This document shows positions 1-51,203 of a stretch of DNA of 51,203 nt, piece by piece; within the stretch, counting starts at the first letter, position 1, and each line of letters starts with the position of its first letter. The DNA is taken from NCBI GenBank assembly GCA_017412705.1, contig JAFPWS010000065.1:1-51203 (forward strand), given 5' to 3'. The position numbers and the translations under genes were made by a program. The notes beneath the pieces were generated by a model. It was not told the DNA's origin, ran no database searches, and worked only from the letters and a program-made list of their open reading frames with translations. Source of the DNA: Prevotella sp. GTDB taxonomy: Bacteria > Bacteroidota > Bacteroidia > Bacteroidales > Bacteroidaceae.

Positions 1-141
1 CTCTGCCATGTGCTTGCACAGGCCGCGCAGCGAGATGGTCTCCTTCTCTACTGCCTTCGGGTAGTACTTGCCGTAGGCGGGTGAGTTCGCGTTGTCGTTC
101 TTTCTGATGTTGATCAGAAACTGTGGGGTTTGTACTGCCAT
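1..141 (-). CDS. HU-like DNA-binding protein, partial (5' end only)
   Basis: The reverse strand reads 47 open codons from an ATG at 141 to the window edge, so the 3' part is missing. The peptide begins MAVQTPQFLINIRKND and continues with a YGKYYPKAV stretch and an SLRGLCKHMAE helix. This matches my recollection of the long HU-like (IHF-like) DNA-binding proteins of Bacteroidales, which often lie beside DUF3987/primase-like loci. Such proteins bend or coat DNA. A promoter lies about 135 bp upstream (275-306). The gene points away from the restriction and primase genes to its right. The family call rests on a short N-terminus and the locus context, so it is moderate. Confidence 0.6.
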   Translation of the reverse strand, partial: MAVQTPQFLINIRKNDNANSPAYGKYYPKAVEKETISLRGLCKHMAE

Positions 142-274
142 AATGTGTTTTCCTTTCTTTTCTTTAAGCGGTGAATTACTAATGTTAATTTATTTGATTG
201 ATTTAAAGGCGCCTTGTCTCCGTCCGCTTCAAGCCCTCGTGGCCTTTGAGAACCATTCACTTTCGTTGACGATA

Positions 275-306
275 CAAAGGTACGAAATTAATCTGATATA
301 TCCAAA
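275..306 (-). promoter_or_regulatory. Bacteroidetes-type promoter of the HU-like gene
   Basis: On the reverse strand a TACCTTTG -7 box (275-282) lies 20 bp from a TTTG -33 element (303-306), the spacing expected for the Bacteroidetes primary sigma factor. Transcription would start near 268 and leave a leader of about 127 nt before the ATG at 141. Confidence 0.6.
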
Positions 307-368
307 TATTTCCGCAACTTTTTTCAGAAAACTTTTCATTTGTCTTGCGTAGGCAGGCAGGGTCTGCT

Positions 369-427
369 CAGTCGTAATACGAAGCCCCTTCAGTCGTAAT
401 ACGAAGCCCCTTCAGTCGTAATACGAA
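369..427 (+). repeat. 22-bp-period tandem repeat, 2.7 copies
   Basis: Two identical 22-bp units (369-390 and 391-412) are followed by a 15-bp partial third (413-427). Each unit contains the near-palindrome TCGTAATACGA followed by AGCCCC. There are no spacers between units. The array lies between the HU promoter and the 8-bp repeat at 495. Its function is unknown. Confidence 0.9.
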
Positions 428-494
428 CACAGAGGCAGTAGACCGGCATCTGCGTTTGCAAGGCAGAATCCATGCCGTTTGGTGCGACTAAGCC

Positions 495-693
495 GGAAAG
501 TAGGAAAGTAGGAAAGTAGGAAAGTGGACATTAAGCCCTTTTTTCAGAGTGCGGAAGAGAGACATTATAAGTAGAAGTTATTATTATTTATAATTCTATT
601 ATTATTCTATTATTATTTAAATTACTATCCTATAATATCCCACTCAAAACACCTTCTTGTCCACTTTCCTACTTTCCTACTTTCCTACTTTTC
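495..693. repeat. 34-bp perfect inverted repeat of 8-bp units around an AT-rich core
   Basis: The left arm (497-530) consists of tandem GGAAAGTA units ending in GGAAAGTGGACA. The right arm (658-691) is its exact reverse complement over 34 bp. The 127 bp between them includes a very AT-rich tract (about 561-640) made of TTATTATT-like runs. On its own strand the right arm continues into GACAAGAAGGTGTTT, a tail it shares with the copy inside the gene at 5956-7146. The layout resembles repeat-flanked unwinding regions of replication origins, or the end of an element. No coding sequence is seen from 142 to 779. Confidence 0.85.
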
Positions 694-703
694 CCCATTT
701 TAT

Positions 704-734
704 TTTGTAGATTGGATAATTATTTGTAACTTTG
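704..734 (+). promoter_or_regulatory. Promoter of the restriction-modification operon
   Basis: A TTTG element (704-707) and a TAACTTTG box (727-734) are separated by 19 bp. Transcription would start near 741, about 40 bp before the ATG at 780. The right arm of the inverted repeat ends just upstream of it (691), so a protein binding the repeat could affect this promoter. Confidence 0.65.
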
Positions 735-779
735 CGGTGTATTCAGTAATCGTAGCCAAAGCTACCTAATGATTAATAT

Positions 780-3700
780 ATGCTACTACAGAAGAACATC
801 GTCAAGAAGTACCTGAACCTGCTCAGCGAAGAGCAGACGCTGAAGCCCTGGCAGCAATACCAGAGTTACTTTCTAAACGAAGACATACAAGCCAACATTC
901 ACAAAATCAAGGAAGAGCAGTTTCAGGAAGGTTTTCTGCGCGAGCTGTTCGTCAAGGTGCTGGGCTACACCATCAATCCCTCGCCCAACTATAATCTGAC
1001 TACTGAGCTGAAGAACGACGTGGGTTCGAAGAAGGCCGACGGTGCCATTATGATTGACGATAAGGTGATAGGCGTGATAGAGTTGAAAGACCACAAGACG
1101 CCCGACCTTGCCAGCATCGAGAATCAGGCCTTTGGATATAAGAGCAAGCACAAAGACACTCGTCTGGTTATTATCTCCAACTTTGAGAAGTTGCGCCTGT
1201 ATATTGACAATGCCGTGGAATATCGCGAGTGGGACATCTTCCACATGACGCTTGACGAATTCCGCGAGATGTACCTCTGTCTGGCCTGGCAGCAGGTGGA
1301 GCGGGGCATAGCCTTGCATGTCAAACAAGAGTCGGTGTCGAACGAGGACCAGATTACAAAGGCCCTCTACAAAGACTATTCACAGTTCAAGCGTGTACTC
1401 TTTGCCGATATACTGGAGCAAAATCCAACACCAGAAGGTAAGGACGAGAAGGAATGGCAACTGCTGCTCTTCAAGAAGACGCAGAAGCTGTTAGACCGTT
1501 TACTCTTCATATTCTTTGCTGAAGATGGCGGATTGCTGCCTCCAAACTTGATAGTGAAGGTTATTGACCAATGGGTAAAACTGAAAGATGAGTTTGATGA
1601 ATATAAGCCTTTCTACGACCTCCTAAAGAAGCATTTCAACTACCTGAATACTGGTCATAATGACATCTTTGCCTATAACGGTGGATTGTTTAAGCCTGAT
1701 GAGGCTCTTGACAGTATTAAGATAAGTGACGACCTGCTGATAGAATATACACGCAAACTCTCTACTTACGACTTCGAGAGCGATGTTGATGTTAATATCT
1801 TGGGCCATATCTTCGAAAACTCACTATCAGAAATCGAGGAGGTTACGCAGCAGATTAACAATGGCGAGGCTCCGCAGACCTCTAAGCGCAAGCAAGACGG
1901 CGTGTTCTATACGCCACAGTATATCACGAAATACATTGTGGAGAATACCGTGGGGCGCCTGTGTGACGAGAAGAAAAAAGCGTTGAACATCGTAGAAGAC
2001 GACTACCTCAGCGACCAGCGCCGCCAGCTGAAGACCAAGCAGCGACTGCTCGATCAGCTCAATCAGTATCGCCAGTGGCTCTTAGCCATCACCATTCTCG
2101 ATCCCGCCTGTGGCAGTGGCGCTTTCCTGAATGCCGCCTTGCAATTCCTGATGGTTGAGCACAAGCAGATAGACGAGCTGGAGAAGAAGGTGTTGGGCTA
2201 CAGCCTTGAGTTTCAGGATGTGGAGAACTATATTCTGGAAAACAATCTCTTTGGTGTCGACATCAACGAAGAAAGCGTAGAGATAGCCCAGCTGGCCCTC
2301 TGGCTGCGCACCGCCAAGCCCCACCGCAAGCTGAACACGCTGAGCGAGAACATCAAGTGCGGCAACTCCCTTATCAGCGACCCCGCCATAGCCGGCGAAA
2401 AGGCCTTTGACTGGCAGAAGGAGTTCCCCAGGGTTTTTGAGAATGGAGGCTTCGATGTGGTGATTGGGAATCCGCCGTATGTGAGTGCAGCAACACAGAT
2501 GGCAAGTGAATCTATGGCTATTCAGCGCAAGGGCATAATTGATTCTGGAAAGTATATTTCTCTCCATCAAAAGTGGGACCTATATATTCCGTTTATTGAG
2601 TTAGGCATTCGATATTTGTGCAAAGATGGCGGTGTCTGCTCTATGATTGTTCCTTATCCATTGACAAATCAATTATATGGACTTAAATTAAGGGATATGC
2701 TTATTAGTGATTATAATTTGTATGAGCTCTCTGATTTAAGAGGAACAAAAGTTTTTGAGGATGCTACTGTTACAAGCACGATTTTCTTTGTGGAGAAAAG
2801 GACAGAGAAAACAGAAATAGCCATTTCGTCAATAATGGATGCTTCATTGAAAAAGAGATATGCTAAGACGACAGATACACTAATACAGGACACAAGAACC
2901 AATGTATGGAACTTGGATGAGGTCAGTAAACAGGCAAACAGACATTCTCAGATGAATGTTCTTGGGGACTTCTGCTACATTAGTAAAGGTATGGTTCTAA
3001 ATGCCGATGAAAAGACAGCTAAAGGAGCATTTAAGAAGGAAGACCTTGTTAGTCTTACAAAGGATGACATTCATTGCAGAGAATACGTAGAGGCAAAGGA
3101 TATTGAAAGGTATGCGGTAAACAGAATTCGTTATTTGGAATACGAAACGGAGCGCAGTCCTTATCAACTAAGTAGACCTACGTTTAGAGAACTATATACT
3201 TGCCCTAAAATATTAACAAATAAAATTGGAGCATTAAAAGTTGTTCTTGATACTAATAATTTGCTTTGTGACCAAACTAATCGAATTTGCGTATTGTGGA
3301 AGGATTTGAAGGGTGTAGATAATGCAAGCATTAATAATAGCGTGAAGAAATTCTCACAAGCTTCACGAGCACAATTGGAGGAATTATCATCGTCAATAGA
3401 GATACGTTTCTTGCTTGTGTTACTTAATTCGAAATATGCCAACTATTTACTTGATTCTATAAGAGGTAGCGGCAACATCGATGTCAATCCTGAATATATC
3501 AGAAATATCCCTATACCTCTAATACCATTGGAATCCCAGCAGCCCTTCGTTGTCCTTGCCGACACGATGGTCTCTCTTCATCAGAAGCTTCAAGACAAAC
3601 GCACCCGTTTCCTGCATCGCCTGACTGATAACCTGGAGGGCGTGAAGATAACGACAGCCCTGCAACAGTTCGACCAGTTGGACTTCCGTGGGCTGATAGC

Positions 3701-3893
3701 AGAGCTGAAGAAACAGAAGATACGCATACCCGTTAAGGAACAGGACGAATGGGAAGACTTCTTCAACGAACGTGTGGCAGAATGCCATAAACTCTCGGCG
3801 CAAATCAAAGCTACAGACGAAGAAATAGACCAACGTGTGTTCGACCTCTACGGACTGACGGAAGAAGAGCGCAAAATAGTGATGGAGGAATAA
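780..3893 (+). CDS. Type IIG-like restriction endonuclease / adenine methyltransferase
   Basis: This 1037-residue protein combines DNA cleavage and N6-adenine methylation in one chain, as in the Eco57I/type IIG group. The N-terminus has a PD-(D/E)XK nuclease pattern: D87 in KADG, then E101-L-K103. Methyltransferase motif I, DPACGSGAF, starts at residue 441, and the adenine-type motif IV NPPY is at 564-567. The last 450 residues contain a TaqI-like target-recognition region (IRGSGNIDVNPEYIRNIPIP) and a C-terminal helical segment. All key residues are present, so it looks intact. The stretch from about 2550 to 3540, mostly the target-recognition part, is much richer in A+T than the flanking codons, suggesting exchange of specificity. 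It leads a four-gene operon, with an 18-bp gap to the RhuM gene. The sequence recognised cannot be read from the gene. Confidence 0.9.
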   Translation: MLLQKNIVKKYLNLLSEEQTLKPWQQYQSYFLNEDIQANIHKIKEEQFQEGFLRELFVKVLGYTINPSPNYNLTTELKNDVGSKKADGAIMIDDKVIGVIELKDHKTPDLASIENQAFGYKSKHKDTRLVIISNFEKLRLYIDNAVEYREWDIFHMTLDEFREMYLCLAWQQVERGIALHVKQESVSNEDQITKALYKDYSQFKRVLFADILEQNPTPEGKDEKEWQLLLFKKTQKLLDRLLFIFFAEDGGLLPPNLIVKVIDQWVKLKDEFDEYKPFYDLLKKHFNYLNTGHNDIFAYNGGLFKPDEALDSIKISDDLLIEYTRKLSTYDFESDVDVNILGHIFENSLSEIEEVTQQINNGEAPQTSKRKQDGVFYTPQYITKYIVENTVGRLCDEKKKALNIVEDDYLSDQRRQLKTKQRLLDQLNQYRQWLLAITILDPACGSGAFLNAALQFLMVEHKQIDELEKKVLGYSLEFQDVENYILENNLFGVDINEESVEIAQLALWLRTAKPHRKLNTLSENIKCGNSLISDPAIAGEKAFDWQKEFPRVFENGGFDVVIGNPPYVSAATQMASESMAIQRKGIIDSGKYISLHQKWDLYIPFIELGIRYLCKDGGVCSMIVPYPLTNQLYGLKLRDMLISDYNLYELSDLRGTKVFEDATVTSTIFFVEKRTEKTEIAISSIMDASLKKRYAKTTDTLIQDTRTNVWNLDEVSKQANRHSQMNVLGDFCYISKGMVLNADEKTAKGAFKKEDLVSLTKDDIHCREYVEAKDIERYAVNRIRYLEYETERSPYQLSRPTFRELYTCPKILTNKIGALKVVLDTNNLLCDQTNRICVLWKDLKGVDNASINNSVKKFSQASRAQLEELSSSIEIRFLLVLLNSKYANYLLDSIRGSGNIDVNPEYIRNIPIPLIPLESQQPFVVLADTMVSLHQKLQDKRTRFLHRLTDNLEGVKITTALQQFDQLDFRGLIAELKKQKIRIPVKEQDEWEDFFNERVAECHKLSAQIKATDEEIDQRVFDLYGLTEEERKIVMEE

Positions 3894-3910
3894 AAACAAT
3901 AACAGCGATT

Positions 3911-4927
3911 ATGGACGAACAACAGAATATTATCATTTATCGGACAGCAGACGGCAAGGCATCGGTGGCCTTGTATGCCAAAGACGGGAAGATCTGGCTG
4001 AACCAGCAACAGATGGCAGAACTTTTTGCCACCTCGAAGCCAAACATCAGTATGCACATAGCTAACATCCTGAAAGAAAAGGAGTTATATAAAGATTCAG
4101 TTGTTAAGGAATTCTTAACTACTGCCGCCGATGGCAAAAACTACAACGTGGTTTTTTACTCTCTGGAGATGATTATTGCCGTGGGATATCGTGTCAGGGG
4201 TGTCCGAGGCACACAGTTCAGGCAATGGGCTACTGAACATCTGACAGAGTATCTTGTAAAGGGCTTTACGATGGATGACGAAAGGCTGAAGAATCCTGAC
4301 GGGCGACCAGACTACTTTGATGAGTTGTTGGCCCGTATCCGTGATATCCGCGCATCAGAGAAGCGGTTCTACCAGAAAGTACGTGACCTGTTTGCCCTGA
4401 GCAGTGATTACGACAAGACGGACAAGTCTACGCAGATGTTCTTTGCCGAGACGCAGAACAAACTGCTCTATGCCGTTACCCATCAGACAGCAGCCGAACT
4501 GATTGTTGCCCGTGCGGATGCCAATAAGCCCAACATGGGACTGACCACCTGGAAAGGTAGCATCATTCGCAAGGGCGACGTCATCATAGCCAAGAACTAT
4601 CTCCAAAGCGATGAAATAGATTCGCTGAACCGTCTTGTAGACATCTTCATTACAAGTGCTGAAGAACGCGTGAAGGGACGCAGAGACCTGACGCTCGACT
4701 ATTGGCGTAAGAACGTAGACAGCCTGCTCACTTTCCAAGAGAAGGACATCCTGCAAGGCAAAGGCTCCATTTCCAATGCGGAAGCAGAGGAAATCGTTCG
4801 CAGCGTTTATGACACCTTCAACACCAAACGTAAACAACTTGATGCCCAGATGGCCGATGCCGAGGACATCAAGATGCTCGAAGACTTGGAGAAGAGTATT
4901 ATAGAGAAACAGAAAGGGAAGGGATAA
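3911..4927 (+). CDS. RhuM family protein
   Basis: This 338-residue protein fits the RhuM family throughout. It has an N-terminal segment with a winged-helix look (WLNQQQMAELFATSKPNISMHI, residues about 31-52), a middle FYSLEMIIAVGYRVRG block typical of the family, and a helical C-terminus rich in charged residues. RhuM was named in a Salmonella pathogenicity island, but its biochemical role is not established. In Bacteroidales it often lies next to restriction-modification genes, as here, where it sits 17 bp after the restriction enzyme and 13 bp before an unknown gene. A regulatory or anti-phage accessory role is inference. No signal peptide or membrane segment is visible. Confidence 0.85.
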   Translation: MDEQQNIIIYRTADGKASVALYAKDGKIWLNQQQMAELFATSKPNISMHIANILKEKELYKDSVVKEFLTTAADGKNYNVVFYSLEMIIAVGYRVRGVRGTQFRQWATEHLTEYLVKGFTMDDERLKNPDGRPDYFDELLARIRDIRASEKRFYQKVRDLFALSSDYDKTDKSTQMFFAETQNKLLYAVTHQTAAELIVARADANKPNMGLTTWKGSIIRKGDVIIAKNYLQSDEIDSLNRLVDIFITSAEERVKGRRDLTLDYWRKNVDSLLTFQEKDILQGKGSISNAEAEEIVRSVYDTFNTKRKQLDAQMADAEDIKMLEDLEKSIIEKQKGKG

Positions 4928-4940
4928 AACGATAAAGCCT

Positions 4941-6011
4941 ATGGATAATCTATACGCCATCTATACTTATAAATTCGTCGAAAATAAAGATCAAGGTGAT
5001 TTGTTTCAGGGCGAACAGACTAAGGAGGCCGACATGGATTCGGCTCAGAATGCGTTCTATAGCCTCTTTAAGCCTATTAACAACCTTTTCCACGTGCAGA
5101 AGGACGAGGGCGATACGGCAAAGAAATATACCTGCGAAATATTCGGCAACGACAGCAGAATAGTAGCTCTGAGGCTCTTCAACATGAAAGAAGAACACTA
5201 TTGGGAGATAGTATCCAGCCCACACGACCCGATGGGTTTTGTGGAAAGGAAGAGCCAGCCGTCAACGCCCTGTACCTTCGTCATCATTGACTGCCGCCCC
5301 GGTAAGAACATTCTGGCAGTAAAAGTAGAGACAGAAGCTTGGCGCAACACCGACACTGTCCGCGACTTGATGGAGGAGAGCATTAACCGGCATTTGGAAA
5401 GCCTGTCGTGCGGATTTAGGGTAAAGCTCTATACGAAGATGGAGAGCCGCAATTTCTATGAGTACTCGAAGAAGCGCATCAAAAAGGAAGGACGATGGGT
5501 AAAAAAGATGATCATACACTTTAAGACTGGCAAACTGGATCCAGAAGTAGAAGCAGTGATTAACAGTTCTGATTACCTGAGGCGGCTATTTATCCTCATC
5601 AACAAGTATGCCTTGTCTGGAGCCATGACACTCGACCAACCGATAGGCCCTAAACTGATTGACAAACGCCGTCACGACATAGAGAACATCATAGCCCTCA
5701 TCATGAGTGACCCCCAGGGCTATGGTCTGGATTTGACCTTCGATGACAATGTTACCCTACATTGTGGGAAAGACACAAGAGCCGAGCTCCCGATGGAGCC
5801 TGAGGGAGCACTGGAACTTTTCCACATCAGAAGAAAGGCAGAAAGGGCTACCCAACTTGAAATTGCTTTTGACGACCATCCAAAACCTGTCGAAAACAGA
5901 TACCACCTCGAAGTCTGGCTCGACAGTGTTGCGGAAAAAACAGAAAAGATGAAAGATGCAGAGACTATTAAAACCAAACGAAGTCGCTCAAATAGACGAA
6001 AGGCTTCATGA
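4941..6011 (+). CDS. Unknown protein, third gene of the restriction operon
   Basis: I do not recognise this 356-residue protein. It is soluble in appearance, with mixed alpha/beta character in the first 200 residues and a helical segment about residues 205-260 (YLRRLFILINKYALSGAM). The tail is very basic (KTKRSRSNRRKAS), which could bind nucleic acid. It starts 13 bp after the RhuM gene and its last 56 bp overlap the next gene in another frame, so the two products are probably translationally coupled and may act together. It has no recognisable nuclease, ATPase or methylase motif. A defence-related role is suggested only by its neighbours. Confidence 0.7.
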   Translation: MDNLYAIYTYKFVENKDQGDLFQGEQTKEADMDSAQNAFYSLFKPINNLFHVQKDEGDTAKKYTCEIFGNDSRIVALRLFNMKEEHYWEIVSSPHDPMGFVERKSQPSTPCTFVIIDCRPGKNILAVKVETEAWRNTDTVRDLMEESINRHLESLSCGFRVKLYTKMESRNFYEYSKKRIKKEGRWVKKMIIHFKTGKLDPEVEAVINSSDYLRRLFILINKYALSGAMTLDQPIGPKLIDKRRHDIENIIALIMSDPQGYGLDLTFDDNVTLHCGKDTRAELPMEPEGALELFHIRRKAERATQLEIAFDDHPKPVENRYHLEVWLDSVAEKTEKMKDAETIKTKRSRSNRRKAS

Positions 6012-7146
6012 CAACGCCCTGCTTCAGACATGTCGGAAGGTATGGCGCAGAAGAGGTATAGAAGTAACGTCGGTAGTGGCATGTGCAGAGGACATCTTCT
6101 GCGAAGCAGCTTGGCTGACTGATGAGCTCATTGAGGCTGGCAAAGAGACTGAGGCTTCCAACTTGACGTTGGGGCTCTGGAATGATGTGTCAAATGACGT
6201 TGCGAAGTGGGAAAACAAAATACCGCTGACGGATCGTTATCTCATCGTCTCAACCGTATTCCAAATTGTAGCAACAGCATTTTCACTACACTGGGATTCG
6301 CACTATTGTGACGACCTGCGCGATGCCCTTATTGAGACAGAGAACAAATATCGTGACGAGCATCCGCCTAAAGACCTATACGCATTACAGGAACAGCAAC
6401 GGCATCAAGATGCCCTTTTGGAAGTAATCATTCCATGTTCGGTAATACTAAAAAGATGGATAAACGACTATATTGACAATCCCGACCTGTGGCTAACTGA
6501 AGAGATTGATATGGCGCTCAATCCACCGATTAACATCAAAGCCGGAAAGAAGGAAAGTAGGAAAGCAGACAAGAAGGTGTTTGATGCCGATACCTTTAGA
6601 GAAACATTTAACTATCAGCCCGATGGCATGAGTAATAAGGAAAGAGAAATCAGATTAAAAATGGCTTTCAACAAGATGCGTGGCATTCTGATAGACCGCG
6701 AAACCCATTATGACACATTCAAATCTCTTTTCACAGGAAAGCCTCTTGATGTAAAAATCGTATGGATAGGCACAAATGCCCAATTACGGAAACTATTTAA
6801 TCTACTTATTACTAAGAATAAACTTATATCAAAGCCAACAGGCGGTCTGAACCAGATACTTACAGCAAGATTCAAAAAAGTCGACGGCTCTTCATTTACA
6901 ACCAATGAAATAAAAGATGCGGGAAACGATGGTGATATGAGTGTAGTGAACGATGTGGTAGAATACTTAACCCCAATTCCCGTACAAATGGAAGACTTGG
7001 AACAGCAACTAAGTCGTATTGTATTGGAAGAACAAGAGCGCGCAGATTTGAGGGGCGACAAAAATGGTAAACCTCAAAAGCATTTGCCAAAAGGTACTAA
7101 TAGTAGCCCAACCCCCAATCAGCATACACGAAAAAGCAAGAAGTAA
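5956..7146 (+). CDS. Unknown protein, possible RteC-like C-terminal module
   Basis: This is a 396-residue protein of unknown function. Residues 1-190 are helical. A lysine-rich linker (about 196-208, KKESRKADKKVFD) follows, then a region from about 270 with the pattern VWIGTNAQLRKLFNLLI ... FTTNEIKDAG. That pattern recalls the C-terminal module of RteC-type Bacteroidales regulators, but the resemblance is weak. The tail is low-complexity and basic. The linker is encoded by a copy of the 8-bp-unit repeat found outside genes at 495-693 and 11158-11198. The start lies inside the upstream gene (56-bp overlap). A hairpin with a T-run follows at 7239-7276. Confidence 0.65.
   Translation: MQRLLKPNEVAQIDERLHDNALLQTCRKVWRRRGIEVTSVVACAEDIFCEAAWLTDELIEAGKETEASNLTLGLWNDVSNDVAKWENKIPLTDRYLIVSTVFQIVATAFSLHWDSHYCDDLRDALIETENKYRDEHPPKDLYALQEQQRHQDALLEVIIPCSVILKRWINDYIDNPDLWLTEEIDMALNPPINIKAGKKESRKADKKVFDADTFRETFNYQPDGMSNKEREIRLKMAFNKMRGILIDRETHYDTFKSLFTGKPLDVKIVWIGTNAQLRKLFNLLITKNKLISKPTGGLNQILTARFKKVDGSSFTTNEIKDAGNDGDMSVVNDVVEYLTPIPVQMEDLEQQLSRIVLEEQERADLRGDKNGKPQKHLPKGTNSSPTPNQHTRKSKK
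6544..6582 (+). repeat. Copy of the dispersed GTAGGAAA repeat inside a coding sequence
   Basis: The sequence GGAAAGAAGGAAAGTAGGAA followed by AGCAGACAAGAAGGTGTTT matches the right arm of the inverted repeat at 658-693 (read on its own strand), including the tail GACAAGAAGGTGTTT. It is in frame and encodes a lysine-rich linker. The coding copy has fewer and less regular units than the intergenic ones. Confidence 0.75.
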
Positions 7147-7238
7147 GCATCGTACTCTGCGTTTTACTCTGCAAATTTACTAATACTACACATTTTATTC
7201 TTTTTAACCAAGTACGCAGGAAAAGTCTCTTTATAATT

Positions 7239-7276
7239 AGCCCTGGATGAGAAAAGTTCATTGCAGGGTTGTTTTT
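7239..7276 (+). terminator. Probable terminator of the restriction operon
   Basis: AGCCCTG (7239-7245) pairs with CAGGGTT (7264-7270), with a further inner ATGA/TCAT pairing, and GTTTTTA follows. It lies 93 bp after the stop codon of the last operon gene. Confidence 0.5.
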
Positions 7277-7330
7277 ATATTGCTTTCTCTTAATAGACAT
7301 TAACAGCATTTCGCTCCGCGTTTTTCTTTG

Positions 7331-7358
7331 ACTCTGCGTTTTTCAAAAAATGCAGAGT
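7331..7358. repeat. Hairpin with ACTCTGC arms; ACTCTGC motif repeated nearby
   Basis: ACTCTGCGTTTTT (7331-7343) pairs with AAAAATGCAGAGT (7346-7358) apart from one G-T wobble. ACTCTGC also occurs twice at 7154-7172. The hairpin lies 69 bp before the gene at 7427 and could be a regulatory site or an end structure of the primase-like locus. The rest of 7147-7426 shows no gene. Confidence 0.55.
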
Positions 7359-7426
7359 AACCCTTCGCCTTAGGTTTGAACGAACCATCTTCAACCTAAC
7401 GTGGATGGGGGTAGTCATTAATAAAG

Positions 7427-8035
7427 ATGTCTAAGATGACAAGCAAGAAAGCTGCCAACAACGGCAGTAACCGCCAGCAAAAGATGCTGGAGAAGTTAGC
7501 AATCGCCTTGATGAAAGGCATTAGTGTGAATCCCCGTTGTGTGGTTTACGACGATTTCGCAGGTTTCCCCCTGCAGGTAGTGTTCCTCGACCGTCGGTGG
7601 TGGGTGGTAACTCCCGGTGAGCAGCTGCAGCCGCTGAATGAGTATATCAACTGCGAAGGTGTAGGGTACATGTATCTCTGCGAGGCGCGGGGCACGGTGG
7701 GTGCACTGGCACTGGCCAGGATGCTGGGCAAGGCACTGGCGAACCCCGAAGACGCGGTTGACGAGGTGCTGCGCCATAGGGTGGAGAGCCTGAAGCGTCT
7801 GGGTGTAACGCTGGACGTGAAGGACGAAGCGCTGACGTTTGAGCTGCAGGTGTTTTCGAACGAGGGCACTCACGGACGGCAGGGCAATTTCTCGATGTGG
7901 TGCCACGTGGCTGGCAATATCTGCGAACTGATGTTCGACATTGATGCCTTCGAAAGCAAGAAGGATGCCGAGCAGTGGGCTGGCTACTACTTCGACTGTC
8001 TGGAGCAGATGGGGATTGAGTGTAAGATTGTTTAA
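7427..8035 (+). CDS. Unknown protein, first gene of the primase-like operon
   Basis: I do not recognise this 202-residue protein. The first 20 residues are basic and polar (MSKMTSKKAANNGSNRQQK). The rest appears to be a compact alpha/beta domain with a tryptophan-rich strand (LDRRWWVVTPGEQLQPL, residues about 54-70). It has no signal peptide. An in-frame ATG four codons later is an alternative start. It lies 18 bp upstream of a second unknown gene and in the same orientation as the primase-like and DUF3987 genes, so it is probably part of the same replication-like or element module. Confidence 0.7.
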   Translation: MSKMTSKKAANNGSNRQQKMLEKLAIALMKGISVNPRCVVYDDFAGFPLQVVFLDRRWWVVTPGEQLQPLNEYINCEGVGYMYLCEARGTVGALALARMLGKALANPEDAVDEVLRHRVESLKRLGVTLDVKDEALTFELQVFSNEGTHGRQGNFSMWCHVAGNICELMFDIDAFESKKDAEQWAGYYFDCLEQMGIECKIV

Positions 8036-8053
8036 TTTAATAATAAGGTAAAA

Positions 8054-8569
8054 ATGAAAATAACAGACATTAAACCAAAGAAAATAAAGGTTCGCGGAAC
8101 GGGAACCTACGACCCAGAAACCAACAAGTTTGGTTTCGAACCTTTCAACGAGGCTCCGTCGACCCAGCAGAACGTGAAGACGTGTGCAGGCGGCGGCAAG
8201 CGTTGGGTGACGACGGGTGCCGACCCTTCGAAGATGATTACGCTGAAGTGCAAGGAGTCGAGTGCCGACCAGTACAGCGACTTCCTGAGCCAATTCAACG
8301 CTTTGACGAAAGACCTGAAGCCCAAGAAGCCCGTGGTGCCGCCCACGGAGCTGCGCGTGGTGTCAGAGGGCGGCTTGCAGTGCTGGCTCGACGAGGCGAA
8401 GCAGCAGGTGACCTTCACGGGCACCATCGATTTGGGCAAGCACACCCGCGACTGGCAGGCCGAGGTGCTGCGCCAGGTGCAGCTGGTGGTCAGGAGACTA
8501 CCCGCCAGCGACAAGTTCAACCGAGTAATCAACAACATTAAAAAGACAGGAGGACAAAACCATGTTTAG
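8054..8569 (+). CDS. Unknown protein, second gene of the primase-like operon
   Basis: This 171-residue protein has a basic N-terminus (MKITDIKPKKIKVRGTGTYD) and a C-terminal beta-plus-helix segment (WLDEAKQQVTFTGTIDLG ... EVLRQVQLVVRRL). I can assign no family. It has no membrane segment or signal peptide. Its last 8 bp overlap the start of the primase-like gene, which implies coupled translation and a related role. The middle (residues about 75-115) is proline- and lysine-rich and is likely a linker. Confidence 0.7.
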   Translation: MKITDIKPKKIKVRGTGTYDPETNKFGFEPFNEAPSTQQNVKTCAGGGKRWVTTGADPSKMITLKCKESSADQYSDFLSQFNALTKDLKPKKPVVPPTELRVVSEGGLQCWLDEAKQQVTFTGTIDLGKHTRDWQAEVLRQVQLVVRRLPASDKFNRVINNIKKTGGQNHV

Positions 8570-9188
8570 AATCACCTACCAAGTACGTACCTATCTGGAG
8601 TGTGTCCAGATGGGTTGGGAAGAGTGGCAGCAGGCTATGCAGACTGCTCTGCCCATCATCAGTGAACTTCGCCGCGAATACAAGTCATACCTTGACACAG
8701 GCGACGAGACCCGCAAGCAAAAGGCGGACGAACTGAAAAAGACGCTCCCCGGCGCATGCTTTCAGGCTTCCGACTATGCTGTGAGCATCGGGACGAAGAA
8801 GTTCAACAAGGGGAAGCGTGGGCGTTGGCGCGAAATGCGCTATGCCTACCTCTCAGGGCTTGTGGTCATCGATGTGGACCACTGTGGCAATCCGCGTGAA
8901 GTGTTCGGGCGCATACAGCAGGAACACGACCTGAAAGCTGAGGGCGTTCTGCTCGTTTACGTCTCGGCACGTGGCGAGGGCATGAAAATCGTCTTCAAGG
9001 CACGTCCTGCCGAACAGTGGGGGAACCTCATCTGCCAACAGTATGAAATGGCATCGCTGCTTGGAATCCTCGACTATGTGGATGATGCCTGCAAGGACTC
9101 AAACCGCCTGTCGTGGATAACAAGTCCCGACGACGTGCTCTACTGCGACAGCAAGGAACTTTTCAATGTTGAACCTCAAAATGACTAA
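8562..9188 (+). CDS. BT4734/VirE-N-like primase-fold protein
   Basis: This 208-residue protein fits the BT4734-like N-terminal domain, a member of the archaeo-eukaryotic primase fold seen in Bacteroidales. The acidic pair is in LVVIDVDH (D104 and D106). The second motif is VSARGEGMKIVFKA (residues 134-147) and the third contains DSNRLSWITSPD (about 179-190). In many Bacteroidales loci this domain is fused to DUF3987. Here the two are separate genes whose ends overlap (ATGACTAA at 9181-9188 contains a start for one and the stop of the other). It could prime DNA synthesis for an element, though activity is not shown. Confidence 0.75.
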   Translation: MFRITYQVRTYLECVQMGWEEWQQAMQTALPIISELRREYKSYLDTGDETRKQKADELKKTLPGACFQASDYAVSIGTKKFNKGKRGRWREMRYAYLSGLVVIDVDHCGNPREVFGRIQQEHDLKAEGVLLVYVSARGEGMKIVFKARPAEQWGNLICQQYEMASLLGILDYVDDACKDSNRLSWITSPDDVLYCDSKELFNVEPQND

Positions 9189-11151
9189 TACGATTATGAC
9201 AGAAGAAATCATTCGTACAGATTACGACCTGGCCTGTGGCGACCGCTACCGTCAGGAACCCAAGGGCGACTCAACGCCCACCATGCCCAAATGGGTGGAG
9301 TTTGAAAAGCAGCGTAGGGCTGAACGCCGCAAGACTAAACGGAAGGAGAAGGCAGCTGCCACCAGCGAATCTGCCCCACAGCAGCCTGCCGCTACCGTTG
9401 AGGTGACTCCCGCCGCAGACACTCCCCAGCCAGAAGCACCCGCAGAGTTCTCGCCGGAAGAGGAGGCTTTCATCAGGGTGCTCAACGAGCACTACGGCCC
9501 CGCCCTGCCTCCTCACACGAAGCACGACACGATGCAGACCGAGACCTCACACTGGCTGTGCTACTTCAACGACAACGACGCACAGAAAGCCATCCGGATG
9601 GCCTACCGCCTCGACTGGGTGCAGAACTGGCATCCAGAGCCTGGCGAGGTGGAGGACCTGTGCCAGTCGGCAGCCAAGAAGAAGCTGCTGTCGCGCTATC
9701 CCAAGGCTCTGAAGGAGCTGATGGATAGGGCAGGCATCAACCTTGAACAGACAACGGCGGTTTCAAAGGATGCTGACCCCTTGGCAGTACTGCCCTTCGA
9801 CCACTGGTGCGACCAGATAGAGCAGTTCTTCAACGTGTACCCCTGCCTGCGTGAGGTCTGCGAACCTCATCCGCGCCGCCTCTGGCCTTTCCTGCTCTTC
9901 GCCTCGGCAGCGATGATGGGCGCGTGCATGACGCTGTGTTACTACAAGTTCTATGCCAACAAGTCGGCGAGAACGCGCCTGACGTACATCATATTAGGAG
10001 TGGGCGACCCCACGAGCGGTAAAGGTACGCTGACACGACTCATGGAACTGCTGCTGGCACCGATATTGGAATCGGACGCCATAGCCGACGAAGCCACCAA
10101 CCAGTGGAAGGAGAAGTTTGACGCTACCGCCAGCAACAAGGAGCACGAAACGCGCCAGAAAATCTACAACCGCTTCTTCGGTCCGCGTGCTTCTAACGGC
10201 GAGTTCATCCGTTCGATGATTAATAACAAGGCCGTCGTAGACGGTGAAGAGATGCCCTTAGGCTGCGTGACGGTTGACACCGAGAAGGACAACTGCATCA
10301 ACATGTCGCGCTCTGGCGGGTGGCAGAACAGGGACATCATGGTACTGAAAAGCTTCCATACGGAGTTTGATTCGCAGCACTACCAGAACAAGCAATCTGT
10401 ATCGGGCCGTTTTAGGGTAGTTTGGGTACAGGTGGAGTCGTGCACGCCGCCCACACTAAAAAGACTGGTCAACGAGAGAAACGTGAATTCAGGTCTCGAC
10501 ACGCGTATGGGTACAATCCCTATGGGCAAACCCGACTTCGACATGATGCCGTTAGACAGTAACGAGGACAGCCTCCTGGCCTACAACGAGACGCTCCGTC
10601 AGTGGGCCTACCGTCTGGACCAGCGTCGCGGCGAACTGCCCATCTGGCCTTTGGTGGAGCACGTCCACGAGTGGTGTGACGAACGCCGGGCCATCGCCGA
10701 GTTCAATAACGACCAGGCCGATTGGCTTCTCATCAAGCGTGTGCCGTATTACGGTATCAATGTGAGTGCGCCCTACATTGACATGCGACACTGGGAAGAG
10801 CGTGAAAAGACGGGTACCTATGTTATCGATGACACCGACTGTGCTCTCTGCGATTTAGTCCTTGACATCCAGTACCGTACCCAGCATTTCTGGTACTACG
10901 AACTGCACCGCATGTACTACGACAATCAGTTGAAGGAGGCCGCCCAGCAGCGTCGTCGCACCAACAAGTTCGTCGAGTGTTTCCGCCAGTTGCCCCAGGA
11001 ATTCACCACCGAACAGTTTGCCCAGACATTCGGCTATGCCAACAACCGTGCCGGGCAGAAAACCTTGCAGCGCTTGGAAGAGGACAAGGCCATCCAGCAC
11101 ATTATGCGCGGCCACTATCGGAAACTTTGCCTGGAGCTTCCTACATTTTGA
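9166..11151 (+). CDS. DUF3987 domain protein, primase-helicase-like ATPase
   Basis: A 661-residue DUF3987 protein. A charged, alanine/proline-rich N-terminal segment (residues about 40-110) leads into a helical region. A P-loop, GVGDPTSGKGT (278-288, K286), follows, with an aspartate-rich strand GCVTVDTEKDN about 80 residues later. The family resembles the helicase half of element-encoded primase-helicases and is abundant in Bacteroidales. The printed start overlaps the upstream gene by 23 bp. The ATG at 9181, which overlaps that gene's stop codon, and the ATG at 9196 are equally plausible. A copy of the 8-bp-unit repeat begins 6 bp after its stop codon. Confidence 0.8.
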   Translation: MLNLKMTNTIMTEEIIRTDYDLACGDRYRQEPKGDSTPTMPKWVEFEKQRRAERRKTKRKEKAAATSESAPQQPAATVEVTPAADTPQPEAPAEFSPEEEAFIRVLNEHYGPALPPHTKHDTMQTETSHWLCYFNDNDAQKAIRMAYRLDWVQNWHPEPGEVEDLCQSAAKKKLLSRYPKALKELMDRAGINLEQTTAVSKDADPLAVLPFDHWCDQIEQFFNVYPCLREVCEPHPRRLWPFLLFASAAMMGACMTLCYYKFYANKSARTRLTYIILGVGDPTSGKGTLTRLMELLLAPILESDAIADEATNQWKEKFDATASNKEHETRQKIYNRFFGPRASNGEFIRSMINNKAVVDGEEMPLGCVTVDTEKDNCINMSRSGGWQNRDIMVLKSFHTEFDSQHYQNKQSVSGRFRVVWVQVESCTPPTLKRLVNERNVNSGLDTRMGTIPMGKPDFDMMPLDSNEDSLLAYNETLRQWAYRLDQRRGELPIWPLVEHVHEWCDERRAIAEFNNDQADWLLIKRVPYYGINVSAPYIDMRHWEEREKTGTYVIDDTDCALCDLVLDIQYRTQHFWYYELHRMYYDNQLKEAAQQRRRTNKFVECFRQLPQEFTTEQFAQTFGYANNRAGQKTLQRLEEDKAIQHIMRGHYRKLCLELPTF

Positions 11152-11157
11152 AAATGC

Positions 11158-11198
11158 AGAAAGTAGGAAAGTAGGAAAGTAGGAAAGCGGACAAGAAG
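11158..11198 (+). repeat. GTAGGAAA repeat copy at the right end of the accessory locus
   Basis: Three GTAGGAAA-type units end in GCGGACAAGAAG, the same unit and tail as at 495-693 and 6544-6582. It is in the same orientation as the left arm at 495-530. Together these copies bracket the restriction and primase-like genes. Confidence 0.8.
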
Positions 11199-11228
11199 CA
11201 CCCTCATGTCAACCAAGACATGGGGGTG
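11199..11228 (+). terminator. Stem-loop downstream of the DUF3987 gene
   Basis: CACCCTCATGTC (11199-11210) pairs with GACATGGGGGTG (11217-11228), giving 12 bp with one wobble and a 6-nt loop. No T-run follows, so it may be a processing or end structure rather than a classic terminator. Confidence 0.45.
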
Positions 11229-11297
11229 TTGTTGAGGGGTGTGAGTGTCTGGATGGTGCAATCTTTTCGTTCGAAAATGAAAATAAATCTAATTTAT

Positions 11298-11328
11298 TTT
11301 GCATTTCGCTCGGTTTTCACTACCTTTG
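11298..11328 (+). promoter_or_regulatory. Promoter of glyS
   Basis: TTTG (11298-11301) and TACCTTTG (11321-11328) are spaced by 19 bp. The predicted start of transcription is near 11335, about 36 nt before the glyS ATG. Confidence 0.7.
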
Positions 11329-11370
11329 CAGCCGTGTTTATAGGAATAAGGTAAAAATATATAGGATAGT

Positions 11371-12912
11371 ATGGCACAAGAAGATGTATTTAAGAAGATT
11401 GTAAGCCACTGCAAGGAGTATGGCTTTGTGTTCCCCTCCAGTGAGATTTACGACGGTTTGGGCGCCGTGTATGACTACGGTCAGAACGGTGTGGAATTGA
11501 AGAACAATATCAAGCAGTACTGGTGGAAGGCCATGACGATGCTGCACGAGAACATCGTGGGTATCGACTCGGCCATCTTCATGCACCCGACGATATGGAA
11601 GGCCAGCGGACACGTGGATGCCTTCAACGACCCTCTGATAGACAACCGCGACTCGAAGAAGCGCTATCGTGCCGACGTGCTGATCGAGGATCAGATTGCC
11701 AAATACGACGAGAAGATCCAGAAGGAAGTAGAGAAGGCCCGCAAGCGCTTTGGCGATTCGTTTGACGAGGCAAAGTACCTGGAGACCAGCGAGCGCGTGA
11801 AGGAAACCAAGGAGAAGCGCGATGCGCTGCATGCCCGTTACGCTGCTGCTATGCAGGGTCCTGATCTTGACGAGCTGAAGCAGATTATCCTCGACGAGGA
11901 GATTGTTTGCCCTATCAGCGGAACCAGGAACTGGACGGATGTGCGTCAGTTCAACCTGATGTTCTCTACCGAGATGGGTGCCAGCGCTGATGCGTCGATG
12001 AAGATATACCTGCGTCCGGAGACGGCTCAGGGTATCTTCGTGAACTACCTGAACGTACAGAAGACCGGTCGCATGAAGATTCCTTTCGGTATCGCCCAGA
12101 TCGGTAAGGCTTTCCGTAACGAGATCGTGGCCCGTCAGTTTATCTTCCGTATGAGGGAGTTCGAGCAGATGGAGATGCAGTTCTTCGTACAGCCTGGCAC
12201 AGAATTGGAGTGGTTCCCCAAGTGGAAGGAAACCCGTATGAAGTGGCATCAGGCCCTGGGCTTCGGTGCTGAGAACTACCGTTTCCACGACCACGACAAG
12301 CTGGCTCACTATGCCAACGCCGCTACCGATATCGAGTTCAAGATGCCGTTCGGCTTCAAGGAGGTGGAGGGTATCCACTCTCGTACCAACTTCGACCTCT
12401 CTCAGCATGAGAAGTACTCTGGCAAGAGCATCAAGTACTTCGACCCGCAGACCAACGAGTCGTACACCCCGTATGTGATTGAGACCTCTATCGGTGTGGA
12501 CCGTATGTTCCTGAGCATCATGTGTCATGCCTACGAGGAGGAGAAACTGGAGAACGGCGAAACCCGCGTGGTGCTGAAGTTGCCCGCTGCCTTGGCTCCA
12601 GTGAAGTGTGCCGTGATGCCGCTGGTGAAGAAGGACGGTCTGCCTGAGAAGGCTCGCGAGATTATCGACAGCCTGAAGTTCCACTTCAACTGCCAGTATG
12701 ACGAGAAGGACTCTATCGGCAAGCGCTATCGTCGTCAGGATGCCATCGGTACGCCTTACTGCGTAACAGTAGACCATGATTCACTGACCGACGGTAAGGT
12801 AACACTCCGCTTCCGCGACACGATGGAGCAGGAGCGCGTGAACATCAGCGACCTGAACGCTATCATCGAGGACAAGGTGAGCATCGTAAGTCTCTTAAAG
12901 AAGCTGCAGTAA
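11371..12912 (+). CDS. glyS: Glycine--tRNA ligase, single-chain type
   Basis: This 513-residue class II aminoacyl-tRNA synthetase attaches glycine to tRNA-Gly in the cytoplasm. It is the single-polypeptide dimeric type, not the two-gene alpha/beta type. The hallmarks are the N-terminal FVFPSSEIYDGLGAVYDYG block, motif 2 around RPETAQGIFVNY and FRNEIVARQFIFRMREFEQ, the EGIHSRTNFDL glycine-site segment, and motif 3 ETSIGVDRMFL. A charged coiled insertion (residues about 100-165) separates the first two blocks. The C-terminus is the usual anticodon-binding domain. It has its own promoter and is followed after a single base by an FKBP-type gene. Confidence 0.96.
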   Translation: MAQEDVFKKIVSHCKEYGFVFPSSEIYDGLGAVYDYGQNGVELKNNIKQYWWKAMTMLHENIVGIDSAIFMHPTIWKASGHVDAFNDPLIDNRDSKKRYRADVLIEDQIAKYDEKIQKEVEKARKRFGDSFDEAKYLETSERVKETKEKRDALHARYAAAMQGPDLDELKQIILDEEIVCPISGTRNWTDVRQFNLMFSTEMGASADASMKIYLRPETAQGIFVNYLNVQKTGRMKIPFGIAQIGKAFRNEIVARQFIFRMREFEQMEMQFFVQPGTELEWFPKWKETRMKWHQALGFGAENYRFHDHDKLAHYANAATDIEFKMPFGFKEVEGIHSRTNFDLSQHEKYSGKSIKYFDPQTNESYTPYVIETSIGVDRMFLSIMCHAYEEEKLENGETRVVLKLPAALAPVKCAVMPLVKKDGLPEKAREIIDSLKFHFNCQYDEKDSIGKRYRRQDAIGTPYCVTVDHDSLTDGKVTLRFRDTMEQERVNISDLNAIIEDKVSIVSLLKKLQ

Positions 12913-12913
12913 A

Positions 12914-13537
12914 ATGGGAGATAAAAGTATATATTTCTTCTTCTGTCTTCTTCTAACTGCTTCTTTCTCTTTTGCGTCGTGCACCGAGGCTGATGAGGAG
13001 GATGAAGAGTGGGCCGACTGGCAAAACCGCAACGAGGCCTACTTTGAAGAGCAGTTCCTGCTGCACGACATGGATACGGAGACATGCTTCGTGCTGCCCA
13101 GCTGGGGACAGCCTACCGATTTCTATGCCACCACGGGGGGCGTAGCACATACGGGCTGTATCCTGGTGGATGTGATAGAGGAGGCCGACGAGACGGAGAC
13201 GACCTATCCGCTTTATACCGACAGCGTGAAGGTGGAATACAGCGGCAGGCTGATGCCGACAACGCATTATCCGCTGGGCTATGAGTTCGACCGTAGCTAT
13301 CTGTCGACCTACGACCCTGACGTGGATGTGCCCAGCACGATGGCCGTCAATGGTGTGGTGGAGGGCTTCTCCACTGCCGTGCAGCACATGCACCGGGGCG
13401 ACAAGTGGCGCATCATCGTTCCCTACCAGTTAGGCTATGGTACGACAGCCAGGACCTCCATACCGGCTTACAGCACGCTGGTGTTTGAGATAGAACTGAT
13501 AGACTTCTGGTCTAAGAAGAAAGGTGACCGCCTGTAG
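12914..13537 (+). CDS. FKBP-type peptidyl-prolyl isomerase lipoprotein
   Basis: This 207-residue protein begins with a hydrophobic leader ending in FASC (C23), a lipoprotein signal, so it is probably anchored in an envelope membrane. The C-terminal half is an FKBP domain: KVEYSGRL, FDRSY, VVEGFSTAVQHMHRGDKWRIIVPYQ, LGYGTTARTSIPAYSTLVFEIEL. It would speed proline isomerisation of exported proteins. Its start is one base after the glyS stop codon, so it is translated from the glyS transcript. The stop codon lies inside the loop of a terminator hairpin at 13521-13551. Confidence 0.88.
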   Translation: MGDKSIYFFFCLLLTASFSFASCTEADEEDEEWADWQNRNEAYFEEQFLLHDMDTETCFVLPSWGQPTDFYATTGGVAHTGCILVDVIEEADETETTYPLYTDSVKVEYSGRLMPTTHYPLGYEFDRSYLSTYDPDVDVPSTMAVNGVVEGFSTAVQHMHRGDKWRIIVPYQLGYGTTARTSIPAYSTLVFEIELIDFWSKKKGDRL

Positions 13538-13551
13538 GCAGTCACCTTTTT
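13521..13551. terminator. Bidirectional terminator between convergent genes
   Basis: AAGGTGAC (13521-13528) pairs with GTCACCTT (13541-13548), with an inner GCC/GGC step and a TGTA loop, then a T-run. It contains the stop codons of both the FKBP gene and the convergent EamA gene. Confidence 0.75.
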
Positions 13552-14480
13552 GTTTGCAGCTGTTCCTGTTCCAGGTCTTTCCTGGACTTGGACTTTGTCA
13601 CCAGCCAAACTCCGCTAAACACCAGCACGACAGCCAGGGCGTGGGTGGGCTTCAGAATGCCGATGCCCATCAGCAGCGAGGCTGCTACGGAGACGATGGG
13701 CTGGACGTAGTTGTAAACGCTGACCACCGTGGGGCGCAGCGTGCGCTGGCCTATCATGGTGAGGATGTAGCCCAGGAAGGTGCCTACACAGACGACGTAC
13801 GCCACCTCCCACCAAGAGCGTGTGGGGATGGGGTTGGCCAGGACACCCTGCACATGGCTGAAGGTGAAGGGCAGCAGCATCAGTGTGGCCCATGAGAACA
13901 TATACTTGTTGATGGTGAAGACGTTGTAACGGCGGATGAGAGGGTTGAACAGCGACAGGTAGAGGGCGAAGGAGAACTGTGCGAAGAGGCACAGCAGGTC
14001 GCCGCGGATGTCGCCCACCTTGCCGTCGGCATGGGCTGCCGAGGTGAGGATGAGTATCAAGGCTCCGCTGCATCCCATGAGGACACCCAGCGCTTTCTTG
14101 CCCGTGATGGGCTCCTTCAGAATCAGGGCTGCCAGGATCATGGCGAAGATGGGCATGGAGGTGGTGACGATGCTGGCGTTGATGGGTGAGGTGATGCTCA
14201 GTCCCAGCGTATAGCAGCACTGGTTGCACACCAGTCCGAACACGGCGGCTCCGATGAACATGAACTTGTCGCGGGTGGGAACGTGTTCCTTCTTGGCAAA
14301 GACGGAGGCTATCCAGAAGAGCAGGCAGGCGCCGACAACGCGGAATGTCACCAAGGTGATGCCGTCGAAGCCGTGCGTCATGGCATCCTTGCCGATGGGA
14401 GCCATAAGCCCCCATCCTGCACAGGCGCCGAACATGCTCAGATGCGCCAGAAGGGCCTGATTGTTGTCTGTTTTTTCCAT
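13542..14480 (-). CDS. EamA/DMT family transporter
   Basis: This 312-residue protein has ten hydrophobic segments arranged as two EamA repeats, the pattern of drug/metabolite transporters. Signature stretches are FGACAGWGLMAPIGKDAM near the N-terminus, SPINASIVTTSMPIFAMILAA in the first repeat and YNYVQPIVSVAASLLMGI in the second. The substrate cannot be predicted. The open frame runs upstream to 15389 across the neighbouring ATPase gene. I place the start at the ATG at 14480 because a TACTTTTG promoter box (14500-14507) lies just upstream and homologues begin near this MEKTDNNQALLAHL sequence. Confidence 0.88.
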   Translation of the reverse strand: MEKTDNNQALLAHLSMFGACAGWGLMAPIGKDAMTHGFDGITLVTFRVVGACLLFWIASVFAKKEHVPTRDKFMFIGAAVFGLVCNQCCYTLGLSITSPINASIVTTSMPIFAMILAALILKEPITGKKALGVLMGCSGALILILTSAAHADGKVGDIRGDLLCLFAQFSFALYLSLFNPLIRRYNVFTINKYMFSWATLMLLPFTFSHVQGVLANPIPTRSWWEVAYVVCVGTFLGYILTMIGQRTLRPTVVSVYNYVQPIVSVAASLLMGIGILKPTHALAVVLVFSGVWLVTKSKSRKDLEQEQLQTKR

Positions 14481-14499
14481 TTTAATATTTTTTCGCCTG

Positions 14500-14537
14500 C
14501 AAAAGTACGAATTATTCGGGAATAAATCGTATATTTG
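14500..14537. promoter_or_regulatory. Divergent promoter boxes for the EamA and ATPase genes
   Basis: On the reverse strand TACTTTTG (14500-14507) serves the EamA gene. On the forward strand TATATTTG (14530-14537) serves the ATPase gene at 14571. The -33 elements are not clear for either, so only the -7 boxes are supported. Confidence 0.5.
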
Positions 14538-14570
14538 CGCATAAAACTTGAAAACAGTGAACTGTGAACT

Positions 14571-15386
14571 ATGAAGTATGCTACTTATATCAGGCAGATA
14601 GAGATAGACTCCTTGTGGAGCGGTAAGAAGCACATCCTGTGGACGCTGGACCCGCATGTGAACATCCTGAGCGGTATCAACGGCGTTGGCAAGAGTACCA
14701 TTCTTAGCAAGGTGTTTCGTAGTGTCAATACCAATGGCGACCTGCTGAACCACCTGCTGAAGGGGGTCCACATCACGGCAGAGCCCGAGGGTGCCACCCA
14801 CATCCGCTATGACATCATCCGCTCGCTGGACTCGCCCATGCTCGACGTGGAGACCATGAATCTGGTGGACTCGCGCATCCGCAGCGCACTCGACTTCCAG
14901 CTCTACAACCTGCAGCGCAAGTACCTGGACTACCAGGTGAACATAGGCAACCGCATCATTGCCGAGTTGCAGCAGGGGAACACCGAGGCAGCCCAGCAGC
15001 TGTCGGAACCCAAGAAGCGTTTCCAGGACATGGTGGACGACCTGTTTGCCGAGACGGGAAAGAAGATGGTGCGCACGGAGAACGAGATACGCTTCTCGCA
15101 GATTGGCGAAGTGCTGGTACCCTATCAGCTGTCGAGTGGCGAGAAGCAGATGCTGGCCATCCTGCTGACGGTGCTGGTGCAGGACCAGCAGCCATACGTG
15201 CTCTTTATGGACGAGCCAGAGGTGTCGCTGCATATCGAGTGGCAGAAGCGGCTCATTGACTTGATAGTGGAGCTGAACCCCAACGTACAGATTATCCTGA
15301 CGACGCACTCGCCGGCAGTCATCATGAACGGCTGGATGGACAAGGTGACGGAGGTCAGCGACATTGAGGTGACAAATGAGAAGTGA
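14571..15386 (+). CDS. AAA/ABC-type ATPase, PARIS AriA-like
   Basis: This 271-residue ATPase resembles the SMC/OLD-like AAA_21 group. The P-loop is GINGVGKST (35-43, K41), the ABC signature LSSGEKQML starts at 187, Walker B is VLFMDEPEVSL (D214, E215) and the switch histidine is H246 in TTHSPAVI. There is no long coiled-coil arm, so it is a compact member. The gene overlaps or abuts a DUF4435 gene, the combination found in PARIS anti-phage systems (AriA ATPase plus AriB DUF4435) and, in fused form, in OLD nucleases. An anti-phage role is inference. It could instead be a chromosomally conserved pair with another role. Confidence 0.8.
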   Translation: MKYATYIRQIEIDSLWSGKKHILWTLDPHVNILSGINGVGKSTILSKVFRSVNTNGDLLNHLLKGVHITAEPEGATHIRYDIIRSLDSPMLDVETMNLVDSRIRSALDFQLYNLQRKYLDYQVNIGNRIIAELQQGNTEAAQQLSEPKKRFQDMVDDLFAETGKKMVRTENEIRFSQIGEVLVPYQLSSGEKQMLAILLTVLVQDQQPYVLFMDEPEVSLHIEWQKRLIDLIVELNPNVQIILTTHSPAVIMNGWMDKVTEVSDIEVTNEK

Positions 15387-15406
15387 CAAGTGAGAAAGGC
15401 TTGGCG

Positions 15407-16420
15407 ATGGGCAATAGGCTGAAAGACAATCTGAACTCGCGCTACTTCGAGGCTGCCAACAAGCTGACCTCGAAGCGGGCGCGTCGTAGGATAGTGGCCT
15501 ATGTCGAGAGCTACGACGACATCTACTTCTGGCGTACCGTGCTCAGCAGGTTTGAGAACGAGGAACGCTACTTCGAGGTCATGCTGCCCTCGCACCAGAA
15601 GCTGGAGCGTGGCAAGAAGTCGGTGCTCATGAAGTTCGTGGGCGACCACGTAGGCCCTGACATGATAGCCTGTGTGGATGCCGACTACGACTACCTGCTG
15701 GATGGTGCCACGCCGCAGTCCAGGAAGGTGACGGAAAGTCCGTATGTGTTCCATACCTATGCCTACGCCATCGAGAACCTGCAGTGCTATGCCCCGTCGC
15801 TGCACGAGACTTGTGTGGCGGTGACCCTGAACGACCATCGCATCTTCGACTTCGAAGACTACTTGCGACAATACTCCGAGGCAGTCTTCCCGCTGTTCGT
15901 CTGGTCGGTATGGTTCTACAAGACAGGGCGGCACAGCAGGTTCTCGCTGACGGACTTCGGTCGTATCATAGACCCGGGAGGCTTCAACGTGCAGGAGCCG
16001 CAGCCCTCCATAGACCACTTGCGGAGGAAGGTGGGCGTGAAGGTGCGCCAGCTGCAGGCGGAGTATCCCAACAACAAGGCTGACTACCTGCAGACCAAGG
16101 AGCGTGTCAAGGCCTTGGGTGTGACGCCGCAGACCACCTATCTTTATATACAGGGGCACCACCTGTTCGATACTGTCATGGTGCCTATTATGAATAAGGT
16201 GTGCAACCGTCTGCGCCAGGAACGCCAGGACGAGATAGCCCGCACTGCCCGCCACCATACGCAGAAACGAAACGAGATGTCCTGCTATGAACACTCATTG
16301 CAAGACATCCGTCAGACGTTGAAGAAGAATACGGGGTACGTCCTTTCAGAACAATACCGGCGTATCCAGCAGGACATCGAAGCCTATCTTACGACAGCAC
16401 GTAAGTCTCCAGGAACTTAA
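15407..16420 (+). CDS. DUF4435 Toprim-like protein, PARIS AriB-like
   Basis: DUF4435 proteins have a Toprim-like fold and act with a partner ATPase. The conserved acidic positions are visible: E34 in AYVESYDDIYFW, then D91 and D93 in CVDADYDYLLDG, the E ... DxD layout of Toprim nucleases. The C-terminal half is helical and basic. I chose the ATG at 15407 (337 residues). A GTG at 15383, overlapping the ATPase stop codon, would add eight residues. The 3' end overlaps the convergent manA gene by 32 bp. In PARIS the homologous protein is the toxic effector released on sensing phage anti-restriction proteins; transferring that to this gene is inference. Confidence 0.8.
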   Translation: MGNRLKDNLNSRYFEAANKLTSKRARRRIVAYVESYDDIYFWRTVLSRFENEERYFEVMLPSHQKLERGKKSVLMKFVGDHVGPDMIACVDADYDYLLDGATPQSRKVTESPYVFHTYAYAIENLQCYAPSLHETCVAVTLNDHRIFDFEDYLRQYSEAVFPLFVWSVWFYKTGRHSRFSLTDFGRIIDPGGFNVQEPQPSIDHLRRKVGVKVRQLQAEYPNNKADYLQTKERVKALGVTPQTTYLYIQGHHLFDTVMVPIMNKVCNRLRQERQDEIARTARHHTQKRNEMSCYEHSLQDIRQTLKKNTGYVLSEQYRRIQQDIEAYLTTARKSPGT

Positions 16421-17300
16421 GACTGCCTTCTGCCCGCACCTCCTGTGCCGTGGCAGGCAGCAGGATGGTCTCTCCGCCTCGGAAGGGCACCTTCTCGCCA
16501 TCGACGGTGAGGGTGCCTTCTCCTTTCAGTCCTATGAGGATGACGAAGGAGTCCAGCTCGGTATAGTCGATGGTCATGGGTTCCGTCAGGTCGTAGACGG
16601 CGGTGTTGAAGTAAGGACACTCCACCAGCAGCTGCCCTTCGTTCTTCGCAGGCGTGTACTGCTGACGGTAGTCGTCGAGTACGGTGTAGTCGATACTCTC
16701 CGCAGCCTCCTTGGTATGCAGCTGTCGCAGGTTGCCGTCCTTGTCGCGGCGTCCGTAGTCGTAGATACGGTAGGTCACGTCCGAGGTCTGCTGAATCTCT
16801 GCAAGATAACATCCGGCACCAATGGCGTGGATGCGTCCTGCGGGGATGAAGAAGCAGTCGCCCTCGCTGACATTGTAGCGGGCCAGGGCGTCGCAGATGG
16901 TGTCGTGCTCTACCATGTCCTTGTACTGGTCAGGGGTAATCTGCATCTTCAGACCGTTATAGAGCGTGGCAGTGGGCTGCGAGTCCATGACATACCACAT
17001 CTCGGTCTTTCCGCGGGGCTTGCCCTGACGGTGTGCTATCTCGTCGGTGGGGTGCACCTGGATAGAGAGGTCCTGGTGGGCGTCAATGAACTTGATAAGC
17101 AGTGGGAACTCGTCGCCGAAACGCCGGTAGTTGGCCTCGCCGACCAGTAGTCCTTTCTGTTCGCGGACCAGGTCGTTGAGGCTCTTGGTAACACCATTGT
17201 CTGTGCAGGGGGTCTCGTTGCCGGGAACACCGCTGATCTGCCAACTCTCTGTACCCCAGATAAGGGTTTTCAATAGGGGGGTAAACTTAAAGAAATTCAT
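16389..17300 (-). CDS. manA: Mannose-6-phosphate isomerase, class I
   Basis: This 303-residue enzyme interconverts mannose 6-phosphate and fructose 6-phosphate in the cytoplasm, feeding GDP-mannose synthesis or mannose use. The zinc site is intact: Q81 and H83 in IQVHPTDE, E100 in GKTEMWYV and H158 in PAGRIHAIGAG. It is the short bacterial type lacking the extra domain of longer forms. It lies 18 bp after trkH in the same direction with no promoter in between, so it is probably the last gene of the dxs-trkA-trkH transcript. Its 3' end overlaps the end of the DUF4435 gene by 32 bp. Confidence 0.93.
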   Translation of the reverse strand: MNFFKFTPLLKTLIWGTESWQISGVPGNETPCTDNGVTKSLNDLVREQKGLLVGEANYRRFGDEFPLLIKFIDAHQDLSIQVHPTDEIAHRQGKPRGKTEMWYVMDSQPTATLYNGLKMQITPDQYKDMVEHDTICDALARYNVSEGDCFFIPAGRIHAIGAGCYLAEIQQTSDVTYRIYDYGRRDKDGNLRQLHTKEAAESIDYTVLDDYRQQYTPAKNEGQLLVECPYFNTAVYDLTEPMTIDYTELDSFVILIGLKGEGTLTVDGEKVPFRGGETILLPATAQEVRAEGSLKFLETYVLS

Positions 17301-17318
17301 CGTTATAATAGTTATTTG

Positions 17319-18779
17319 TCAGTTTTCTTTCCAGAAGGCACGGGTGAAGAGCACCAGCACGGACATGATTTCAAGACGTCCTACTAGCATGAGGAACGAG
17401 CAGGTCCACTTGATATACTCCGGCAGCTCGCCCCACGACATGACGGGCCCTACCTCCGTGCTGAGTGTGGCACCCACGTTGCTGATGCAGCTCAGTGCTA
17501 TGACGGCGGCATTGACGGTGTCGATGCCTGCCACTATCATGATGGTGCCCGAGATGATGAGCATGAAGGTGAAGATGGCAAAGAAGGCCAGCAGCGTTGA
17601 CAGCTTCTGTTGCGGTACGGGCACGCCGTTGATTTTTACGGGAAGCACGGCACTGGGGTGCAGTATGCGGCGGAACTCATTGCGCAGCACCTTGAAGACC
17701 ATCACCAGTCGGATGCACTTGAACCCTCCCGTGGTAGACCCCGAGCAGGCTCCTGCAAACATCAGGAAGCCCATGATGACCCATGTGATGTGGGGCCACA
17801 TGGCGGCGTCGTCGTTGAAGATGCCTGTCGTGGTCATGAAAGAGACGACGTGAAACAGCGACGAGCGGAATGCCCTCTCCATGCCGTAGCCGTTGCGTGT
17901 CATCAGCAGATACATGAAGACGCTGGTGGCAAGGGTTATCAGGAAGAGGTACAGCTTGAACTCAGAGCTCTTCAGCAGCGTGCCCACCTTCAGCTTGAAG
18001 ATGGCAAAGTAGAGCATGGTGAAGTTGATGCCTGCCAGGAACTGGAAGGCTATGGAGACGTACTCTATCGGCGGCGAGTTGAAGTAGCTCGTCGTGTCGT
18101 TGTGGGTTGAGAAGCCGCCTGTAGCCGTTGTCGTCATGGCGTAGTTGATGCTGTCGAACCACCCCATGCCACAGAGAAAGAACGCCAGGACGCAGGCAAC
18201 GGTCAGCCCCAGGTAGATAGTCCATATCCACTTGGCCATGGTAGACAGGCGGGGGTGCATCTTGGCGCGCATCGGCCCCGTGGCCTCGGCGGCAAACACC
18301 TTCACGCTGCCGCTGCCTACCATGGAGGGCAGGATGGCGATGGTGAAGAAGACGATTCCCAAGCCGCCTATCCACTGCGTCTGTGTGCGCCAGTAGAGAA
18401 TGCCGTGGGGCAGCCATTCCACATTGTCCAGTATCGTGGCTCCTGTGGTGGTAAACCCCGACATGGTCTCGAAGAAGGCATCCGTCACTTCGGGTATGTA
18501 GCCTCCTATGAGGTAGGGCTGCATGCCGAAGAAGGTAAAGATGACCCATGTGGCTGTCACGAGGAAGTAGCTGTCGCGGCGGCTCAGGTTGTTGTCTGCG
18601 TTACGCCCCAGGTATTTGAAGATGAAGCCCGCACTGACTGTCAGCAGGGTGGAGATGAGGAAGGGCATCATGTCGTCTTCGCCGTAGTAGAGCGAGACGG
18701 CGACACAGATGCCCAGCATGGTACCCAGCAGGAACAGCAGCGAGCCGATAATCTTATATACCAGTGGGAAGTTTACCAT
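17319..18779 (-). CDS. trkH: TrkH family potassium uptake protein
   Basis: This 486-residue membrane protein forms the K+ pore of the Trk system. It contains the four pore-loop repeats typical of the family, visible as SGFTTTGATIL, TTTATGGFSTHNDT, FMTTTGIFND and GSTTGGFKC, each with the selectivity glycine region. About ten transmembrane segments are evident. Its start overlaps the end of trkA by 7 bp, which couples synthesis of the pore and its regulator. Confidence 0.95.
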   Translation of the reverse strand: MVNFPLVYKIIGSLLFLLGTMLGICVAVSLYYGEDDMMPFLISTLLTVSAGFIFKYLGRNADNNLSRRDSYFLVTATWVIFTFFGMQPYLIGGYIPEVTDAFFETMSGFTTTGATILDNVEWLPHGILYWRTQTQWIGGLGIVFFTIAILPSMVGSGSVKVFAAEATGPMRAKMHPRLSTMAKWIWTIYLGLTVACVLAFFLCGMGWFDSINYAMTTTATGGFSTHNDTTSYFNSPPIEYVSIAFQFLAGINFTMLYFAIFKLKVGTLLKSSEFKLYLFLITLATSVFMYLLMTRNGYGMERAFRSSLFHVVSFMTTTGIFNDDAAMWPHITWVIMGFLMFAGACSGSTTGGFKCIRLVMVFKVLRNEFRRILHPSAVLPVKINGVPVPQQKLSTLLAFFAIFTFMLIISGTIMIVAGIDTVNAAVIALSCISNVGATLSTEVGPVMSWGELPEYIKWTCSFLMLVGRLEIMSVLVLFTRAFWKEN

Positions 18780-20131
18780 ATCGTGTTGGACTTGAAGTAT
18801 TTCTCCACCTTCTTCAGGTTCTGCTCGTGACAGAACACCATCACCGAGTCGCCAGCCTCAATCTGCGTGTTACCATTGACGAGGATGCCCTGGCCGTCAC
18901 GTACCAGTCCGCCAATGGTGACACCGGCCGGCAGGCCCAGGTCCTTGACGACACGCTTGGTGACACGCGAGCCTTTGGCTGCCGTAAACTCTGCCACGTC
19001 GCTGTCTACCAGCATCAGGCTGCGTACATTGCTGACGTCGGCGCCCAGCATCATCTGGTAGATGTGGCTGGCTGCCAGGGTCTTCTTATTGATGATGGTA
19101 CCGATGTCCAGGCTCTCGGCCATCTCCACATAGTCCAGATTCTCCACCATGGCTACGGTCTTGCGTATGCCCAGGCGCTTGGCGGTCAGACAGGCCAGGA
19201 TATTGGTCTCGGCATTGCCTGTCAGGGCTACGAAAGCCTGCGTGTTCTGGATGCCCTCTTCCTGTAGCAGACCGATGTCTCTTCCGTCGCCGTGAATCAC
19301 CATCACGTCAAGGTCGGCCAGCTTCTCGTTGAGCTTCTCGCAGCGTTGCTCGTTAATCTCTATGATTTTCAGGTTCATATAGTCAGGGGCTATCTTGGCA
19401 AAGCGTACTGCCGTGCGCCCGCCGCCCATGACAATGACGTTCTTCACGTCAGAGTAATGCTCCTTGCCGGATATTTTGCGGATGTAGGGAATATACTCGC
19501 GGGTCGTCATGAAGTAGGCCAGGTCGTTCTCCTGCAGCACGTCGTTACCACCCGGTATCAGCGTCTCGCCCCCGCGCTTGATGGCTACGATGTGGTAGGG
19601 GTCGTCAGGTCCGCAGAGGCTCCTCAGCGGCTGGTTCAGCACCTCGCAGGTGCTGCGCAGCTTGATGCCTAACATCACCAGGTCGCCGCCGTTGACGTCC
19701 CAGCGCTGGCGTACCCATGACATCTTCAGTCCGTTCGAGATGTCGTGGGCGGCAAGTACCTCGGGGAAAATCAGCGAGTTGATGCCCATCTTCTCAAACA
19801 GCTCCTTGCGGCTGGGGTCCAAGTACTCGAAGTTGTCGATGCGTGCCACCGTCTTCTTGGCTCCTAAGGCGTGGGCTATCATGCAGGCGTTCATGTTACG
19901 GCTCTCGTCGGGCGTCACGCCCACGAAGAGGTCTGCATTCTCCACACCGGCCTCCTTCATCGTGTTGATACTGGCCGTACGCCCCTGCAGCGTCATGATG
20001 TCGTACTTACTGTCAAGGTCGCCCAGACGGGCGGCATCCTCGTCAATGAGCACGCAGTCCATGTGGTCGCGTGACAGCAGCTTGGACAGGTGAGTTCCTA
20101 CGGCGCCTGCACCGGCAATGATAATCTTCAT
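18773..20131 (-). CDS. trkA: Trk system potassium transporter regulatory subunit
   Basis: A 452-residue cytoplasmic protein with two RCK modules, each a Rossmann NAD(H)-binding part followed by a TrkA-C part. The first nucleotide loop is GAGAVG at residues 7-12 and the second is in [13 protein letters not shown] near residue 225. TrkA gates TrkH in response to nucleotides. The open frame extends to 20296, but the ATG at 20131 fits the family start [12 protein letters not shown] and gives an ATGA overlap with the dxs stop codon. Confidence 0.95.
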
Positions 20132-22020
20132 GCGTCTGTTCCTTTTTGGTTCCTCGTTTTCTCTATCTCGCGCTTGATGCTCTCTTTGTCGATGCCGACA
20201 ATGGCCTGCAGCTCGGCGACGGTGCCGTGCTCGACAAACTTGTCTGGCAGGCCCAGGCGGCGGATGGTTGGCGTGTAGTCGTGCTCGCTCATCCATTCCA
20301 GGACAGCCGAGCCCATGCCGCCATTGCGCACACCGTCCTCCACAGTGATGATCTTCTTGTACTTACGGCCTATCTCGTGGAGCATGTCTTCGTCCAAGGG
20401 CTTCAGGAACCGCAGGTCGTAGTGGGCAATATACCTGTGGCCGCCGGCTGTCTCGTCAATGGCCTGACTGGCAGTGTGGCCTATGGGACCCAGGGTGATG
20501 ACGGCGATGTCGTCGCCGTCACGCAGCTTGCGGCCCTTGCCTACCGGAACCTCCTCCAGCTTGCAGCGCCAGTCTGTCAGCATGCCCCTGCCTCGTGGAT
20601 AGCGTATGACGAAAGGCCCCTTGCCTGGCAGCTGGGCCGTATACATCAGCCTGCGCAGCTCGTGCTCGTCCATCGGCGAGGCAATGGTGAGATGGGGTAT
20701 GGGGCGCAGTGCTGCCAGGTCGAAGGCACCGTGGTGCGTAGGCCCATCCTCGCCTACCAGTCCGGCACGGTCCAGACACAGCACGACGTTCAGCTTCAGG
20801 ATGGCTATGTCGTGTATAATGTTGTCGTATGCCCTCTGGGCAAAAGCACTGTAGATATTACAGAAAGGCAGCAGTCCTTCCTTGGCCATGCCTCCGGAGA
20901 AGGTCACGGCGTGTCCCTCGGCAATGCCCACGTCGAAGGTGCGCTCCGGCATCTCCTTCATCATGACATTCATGGAACAGCCTGTAGGCATGGCGGGTGT
21001 CACACCCACAATCTTCGGATTTTGGCGCGCCAGCTCCAGGAGCGTCTCGCCAAAGACGTCCTGGTAGCGTGGAGGCTGGTTGGTGGCGTGGCTTACCAGT
21101 CGCTCACCGGTCTCGGCGTCGAACTTGCCGGGGGCGTGCCATACGGTGACATCCTTCTCGGCAGGCGCATAGCCGTGACCTTTCTGCGTGTGCAGGTGCA
21201 ACAGCTTGGGACCTCCCATGTTCTTCAGCTGTCGGAGGATTCGTACCAGCTCTTTTACGTCGTGTCCGTTAAAGGGACCGAAGTAGCGGATATCCATACC
21301 CTCGAAAACATTCTGCTGGTGCGAGATGGCCGACTTGACGGCATTCGTCAGGCGGATGAGTCCGCGACGGCGGTCATCCTCCATCAGACCTACTTTGTGC
21401 AGCCACCGCGACACCCTGAACCGCATGGCGTTATACGTCTCGTTGGTAGAGAGCGACAGCAGGTATTCCTGCATGCCTCCCACGGCGCGGTCTATGGACA
21501 TGTTGTTGTCGTTGAGGATGATGAGCATGTCGTTGTCCGACGACGACACGTTGTTCAGACCCTCATAGGCCAGACCTCCCGACATGGCACCGTCGCCGAT
21601 GACAGCCACCACATGGCGGTGGTTCTCCTTGTCAGCCACAGCCATACCCAGGGCAGCGGAGATGCTGTTCGAGGCATGGCCACACATAAAGCTGTCGTAT
21701 TCGCTCTCTTCGGGAGAGGGGAAGGGGCGCAGCCCGCCCAACTTCCTGTTGGTGCAGAAACGCTCACGGCGTCCTGTCAGTATCTTGTGCCCATAGGCCT
21801 GATGGCCCACATCCCAGACAATGCGGTCTTTCGGCGTATCATAGACGTAGTGCAGCGCCACCGTCAGCTCGACGACACCCAGGCTTGACGCCAGGTGTCC
21901 GGGGTTGACAGACAGCTCCTGCACAATGTCCTCGCGCAACTCCTGACAGAGCTGCGGCAGCTGTTCTACCGACAGTTTTCTGAGGTCTTCGGGATATTTG
22001 ATGTCTTGTAATAATTCCAC
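20128..22020 (-). CDS. dxs: 1-deoxy-D-xylulose-5-phosphate synthase
   Basis: This 630-residue enzyme joins pyruvate and glyceraldehyde 3-phosphate to make DXP, the first step of the MEP isoprenoid pathway and a precursor for thiamine and pyridoxal. The thiamine diphosphate motif is [16 protein letters not shown] (from residue 142) ending in LNDNN (169-173). The transketolase-like second domain has [15 protein letters not shown], and the C-terminal domain is complete. It heads the leftward operon dxs-trkA-trkH-manA, so isoprenoid synthesis and potassium uptake share a transcript here. Two -7-type boxes lie upstream. Confidence 0.97.
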
Positions 22021-22039
22021 TGCTTACTCTTTTAGAGTG

Positions 22040-22134
22040 CAAAGATACGAATAAGCGAGCAGAATACAAAGAAAAAGGCAATTTTTCTTTTATTCTCGAG
22101 CGAAAGTATTTTCGCTGCGACAGCAGCAAAGATA
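22040..22134 (-). promoter_or_regulatory. Two candidate promoter boxes for dxs
   Basis: On the reverse strand TATCTTTG occurs at 22040-22047 and again at 22127-22134. The nearer box gives a leader of about 15 nt, the farther about 100 nt. Either or both may be used. Confidence 0.5.
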
Positions 22135-22174
22135 CGGAAATTGGCCCGATTGGCAAAATAAATTCATGTTTTTC

Positions 22175-22205
22175 TTGCAGATTGCATAAATTCTTCATAT
22201 CTTTG
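22175..22205 (+). promoter_or_regulatory. Promoter of the lplA-gcv operon
   Basis: TTG (22175-22177) and TATCTTTG (22198-22205) are separated by 20 bp. Transcription should start near 22212, which rules out the in-frame ATG at 22182 and supports the ATG at 22227. Confidence 0.65.
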
Positions 22206-22226
22206 CAAGGCAATAACTCGGAAACC

Positions 22227-22934
22227 ATGACATATCTCAAGTTGCCTACCGACGAGACACAGCGTCTCTCCTTTTTTCTGGCCATGGAAGAATATGTGGC
22301 GCGGAGCCTTCCCCCTGCCGACTATTTCTTCATGTGGCAGGTGGAGCCCAGCGTCATCTTTGGCCGCAACCAGCAGCTGGAGAGCGAGGTCAACGTAGAC
22401 TATTGCCGCAGGCATGGCATCCGGCTGTACCGTCGTAAGAGTGGAGGGGGCTGTGTCTATGCAGACCAGTCAAACCTGATGCTTTCCTACATCACTGCCG
22501 AAGACCAGGTAGGGGTGGTGTTCCATCGTTTCATCAGTATGATACTGTTAGTGCTGGGGAAGTTAGGCCTCCAGGCTACCAGTACGTCCCACAACGACGT
22601 GCTGATAGACGGGCGCAAGGTCAGCGGCACGGCCTTCTACCGTCTGCCCGACAGGAGCATCGTCCATGGCACGCTGCTCTACGACACCTGTATGGAGCAC
22701 ATGACGCGTGCCATCACCCCCGGCCGCGAGAAGCTGCAGCAGAATGGCATCCAGAGCGTCCGCCAGCGCGTCACCCTACTGAAGGACCACATCCCCCAGA
22801 GCCTCGACCAGGTGAAGGCCCTCATCCGCCAGACACTCTGCTCTGACGAGCAGGCCCTTACCCATGCTGACGTACAGGCTATCAAGCAGTTAGAGCAGCA
22901 ATACCTTCAGGAATCATTCATCCATCTCATATAA
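22227..22934 (+). CDS. lplA: Lipoate--protein ligase
   Basis: A 235-residue lipoate ligase of the short type, attaching lipoate to lipoyl domains through lipoyl-AMP. Family signatures are RRKSGGGCVYAD (69-80) and NDVLIDGRKVSGTAFY with the catalytic lysine K131, followed by HGTLLYD. The start at 22227 is chosen because the promoter box covers the region before it. It is 8 bp upstream of gcvT, in the same operon as gcvH, whose K64 is the expected target. It lacks the full accessory domain of the E. coli enzyme. Confidence 0.9.
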   Translation: MTYLKLPTDETQRLSFFLAMEEYVARSLPPADYFFMWQVEPSVIFGRNQQLESEVNVDYCRRHGIRLYRRKSGGGCVYADQSNLMLSYITAEDQVGVVFHRFISMILLVLGKLGLQATSTSHNDVLIDGRKVSGTAFYRLPDRSIVHGTLLYDTCMEHMTRAITPGREKLQQNGIQSVRQRVTLLKDHIPQSLDQVKALIRQTLCSDEQALTHADVQAIKQLEQQYLQESFIHLI

Positions 22935-22942
22935 CTATTTCT

Positions 22943-24028
22943 ATGGAAAAAGACAACAAAAAGACCTGTCTCTATGACAAGCATGTAGCCCAAGGGGCGC
23001 TGATGTCCCCCTTCGGAGGTTTTATCATGCCCATCCAGTACACCAACATCGTCGATGAGCACCAGGCTGTGCGTCAGGCCTGCGGCGTCTTCGACGTCAG
23101 CCACATGGGTGAGGTGCTCGTCAGCGGTAGCCAGGCGGAGCGTTATGTCAACTACATCTTCACCAACGATGTATCAGGCATGCCCGACGGTAAGATTCTC
23201 TATGGCATGATGTGCTACGACAATGGTGGCGTAGTTGACGACCTGTTAGTCTACAAAATGGCCTCTGACCGCTTCTTCCTGGTCATCAACGCTGCCAACA
23301 TCGATAAGGACTGGGCTTGGATACAAGAGCAGGCTGCTGGCTACGACGTCACTCTGGAGCACCAGAGTGAGCAGTATGGTGAGCTGGCCATACAGGGTCC
23401 TCAGGCCGAGGACGTCATGGAGCACGTGTTAGGCATCAGCTGCAAAGAGCTGTCGTTCTACACCTTCAAGCAGATAGGCGACATCATTGTCAGCCGCACC
23501 GGCTATACTGGCGAGGATGGTTTTGAGGTCTATGCCACACCTTATTATATTAGCGAGTGCTGGGACAAGCTCATGGCAGCAGGTGTGAAGCCCTGTGGAC
23601 TCGGTTGCCGCGACACGCTGCGTTTCGAGGTCGGCCTGCCCCTCTATGGCGACGAGCTGTCTGCCGACATCACCCCTCTCATGGCAGGACTCGGCACCTT
23701 TGTCAAGCTCGACAAGCACGACTTCATAGGCCGAGCCGCCCTGACCCGCCAGAAATCCGAGGGCCCCCAGAAGAAACTAATAGGCATCGAGCTGCAGGAC
23801 AAGGCCATTCCCCGTCATGGCTATGCCGTGCTGAAGGACGGCAAGACGATTGGCGAGGTCACTACGGGCTATCATACCATCTCTACCGACAAGAGTGTCT
23901 GCATGGCCCTCATCGATGCCTCCTGTGCTGCCCTTGGCACTGAGGTAGACATCCAGATACGCAAAAAGACCTTCCCCGGCATTGTCTGCAAGAAGCGTTT
24001 CTACGACAAGCATTATAAGAAAGGTTAG
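22943..24028 (+). CDS. gcvT: Aminomethyltransferase (glycine cleavage T protein)
   Basis: This 361-residue enzyme releases ammonia from the aminomethyl-lipoyl H protein and passes the one-carbon unit to tetrahydrofolate. Family blocks include GVFDVSHMGEV, the NDV motif in FTNDVSGM, RTGYTGEDGFE and CGLGCRDTLRFEVGLPLYG, all in place. It follows lplA by 8 bp and precedes gcvH by 47 bp, a gap filled with low-complexity AGTTTA-type sequence and no visible promoter. Confidence 0.96.
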   Translation: MEKDNKKTCLYDKHVAQGALMSPFGGFIMPIQYTNIVDEHQAVRQACGVFDVSHMGEVLVSGSQAERYVNYIFTNDVSGMPDGKILYGMMCYDNGGVVDDLLVYKMASDRFFLVINAANIDKDWAWIQEQAAGYDVTLEHQSEQYGELAIQGPQAEDVMEHVLGISCKELSFYTFKQIGDIIVSRTGYTGEDGFEVYATPYYISECWDKLMAAGVKPCGLGCRDTLRFEVGLPLYGDELSADITPLMAGLGTFVKLDKHDFIGRAALTRQKSEGPQKKLIGIELQDKAIPRHGYAVLKDGKTIGEVTTGYHTISTDKSVCMALIDASCAALGTEVDIQIRKKTFPGIVCKKRFYDKHYKKG

Positions 24029-24075
24029 AGTTTAGAGTTGAAAGTTCAAGTTTAAAATTTAAAAGATAAAACGTT

Positions 24076-24456
24076 ATGGCAAAAGTATTGGAAGGACTCT
24101 ATTACAGCGAGTCTCACGAGTATGTGAAAGTAGAAGGTGACTTCGGTTACATTGGTATTAGTGACTATGCCCAGCATGCCTTGGGCAACGTGGTCTATGT
24201 CGACATGCCTGAGGTTGACGACGAGGTGACGGCTGGCGAGGAGTTTGGCGCCGTGGAGAGTGTCAAGGCAGCCTCTGACCTCATCTCGCCGGTGACAGGT
24301 GTTGTTGTCGAGGTTAATGAGGCGCTGGACGATCAGCCCGAGCTCATCAACAGCGACGCCTATGCCAACTGGATTATAAAGGTGACGCTGTCTGACCCCT
24401 CCGAGCTTGGCAACCTCATGGATGCCAAGGCCTACGAGGCTTTCTGTGAGAAATAA
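24076..24456 (+). CDS. gcvH: Glycine cleavage system H protein
   Basis: A 126-residue lipoyl carrier that shuttles the aminomethyl group between the P, T and L proteins. The lipoylated lysine is K64 in GAVESVKAASDLISPV, the conserved context for lipoyl attachment. Length and the N-terminal segment SESHEYVKVEGD are normal. It lies in the middle of a complete gcv operon that also encodes a lipoate ligase. Confidence 0.97.
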   Translation: MAKVLEGLYYSESHEYVKVEGDFGYIGISDYAQHALGNVVYVDMPEVDDEVTAGEEFGAVESVKAASDLISPVTGVVVEVNEALDDQPELINSDAYANWIIKVTLSDPSELGNLMDAKAYEAFCEK

Positions 24457-24483
24457 AAGATAGTCATCCTCTCATGATTAGTT

Positions 24484-25797
24484 ATGTACAAATACTTCCC
24501 CCATACAGAGGCTGACCTCAAGGCCATGATGGAACGCGTGGGTGTCAAGACGCTCGACGACCTCTATGCACAGGTGCCTGAGGCCATCCGCTTTCGCGCT
24601 GACTACAACATCCCGCTGAGTGCCAGCGAGATGGAGGTGCGCCAGGCCTTCCAGCTGTTAGGCTCCCGCAACCAGCAGCTCGTCTGCTTTGCCGGCATGG
24701 GCGCATATGACCACTATACGCCGAGCGTCATCCCCAATCTGCTGTCGCGCTCCGAGTTCCTTACCAGCTATACGCCCTACCAGGCCGAGATTTCGCAGGG
24801 CACGCTGCACTACATCTTCGAGTACCAGTCCATGATGGCAGAACTCACTGGCATGGAAGTGTCCAACGCCTCCATGTACGACGGTGCCACAGCTACTGCA
24901 GAGGCTATGATGATGGCTGTTGCCGCAGGCAAGAAAGCCCGCAAGGTACTGGTGACGGGGTGTATGAATCCGCTTACCTTCGAGGTGCTCAAGACCTATG
25001 CCCTGCATCAGGACATTGAGCTGGAGCAGCTGCCTGTCCGCGACGGCACCACCAGCCTTGCCGATGTGCAGGAGCGTCTGGCAGAGGGTGGTGTGGCAGG
25101 TGTCATCGTACAGCAGCCCAACGTCTTCGGCATCGTTGAGGACCTGACGGGCTTTGCCGAGGCGTGCCACGAGCAGAAGGCACTCTTCATCATGGATAGT
25201 GTCGCTGCCGACCTGGCTGTGCTGAAGACCCCCGGAGAATGGGGTGCCGACATCGCTGTCGGCGACGGCCAGTCTCTGGGCATCCCCCTGTCGTATGGCG
25301 GCCCTTACGTGGGCTATATGTGTACCACCGAGAAGCTCATTCGTAAGATGCCGGGCCGCATTGTCGGCAAGACTGTCGACAACTGCGGTCAGCGTGCCTT
25401 TGTTCTGACGTTGCAGGCCCGTGAGCAGCACATCCGTCGTCAGAAGGCCACCTCCAACATCTGCAGCAACCAGTCGCTCATGGCCCTCTTCGTCACCATG
25501 TATATGGCACTCATGGGTCGCCAGGGCCTGAAGGAAGCCGCGGAGCAGAGCTATGGCGGAGCCCACTGCCTGTGTGACGAGCTGCTGAAGACAGGACGTT
25601 TCCGTCTGGCTTTCGACAAGCCCTTCTTCAACGAGTTCTATGTCACCTACGAAGGCGACACGGTTACGCTCTACCAGCGTTTCCTCGATGCAGGCATCCT
25701 TGGGGGCCTCCGTTTCGGCGACGGCTTCCTCTTTGCCGTGACAGAGAAGCGTACCAAGGAAGAAATCGATAACCTCGTAAAGATTGCTGCCCTATGA
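24484..25797 (+). CDS. gcvPA: Glycine dehydrogenase (decarboxylating) subunit 1
   Basis: This 437-residue protein is the N-terminal half of the split P protein, a PLP-type fold that forms the decarboxylase with GcvPB. Blocks such as SYTPYQAEISQGTLHYIFEY, NASMYDGATATAEAMMMA and GDGQSLGIPLSYGGPYVG are typical of GcvPA. It does not itself carry the PLP lysine, as expected. The stop codon overlaps the gcvPB start by 4 bp (ATGA), giving coupled, equal synthesis of the two subunits. Confidence 0.96.
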   Translation: MYKYFPHTEADLKAMMERVGVKTLDDLYAQVPEAIRFRADYNIPLSASEMEVRQAFQLLGSRNQQLVCFAGMGAYDHYTPSVIPNLLSRSEFLTSYTPYQAEISQGTLHYIFEYQSMMAELTGMEVSNASMYDGATATAEAMMMAVAAGKKARKVLVTGCMNPLTFEVLKTYALHQDIELEQLPVRDGTTSLADVQERLAEGGVAGVIVQQPNVFGIVEDLTGFAEACHEQKALFIMDSVAADLAVLKTPGEWGADIAVGDGQSLGIPLSYGGPYVGYMCTTEKLIRKMPGRIVGKTVDNCGQRAFVLTLQAREQHIRRQKATSNICSNQSLMALFVTMYMALMGRQGLKEAAEQSYGGAHCLCDELLKTGRFRLAFDKPFFNEFYVTYEGDTVTLYQRFLDAGILGGLRFGDGFLFAVTEKRTKEEIDNLVKIAAL

Positions 25798-27203
25798 CGA
25801 ACAAACTATATGGAAATTTAATTTTCGAGCTCTCTCACGAGGGTCGCCGGGGCTATAGTCTGCCTCGCAACAAGTTCAGCCAGTATGAGGTGCCTGCCGC
25901 CCTGCGCCGCCAGGAAGATGCCCAGCTGCCGGAGTGCGACGAGCTTACTGTGGTGCGCCACTATACCAACCTGTCGCTGAACAACTTCGGGGTCGACAAC
26001 GGCTTCTATCCGTTGGGCTCATGTACAATGAAGTACAACCCCAAAATTAATGAGGAGGTGGCTGCCCTGCCGCAGTTCCAGAACCTGCATCCCATGCAGC
26101 CCGACCATACTGTCGAGGGTGCCCGCGCTGCAACCGTCATGCTAGAAAGCTCCCTCTGTGCCCTGACGGGTCTGGCACACTTCACCTTCAAGCCCTATGC
26201 CGGAGCGCATGGCGAGCTTACGGGGTTGATGGTCATCGATAACTACCACCGCTCACGTGGCGACGTGCAGCGCAAGAAGGTCGTCGTACCCGACTCGGCC
26301 CATGGCACCAACCCTGCCTCCGCCGCTGTCTGCGGACTCGACATCCTTGAGGTCAAGAGCACCGCAGAGGGACTCGTCGACCTGACGGATTTGGAGCGCA
26401 TTGTTTACCTTGAAGGCCCCAACATCGCCGCTATGATGATGACAAACCCCAACACGCTGGGACTCTTCGAGTGCCAGATACCGCAGATAGCGCAGCTTAT
26501 CCACGACTGCGGGGCACTTATGTACTACGACGGTGCCAACCTCAACCCCATGCTTGGAGCCTGCCGCCCTGGCGACATGGGATTCGACGTCATGCACATC
26601 AACCTGCACAAGACCTTCTCAACGCCCCATGGCGGTGGAGGTCCCGGCAGCGGTCCAGTCGGTGTCCGCGAAGGGTTGCAGCAGTTCTTCCCCGTCGTGT
26701 CGCCCCACCATGGCAACTTTGCCGTCATGCTGCGTGCCCTGGCATATATCATCACCCTGGGCCGCGACCATATCAAGGAGGTAGGCCCGCTGGCAACCCT
26801 CAACGCCAACTACATCAAAGAGTCGCTGAAGGATGTCTACGAGCTGCCCATCGACGGCCTGTGCTGCCATGAGTTCGTCTTCGACGGTCTGAAGGACAAG
26901 AGCACCGGTGTCACCACTATGGATGTTGCCAAGCGCCTGCTCGACTACGGCTACCATGCTCCCACCATCTACTTCCCCCTGCTGTTCCACGAGAGCCTCA
27001 TGGTGGAGCCTACCGAGAACGAGTCCAAGGAGACCCTCGACGGCTTTATCAGCGTCATGCGCCGCATTGCCGAAGAGGCCAAGAACGACCCCGAGCTGGT
27101 GAAGACGGCACCCCACAACACGCCCATAGGCCGTGTCGACGATGTCCTGGCCGCCAGGCATCCTGTAACCACGTATAAGCAATTGAAAAATGAACAAAAC
27201 TGA
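25794..27203 (+). CDS. gcvPB: Glycine dehydrogenase (decarboxylating) subunit 2
   Basis: A 469-residue catalytic half of the split P protein. It decarboxylates glycine and loads the aminomethyl group on GcvH. The PLP-binding lysine is K273 in HINLHKTFSTPHGGGGPGSG. Other family blocks include YPLGSCTMKYNPKINE and DSAHGTNPASA. Its end overlaps lpdA by 14 bp. The two-subunit form is common in Bacteroidetes, Firmicutes and archaea, unlike the single 950-residue chain of E. coli. Confidence 0.97.
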   Translation: MTNKLYGNLIFELSHEGRRGYSLPRNKFSQYEVPAALRRQEDAQLPECDELTVVRHYTNLSLNNFGVDNGFYPLGSCTMKYNPKINEEVAALPQFQNLHPMQPDHTVEGARAATVMLESSLCALTGLAHFTFKPYAGAHGELTGLMVIDNYHRSRGDVQRKKVVVPDSAHGTNPASAAVCGLDILEVKSTAEGLVDLTDLERIVYLEGPNIAAMMMTNPNTLGLFECQIPQIAQLIHDCGALMYYDGANLNPMLGACRPGDMGFDVMHINLHKTFSTPHGGGGPGSGPVGVREGLQQFFPVVSPHHGNFAVMLRALAYIITLGRDHIKEVGPLATLNANYIKESLKDVYELPIDGLCCHEFVFDGLKDKSTGVTTMDVAKRLLDYGYHAPTIYFPLLFHESLMVEPTENESKETLDGFISVMRRIAEEAKNDPELVKTAPHNTPIGRVDDVLAARHPVTTYKQLKNEQN

Positions 27204-28434
27204 CCTGATTATCATCGGCGCGGGACCAGGCGGGTACCGCGCCGCTGAATATGCCGCCCGGCAGGGGCTCCACGTCACCATCTTCGAAGAAGGCGACGTC
27301 GGAGGCACCTGTCTCATCCGTGGCTGCATCCCCACCAAGACCTATGTCCATTCAGCTACCTTTGCTGAGGCTGTGGAGCGTCAGCAGCAGGTCGTCAGCC
27401 AGCTGCGCAGTGGTGTCGAGAGCATCCTCTCACACCCCAATATCACCCTGATACGCGAACGTGCCGTCTTTGGCCAGACACCCCTCCTGCAGGAGTCGTT
27501 GGGCAAGGTTCCCATCATCATTGCCACTGGAAGCCGAGCCAAGCTGCCGCCCATTGCCGACATCGCAGACCCCCGCGTCGTCACCAGCACTGAGCTGTTA
27601 CAGCTCACCACGCTGCCCCGCCGCCTCTGCATCATCGGTGCCGGCGTCATTGGCATGGAGTTCGCCTCCGTCTTCCAGCGCTTCGGCTCTGAGGTCACCG
27701 TCATTGAGACCCTCAAGGAGTGCCTGCCTATGGTCGACAGCGACATCGCCAAACGCCTCCGTAAGCTGTTGGAGAAACGAGGCATCCGGTTCCGCATGAA
27801 GACCGCCGTACAGACCCTTGCCGACATCGATGCCGACACCATCCTCATCGCCACAGGACGTCAGCCTAATACCGATACCCTCAACCTGCAGGCTGCAGGC
27901 ATCACCACCGACTCCCGTGGCTTCCTCCCCGTCGACGACAACTTTATGATAGCCAACAGCCAACAGCTAACAGCTAATAGCCGAGCATACGCTATCGGCG
28001 ACGTCAATGGTCGCCAGTTGCTGGCCCATGCCGCTGAGATGCAGGCCGTCCGTGCCGTCAACCACATCCTGGGCCGTACAGACGGCATCCGCTTCGACAT
28101 CATGCCTGCGGCCATCTTCACCGAGCCCGAGGCAGCCTGTGTAGGACCCCACGAAGACCAGCTCAAGGAACAAGGTGTCGAATACCTCTGTCGTAAGGCC
28201 TTCTGGCGTGCCAACGGCAAGGCCCTCGCCATGAACGAGACCGAGGGCATGCTCAAGCTCTTCTCCGATGCGCAAGACCGCATCCTGGGCTGCCATGCCT
28301 ATGGAGCCCATGCCGCCGACATCATCCAGGAAGTCTCTGTCCTCATGTGCCGCGACACCACCGTCAACCAGCTGGCCGACATGGTGCACATCCATCCCAC
28401 CCTGGGCGAGATTCTCAAGAGTGCCTGCGAGTGA
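27190..28434 (+). CDS. lpdA: Dihydrolipoyl dehydrogenase (glycine cleavage L protein)
   Basis: A 414-residue flavoprotein that reoxidises dihydrolipoyl-GcvH with NAD+. The FAD loop is GAGPGG (10-15), the redox disulfide is C41-LIRG-C46 (most relatives have CLNVGC), the NAD loop is GAGVIG near residue 153, and the C-terminal H-P-E site is in HIHPTLGEIL. It is 40-50 residues shorter than typical enzymes. Residues about 254-264 are encoded by a 7-bp tandem repeat just before the YAIGDV motif. It overlaps gcvPB by 14 bp and ends the operon before a terminator at 28612. Confidence 0.92.
   Translation: MNKTDLIIIGAGPGGYRAAEYAARQGLHVTIFEEGDVGGTCLIRGCIPTKTYVHSATFAEAVERQQQVVSQLRSGVESILSHPNITLIRERAVFGQTPLLQESLGKVPIIIATGSRAKLPPIADIADPRVVTSTELLQLTTLPRRLCIIGAGVIGMEFASVFQRFGSEVTVIETLKECLPMVDSDIAKRLRKLLEKRGIRFRMKTAVQTLADIDADTILIATGRQPNTDTLNLQAAGITTDSRGFLPVDDNFMIANSQQLTANSRAYAIGDVNGRQLLAHAAEMQAVRAVNHILGRTDGIRFDIMPAAIFTEPEAACVGPHEDQLKEQGVEYLCRKAFWRANGKALAMNETEGMLKLFSDAQDRILGCHAYGAHAADIIQEVSVLMCRDTTVNQLADMVHIHPTLGEILKSACE
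27951..27982 (+). repeat. 7-bp microsatellite inside lpdA
   Basis: About 4.5 copies of AGCYAAC run in tandem and encode an NSQQLTANS stretch. Seven is not a multiple of three, so gain or loss of one unit would shift the frame. Confidence 0.75.
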
Positions 28435-28465
28435 CCAGAATAGCACTTGTCTCGAAGGGATTGGC

Positions 28466-28553
28466 GGACGGGGCGCAACTTGGCAGCAAACCGGGCGCGA
28501 CACGGCAGAGGACGGGGCGGAACACGTCAGCGGACGGCTCGGAAACGTCTTCA
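28466..28553 (+). repeat. GC-rich 22-bp-period degenerate array, four copies
   Basis: Four diverged units start at 28466, 28488, 28510 and 28532, exactly 22 bp apart, built on a GGACGGGGCGSAAC core. The array fills most of the gap between lpdA and its terminator, so it is probably transcribed as the 3' tail of the gcv operon. No coding frame of note is seen in 28435-28699. Confidence 0.7.
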
Positions 28554-28611
28554 GAGCAAAGGACTGGCCCCTCGTTTTCGAATCCTATTTAGGGGGTGAA
28601 CGATAAAAAGT

Positions 28612-28643
28612 GGGCTGACAATTTGGTCAGTCCGTTTTTTTTT
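28612..28643 (+). terminator. Terminator of the gcv operon
   Basis: GGGCTGAC (28612-28619) pairs with GTCAGTCC (28626-28633) with one wobble, followed by G and nine T residues. Confidence 0.8.
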
Positions 28644-28645
28644 CG

Positions 28646-28653
28646 TACCTTCG
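28646..28653 (+). promoter_or_regulatory. Candidate -7 box of the uronate operon
   Basis: TACCTTCG deviates by one base from TAnnTTTG and directly follows the terminator T-run, 47 bp before the EIIC start codon. It is plausible but weak. Confidence 0.4.
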
Positions 28654-28699
28654 CACCCAAATAGGCTAAAACAAACGAAAAATATCGATATTTAAACAA

Positions 28700-30061
28700 A
28701 TGGAACAAGTATTCAGTTACATTATCAGTTTGGGTGCCAGCGTGATGATGCCCATCCTGTTTACGTTGATAGGCCTGGGTATAGGTCTGAAGTTCGGACG
28801 CTCGCTGAAGTCGGGCCTCTATGTGGGTGTCGGTTTCGTGGGCCTGGGTATTGTGACGGCCTTGCTGACGACGAACTTCGGTGGGCCGCTGTCGGAGATT
28901 TCCAAGCTGTACGACCTGCAGCTGAAGGTGTTTGACATGGGTTGGCCTGCCGCTGCTGCCGTGGCTTACAATACGGCAGTGGGTGCGCTGATTATCCCCA
29001 TCTGCCTGGGCGTGAACTTCCTGTTGCTGATAACAGGCTGCACGCGGACGGTGAACATTGACCTGTGGAACTACTGGCATTTTGCCTTCATCGGCGCGGT
29101 GGCTTACTTCGTGATGGGTGAGTCGCTGGCATGGGGCTACTTTGCCGCCATCGTGTGTTATATCGTGACGCTGGTGATGGCCGACCTGACGGCTGACAAG
29201 TTCCAGGAGTACTACCCTGAGTGGCAGGGCATCTCCATTCCGCAGCCTTTCTGCCAGAGCTTCGTGCCTTTCGCGCTGCTTATCGGCAAGGCGCTGGACA
29301 TGATTCCCGGCTTTGAGAAGCTGAACATCGACGCCGAGGGCATGAAGAAGAAGTTTGGCGTAATGGGCGAGCCGCTGATACTGGGTGTCATCGTGGGCTG
29401 CCTGATTGGTGCGCTGGCGCAGTTAGACATCAAGAAGGTACTGTTCTTAGGTGTGACGATGGGTGCGGTGATGGAGCTCATCCCGCGTATTACCTCTTTA
29501 TTTATAGAGGGCCTGAAGCCCATCGCTGAGAAGACGCAGGAGGTGGTGAAGAAGAAGTTCAACGGCAAGAAGGTGTACATCGGCATGTCGCCGGCCGTGG
29601 TCATCGGTCATCCGACGACGCTGGTGGTAAGCCTGTTGCTGATTCCCGTGGCGCTGGGTCTGGCAGTGGTGCTGCCCGGCAACCAGTTCCTGCCCCTGGC
29701 CTCGCTGGCGGGCATGTTCTACCTGTTCCCCATGGTGCTGCCCTTCACGAAGGGTAATGTGGTGAAGACGTTCATCATCGGTCTGGTGGCGCTGGCCATC
29801 GGCCTGTACTTCGTGACGGACATGGCGGGTGCCTTCACGCAGGCTGCCCATACGGTGTTTGAGCAGACGGGCGACAAGGCTGCCGACATTCCCGCAGGCT
29901 TCGAGGGTGGTGCGCTGGACTTCGCGTCGAGTCTCTTCGGATGGGTCATCTACAAGTGTGTGGCCTACCTGAAGTGGATTGGCGCTGGCGTGCTGACGGT
30001 GATAACCGTTGGCATGGTGGTGTGGAACCGCATGCGTATTGCGAAGGAGAACAGGCAGTAA
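28700..30061 (+). CDS. Galactitol-type PTS EIIC-like membrane transporter, orphan
   Basis: This 453-residue polytopic membrane protein resembles the IIC (GatC) subunit of galactitol PTS permeases, with about 11-12 hydrophobic segments and conserved loops such as WPAAAAVAYNTAVGALIIP and SPAVVIGHPTTLVVSLLLIP. In the PTS the IIC subunit binds and carries the sugar, while IIA and IIB deliver phosphate. No IIA, IIB, HPr or EI gene is nearby, and Bacteroidales generally lack the phosphotransfer chain. It therefore probably works without phosphorylation. It is first in a unit with a KduI isomerase and an ExuT-like carrier, which points to a uronate or related acid as substrate. Family assignment is firm, substrate is inference. 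Confidence 0.82.
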   Translation: MEQVFSYIISLGASVMMPILFTLIGLGIGLKFGRSLKSGLYVGVGFVGLGIVTALLTTNFGGPLSEISKLYDLQLKVFDMGWPAAAAVAYNTAVGALIIPICLGVNFLLLITGCTRTVNIDLWNYWHFAFIGAVAYFVMGESLAWGYFAAIVCYIVTLVMADLTADKFQEYYPEWQGISIPQPFCQSFVPFALLIGKALDMIPGFEKLNIDAEGMKKKFGVMGEPLILGVIVGCLIGALAQLDIKKVLFLGVTMGAVMELIPRITSLFIEGLKPIAEKTQEVVKKKFNGKKVYIGMSPAVVIGHPTTLVVSLLLIPVALGLAVVLPGNQFLPLASLAGMFYLFPMVLPFTKGNVVKTFIIGLVALAIGLYFVTDMAGAFTQAAHTVFEQTGDKAADIPAGFEGGALDFASSLFGWVIYKCVAYLKWIGAGVLTVITVGMVVWNRMRIAKENRQ

Positions 30062-30095
30062 AGGTTGAAGGTGCAAAACTAAAAACAACATAACA

Positions 30096-31082
30096 ATGAA
30101 AAAACAAGTATTAAGCTTATTGATGATCATGAGTTCTTTATCAATGTCTGCCCAGCAGAACATGAGCTTCCAGACAGCCTGTCATCCGGCTGACGTGAAG
30201 CACTACGACACGCAGACGCTACGTGACCGTTTCGTGATGGAAAAGGTGATGGTGGCCGACGAGATTAACCTAACGTACTCGATGTACGATCGCTTCATCT
30301 TCGGTGGTGCCATGCCGGTGAACAAGGACCTGAAGCTCGAGACTCACCCCCAGCTGCGTGCTGACTACTTCATGCGTAACCGCGAGTTAGGCATCATCAA
30401 CACCGGTGGCGACGGTGTGGTCGTTGTCGACGGTCAGGAATATCCCTTAGGCTACAGCGAGGCCCTCTATGTGGGTCGCGGCTGGCAGGGTAAGGACAAG
30501 AAGGGTCAGGACATTGATTCGAACAAGGAGGTCGTTTTCCGTTCGAAGGACCCCAAGAACCCCGCCAAGTTCTACCTGAACTCGGCTACTGCCCACAAGC
30601 ACTACAAGACGCAGTGGGTGACGCTGGACGGTCGTAAGAACGGCAAGGTGCAGAGTCTGAAGGCTACCATCGTCGGTACGAAGGAGAAGCCCTTGGGTAC
30701 GCTGGCTGAGAGCAACCAGCGCACCATCAATCAGCTGATAGTGAACACTTCGTTAGAGGAGGGTCCCTGTCAGTTGCAGATGGGTCTGACGCAGCTGCAG
30801 GCCGGTAGCGTGTGGAACACGATGCCTGCACATACGCATGGTCGTCGTATTGAGGCCTACTACTACTTCAACGTGCCCGAGGGTCAGCAGGTGAGCCACT
30901 TCATGGGCGAGCCTCAGGAGACGCGTGTGGTATGGCTGAAGAACGAACAGGCCATCATGTCGCCGGAGTGGAGCATTCACTGTGCCGCCGCCACCTACTA
31001 CTACACCTTCATCTGGGGTATGGCGGGCGAGAACCTGAACTACAACGACAAGGACAACATTCCCGTGAACGACCTGCGTTAG
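30096..31082 (+). CDS. kduI: 5-dehydro-4-deoxy-D-glucuronate isomerase with signal peptide
   Basis: KduI isomerises 5-keto-4-deoxyuronate, released by lyases from pectin or glycosaminoglycans, to 2,5-diketo-3-deoxygluconate. The metal site is intact: H246 and H248 in PAHTHGRR, E253 and H295 in SIHCAA, with the same spacing as His196, His198, Glu203 and His245 of the E. coli enzyme. Unlike that roughly 280-residue cytosolic enzyme, this 328-residue protein begins with [20 protein letters not shown], a clear signal peptide, so it should act in the periplasm. It lies 34 bp after the EIIC gene and 38 bp before the MFS gene. Confidence 0.92.
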
Positions 31083-31120
31083 TACTCACAGAAACAATAA
31101 ACTAAAACACTAAACAGAAT

Positions 31121-32575
31121 ATGGCTCCTGTACAAACAACAAAAATGTCCAACTGGCGTTGGGTCATCTGTGCGCTGCTGTTCCTGGCAACGACAGTCAA
31201 CTACATGGACCGTCAGGTCTTGTCTCTCACATGGAAGGACTTTATCGCTCCTGAGTTCCACTGGAACGACAACGACTACGGTACCATCACCGGATGGTTC
31301 TCCATCTTCTATGCTATTGCCAACCTCTTCGCAGGTAAGTTCATCGACTGGATGGGCACCAAGAGGGGTTATCTGATAGCCATCTTCGTGTGGTCTACCG
31401 GCGCTGTGATGCACGCTGGCTGCGGATGGGTGGCTATGAATGTCGAGGGTTACGACTCTATCGAGGCTCTGCGCATGGTACAGGCGGGCTCTGACGCCGC
31501 CGTGGCCATTGCCACCATCTCGGTATGGCTGTTCCTGAGCTGCCGTATGATCTTGGCGCTGGGTGAGGCCGGTAACTTCCCTGCGGCCATCAAGGTGACG
31601 GCAGAGTACTTCCCCAAGAAGGACCGCGCCTTCTCGACGTCTATCTTCAACAGCGGTGCCTCGGTGGGTGCGTTGGCTGCTCCTGCCACCATTCCCCTGT
31701 TGGCTCGTGCCTGGGGTTGGGAGATGGCCTTCATCATCATCGGTGCATTAGGTTACGTCTGGATGGCCCTGTGGATATGGGCTTACGAGAAGCCTGCCAA
31801 GAACAAGCGCGTGAACCAGGCCGAGCTGAACTACATCGAGCAGGACAACGACATTGCCGAGGTGCAGAACCACCAGGAGGCCAAGGAGGAGAAGACCATT
31901 CCGTTCTGGAGCTGCTTCACCTACAAGCAGACCTGGTCGTTCATCGTGGGTAAGTTCATGACGGACGGTGTGTGGTGGTTCTTCCTGTTCTGGGCTCCCG
32001 CATACTTCTCTGACCAGTATGGCTACACGAGTGACTCAGGCATGGGTATCGCACTCATCTTTACGCTCTATGCCATCTGTACGGTGCTCTCCATCGGTGG
32101 TGGCTACCTGCCGAAGGTCTTCGTCGAGAAGTACGGCATGAACCCTTATGCCGGTCGCATGCGCGCCATGCTGATCTTTGCCTGCTTCCCCGTGTTGGGA
32201 CTGTTCGCACAGCCGCTGGGGCAGTACAGTGCCTGGTGGCCCGCCATCCTGATAGGCCTGTTAGGTGCCGGACACCAGTCGTGGTCGGCTAACATCTTCT
32301 CGACGGTTGGCGACATGTTCCCCAAGTCGACCATCGGCACCATTACGGGCATCGGCTCCATGGCTGGCGGTGTGGGCTCGTTCCTCATCAACAAGGGCTC
32401 GGGTATGTTCTTTACCTGGGCCGACGGACAGGGCGGCGCCTTCTCGTTCTTCGGCTTCGAGGGCAAGCCTGCCGCCTACATGGTGGTGTTCTGCATCTGC
32501 GCCGTGGCATACCTCATCGGCTGGTGTATCATGAAGATGCTGGTTCCGAAGTACAAACCCATCGTACTGGACTAA
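31121..32575 (+). CDS. MFS transporter, ExuT/hexuronate family-like
   Basis: A 484-residue major facilitator with about 12 membrane segments. The N-terminal NYMDRQVLSLTW and the loop GKFIDWMGTKRGY match the anion:cation symporter branch that includes hexuronate (ExuT) and other acid carriers. It would import the uronate or its isomerised product by cation symport. It is the last gene of the EIIC-kduI-MFS unit and is followed by a strong terminator. Two unrelated carriers in one unit suggest two substrates or one import and one export step. Confidence 0.88.
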   Translation: MAPVQTTKMSNWRWVICALLFLATTVNYMDRQVLSLTWKDFIAPEFHWNDNDYGTITGWFSIFYAIANLFAGKFIDWMGTKRGYLIAIFVWSTGAVMHAGCGWVAMNVEGYDSIEALRMVQAGSDAAVAIATISVWLFLSCRMILALGEAGNFPAAIKVTAEYFPKKDRAFSTSIFNSGASVGALAAPATIPLLARAWGWEMAFIIIGALGYVWMALWIWAYEKPAKNKRVNQAELNYIEQDNDIAEVQNHQEAKEEKTIPFWSCFTYKQTWSFIVGKFMTDGVWWFFLFWAPAYFSDQYGYTSDSGMGIALIFTLYAICTVLSIGGGYLPKVFVEKYGMNPYAGRMRAMLIFACFPVLGLFAQPLGQYSAWWPAILIGLLGAGHQSWSANIFSTVGDMFPKSTIGTITGIGSMAGGVGSFLINKGSGMFFTWADGQGGAFSFFGFEGKPAAYMVVFCICAVAYLIGWCIMKMLVPKYKPIVLD

Positions 32576-32604
32576 CATAAGGGCTTGTTTACAGCCCCGG
32601 AAAG

Positions 32605-32633
32605 CCTCTCAATGAATTTTGAGAGGTTTTTTT
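32605..32633 (+). terminator. Terminator of the uronate operon
   Basis: CCTCTCAA (32605-32612) pairs perfectly with TTGAGAGG (32619-32626), followed by seven T residues. Confidence 0.85.
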
Positions 32634-32642
32634 GCGCTTTTG

Positions 32643-32674
32643 TTTGGTAAAGTCAAGAATAAATGCTAACTTTG
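32643..32674 (+). promoter_or_regulatory. Promoter of the HTCS-like sensor and GH31
   Basis: TTTG (32643-32646) and TAACTTTG (32667-32674) are spaced by 20 bp, 32 bp before the sensor start codon. Confidence 0.7.
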
Positions 32675-32705
32675 CAGAATACAAACTGTAAATAGTACTT
32701 GAACA

Positions 32706-35700
32706 ATGATACGTAAGGCCTTTTTGCTGATTGCCCTTCTCCTGCTCTCCATGGCTGTGGAGGCTGGTATTCCGGAGATAAAGTTCAAGCGTCTGGACAC
32801 CCGCAACGGACTGTCGAACTCGCAGGTGAATTGCGTTTTCCGCGACTCTCACGGTTATGTGTGGATAGGAACGAGCTACGGTCTGAACCGCTATGACGGC
32901 TACCGTGTGAAGACGTTCTACTCGAACATGCGTGACACCACCACCATGCGCGACAACTACACCGAGCAGATTATGGAGGACTATCAGGGCAACCTGTGGT
33001 TGAAGCAGGGCATGAACTACTGTATCTACGACCCCTTGACGGAGAGCTTCGAGCGTGACGTGAACCGCGTGATAGCCAAGTTCCTGAAGGGCCGCAATGC
33101 GGTAGAGCGTGTGCATATAGACCAAAAGAAAAACTTCTGGTTCAAGTTCTACGACGAGGGCATCTTCTACTACAATCCGGAGACGAAGAAGGCCTCCGAG
33201 TTCAAGTTAGGCTATGGAGCCAACCAGTTCAAGGAGCACTACGGCATTGCCGCGATGGACAGCTATAAGGACGGTGCCGTCATCGTGACCTATACGGGCG
33301 AGATGGTGTTCCTAAACGGCGAGAAGGGCATCATTGAGCGTGAGGACACCTGGATGAGGGAGCATGGCACCCAGCAGAGCCAGAACTACAAGCTGACTGT
33401 TGACCAGTCGGGCAACTACTGGGTCATAGCCGAGCAGTTCAACTACGTCTACCTGAAGAAGCAGAACCGCTGGTACGGCTCGCTGGTGGAGGCGCTCCGT
33501 GAGTGGGGCATCACCAGCATGCCCGACAACCTGCAGGTGTGGGACATCAAGGTAGACCACCACGGATGGCTGTGGGTGGCTACGGACCATGAGGGCCTGT
33601 TCGTCATTGACCCCAAGGACCACCAGATGCGCCAGATGCTGAACAGCAAGTTCGACGAGTCGACCATCAGTGACAATACCCCCCGGCATGTCAACATTGA
33701 CAATCAGGGCCAGATATGGATAGGTACCTATAAAAACGGTGTCAACCAGTACAAGGAAGGACTGGAAAGCATCAGGAGCCTGGAGCTGGGCGACATCAAT
33801 ACCGTCGTGGAGGACAGGCACGGCTATTACTGGCTGGGAAGCAATACGGACGGCATCATCGTCTACGACCCCCGTACGGAGCAGGTGGTAAGCCACTATA
33901 CCAAGGACAACAGTGCGCTGTATGGCAACATCATGGTGGGCAGCTGTAGGGCCAGCGACGGCAGCATCTGGTTCGGCTCCTATAATGGCGGACTGACGCG
34001 CTGCATCCCATCGAAGACAGACCCCACGCAGGCCACCATCGTCAACTGGCTTTCGACAGGCGACCCTCAGGGACTGGCCACCAACAACGTATGGAGTGTG
34101 ACGGAGGATAAGTGGGGACGTATCTGGATAGCTACCCTGGGTGGGGGTATTCAGATGCTGGACCTGAAGACCGGCAAGTTCCGCACATGGAACACTGACA
34201 ATACGGGATTGCCCAGCAACTATCTGACCAGCGTATGGTGGATCAAGAAAGGGTGGCTGATGATAGGTACCAGCTGGTTCTGGTGCTTCGTCAACCCAGT
34301 GACAGGCAAGGTGGCCAACCGCGTGTTGCCCGAGACGTACTACCTGCCCACCAATATGGGTTCTACCAGCTGTGTGATGGAGGATTCCCGCGGTCTCATC
34401 TGGCAGGGCTCTGCCTCAGGAGCAGCAGTGCTGGATCAGAAGACCAAGCAGGTCAGGCTGCTGGATATGAGCGACGGACTCTTTGGCTCCAGCGTGAACT
34501 CCATCATCGAAGACAAGGACCATACGATGTGGGTGGTGACAGAACACGGTGTGTCGAAAATACTTCCTGAAAAGCAGGAGGACGGCATCTGGCAGTTCAC
34601 CGTACGCAGCTATAACAACCGCGACGGTTTGCAGCAGGAGGTCTACAACCAGCGCTCGACTTACCTGACGCATGACGGCTTGATACTGATAGGCGGTCAG
34701 GGAGGTCTGGACGTCATCAATCCCAAGGCCCTGTCGAATGTGCAGAGCAAGGAGCGTCCCATCTTCAGCGGACTTCAGATATTCGACGCTGACGTGCCTG
34801 TAGGCAAGGAGGTTGACGGACGTGTCATCCTGGACGAGGCCCTGGACTACTGTCGCGAGATTACCCTGAACTTTAACGACCAGTTTACCGTTCAGCTGGG
34901 TAGCGACGCAGGTAATGTCAATAACGGCAAGCGCTTTGTCTATATGCTGGAGGGATTCCATGAGAACTGGGTGAAGACCTCGGAGCTGAACCCCAATATC
35001 ACCTATAACTCGTTGCGCGCTGGCGACTATACGCTGCATGTGCGCATGCTGAACGACGACGGCACCTTTGGCGAGGAGGAAGGCACGCTGGAGATTACCA
35101 TCAGACCGTCCCTGTGGCGTACGCGCTGGATGGTTCTGCTCTACATGGTGCTGATAGCTGCCGCTGCCTGGTGGTGGCGCAAGTGGTTCCTGAAGCGTCA
35201 GCAACAGCGCATGCAGGCCGAGACGTTGCGGCGTGAGACCGAGAAGATGCAGTGGATGGGCGAGATGCGTATGCAGATGGCAGCAGAACAGGCAGGCTCA
35301 GCCACTAAGGTGGCAGAGGAGGCAGCGGCCAAGCCAGCCTTACACCCCCAGCTGGCAGAGGATGACCTGGTAGTGGCTGTGAAGGGCATCTGCAAGGCCT
35401 TCGGCGCCACACCGGAAGGTCAGAAGGCCAAGCTGAGCTGTCGCTCGATGGTGGATGAGCTAATGGTGCGCTTCGACAAGGAACTGCTGACGGAGGCCAT
35501 GAACATCCTGATGGGCAACTCGGTAAGGTTCTCGCCAGGTAACTGCCAGATATCGGTGAACCTTGGACGCAGTGATGAGAGGAAGGCTGTCATCCAGGTG
35601 GCCGACAATGGTATCGGCATCCGCGAGGAGTTCAAGGCTAAGGTCTTTGAGCCGATGGTAGGCAGCGAGGGCATCGGACTGGACAGGGTGAAGGACATTG

Positions 35701-35825
35701 TCGAGGCCCATGGCGGTACGATACGCCTGGAGGACAACCCCGGCGGCGGCAGTGTCTTCGTCATTACCCTACTGGCAGAGCCTGAGGTGGTTGTGGAAGA
35801 GGCTATAATGATGGACGAAGAGTAG
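32706..35825 (+). CDS. HTCS-like sensor with beta-propeller, lacking HisKA, receiver and DNA-binding domains
   Basis: This 1039-residue protein has a signal peptide, a large periplasmic part with two-component propeller repeats (for example VWIGTSYGLNRYDG, LWVATDHEGLFVID, IWIGTYKNGVNQY, IWIATLGGGIQML), a Y_Y_Y domain, one membrane span (about 808-826) and a cytoplasmic histidine-kinase ATPase domain (N938, D967-NG-IG, GSEGIGLDRVKDIV). The segment between the membrane and the ATPase domain has no H-box, so the phosphorylated histidine is missing. It also lacks the receiver and AraC domains of full HTCS regulators, which are about 1300-1400 residues. It may be a decoy, a partner for another kinase, or degenerate. 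The GH31 gene starts 36 bp downstream, so it likely senses a related glycan. Confidence 0.85.
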   Translation: MIRKAFLLIALLLLSMAVEAGIPEIKFKRLDTRNGLSNSQVNCVFRDSHGYVWIGTSYGLNRYDGYRVKTFYSNMRDTTTMRDNYTEQIMEDYQGNLWLKQGMNYCIYDPLTESFERDVNRVIAKFLKGRNAVERVHIDQKKNFWFKFYDEGIFYYNPETKKASEFKLGYGANQFKEHYGIAAMDSYKDGAVIVTYTGEMVFLNGEKGIIEREDTWMREHGTQQSQNYKLTVDQSGNYWVIAEQFNYVYLKKQNRWYGSLVEALREWGITSMPDNLQVWDIKVDHHGWLWVATDHEGLFVIDPKDHQMRQMLNSKFDESTISDNTPRHVNIDNQGQIWIGTYKNGVNQYKEGLESIRSLELGDINTVVEDRHGYYWLGSNTDGIIVYDPRTEQVVSHYTKDNSALYGNIMVGSCRASDGSIWFGSYNGGLTRCIPSKTDPTQATIVNWLSTGDPQGLATNNVWSVTEDKWGRIWIATLGGGIQMLDLKTGKFRTWNTDNTGLPSNYLTSVWWIKKGWLMIGTSWFWCFVNPVTGKVANRVLPETYYLPTNMGSTSCVMEDSRGLIWQGSASGAAVLDQKTKQVRLLDMSDGLFGSSVNSIIEDKDHTMWVVTEHGVSKILPEKQEDGIWQFTVRSYNNRDGLQQEVYNQRSTYLTHDGLILIGGQGGLDVINPKALSNVQSKERPIFSGLQIFDADVPVGKEVDGRVILDEALDYCREITLNFNDQFTVQLGSDAGNVNNGKRFVYMLEGFHENWVKTSELNPNITYNSLRAGDYTLHVRMLNDDGTFGEEEGTLEITIRPSLWRTRWMVLLYMVLIAAAAWWWRKWFLKRQQQRMQAETLRRETEKMQWMGEMRMQMAAEQAGSATKVAEEAAAKPALHPQLAEDDLVVAVKGICKAFGATPEGQKAKLSCRSMVDELMVRFDKELLTEAMNILMGNSVRFSPGNCQISVNLGRSDERKAVIQVADNGIGIREEFKAKVFEPMVGSEGIGLDRVKDIVEAHGGTIRLEDNPGGGSVFVITLLAEPEVVVEEAIMMDEE

Positions 35826-35861
35826 GCAAGAGGAAAAGCTAAAACAATAAATACAAAACAA

Positions 35862-38825
35862 ATGAAGATGTTAAGAGTGTTCGTGACGGGAGTGCTTTCC
35901 ATGGCGGCTGTTGCCCTGATGGCAGCAGACTACACAGTGGATGGCCAGTTTGTGACAATTCCTGTCAAGCAGGTGAAGGCAGACGGTGCCAAGGTGGTGC
36001 GTCTGCAAGTGGTAAACGACAACATTATCCGTGTGCAGGCTACCTCGGAGGCACAGCTTCCCGAGAAGCAGAGCCTGATTATCGTGAAGCAGTCGGCCAA
36101 GCCTAAGTTCGAGGTTGGCGAGGACGGCGACGTGGTAAAGGTCAAGGCACAGGGCGTGGAAGCCCTGGTCGATACGAAGACGGGCAGGGTGGAGTTCCTG
36201 GACAAGGACGGCAAGCGACTGCTCAAGGAGGCTGAGAACGGCAAGACCTTCAAGGCCTATCGTGTGCCTGACCGCGAAATAGGTGTCGACATAGCCAAGG
36301 TGACGGAGGCCCAACGCAACGGTCTGACATGGCGCATGCTGTTCGACAGTCCTGAGGACGAGGCGTTCTATGGCTTGGGACAGCACCAGTCGGAAGAGCT
36401 CAATATGAAGGGCCTGAACGAAGACCTGTTCCAGTATAACACCAAGGTCAGCGTACCTTTCGTACTCTCGAACAACAACTACGGTCTGCTGTGGGACTCC
36501 TACAGCTACTGCCGTTGGGGTAATCCTGAGGACTACCTGCAGCTGAACAGAGCCTTCAAGCTCTACGACAGGCAGGGCAGGGAAGGGCACCTGACAGGTA
36601 TCTATACCGACAAGAGCGGCAAGCGTCTGGTGCGCGACGAGGACTCTGTCTATTATGAGTTCGACTGTCCTGCCACCTCTGAGCTGGCCAACAAGACGGA
36701 GCCTGGCGGCATCAAGAACCTGCCAAAGGGGTTTGAGCTCAATGGCGCTACCGTGGTTTATGAGGGGTTCATAGAGCCTCAGTGCTGCGGCAAGTGTGAA
36801 GGCAAGGAACAGCTCTTCCGGTTCATACTCTACTATGCCGGCTATGTCAAGGTCTACATCGGTGGCCAGGAAGTGGTGCCTGAGCGTTGGCGTACGGCAT
36901 GGAATCCTAACACGTATAAGTTTGCCGCCAAGCTGCCTATGGGCAGGCGCGCCCAGCTGCGCATCGAGTGGAAACCCGATGGAGGCGTGAGCTACTGCGG
37001 ACTGCGAGTGGCCACGCAGAACAAGGACCAGCAGAAGCTGAGCGTATGGAGTGAGATGGCCAAGGACATGGACTACTACTTCATTGCCGGAAAGAATGCT
37101 GACGAGGTGATTTCGGGCTATCGCACGCTGACAGGTAAGGCCCCTGTCTATCCCAAGTGGGTGCTGGGCTTCTGGCAGAGTCGTGAGCGCTATAAGACCA
37201 GTGGCGAGATAGAGGAGAACCTGGCTGAGTTCCGTAAGCGTCAGATTCCATGTGACAACATCGTACAGGACTGGAACTACTGGACAGAGAACCAGTGGGG
37301 CTCGCACCAGTTTGAGCCTGCACGCTATCCCAATCCGCAGGCTATGCTCGACAGCGTGCATGCCATGGGAGGACGCTTCATGATATCGGTATGGCCTAAG
37401 TTTTATTGCAACACCGACAACTACAAGGAGATTGACGCCAAGGGCTGGATGTACCATCAGGCTGTGAAGGACGATATCCACGACTGGGTAGGTCCTGGCT
37501 ATGTGGGCTCGTTCTACGACGCCTACGACGCTGGTGCACGCAAGCTGTTCTGGCAGCAGATGGACAAGAACCTGTTCTCTAAATATAAATATGGTATTGA
37601 CGCCTGGTGGATGGATGCCTCGGAACCCAATGTGCGCGACTGTACGCCGATGTGGTATCGTAAGGCCCTGAGTGGTCCTACGGCTCTGGGTACGACAACA
37701 GAGTACTTCAATGCCTACTCCATCGTCAATGCCGATGCCATCTATAACGGTCAGCGCTCGGTGAATCCCAACCAGCGTGTATTCCTGCTTACCCGCAGTG
37801 GCTTTGCCGGCGAGCAGCGTTACTCGACAGCTACATGGAGTGGCGACATCGGAACCCGTTGGGAAGACATGCGTGCCCAGATGACGGCAGGTTTGAACTA
37901 CTCGATGTCTGGTCTACCCTTCTGGGGAATGGACCAGGGTGGGTTCTGTGTGGAGAACCGCTATGTGGAGGCTCAGCAACTGTTCGACAAGTCGGGAGTG
38001 GAGAATGAAGACCTGAAGGAGTGGCGTGAGCTGCAGGCACGCTGGAGCCAGTTCGGAACGTTCATCCCCTTGTTCCGTGTGCATGGCCAGTGGCCTACAC
38101 GTGAGATATGGAACATTGCTCCCGACAACCATCCTTGCTACCAGTCGTTCGTATACTATGACAAGCTGCGCTATCGCCTGATGCCTTACCTCTACTCGAT
38201 GGCAGGCTGGGTACATCTTAAGGACTACACAATGATGCGTGCCCTGATTATGGACTTCAATGGCGACAAGAAGGTGGAGAACATCAAGGACCAATGGATG
38301 TTCGGTCCTGCTCTGATGGCTTGTCCTGTGGGCTACTACAAGGCTCGCAACCGTTCGGTATACTTCCCCGAGCAGACGGGTTGGTATGACCTATATACTG
38401 GTGAGTACATCAATGGCGGTCAGACGCTCGTGGTCGATGCTCCCTATGAGCGCATCCCTGTCTATGTCCGCGAGGGTGCCATCATCCCCTATGGCCCGGA
38501 GATTCAGTATTGCGACGAGAAGCCTGCTGACCTGATTACCCTTTACGTTTACGCAGGTAAGGACGGACAGTTCCAGCTATACGAGGACGAGGGTGTGAAC
38601 TACAACTACGAGAAGGGCAAGTATGCCACCATCGACATCACCTATAACGACGAGACGAAGACCGTCACCTTCGGTAAGCGCGATGGTCAGTTCAACGGCA
38701 TGCTGAAGAACCGGCAGTTCAACATTGTCTACGTGACGAAGGACAAGGCGCAGGAGCTGACCTTTACCCCGAAGTCAGGAGTGTTAGTTCAGTACGCAGG
38801 CAAGGAAGTGAAGGTTAAATTGTAG
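35862..38825 (+). CDS. GH31 alpha-xylosidase-like with PA14 insert
   Basis: This 987-residue secreted enzyme has a signal peptide (cleavage near MAAVALMAADY). Residues about 255-388 form a PA14-like insert in the N-terminal region. The GH31 barrel carries the nucleophile D585 in DAWWMDASEPN and the acid/base D662 in WSGDIGTRWED, followed by beta-sandwich domains. Size and PA14 insert match Bacteroides xyloglucan alpha-xylosidases such as BoGH31A, so it probably removes xylose side chains. Other alpha-glucoside targets cannot be excluded. It is co-transcribed with the sensor upstream. Confidence 0.9.
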   Translation: MKMLRVFVTGVLSMAAVALMAADYTVDGQFVTIPVKQVKADGAKVVRLQVVNDNIIRVQATSEAQLPEKQSLIIVKQSAKPKFEVGEDGDVVKVKAQGVEALVDTKTGRVEFLDKDGKRLLKEAENGKTFKAYRVPDREIGVDIAKVTEAQRNGLTWRMLFDSPEDEAFYGLGQHQSEELNMKGLNEDLFQYNTKVSVPFVLSNNNYGLLWDSYSYCRWGNPEDYLQLNRAFKLYDRQGREGHLTGIYTDKSGKRLVRDEDSVYYEFDCPATSELANKTEPGGIKNLPKGFELNGATVVYEGFIEPQCCGKCEGKEQLFRFILYYAGYVKVYIGGQEVVPERWRTAWNPNTYKFAAKLPMGRRAQLRIEWKPDGGVSYCGLRVATQNKDQQKLSVWSEMAKDMDYYFIAGKNADEVISGYRTLTGKAPVYPKWVLGFWQSRERYKTSGEIEENLAEFRKRQIPCDNIVQDWNYWTENQWGSHQFEPARYPNPQAMLDSVHAMGGRFMISVWPKFYCNTDNYKEIDAKGWMYHQAVKDDIHDWVGPGYVGSFYDAYDAGARKLFWQQMDKNLFSKYKYGIDAWWMDASEPNVRDCTPMWYRKALSGPTALGTTTEYFNAYSIVNADAIYNGQRSVNPNQRVFLLTRSGFAGEQRYSTATWSGDIGTRWEDMRAQMTAGLNYSMSGLPFWGMDQGGFCVENRYVEAQQLFDKSGVENEDLKEWRELQARWSQFGTFIPLFRVHGQWPTREIWNIAPDNHPCYQSFVYYDKLRYRLMPYLYSMAGWVHLKDYTMMRALIMDFNGDKKVENIKDQWMFGPALMACPVGYYKARNRSVYFPEQTGWYDLYTGEYINGGQTLVVDAPYERIPVYVREGAIIPYGPEIQYCDEKPADLITLYVYAGKDGQFQLYEDEGVNYNYEKGKYATIDITYNDETKTVTFGKRDGQFNGMLKNRQFNIVYVTKDKAQELTFTPKSGVLVQYAGKEVKVKL

Positions 38826-38840
38826 AAAAACTTAGGAAAA

Positions 38841-38877
38841 TAATAGTGGCAGTCGAGAAAACTGCCATTATTATTTT
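38841..38877 (+). terminator. Terminator after the GH31 gene
   Basis: TAATAGTGGCAG (38841-38852) pairs with CTGCCATTATTA (38862-38873) with one wobble, then TTTT. The T-run overlaps the -33 element of the next promoter. Confidence 0.7.
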
Positions 38878-38905
38878 GTCTTTTCCTCCTTTTATAGTAT
38901 CTTTG
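38875..38905 (+). promoter_or_regulatory. Promoter of the TPR histidine kinase
   Basis: TTTG (38875-38878) and TATCTTTG (38898-38905) are separated by 19 bp, 20 bp before the ATG. Confidence 0.7.
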
Positions 38906-38925
38906 CAATCAGAAACTTTTAACCA

Positions 38926-40689
38926 ATGGGCACCGTTCATATTCGATATGTACTCATGAGTATCGTGGCATTTGTGCTGATGGCGACATCGGCTCGTGCT
39001 GCGGATACGCCTGATTATAAGGACACCAAGGAATACAAGGACTTGCGTGAATCGATGCACAACGCCTTCAATATGGGTGACAGCACGAGTTTCTTTGTGG
39101 CTGTGAAGGCGTTGGAGGACTATCTGCTCAAACAGAACGACCTGCATGCCTACTACACACAACGGTGCAATGAGATAGTATTCCAACTGAACAGGCAACG
39201 CATCTTCGAAGCCTATAAGCTGGCCACAAAACTGTCGAAGGAGCTTACTGAGCGCAAGCTGGACAAAGAGATGTATATGGCCATCAACATGATGGGACAT
39301 ATCTACCGCTACAGTGGTAACAAGGAGAGCGCCAAGCAGTGTTTCTGGGAGGTCATTCACCGGATGGAGAAGGAAGGCTATACTGAAAGTCAGCCTGCCA
39401 TCTACATGAATCTGGTGAACATCTATATGGATGAAGACCCGCAAGAGGCACTGAAGCTGATTGACAAAGCTGTTTCCATAGCCAGCAAGACCTCTCCGGA
39501 TCGTGTGTTCGACATTGAGTCGCGTCGTACGCTAAGCTATTATCTGATGGGTGACAAGGAACGCTTCCTGAAGGGCTACAAGGCCTATAAGGAGGGTGAG
39601 GCCAAGGGACTGACCTCTGTGCATGGCCGTACGATGGAGATATACTATCTGGCATGCCAAGGCCATACGGACGAGGCTGTCCGGCTTGCCGAGGAGAAGG
39701 CGGAAGACCCTTATGAGACACAGGCGGAGATTTTCGCCAGGGCAGGACGTTGGCAGGAGGCGTACAAGGCCTTGAAGCTTGGTGCTGCCGAGAGCGACTC
39801 CATCAACAGCGTCATCCTGTCAAGCTCGATGCAGGACATCCAGAATGAGCTAAAGTTTTACGACATGAAGCGAGAGGCCGGTCGACGCATGTTTTATGCT
39901 CTGATGGCTATCACCTGCCTCTTGTTGCTTTTGGTTGTAGCGCTCATCTATATTGTGCAGAGTCGCCGTAAGCACCTGCGTGAGATGAAGAAGGCCTATC
40001 AGAAGATTCTGGAGTCAGACCAGATGAAGACTGCCTTTATCCAGAATGTCAGCCATGAGGTACGTACGCCTCTGAATATTATCAGTGGCTTTGCACAGGT
40101 GATAGCAGCGCCCGACTATGACGTTACCCCCGAGGAGCGTAGGCACATTGCTGACACTATGATGCACAACACGCATATCATTACAACAATGATCAATGAG
40201 GTTCTTGAGATGTCGGATAGCGAAAAGACGACGACCTTGGCACTGATGCCGCTGTCTTGTAATGATGTGTTGCGTCGTGTGATAGTGGATTTCTGCAAAG
40301 ACGTGGCGATGCCACAGGAGAAACTGCACTTTGAAACTTCGCTCAGCGACGACTTTATCGTCAATACCCAAGAGCTGCTGCTGAAACGAGTCATCAACCC
40401 TTTGCTGGACAATGCGGTAAAGAACGATCCCAACGGAGAGGTTGTGCTCAAGGCTTCAGCCAGTCAGGGACAGCTGACACTGATGGTGGAGGACAAAGGT
40501 TGTGGCGTTCCCGCAGAGGAGGCAGAACATATTTTCGAACGTTTCGTCAAGCTGGATACTTTTAAGCAGGGACTGGGTCTGGGACTGACCTTCAGCAGAA
40601 CCATGGCGCGCCGATTAGGTGGCGATGTGGTTCTGGACACTACCTACCCGGGACCCGGAGCACGCTTTGTGGTGAATCTTCCTATTTAA
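38926..40689 (+). CDS. TPR-containing sensor histidine kinase
   Basis: This 587-residue protein has a signal peptide, a periplasmic helical region with TPR-like repeats (about 30-310), one membrane span (322-346), a short coiled linker, and a complete kinase core. The phosphorylated histidine is H377 in NVSHEVRTPLN. The N-box is NPLLDNAVKN, and glycine boxes are DKGCGVP and GLGLGLTFS. No receiver domain is attached and no response-regulator gene is beside it. The 3' end overlaps by 8 bp the convergent SpoIIE-type gene, whose architecture (signal, TPR, one span, output) is the same, so the two may belong to one pathway. Confidence 0.9.
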   Translation: MGTVHIRYVLMSIVAFVLMATSARAADTPDYKDTKEYKDLRESMHNAFNMGDSTSFFVAVKALEDYLLKQNDLHAYYTQRCNEIVFQLNRQRIFEAYKLATKLSKELTERKLDKEMYMAINMMGHIYRYSGNKESAKQCFWEVIHRMEKEGYTESQPAIYMNLVNIYMDEDPQEALKLIDKAVSIASKTSPDRVFDIESRRTLSYYLMGDKERFLKGYKAYKEGEAKGLTSVHGRTMEIYYLACQGHTDEAVRLAEEKAEDPYETQAEIFARAGRWQEAYKALKLGAAESDSINSVILSSSMQDIQNELKFYDMKREAGRRMFYALMAITCLLLLLVVALIYIVQSRRKHLREMKKAYQKILESDQMKTAFIQNVSHEVRTPLNIISGFAQVIAAPDYDVTPEERRHIADTMMHNTHIITTMINEVLEMSDSEKTTTLALMPLSCNDVLRRVIVDFCKDVAMPQEKLHFETSLSDDFIVNTQELLLKRVINPLLDNAVKNDPNGEVVLKASASQGQLTLMVEDKGCGVPAEEAEHIFERFVKLDTFKQGLGLGLTFSRTMARRLGGDVVLDTTYPGPGARFVVNLPI

Positions 40690-42763
40690 TCCGGATATAC
40701 ATCATCGTCATGTCGTCGTTGGGCTCAGCGTCAGCGACATAGCGGGCTACATGTTCCTGGATGGTTTCTATGGCCTGCTGGGCGCCAGCGAATGTCTGGT
40801 GGCGCAGCAGTGTCTGCAGACGCTCCTCACCATACTGTTCCTGCAGTTTGTTCTCAGCCTCCGTCAGACCATCGGTATAAAGGAAGATGTCCTTGCCTTT
40901 GACATAGTCCATCTGCTCGCCAACAAACTCAAGCTCAGGCCAGAGGCCTATGGGGGCGTTGGTTTCCAGTTGAATGTACTCGCCGTTGATGAGGGGAGGA
41001 TTATGTCCGGCGTTGCAATATTCAAAATGTCCTGTCTGGAGGTCAATGATGCCAATGAACATAGTGACAAACATGCCGCTCTCGTTGTCAGCGGACAGCG
41101 TGTCGTTTAGCTTGGTGGCAATGTATGCTGGCGGGAATCCTTCTTTGGCTACGGTGCGGAACAGGTTGACAGCCACGGACATGACGATGGAGGCTGGCAC
41201 ACCTTTGCCTGAAACGTCGCCAATGCAGAGGTAGAGCTTATTGCTCTGCACGAAGAAGTCGTAGAGGTCGCCACCCACTTCCTTGGCAGGGGCCATGGTG
41301 GCATAGAGGTCGAAAGCATCATGGCGGGGGAACCGGTGTGGAACCATTCCCATCTGAATGCCTCGGGCAATGCGCAACTCACTCTGCATGCGCTCCCGGG
41401 CTGTGGTTTGTTCCTCCAGCTGGTCGTAAGCAGTCTGCAGATTCTTATGAGCTTCCTCCAGACGCTTGGCAGCACGTTGTCTGCGATAGAGGTAGAAACA
41501 CAGGAAGGCAATGGTCAGCAGACCAATGGCAATGGCAGAATACAGCATGGTGAGTTTCAGGCGTTCTGACTGTTCCTGGGCATGCAGCTTCGACTGGAAC
41601 TCGTTGAGCTTGGCCAGCTGGATATGCTGGTCCAGACTGTCGTTCTGCAGCTTGATGGCTGCATTGGCCAGCTCGATGTCGCGATTCTTCAGGCTCAGGT
41701 TGAGTGCCTCCTCCGTCAGACGCTTCTGCTCCAGCTCGTCAGAGATGTGCTCCAGCTGCATTTGCTGGTTGCGCAGCTTCAGCTCTTTAGCTTCCAGCTC
41801 AACACGCCCCAGGTCAAGGGCTGACGTCATCTCCATCAGAAGATGACCATTCTTCGCACTGTTGACAGAGTCTCGTATCATCATATGGTTTCTTGCTGTG
41901 TTATAGGCCTTTTTGTAGTCGCCCATACGCTTATAGATCATCTGCTTGATCTCCAACCGTATTAAGGTGGAGGGGATTTTCTCTGCCACCTTGAGGGCTT
42001 CGTCGTATTTCTGGTCATTGATGAGTCGCCAGCACTCAACATCCGCACCATAGATGTCATCGCGCCCTAATTGATTCTTGATTTTCTCGCGTTCGGCATA
42101 GACCTGGTTGAAACGTTCCAGATATTCAACGGTGTTGAGCTTGTAGATGCTGGTGTCGGCAATGGCCAGACACTTGATGGACAGGGCGTTTAACTGGTGT
42201 CGGGGTTCGATGCCAGGTTCCTTTAATGCCTGGTCAGTGTACTGAATGGTCCGTAGGGGATGATTCTGAGTGTACTCAATCTTAGCCAGTTCCAAATAGG
42301 GCGCTACGGCATTCTCATTGGGGAAATTCTCGTGCAGGTAGTCGACGGCTTGCAAAAGATTCTCCCTGGCTTCCTTGAAACTTCCCATCATGGAAAGAAT
42401 GCAGCCTGCCACATAGGTACTGCTATAGATACCATATTTGTTGTTATGGCTGACGGCATATTCCTGCATCTCCTTGGCAATGCGCAGACCTTGATTGCGC
42501 TTTTGCCGGTTGGCAGAGTACAGGGCCTGATTACTCCATGCCCTATAGAAAGTTCGCTCGTCGCCTGCCTTCTGGGCTGTCTCCTTCAGGTGGTCGGTCA
42601 CACTGAAGAAATCGCTCTCTTTGGTGGCTCGAGAGCTGTACATATCGTACATCTTTTTTTGCAGTTGTCTGATGTCGTCGTGGGTCGATTCCGCTCTGAG
42701 AGAGAGACAGAACAGCATGCAGAAAAGTGCGAGTGTGACAGGTATGTATTTGCAAAGTTTCAT
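40682..42763 (-). CDS. TPR protein with SpoIIE-type PP2C phosphatase domain
   Basis: This 693-residue protein starts with a signal peptide, followed by TPR-like helices (about 30-320), a long coiled coil (about 325-400), one membrane span (404-424), a second coiled coil and a SpoIIE/RsbU phosphatase domain. Metal-binding motifs are visible: KEVGGDLYDFF, IGDVSGKGVPAS, FEYCNAGHNPP, LYTDGLTEA and EPNDDMTM. RsbU-type proteins dephosphorylate an anti-sigma antagonist in partner-switching pathways. No STAS or anti-sigma gene is in the window, so its target is unknown. It converges on the TPR kinase gene. Confidence 0.9.
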   Translation of the reverse strand: MKLCKYIPVTLALFCMLFCLSLRAESTHDDIRQLQKKMYDMYSSRATKESDFFSVTDHLKETAQKAGDERTFYRAWSNQALYSANRQKRNQGLRIAKEMQEYAVSHNNKYGIYSSTYVAGCILSMMGSFKEARENLLQAVDYLHENFPNENAVAPYLELAKIEYTQNHPLRTIQYTDQALKEPGIEPRHQLNALSIKCLAIADTSIYKLNTVEYLERFNQVYAEREKIKNQLGRDDIYGADVECWRLINDQKYDEALKVAEKIPSTLIRLEIKQMIYKRMGDYKKAYNTARNHMMIRDSVNSAKNGHLLMEMTSALDLGRVELEAKELKLRNQQMQLEHISDELEQKRLTEEALNLSLKNRDIELANAAIKLQNDSLDQHIQLAKLNEFQSKLHAQEQSERLKLTMLYSAIAIGLLTIAFLCFYLYRRQRAAKRLEEAHKNLQTAYDQLEEQTTARERMQSELRIARGIQMGMVPHRFPRHDAFDLYATMAPAKEVGGDLYDFFVQSNKLYLCIGDVSGKGVPASIVMSVAVNLFRTVAKEGFPPAYIATKLNDTLSADNESGMFVTMFIGIIDLQTGHFEYCNAGHNPPLINGEYIQLETNAPIGLWPELEFVGEQMDYVKGKDIFLYTDGLTEAENKLQEQYGEERLQTLLRHQTFAGAQQAIETIQEHVARYVADAEPNDDMTMMYIRIK

Positions 42764-42783
42764 TTTTGTCGTAAATTCCTTTG

Positions 42784-42822
42784 CAAAGATACGATAAAAT
42801 TTAGAATTATTTTGTAACTTTG
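42784..42822. promoter_or_regulatory. Overlapping divergent promoter boxes
   Basis: TATCTTTG on the reverse strand (42784-42791) serves the phosphatase gene, and TAACTTTG on the forward strand (42815-42822) serves the GH2-GH31 operon. The boxes are 23 bp apart, so each -33 region overlaps the other promoter and simultaneous use is unlikely. Neither -33 element is clear. Confidence 0.55.
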
Positions 42823-42858
42823 TGCCAAATTTTGCAAACCCCTTGAACGATTTAGCAG

Positions 42859-45210
42859 ATGAAACGATTACTTACTACCATTTGTGCCCTTGGCATCCTG
42901 GTGAGTCTGCAGGCTCGCCACCGTCAGCTGTTTGACGCAGACTGGCGTTTTATATTGGCCGATTCGGCATCGATGGCCCGTCTCGAATATAATGACTCGC
43001 ACTGGCGGAAGGTTAATTTGCCGCACGACTGGGCTATTGAGGGCGACTTCCTGGCTTCTAATCCGTCCGGGGCCAGCGGGGGGGCACTGCCTGGTGGTGT
43101 GGGCTGGTATCGTAAGCATTTCCGGGTGAATCAGCCTTCGATGTATTTTATCGAGTTCGACGGTGTCTATATGAACGCTACGGTTTACATCAATGGTGAG
43201 AAGTTGGGGACTCGTCCTTATGGATATAGCTCGTTCGAATATGACATCACCCGTTATCTGCGCAGTGGCGACAATGTCATTGCCGTTCGTGTGGACAACA
43301 GCGACCAGCCTAACTCCCGTTGGTATTCGGGATGTGGCATCTATCGCCATGTATGGTTTACCATGACGGACCCTGTCCATGTGAAGCATTGGGGTGTGCA
43401 TGTCATGACGGATGCCAAGTCGGGAAAGGTCAAGGTCAAGGTGGATGTTGCAGGCAGGGGCTATAGCGTTCGTAATACTGTGTTCGACGCTGGTGGCCGC
43501 GACGTGGGTATGAAGGTTAAGAACCCTCATCTATGGTCTCCGGAGCACCCCTATATATATAAGGTACGTATCCAGATTATCTCCAAGGGTCGTGTGGTCG
43601 ATGAGGTGTGGACCAATACGGCTTTCCGCGATTTCCGTTTCGATGCCAAGACCGGCTTTTGGCTCAATGGCAAGAACCTGAAGCTGAATGGTGTCTGCGA
43701 ACATCACGACCTCGGATGCCTGGGGGCTGCTCTTCATGAAGATGCCCTGCATCGTAAGCTGTTGAAACTAAAGCAGATGGGTGTGAATGCCATCCGCTCG
43801 TCGCATAATCCTCCAGCTCCGGAACTGCTGAACATGTGCGACACCATGGGATTCATCGTTATGGATGAGTCGTTTGACATGTGGCGTCGTCGCAAGACCC
43901 AGAACGATTATGCTCGCTTCTTCGACCAGTGGCACGAGCGCGACCTGGTGGATATGCTGCTTCGCGACCGCAACCATCCGTGCATCCTGATGTGGTCGAT
44001 AGGTAATGAGGTGCTGGAGCAGTGGTCTTCCGCTGATGCAGATACGCTGACCTTGGAGCAGGCAAACCTGATTCTCAATGCCGGTCACGACGCGTCTACG
44101 CTGGCAAAGGATGGCGAGAAGTCTGTCAATACCCTTTTGGCAGAGCATCTGGCTGACATCGTGCGTCGCTATGACACCACACGTCCCATCACGGCAGGCT
44201 GTAACGAGCCTTCGCCGGACAACCATCTATTCAAGGGTAACGCCATCGATATCATAGGATTTAACTATCATCACCAGTGGATAAAGGATGTGCCGCAGAA
44301 TTTCCCGGGAAGACCTTTCATCATGACAGAGAGTGTTTCGGCCCTGCAGACCAATGGCTTCTACATGATGCCCTCTGACAGTGCCTACCGGGCACCCAAG
44401 GAGTGGTGGCTGCCATATACGGATCCAACCTTTATGTGCTCGGCCTATGATAATATGTCGGCATCGTGGGGCTCAACCCATGAGGAGACGTGGGATGTAG
44501 TGAAGCATACGCCTTATGTCGGCGGACAGTTCATCTGGACAGGCTTCGACTATATTGGAGAGCCTACTCCCTATTCCTATCCGGCCCGTAGCAGTTACTT
44601 CGGCATTATCGACCTTGCCGGCCAGCCCAAGGACGTCTACTATATGTATCAGAGCGAGTGGACCAATCGTCCTGTGCTGCACCTCTTCCCTCACTGGAAC
44701 TGGCTTGAGGGCCAGCAGATAGACATGTGGTGCTACTACAACCAGGCTGACGAGGTTGAGCTCTATGTCAATGGCAAGAGTCAGGGTGTGCGCCGCAAGG
44801 CCGGCAGTCATCAGTATCATGTCATGTGGCGTGTCATCTTCGAACCTGGCGAAGTCAGGGTGGTGGCCCGCAAGAATGGCATTACGGTGCGTGAGCAGAC
44901 CATTCGTACTGCAGGCCAGCCAGACCATATTCAGCTGACGGTAGACTATCGTGGTCGTGACCTCAGCTTCATTCAGGCTACCGTAGTCGACAAGGACGGC
45001 AACCGCTGTCCGTGGGCTGAAGACCAGATATTCTTCTCTGCTTATGGCGCAGATGTCATTGCTACTGATAACGGCAACCAGACCTCTATGGAGCGCTTCA
45101 CTGCTCCTCAGCGCAAGGCTTTCTTTGGTCGTTGCATGGCTGTCGTCAAGGGTAGGGGAATCGTCACTGCCCGTTCTTATGGATTGAAATCAAATACCAT
45201 TAATCTATGA
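42859..45210 (+). CDS. GH2 family glycosidase, beta-galactosidase-like
   Basis: A 783-residue secreted GH2 enzyme with a signal peptide (MKRLLTTICALGILVSLQA), an N-terminal sugar-binding beta-sandwich (WYRKHFRV ... YINGEKLGTRPYGYSSFEYDIT), an immunoglobulin-like domain and a catalytic barrel. The acid/base is E384 in WSIGNEVLEQW and the nucleophile is E491 in IMTESVSAL. GH2 covers beta-galactosidases, glucuronidases and mannosidases. The linkage to two alpha-xylosidase-type GH31 genes suggests a beta-galactosidase acting on xyloglucan side chains, which is inference. Its stop codon overlaps the next gene by 4 bp. Confidence 0.9.
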   Translation: MKRLLTTICALGILVSLQARHRQLFDADWRFILADSASMARLEYNDSHWRKVNLPHDWAIEGDFLASNPSGASGGALPGGVGWYRKHFRVNQPSMYFIEFDGVYMNATVYINGEKLGTRPYGYSSFEYDITRYLRSGDNVIAVRVDNSDQPNSRWYSGCGIYRHVWFTMTDPVHVKHWGVHVMTDAKSGKVKVKVDVAGRGYSVRNTVFDAGGRDVGMKVKNPHLWSPEHPYIYKVRIQIISKGRVVDEVWTNTAFRDFRFDAKTGFWLNGKNLKLNGVCEHHDLGCLGAALHEDALHRKLLKLKQMGVNAIRSSHNPPAPELLNMCDTMGFIVMDESFDMWRRRKTQNDYARFFDQWHERDLVDMLLRDRNHPCILMWSIGNEVLEQWSSADADTLTLEQANLILNAGHDASTLAKDGEKSVNTLLAEHLADIVRRYDTTRPITAGCNEPSPDNHLFKGNAIDIIGFNYHHQWIKDVPQNFPGRPFIMTESVSALQTNGFYMMPSDSAYRAPKEWWLPYTDPTFMCSAYDNMSASWGSTHEETWDVVKHTPYVGGQFIWTGFDYIGEPTPYSYPARSSYFGIIDLAGQPKDVYYMYQSEWTNRPVLHLFPHWNWLEGQQIDMWCYYNQADEVELYVNGKSQGVRRKAGSHQYHVMWRVIFEPGEVRVVARKNGITVREQTIRTAGQPDHIQLTVDYRGRDLSFIQATVVDKDGNRCPWAEDQIFFSAYGADVIATDNGNQTSMERFTAPQRKAFFGRCMAVVKGRGIVTARSYGLKSNTINL

Positions 45211-47528
45211 AAAGAATAATAGCCTTATGTTGGGTCAGTTGCGCATTGTTTGCAACACCATCTCTTGCCCAGCTTCAGACCAATGCCGGTATTCAGTATC
45301 TGCAGTGCATGCCTAAGGACATGTCGACCGATTTTAATGACCTCAGTAATACGTATTTCCTGGCTGACTCGCTGGCTGCTTTCGATGTGGCCAAGGCCGA
45401 GGGTTCCGTCAACTGGAAACGCTATCGCCTGTCGCCTCGTCAGGCTTTCAACCTCAATGGCTACTGGCCTGTCCGTATGCAGATGCTCGACTTCCCCGAT
45501 GCGGCCTACGACAATGATCCGGACCTGCAGCTGAAGCTCGACTTCGTGTCGCCCCGCTGTCTGCGAATCCGTATGCTGACATCGCCCATCGCCGCTCCTC
45601 GCAAGGATAGCGAGAGTCCTATGCTGGCAGGTCCTGTGCCGCAGGGCCAGCCTTGGCGCTCGGTAAATGATGGGAATGTCATCACCTATCGGACGGAGTA
45701 TGGCCAGTTGGAGATTCAGCGCCATCCTTTCCGCCTCGTGCTGAAGGATGCCAAAGGACGGATACTTACCCAAACACGTCACAACATCGATAACGACTCT
45801 TCACAAGTCAAGCTGCTGCCATTCTCGTTCATCAAGCGAGGCTCAGACAACAGTCGCAGCATCAATCCTGTGTTTACATTGGCACCTGGCGAGCGCATTT
45901 ACGGCTGTGGTGAGTCGTTCACCTCTCTGAACAAGGTGGGGCAGAAGGTACACCTTTGTGTTACGGATCCTCAAGGACCGGAAACTGACGGACAGTACAA
46001 GCCGGTGCCCTTCTTCTTCTCGAACCGCGGCTATGGCATCTTTATGCATACATCCGCCCCTGTCACTTGCGACTTCGGTGCTTCATACATTGGTGCCGAC
46101 CGTCTGTTTATGGGCGACGAGATGATGGACTTCTTCGTGTTCTTCGGTTCTCCAAAGGACATTCTGAACGAATATACCAACATCACGGGAAAGTCGCCCA
46201 TGTTGCCCCTTTGGTCGTTTGGCACATGGATGAGTCGCATCACCTATTTCTCCCAGGAGGAAGGCCTTGACATTGCCCGTCAGCTGCGCAAGCATAAGAT
46301 TCCTGCTGACGTAATCCATTTCGATACGGGATGGTTCGGTGTAGACTGGCAGTGTGACTACGAGTTTGCCAAGGACCGTTTCAAGGACCCTGTGGGCATG
46401 TTGAAGCAGTTGGCAAAGGACGGATTCCACACCTGCCTCTGGCAGTTGCCGTACTTTACGCCAAAGAACCGTTTCTTCCGTGAAATCGTAGAGCGTAACA
46501 TGCATGTCCGCAATGCTGATGGCTCGATGCCCTATGAAGATGCAGTGCTCGACTTTACCAATCCCGAGACGGTCAGCTGGTATCAGTCCAAGATTGAGGG
46601 GCTGATGCGTCAGGGCGTCTCTACCATCAAGTGCGACTTTGGTGAGGCTGCTCCTTGGAATGGCTTCTACAGTAATGGGCGTGGCGGATTTTACGAGCAT
46701 AACCTCTACCCCCTGCGCTACAACAAGGCTTTGTGGGAGCAGGTCAGTCGTTCGCATCCTGGCGAAGGTATTATCTGGGCACGCTCTGCTTGGGCAGGCT
46801 CACAGCGTTATGCCCTCCATTGGGGTGGTGATGCTGCCACCACGAATACCGGCCTCTTAGGCGACCTGCGCGGCGGACTGAGCTTCGGACTCTCAGGCTT
46901 CTCATTCTGGAGCCACGATATGGGTGGCTTCGTGACGGCGTCACCGGAGGATATCTACCGTCGATGGCTGCCCTTTGGATTCCTTAGCAGCCACACTCGT
47001 GCCCACGGTGCTCCTCCAACGGAACCCTGGCTCATCAGTGAGTCGTTCACGAAGGCATTCCGTGATTGTGCGGAGATGAAATATCGCTTGATGCCTTATG
47101 TTTATGCCCAGGCCAAGGACTGCTCGGAACGCGGTCTGCCGATGGTGCGTGCCTTGCTGGTCGAATTCCCTGATGATAAGGGTGCCTGGCTGGTCGAGGA
47201 CGAATATATGTTTGGCTCGCAGATACTGGTGGCTCCCATGATGGAGTCGGGCACGGAACGCGACGTCTACCTGCCGCGTGGCAGGTGGATTGACTACCAA
47301 ACGGGGCAAGTGTACGATAGTGGCTGGCATACCATCGAGGCAGGCCCCATTCCTGCCGTCATACTCGTCCGCGACGGCTCACTCATTCCTCATGCTCCCT
47401 TGGCTCAGCGTACCGACCAGATACAGTGGGACAAGGTGGAGTGGAAGGCTTACAAGGTTGCTGCCGACAAGTGCACGGGCCTGCTGTTCAAGCCTGGTGA
47501 CGCAAAACTGCAAGTAATAGAACAATAA
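45207..47528 (+). CDS. GH31 alpha-xylosidase, YicI-like
   Basis: This 773-residue secreted protein has a signal peptide ending near SLAQ. The nucleophile D477 lies in IKCDFGEAAPW, which resembles the KTDFGE signature of YicI-type alpha-xylosidases. The acid/base is D542 in HWGGDAATT. The order of domains (N-terminal beta-sandwich, barrel, C-terminal sandwiches) is normal and there is no PA14 insert, unlike the GH31 at 35862. It is translationally coupled to the GH2 gene (ATGA overlap). The pair would remove galactose and xylose from xyloglucan oligosaccharides in the periplasm. Confidence 0.92.
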   Translation: MKRIIALCWVSCALFATPSLAQLQTNAGIQYLQCMPKDMSTDFNDLSNTYFLADSLAAFDVAKAEGSVNWKRYRLSPRQAFNLNGYWPVRMQMLDFPDAAYDNDPDLQLKLDFVSPRCLRIRMLTSPIAAPRKDSESPMLAGPVPQGQPWRSVNDGNVITYRTEYGQLEIQRHPFRLVLKDAKGRILTQTRHNIDNDSSQVKLLPFSFIKRGSDNSRSINPVFTLAPGERIYGCGESFTSLNKVGQKVHLCVTDPQGPETDGQYKPVPFFFSNRGYGIFMHTSAPVTCDFGASYIGADRLFMGDEMMDFFVFFGSPKDILNEYTNITGKSPMLPLWSFGTWMSRITYFSQEEGLDIARQLRKHKIPADVIHFDTGWFGVDWQCDYEFAKDRFKDPVGMLKQLAKDGFHTCLWQLPYFTPKNRFFREIVERNMHVRNADGSMPYEDAVLDFTNPETVSWYQSKIEGLMRQGVSTIKCDFGEAAPWNGFYSNGRGGFYEHNLYPLRYNKALWEQVSRSHPGEGIIWARSAWAGSQRYALHWGGDAATTNTGLLGDLRGGLSFGLSGFSFWSHDMGGFVTASPEDIYRRWLPFGFLSSHTRAHGAPPTEPWLISESFTKAFRDCAEMKYRLMPYVYAQAKDCSERGLPMVRALLVEFPDDKGAWLVEDEYMFGSQILVAPMMESGTERDVYLPRGRWIDYQTGQVYDSGWHTIEAGPIPAVILVRDGSLIPHAPLAQRTDQIQWDKVEWKAYKVAADKCTGLLFKPGDAKLQVIEQ

Positions 47529-47541
47529 ACAGATAGTAATT

Positions 47542-48825
47542 ATGGAAAAATCATTAAAGCCTGCCACCCTTTGTGTGCAGGCGGGATGGAAACCGAAAAA
47601 CGGTGACCCACGCGTGCTCCCCATCATTCAGAGCACAACATTTAAGTACGATAACACCGAGGAGATGGCCGACCTTTTCGACTTGAAGAAAGAAGGCTAT
47701 TTCTACACGCGTTTGCAGAATCCCACCAACGACGCGGTGGCCTCGAAGATAGCTGCCCTGGAGGGTGGAGTAGGGGCTGTGCTCACCTCGTCAGGCCAGG
47801 CTGCCAACTTCTATGCCTTGTTCAATATCTGCGAGGCAGGTGACCATTTTGTTACATCTAACGAGATTTATGGTGGCACCTATAACCTCTTTGGCGTGAC
47901 GCTGAAGAAGCTGGGCATCGAGTGTACCTTCGTCTCGCAGGAGGCCAGCGAGGAGGAGATTGACCGCGCCTTCCGTCCTAACACCAAGGCTCTTTTTGGT
48001 GAGACCATCAGCAATCCGGGATGTAAGATTCTTGATATAGAGAAGTTTGCCCGCATTGCCCATAAGCATGGCGTGCCCCTCATCGTAGACAACACCTTCC
48101 CCACCCCCATCAACTGCCGGCCCTTCGAGTGGGGTGCTGACATCGTAACCCATTCCACCACAAAGTACATGGATGGTCATGCTACGCAGGTCGGTGGCTG
48201 TGTGGTCGACAGTGGTAACTTCGACTGGGATGCCCATGCCGACAAGTTCCCAGGGCTGACGACCCCAGATGAGTCATATCACGGGCTGACATATACCAAG
48301 CGCTTTGGCAAGTTGGGATATACCACGAAGCTGGTGGCTCAGCTGATGCGCGACTTGGGCTCCATCCCTGCTCCGCAGAACTCATTCCTGTTAAACCTCG
48401 GACTGGAAACGCTGCATCTCCGTATGGCCCGTCACTGTGCAAACGCCCAGCGCGTTGCCGAGTTCCTGCAGGCTGACGACCGTGTGGCTTGGGTTCACTA
48501 TAGTGGCCTGCCTGGCGACGAGTGTTATGAGCTGGCCCAGAAGTACCTGCCTAATGGCTCGTGTGGCGTCATCGCCTTCGGGCTGAAGGGTACCCGTGAG
48601 ACTGCTGTGAAATTTATGGACTCGCTGCAACTGATAGCCATCGTTACCCATGTGGCCGACGCACGTACTTGTGTGCTGCATCCTGCAAGCCACACCCACC
48701 GTCAGCTCTCAGACGAGCAGCTGCGGGAGGCTGGCGTCGCACCAGACCTGATCCGACTCTCTGTTGGCATCGAGGATATTGACGATATCTTGACAGATAT
48801 CCGTCAGGCGTTAGACCGGATTTAG
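47542..48825 (+). CDS. metY: O-acetylhomoserine sulfhydrylase family enzyme
   Basis: This 427-residue PLP enzyme belongs to the Cys/Met metabolism family. It joins sulfide or a thiol to O-acetylhomoserine to make homocysteine. The PLP lysine is K208 in THSTTKYMDGH, and other blocks are YTRLQNPTNDAVASKIAALEGG (start of family signature) and SSGQAANFYAL. Length matches MetY rather than the shorter gamma-synthases. It starts 13 bp after the GH31 gene with no recognisable promoter between, so it may be read from the glycosidase transcript, an odd pairing. A structured repeat begins immediately after its stop codon. Confidence 0.88.
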   Translation: MEKSLKPATLCVQAGWKPKNGDPRVLPIIQSTTFKYDNTEEMADLFDLKKEGYFYTRLQNPTNDAVASKIAALEGGVGAVLTSSGQAANFYALFNICEAGDHFVTSNEIYGGTYNLFGVTLKKLGIECTFVSQEASEEEIDRAFRPNTKALFGETISNPGCKILDIEKFARIAHKHGVPLIVDNTFPTPINCRPFEWGADIVTHSTTKYMDGHATQVGGCVVDSGNFDWDAHADKFPGLTTPDESYHGLTYTKRFGKLGYTTKLVAQLMRDLGSIPAPQNSFLLNLGLETLHLRMARHCANAQRVAEFLQADDRVAWVHYSGLPGDECYELAQKYLPNGSCGVIAFGLKGTRETAVKFMDSLQLIAIVTHVADARTCVLHPASHTHRQLSDEQLREAGVAPDLIRLSVGIEDIDDILTDIRQALDRI

Positions 48826-48912
48826 TTACCTACCGACAAACCCATAGTTTCTCGGTAGGAAACTACCAGTTTCTCGGCATGTAACTGTGGGTTTGTCGGT
48901 GGGTAATTTTAG
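48826..48912 (+). repeat. Structured 22-bp-period repeat with long inverted repeat
   Basis: Units of the form GTTTSTCGGYAKGTAAC start at 48847, 48869 and 48891, exactly 22 bp apart. A fourth unit lies inverted at 48826-48841. The outer copies form a 21-bp stem (48826-48846 with 48886-48906, two wobbles), and an inner GGTAG-GAAA-CTACC hairpin forms between the middle units. It lies between the convergent metY and SGNH genes and could act as a two-way terminator, but no long T-run follows. Confidence 0.8.
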
Positions 48913-48945
48913 CTCACTCTGAATCTTAGAGGAAAACACCGTTTC

Positions 48946-49755
48946 TCAGAACACGCAGGGAAGCGCGCTGAGCTGATAATAAAGGGTGCGGGCCAATCGC
49001 TCGTGCCCTTTGTCGTTGGGGTGTAGACGGTCAATTTGACCATCCTTGAAGTACTGCACGTGCTCGTCAAGCATGGGATAGAGCCCGCTGACTGCGTTCA
49101 TGTCGATGACAGGAACTGCCCAGATGTTGCCGGCTTCTTTGACAGATTGGATGTATTCATCCAGATAGATGCCGCAAGAGTTGGTATAGTCCTCAGGACA
49201 TTGCCAGTTTTTCTCGTTGGGGTAGAATCCGGCACGGTGAATGGGCGTCAGCAGCACGATTTGCTTGGAGGGATACATGCGCTTCAGCTTGTCCAAAGCA
49301 ATGTTGATGCGACCACGATAGGTGTCCTTGTCCATCTTCATATAGCGGTGCTGTCTGTCCACCAGCTTCTTGGGCTGGCCGTGGGCGTACAACACTTGCT
49401 CGCCCTTCTCCTCATACCATTCGCCAATGGGTACACCGTTGGAATAGTCGTTGGTGCCAATGAAGATAATGATGGCGTCTATGGAGTCGCCATTCTCTGC
49501 CTGCAACAAGTCGGCTTGCCTTGGAATGTCATTCCACTGGCGTCCACTTCTGGCGTAGACGTAGGAGGTGATGTCCAACCAGTCTTGCAGGAAGTTCCAG
49601 TATTTCTGCTTGGAGCCGTCATTCTTGGGGTCGGTAATGGAGTCGCCGAGATAGGCCACACGCTTCTGCATCCAGGGATGGGCATATACCGACTGTGCCT
49701 TAGCTGCCCCGCAAAGCAGGACAGCTAAAGACAGTAATATAAATCTACGAATCAT
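48946..49755 (-). CDS. Secreted SGNH/GDSL-family hydrolase
   Basis: This 269-residue protein has a signal peptide (MIRRFILLSLAVLLCGAAKA). The nucleophile is S39 in YLGDSITD, the oxyanion asparagine is in FIGTNDYSN, and the catalytic D/H pair is in DRLHPNDKGHERLA. These match an SGNH esterase, probably removing acyl groups from polysaccharides. The neighbouring glycan genes are compatible with a carbohydrate esterase role, though the substrate is unknown. It is downstream of the DUF4332 gene in one transcript (4-bp gap). Confidence 0.9.
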   Translation of the reverse strand: MIRRFILLSLAVLLCGAAKAQSVYAHPWMQKRVAYLGDSITDPKNDGSKQKYWNFLQDWLDITSYVYARSGRQWNDIPRQADLLQAENGDSIDAIIIFIGTNDYSNGVPIGEWYEEKGEQVLYAHGQPKKLVDRQHRYMKMDKDTYRGRINIALDKLKRMYPSKQIVLLTPIHRAGFYPNEKNWQCPEDYTNSCGIYLDEYIQSVKEAGNIWAVPVIDMNAVSGLYPMLDEHVQYFKDGQIDRLHPNDKGHERLARTLYYQLSALPCVF

Positions 49756-49759
49756 GGGA

Positions 49760-50167
49760 TCAATATTCCATCACTGCAGGCAGCTCCTTGGCCTGATCAA
49801 TCATCTTCTGAATCTCGCTGACAGCGGGAACGCGGTTGGTCAGGTTCTTTGTAGCATTGACCTCCTCCAGCTTCTTCTGAAGGTTTTCTGCTACACGGTG
49901 CTTCAGCTCCTTCACTGTGTCAACACCTGATGCTTCCAGCAGTTCGGCGAACTGAGGACCAACACCATTGATGCGATACAGGTCGCAGTGGTTTGCCCAC
50001 TTCAAAATCAGCTTCGGGCTAATGTCTGTAGCATCTGCCAGTGCTTTGCGGCCGGCTGGCTTAGCGCATTTCTCCAACAGCTCAGCGTCGGTTTTGATGC
50101 CTGCTGCAATCAGTTTCTCGGCGTAAACTTCACCTACGCCCTCAATGTCAATTACCTTGTAAGTCAT
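49760..50167 (-). CDS. DUF4332 helix-hairpin-helix protein
   Basis: A 135-residue protein with two helix-hairpin-helix-like segments, IEGVGEVYAEKLIAAGI and INGVGPQFAELLEASGV, separated by about 50 residues, as in DUF4332. HhH pairs usually bind DNA backbone without sequence preference, but the family's role is unknown. The frame stays open upstream to 50227, yet the -7 box TACATTTG (50225-50232, reverse) lies there, so the ATG at 50167 is the likely start. Confidence 0.85.
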   Translation of the reverse strand: MTYKVIDIEGVGEVYAEKLIAAGIKTDAELLEKCAKPAGRKALADATDISPKLILKWANHCDLYRINGVGPQFAELLEASGVDTVKELKHRVAENLQKKLEEVNATKNLTNRVPAVSEIQKMIDQAKELPAVMEY

Positions 50168-50224
50168 AAGTATATCGGTTTTAGTTTTTTGTTGCAGTAG
50201 AGTGCACTTTGCACACTGCATCCG

Positions 50225-50232
50225 CAAATGTA
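50225..50232 (-). promoter_or_regulatory. -7 box for the DUF4332-SGNH operon
   Basis: Reverse-strand TACATTTG, about 58 bp before the ATG at 50167. The -33 element is not clear. Confidence 0.5.
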
Positions 50233-50308
50233 CGAAAAATTATTGGAGCTGGCAACGTTTTTATTCTTTTTTAATACAAAAGATGTGCCTTTGACCGAAA
50301 TAAATGCG

Positions 50309-50316
50309 TATCTTTG
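50309..50316 (+). promoter_or_regulatory. -7 box for the Bax-inhibitor-1 family gene
   Basis: TATCTTTG covers codons just after the upstream in-frame ATG at 50304. Transcripts starting near 50323 would lack that ATG, which moves the likely start to the GTG at 50349. Confidence 0.55.
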
Positions 50317-50348
50317 CCCCGTCTAATCAAAAAAAGAAAGGAATTGCA

Positions 50349-51068
50349 GTGGATTATAAAGAACTGAATTTTCAAGGAATCTCTGCCGAACGGCAGTGGG
50401 ATGTGTCAGCGGCTTTCCCTGTGCTGATGCGTAAAGTGTATGTTTGGATGACATTGGCCTTGGCCATAACAGGCTTTACTGCCTACGGTGTGGCTACCAG
50501 TCCGGGCATCCTTCAGATGATTTATGGGAGCTCCATCGTCATGTGGGGATTGATTATTGCGGAGCTCGCTCTTGTCATCGGTGTTAGTGCGGCTATTAAC
50601 CGCCTTTCGCTGACAACAGCTACGCTGATGTTTATTCTCTATTCTGTCATCAACGGTGCCCTTTTGTCGTCTATCTTTATGATATACACAGCGTCTTCCA
50701 TAGCTATGGTGTTCTTCATTACGGCAGGCACCTTTGGCGTAATGGCACTGATAGGTTATACGACTAAGACAGACCTGTCCTCTATGGGAAAGATTCTCTT
50801 CATGGCACTCATAGGTCTGATTATCGCAACCATAGTCAACCTCTTCATCAAGAGCTCAGGACTGACACTTATCCTTAGTTATGTAGGTGTGCTCATCTTC
50901 GTAGGACTCACAGCTTGGGATACGCAGAAGATCAAGCAAATGTTGCTTCAGGCTCCTGATGCAGGAGAAGGTGCCCAGAAGATGGCACTCTTAGGAGCAT
51001 TGACGCTCTATCTGGATTTTGTCAATCTCTTCATCTATTTGCTTCGCATCTTTGGAAAGAGAGAGTAA
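50349..51068 (+). CDS. Bax inhibitor-1/YccA family membrane protein
   Basis: A membrane protein of 239 residues from the GTG at 50349 (254 from the ATG at 50304). It has seven hydrophobic segments. The family marks are visible in VYVWMTLALAITGFTAYG, TTATLMFILYSVINGALLS, FGVMALIGYTTKTDLSSMGKILFMALIG and LTAWDTQKIKQ, where the last loop carries conserved acidic residues. Bacterial relatives such as BsYetJ are pH-sensitive calcium leak channels and YccA modulates FtsH. Which applies here is unknown. It has its own promoter and a strong terminator. Confidence 0.9.
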   Translation: MDYKELNFQGISAERQWDVSAAFPVLMRKVYVWMTLALAITGFTAYGVATSPGILQMIYGSSIVMWGLIIAELALVIGVSAAINRLSLTTATLMFILYSVINGALLSSIFMIYTASSIAMVFFITAGTFGVMALIGYTTKTDLSSMGKILFMALIGLIIATIVNLFIKSSGLTLILSYVGVLIFVGLTAWDTQKIKQMLLQAPDAGEGAQKMALLGALTLYLDFVNLFIYLLRIFGKRE

Positions 51069-51096
51069 TTCTCTTATATATATAATAAGGTGTATG

Positions 51097-51130
51097 GTTT
51101 TCGCATTGTCAATTAATGCGAAAACTTTTT
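51097..51130 (+). terminator. Terminator after the Bax-inhibitor-1 family gene
   Basis: GTTTTCGCATT (51097-51107) pairs perfectly with AATGCGAAAAC (51115-51125), followed by five T residues. Confidence 0.88.
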
Positions 51131-51158
51131 GTTTTTATGCAAAAAAGTGCTTTAAAAA

Positions 51159-51190
51159 TTTGGAGGGTCGGAAAAAAGTGCTTACCTTTG
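51159..51190 (+). promoter_or_regulatory. Promoter for a gene beyond the right edge
   Basis: TTTG (51159-51162) and TACCTTTG (51183-51190) are separated by 20 bp. The product lies outside the window. Confidence 0.65.
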
Positions 51191-51203
51191 CATCCGCTTT
51201 CGC

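Follow-up and report, generated by a model that had tools for sequence, protein, structure and literature searches.

What is the role of the short tandem repeats that surround a restriction operon and the adjacent primase-like and helicase-like genes in a Prevotella sp. contig, and do these repeats delimit a genetic unit? The window analyzed here is the entire contig JAFPWS010000065.1 (51,203 nucleotides), which we denote C81, from a 3.42 Mb draft genome that consists of 96 contigs (GCA_017412705.1). A preliminary description had reported four arrays of 8-bp units, most with a common tail, and had proposed that they define a unit, as element ends, replication sites or protein-binding sites. 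All four arrays were found where that description had placed them (Table 1), and they are far in excess of the chance expectation: when up to 3 mismatches are allowed, a pattern of two units matches the window 12 times, always at positions 492-11186, against 0.24 expected, and none of 100 shuffles reached 12 matches. The tail reported for most copies is GACAAGAAG in three of the four, with the variant GACATTAAG in the copy at 495.

The first two copies are the arms of a single 199-bp element that we denote X. The core of X is 75% AT, the window as a whole being 47% AT, and X folded as single-stranded DNA yields a long hairpin (z -11.8). To the right of X lies TAACTTTG, which we take to be a possible -7 box of the Bacteroidetes promoter type. 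The last array starts 6 nt past the stop codon of the helicase ORF; this array and the right arm of X both point out of the intervening segment, hereinafter the island.

Table 1. Features of the island and its surroundings (positions in the window)
Positions	Strand	Feature	Basis
1..141	-	HU-like gene, truncated at the contig end; the C8 homologue is HU-HIG, PF18291	
495..693	.	X element: inverted pair of 8-bp arrays with an AT-rich core between them; candidate origin	sequence, hairpin folding, AT content
495..535	+	left array of X: (GGAAAGTA)n GGAAAGTGGACATTAAG	
536..652	.	AT-rich core of X, between both tails	
653..693	-	right array of X, tail GACAAGAAG, directed outward from the island	
727..734	+	TAACTTTG, which may be the -7 box of the cargo operon	TANNTTTG right of X in 16/20 islands
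780..3893	+	cargo: type IIG restriction enzyme-methyltransferase	
3911..4927	+	cargo: RhuM family, PADLOC candidate PDC-S05	
4941..6011	+	cargo ORF, without a family match	
5956..7146	+	ORF whose N-terminal and C-terminal parts are separated by an in-frame array copy; only the C-terminal part is common to L210	
6544..6582	+	in-gene array copy, tail GACAAGAAG, codes GKKESRKADKK	
7427..8035	+	ORF of the replication module, without a Pfam family; has relatives in L064 and L079	
8054..8569	+	ORF of the replication module, likewise of no Pfam family; recurs upstream of the helicase gene	
8562..9188	+	BT4734-like N-terminal (archaeo-eukaryotic primase-type) protein	PF08800, E 6.6e-6
9166..11151	+	DUF3987-like helicase with a predicted C-terminal winged helix	
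10999..11124	+	winged helix predicted at residues 612-653, with recognition helix 627-639	AlphaFold2 model
11158..11198	+	right-end array, tail GACAAGAAG, immediately 3' of the helicase gene	

The assignment of the putative primase rests on a PF08800 match of 26.7 bits, above the curated cutoff of 22.4. The window helicase has no match to PF13148 (DUF3987), for which its relative L155 scores 21.9 bits, below the cutoff of 27. The AlphaFold2 model of the helicase (35 sequences, mean pLDDT 80.4) contains a C-terminal winged helix, with wing strands at residues 643-647 and 650-653; a sequence-profile search with this protein yielded nothing significant, with AEP primases appearing at E-values of 0.77-0.9. 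The one array copy within a gene lies, in the window and in L205, in the gene that precedes the replication module, where it codes for a Lys/Arg-rich stretch. In L210, the window's in-gene array follows another N-terminus and precedes a C-terminal part with distant similarity to that of the window (28% over 150 residues, E 6e-5). This arrangement fits an exchange point, and the encoded stretch might also be a functional linker.

Arrays of this kind are a recurrent feature of the genes related to the window helicase. Such relatives (E up to 0.001) are present in 79 of 150 genomes of the same genus, and the GTAGGAAA-type pattern in 17 of the 150. Among 30 downstream regions that were read, many contain short tandem repeats of varied sequence directly past the stop codon and some contain none; a fixed family of GTAGGAAA repeats only was considered and rejected because many arrays consist of other units and none are present in, for example, L094, L105, L108 and L112. 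The typical array consists of about 3 tandem 8-bp units within about 100 nt of the stop codon, and the unit differs between islands. In a first set of 76 DUF3987-type ORFs from 68 loci (8 of them second ORFs of a split module), which overlaps the loci from which the array idea arose, 42 ORFs are followed by a strong tandem array, with period 8 in 28 cases (controls, 36/392 and 4/392, respectively), and the remaining 34 have no strong array. A second set was formed from the best 80 of at least 402 relatives by removing 15 genes shared with the first set; 40 of the resulting 65 genes have an array, with period 8 in 35 (controls, 55/503 and 12/503; Fisher 9e-28 for period 8), and 25 have no strong array. 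The record titles of the second set name Prevotella, Prevotellaceae, Bacteroidaceae, Bacteroidales, Bacteroidetes or Xylanibacter, and many of these sequences come from ruminant stomachs. The isolate Prevotella sp. P6B1 (L283) also has an array, of period 7, past its helicase gene.

Outside the genus, in a sample of 61 genomes of the family, a helicase relative at 1e-20 was detected in 3 of 57 genomes of other genera. Four helicase genes represent these other-genus genomes. One of them (L322) is followed by a GTAGGAAA array of period 8 (score 15) and encodes a protein 69% identical to that of the window, with the same recognition helix; another (L324) has an array of score 15 and period 9; the remaining two (L320 and L321) score 12 and appear by eye to have short arrays. 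The complete genome G250 encodes three helicase relatives, none with an array. The search found no relatives in 58 genomes representing the order's other families, or in one genome from another genus within the family. The possibility that these are extrachromosomal replicons (iteron plasmids or phages) is unsupported: the window helicase had no match in 72,556 plasmids or 50,697 phages, and none in viral contigs, where this single-protein query detects close relatives only.

The island-specific units recur at both ends of part of the islands. All 75 period-8 arrays, from the 133 ORFs of both sets, were searched for their own copy elsewhere in the fetched locus, and 20 of the 75 have a cognate inverted pair, with the two copies 100-500 bp apart, more than 2.5 kb upstream, compared with 0/416 for dissimilar arrays from other loci; X was missed for the other 55 arrays partly because contigs or fetched flanks (10-14 kb) end. 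In some islands (L120, L130 and L139), even the order of imperfect units is nearly identical at X and past the helicase. The X cores of the 20 islands average 75% AT versus 52% in the flanks. The order of the island components is a leftward HU-HIG gene, X, cargo, small module genes, the BT4734/DUF3987-type gene and the array, after which a gene of a peptidase M15 cluster follows in 23 of 68 loci and an ORF that we label P5-like in 12 of 68; an SSB-like ORF is present in 15 of 68 loci (both labels were assigned here, without a Pfam match). A tail motif was counted in 45 of the 75 arrays, at a shuffled rate of 0.08, but because its pattern was composed after viewing the data, we give this count no weight.

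The earlier proposal that the repeats bound a unit comprising the restriction and primase genes thus stands as far as the bracketing is concerned, given the outward copies and the recurrence of the same layout, with other repeats, in other islands; the expectation that copies would always flank DUF3987 loci does not, as the inverted pairs in L058 and L077 have no helicase gene in the 18-20 kb fetched. In L068, one pair and a half copy flank a gene, with no helicase nearby. Helicase-free X elements could also be taken to mean that the arrays arose by neutral slippage or belong to a family of miniature transposons unrelated to the helicase, and so could the variation of unit number between loci, exemplified by the long TAAGCATT array in L119; a MITE with tandem 23-nt repeats has been described in P. 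gingivalis (PMC4596501). The match of island-specific units at both ends, the position past the stop codon and the covariation with the recognition helix that is described below all speak against such an origin, and we disfavour it as very improbable.

The units covary with the predicted DNA-reading part of the helicase. Across the 75 proteins, similarity of the recognition helix correlates with similarity of the unit (rho 0.61, 0/500 permutations), and does so also in the partial correlation that accounts for the rest of the protein (rho 0.42, 0/500 permutations), for which a value of 0.31 is retained. Helix pairs that are at least 90% identical share a mean of 11.8 of 12 array positions, and pairs below 30% share 6.5. 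These values are for period-8 arrays only (75 loci); a first Mantel test on 44 loci with mixed periods of 7-9 gave rho 0.14 for the C-terminal 75 residues. When segments of the protein are ranked, the recognition helix takes second place among 88 for the full set and second among 90 for 35 representatives; for the 27 proteins of the window's subfamily it is first of 89, and for the 48 proteins outside it, fifth of 90. Given its second place overall and its fifth place outside the subfamily, shared ancestry is not fully removed, and, the related sequences not being independent, the covariation is not claimed as a phylogeny-corrected test.

Individual groups illustrate the correspondence. TNDSATSR helices are paired with TTTTGCA units (three loci), SK helices with TTTCCCAC (three loci), SQQ helices with TTACTCAC (three loci) and SQS helices with TTACCCAC in 6 of 7 loci, the exception being L275, where an SQS helix goes with a different unit. 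Within one group, a change from Lys to Gln accompanies a T-to-A change in the unit, and Ser, Gln or Pro accompany CC, CT or TT, again except in L275, which is what direct reading of the bases by the helix would give. Two loci, L215 and L217, have the site and the helix in common, with differing distal units.

Taken together, these patterns make it probable, in our assessment, that the repeats serve as cognate iterons for a replication initiator carried by the island, and that they mark the island ends and the points of exchange. The winged helix at the C-terminus of the island's own primase-helicase, formed by the BT4734-like and DUF3987-like proteins, would bind the tandem 8-bp units. Element X, with its inverted iteron arrays around an AT-rich, hairpin-prone core, would be the likely replication origin, that is, the melting site, and the array past the helicase gene a second cognate site that marks the other end of the island. 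The initiator is predicted to bind both sites and, once loaded on the melted core, to prime and carry out replication of the island; arrays in common between islands could double as exchange points for swapping cargo such as restriction systems. DNA binding, origin activity, island replication and exchange are what we infer from the genomic patterns. Less easily reconciled with this reading are the genes that have no strong array, the arrays for which no X was found, the helicase-free X elements, the array-free relatives in G250, the rank of the recognition helix outside the window's subfamily, and the loci L275, L215 and L217. Of the three readings in the preliminary description, initiator-binding, and hence replication, sites fit best, and a role as ends or exchange points is compatible with this. 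We know of no assigned role for the recurrent modules, namely, the BT4734/DUF3987-type genes, the HU-like protein and the peptidase; the cognate iterons, if true, would assign them one, as parts of island-borne replicons.

The proposed organization has counterparts in well-studied systems. In SaPI Rep and SCCmec Cch2, the C-terminal domain reads iterons adjoining its own gene (PMC7581432), and the origins of PICIs consist of two iteron sets on either side of an AT-rich region (PMC6092414). As in SaPIs and PICIs (PMC7581432, PMC6092414), we observe chromosomal islands that encode a putative primase/helicase initiator, with putative iterons next to its gene and, judging from the sequence of X, two iteron sets flanking an AT-rich region; reading by the C-terminal domain is in our case suggested by the covariation and the AlphaFold2 model. 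Unlike SaPIs and PICIs, the present islands contain no recognized integrase or phage-packaging gene in the parts scanned, combine a DUF3987-like helicase with a BT4734-type primase, carry the candidate iterons at both ends with 8-bp units that diversify between islands, and reside in Prevotella and its kin. The islands are PICI-like in their predicted replication layout and are not classed as PICIs, for which an integrase with a specific attachment site and phage-dependent induction and packaging are further criteria.

The SCCmec Cch2/CCPol-MP operon is similar in that the helicase binds direct repeats, three iterons, just 3' of its own gene, binding that is only predicted for the islands; in contrast to them, the Cch2 iterons are of 5 nt and the operon adjoins a ccr recombinase gene, and the available part of the report describes no second inverted iteron pair (PMC7581432). 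The pRN1 protein ORF904 likewise is a primase-helicase with a C-terminal winged helix, and the origin lies directly downstream of its gene, as does the candidate site here, although this is an archaeal plasmid with a stem-loop origin without iterons (PMC4234260). Fusions of AEP primase domains with the putative helicase DUF3987 have been described in integrated mobile elements by Kazlauskas 2018, the introduction of which lists the BT4734-like family outside all clades; in its available text, neither 8-bp iterons nor Prevotella islands are mentioned (PMC5862659). No publication on these arrays was found among the titles and abstracts searched, which cover open-licence papers only. The islands, some of which carry anti-virus genes, suggest small replicating elements of a sort not previously described in these bacteria.

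As X sits between divergent genes, a regulator could bind it, and the arrays might then be operators through which the winged helix autoregulates, with X controlling the promoters of the divergent HU-HIG gene and the cargo. Consistent with this, a promoter-like TANNTTTG box is located within 200 bp to the right of X in 16 of the 20 islands, against 1.5 expected, and a divergent HU-HIG homologue to the left of X in 10 of the 20 (the one in L120 itself supplied a query); among the 10 islands without this gene, 4 had less than 0.5 kb of sequence left of X and 6 had at least 1.4 kb. The second array, however, lies past the helicase gene and not at its promoter, the protein bearing the winged helix is a primase-helicase, and inverted arrays around an AT-rich core match described origins, so that we consider an operator function improbable. 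In P. gingivalis, the HU-like gene PG0121 lies near an operon, for capsule, with a long (77-bp) upstream inverted repeat, but the available part of that report describes neither 8-bp arrays nor a primase-helicase (PMC3969353).

Other contigs of the same genome bear on the boundaries of the islands. The claim that no copy occurs outside the 10.7 kb segment holds within the window and not genome-wide: contig C87 carries a matching inverted pair, the window's X element, at 28204-28389; the two sequences agree in 236 of 245 aligned columns as far as the array edge and in 41 of 95 beyond it. To the right of this X element, at the contig end, we read by eye the end of a Fic-type gene. A different array, which reads (TTTCCCAC)n in the same direction as the helicase gene, is present on contigs C73 and C8; the C73 island contains Dnd/Pbe phosphorothioation genes and a BT4734/DUF3987-type gene followed by (TTTCCCAC)3. 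We considered whether the C73 repeat is an inverted copy of GGAAAGTG and discarded this interpretation, as the repeat, in gene orientation, reads (TTTCCCAC)n with a tail of its own. Judging from sequence only, C8 and C73 appear to be neighbours, each carrying half of one X element.

The drop of identity at the array edge would also be expected if the arrays were element ends or attachment sites, at which a recombinase, perhaps acting in trans, excises or integrates the island via the direct (495 and 11158) or inverted (653 and 11158) copies, without any involvement of replication. Several observations agree with this: the outward inverted copies at both ends, together with the direct copy at 495; the location of the in-gene copy at a domain boundary; the match of 2 of 61 cargo ORFs to the model of the REP-associated tyrosine transposase; and the different sites at which the arrays past the helicase are located, 3 right-flank matches being found among all pairs of 69 loci. 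Furthermore, the 29 best other genomes have no GGAAAGTA array in the 420 nt upstream of glyS (278 nt in L195), and 16 relatives have none in the 1.4 kb downstream of the C87 neighbour gene; the presence of the arrays therefore differs between genomes.

Against this stand the lack of an integrase among the Pfam families listed (25 of 30) for the 61 cargo ORFs of 20 islands and of a recombinase, by eye, among the clusters common to at least 4 of 68 loci, and the covariation with the helicase winged helix, which element ends leave unexplained. A joined, exact empty site was not seen in the relatives compared at the glyS, C87 or C8/C73 sites, nor was the single empty copy that the preliminary description had anticipated for strains lacking the locus; for the C8/C73 site, the right flank of C73 was not found beside the left-flank gene of C8 in 14 relatives. 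No target duplication was seen by eye. With no exact empty site found, mobility is inferred, and it is unlikely, albeit not to the extent of an operator function, that the arrays serve solely as ends.

Returning to cognate iterons, a broader and more tentative proposal, which we hold possible but somewhat short of an even chance, is that a large family of chromosomal islands in Prevotella and its kin, without an evident integrase, replicates itself and trades defence cargo. Each island would possess its own initiator-iteron pair, with sites at either end. Diversification of these pairs via the recognition helix would allow many islands to coexist in one genome without cross-talk, and the natural set of pairs would amount to a winged-helix/DNA code that can be read. 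The iteron interpretation would supply about 75 such natural pairs, each of a recognition helix and an 8-bp site. In V. cholerae PLEs, a phage nuclease that requires the iterons may select for iteron change (PMC8263062), and selection of this type is one possible reason for the diversity of units here.

Under the iteron interpretation, it becomes testable how defence genes of rumen Bacteroidota move when no integrase is evident; some islands carry restriction, phosphorothioation, RhuM and Fic genes. Pfam and NCBIfam were used to scan every one of the 61 cargo ORFs with a length of 120 aa or more in the 20 islands. The cargo families include RhuM (4), Eco57I-type restriction-methylase (3), C5 methylase (2) and HSDR_N (2), with one each of a BanI-type restriction enzyme, a HaeIII-type restriction enzyme and Fic. 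Altogether, 14 of the 61 cargo ORFs have a link to defence or toxins, a raw count for which no enrichment is claimed because it stands without a background rate; PADLOC agrees for those cargo ORFs that were given to it. The cargo without a defence link also includes a SpoIIE phosphatase, an ion channel and AraC regulators.

In the window's own draft genome, the end of C8, the start of C73 and the end of C87 fall in or near X elements, the inverted pairs of 8-bp arrays around an AT-rich core; because draft contigs break there, counts made from short-read genomes probably miss some of the X-bearing islands. Among the 61 cargo ORFs (at least 120 aa) of the 20 islands that have X and a matching array after the helicase gene, two matched a REP-associated tyrosine transposase.

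Between the HU-like gene and X, the window carries a 22-bp palindromic tandem array (CAGTCGTAATACGAAGCCCCTT), related arrays are present in C87 and C8, and some X elements of other genomes (L034, L040 and L045) are adjoined by other short palindromic arrays. No DUF3987-type gene was found in the fetched stretches near the X elements of two loci, L077 and L058; in the former, a neighbouring reading frame extends into the element. In L068, with no helicase nearby, one gene similar to the four-helix-bundle/zinc-ribbon cargo of L224 has an X element on one side and a half copy on the other.

Coordinates of the array and X-associated features
Sequence	Feature	Position
Window	22-bp palindromic array	368-427
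L077	X element	3770-3990
L058	X element	16233-16490
L068	X element, gene and half copy	9146-10436

In L119, the array after the helicase stop codon is long: its TAAGCATT-type units greatly exceed the usual three in number. In another genome (L189), a different, AGTGAAN-type tandem array lies upstream of glyS, close to a contig end, and perhaps represents another island at the same glyS site.
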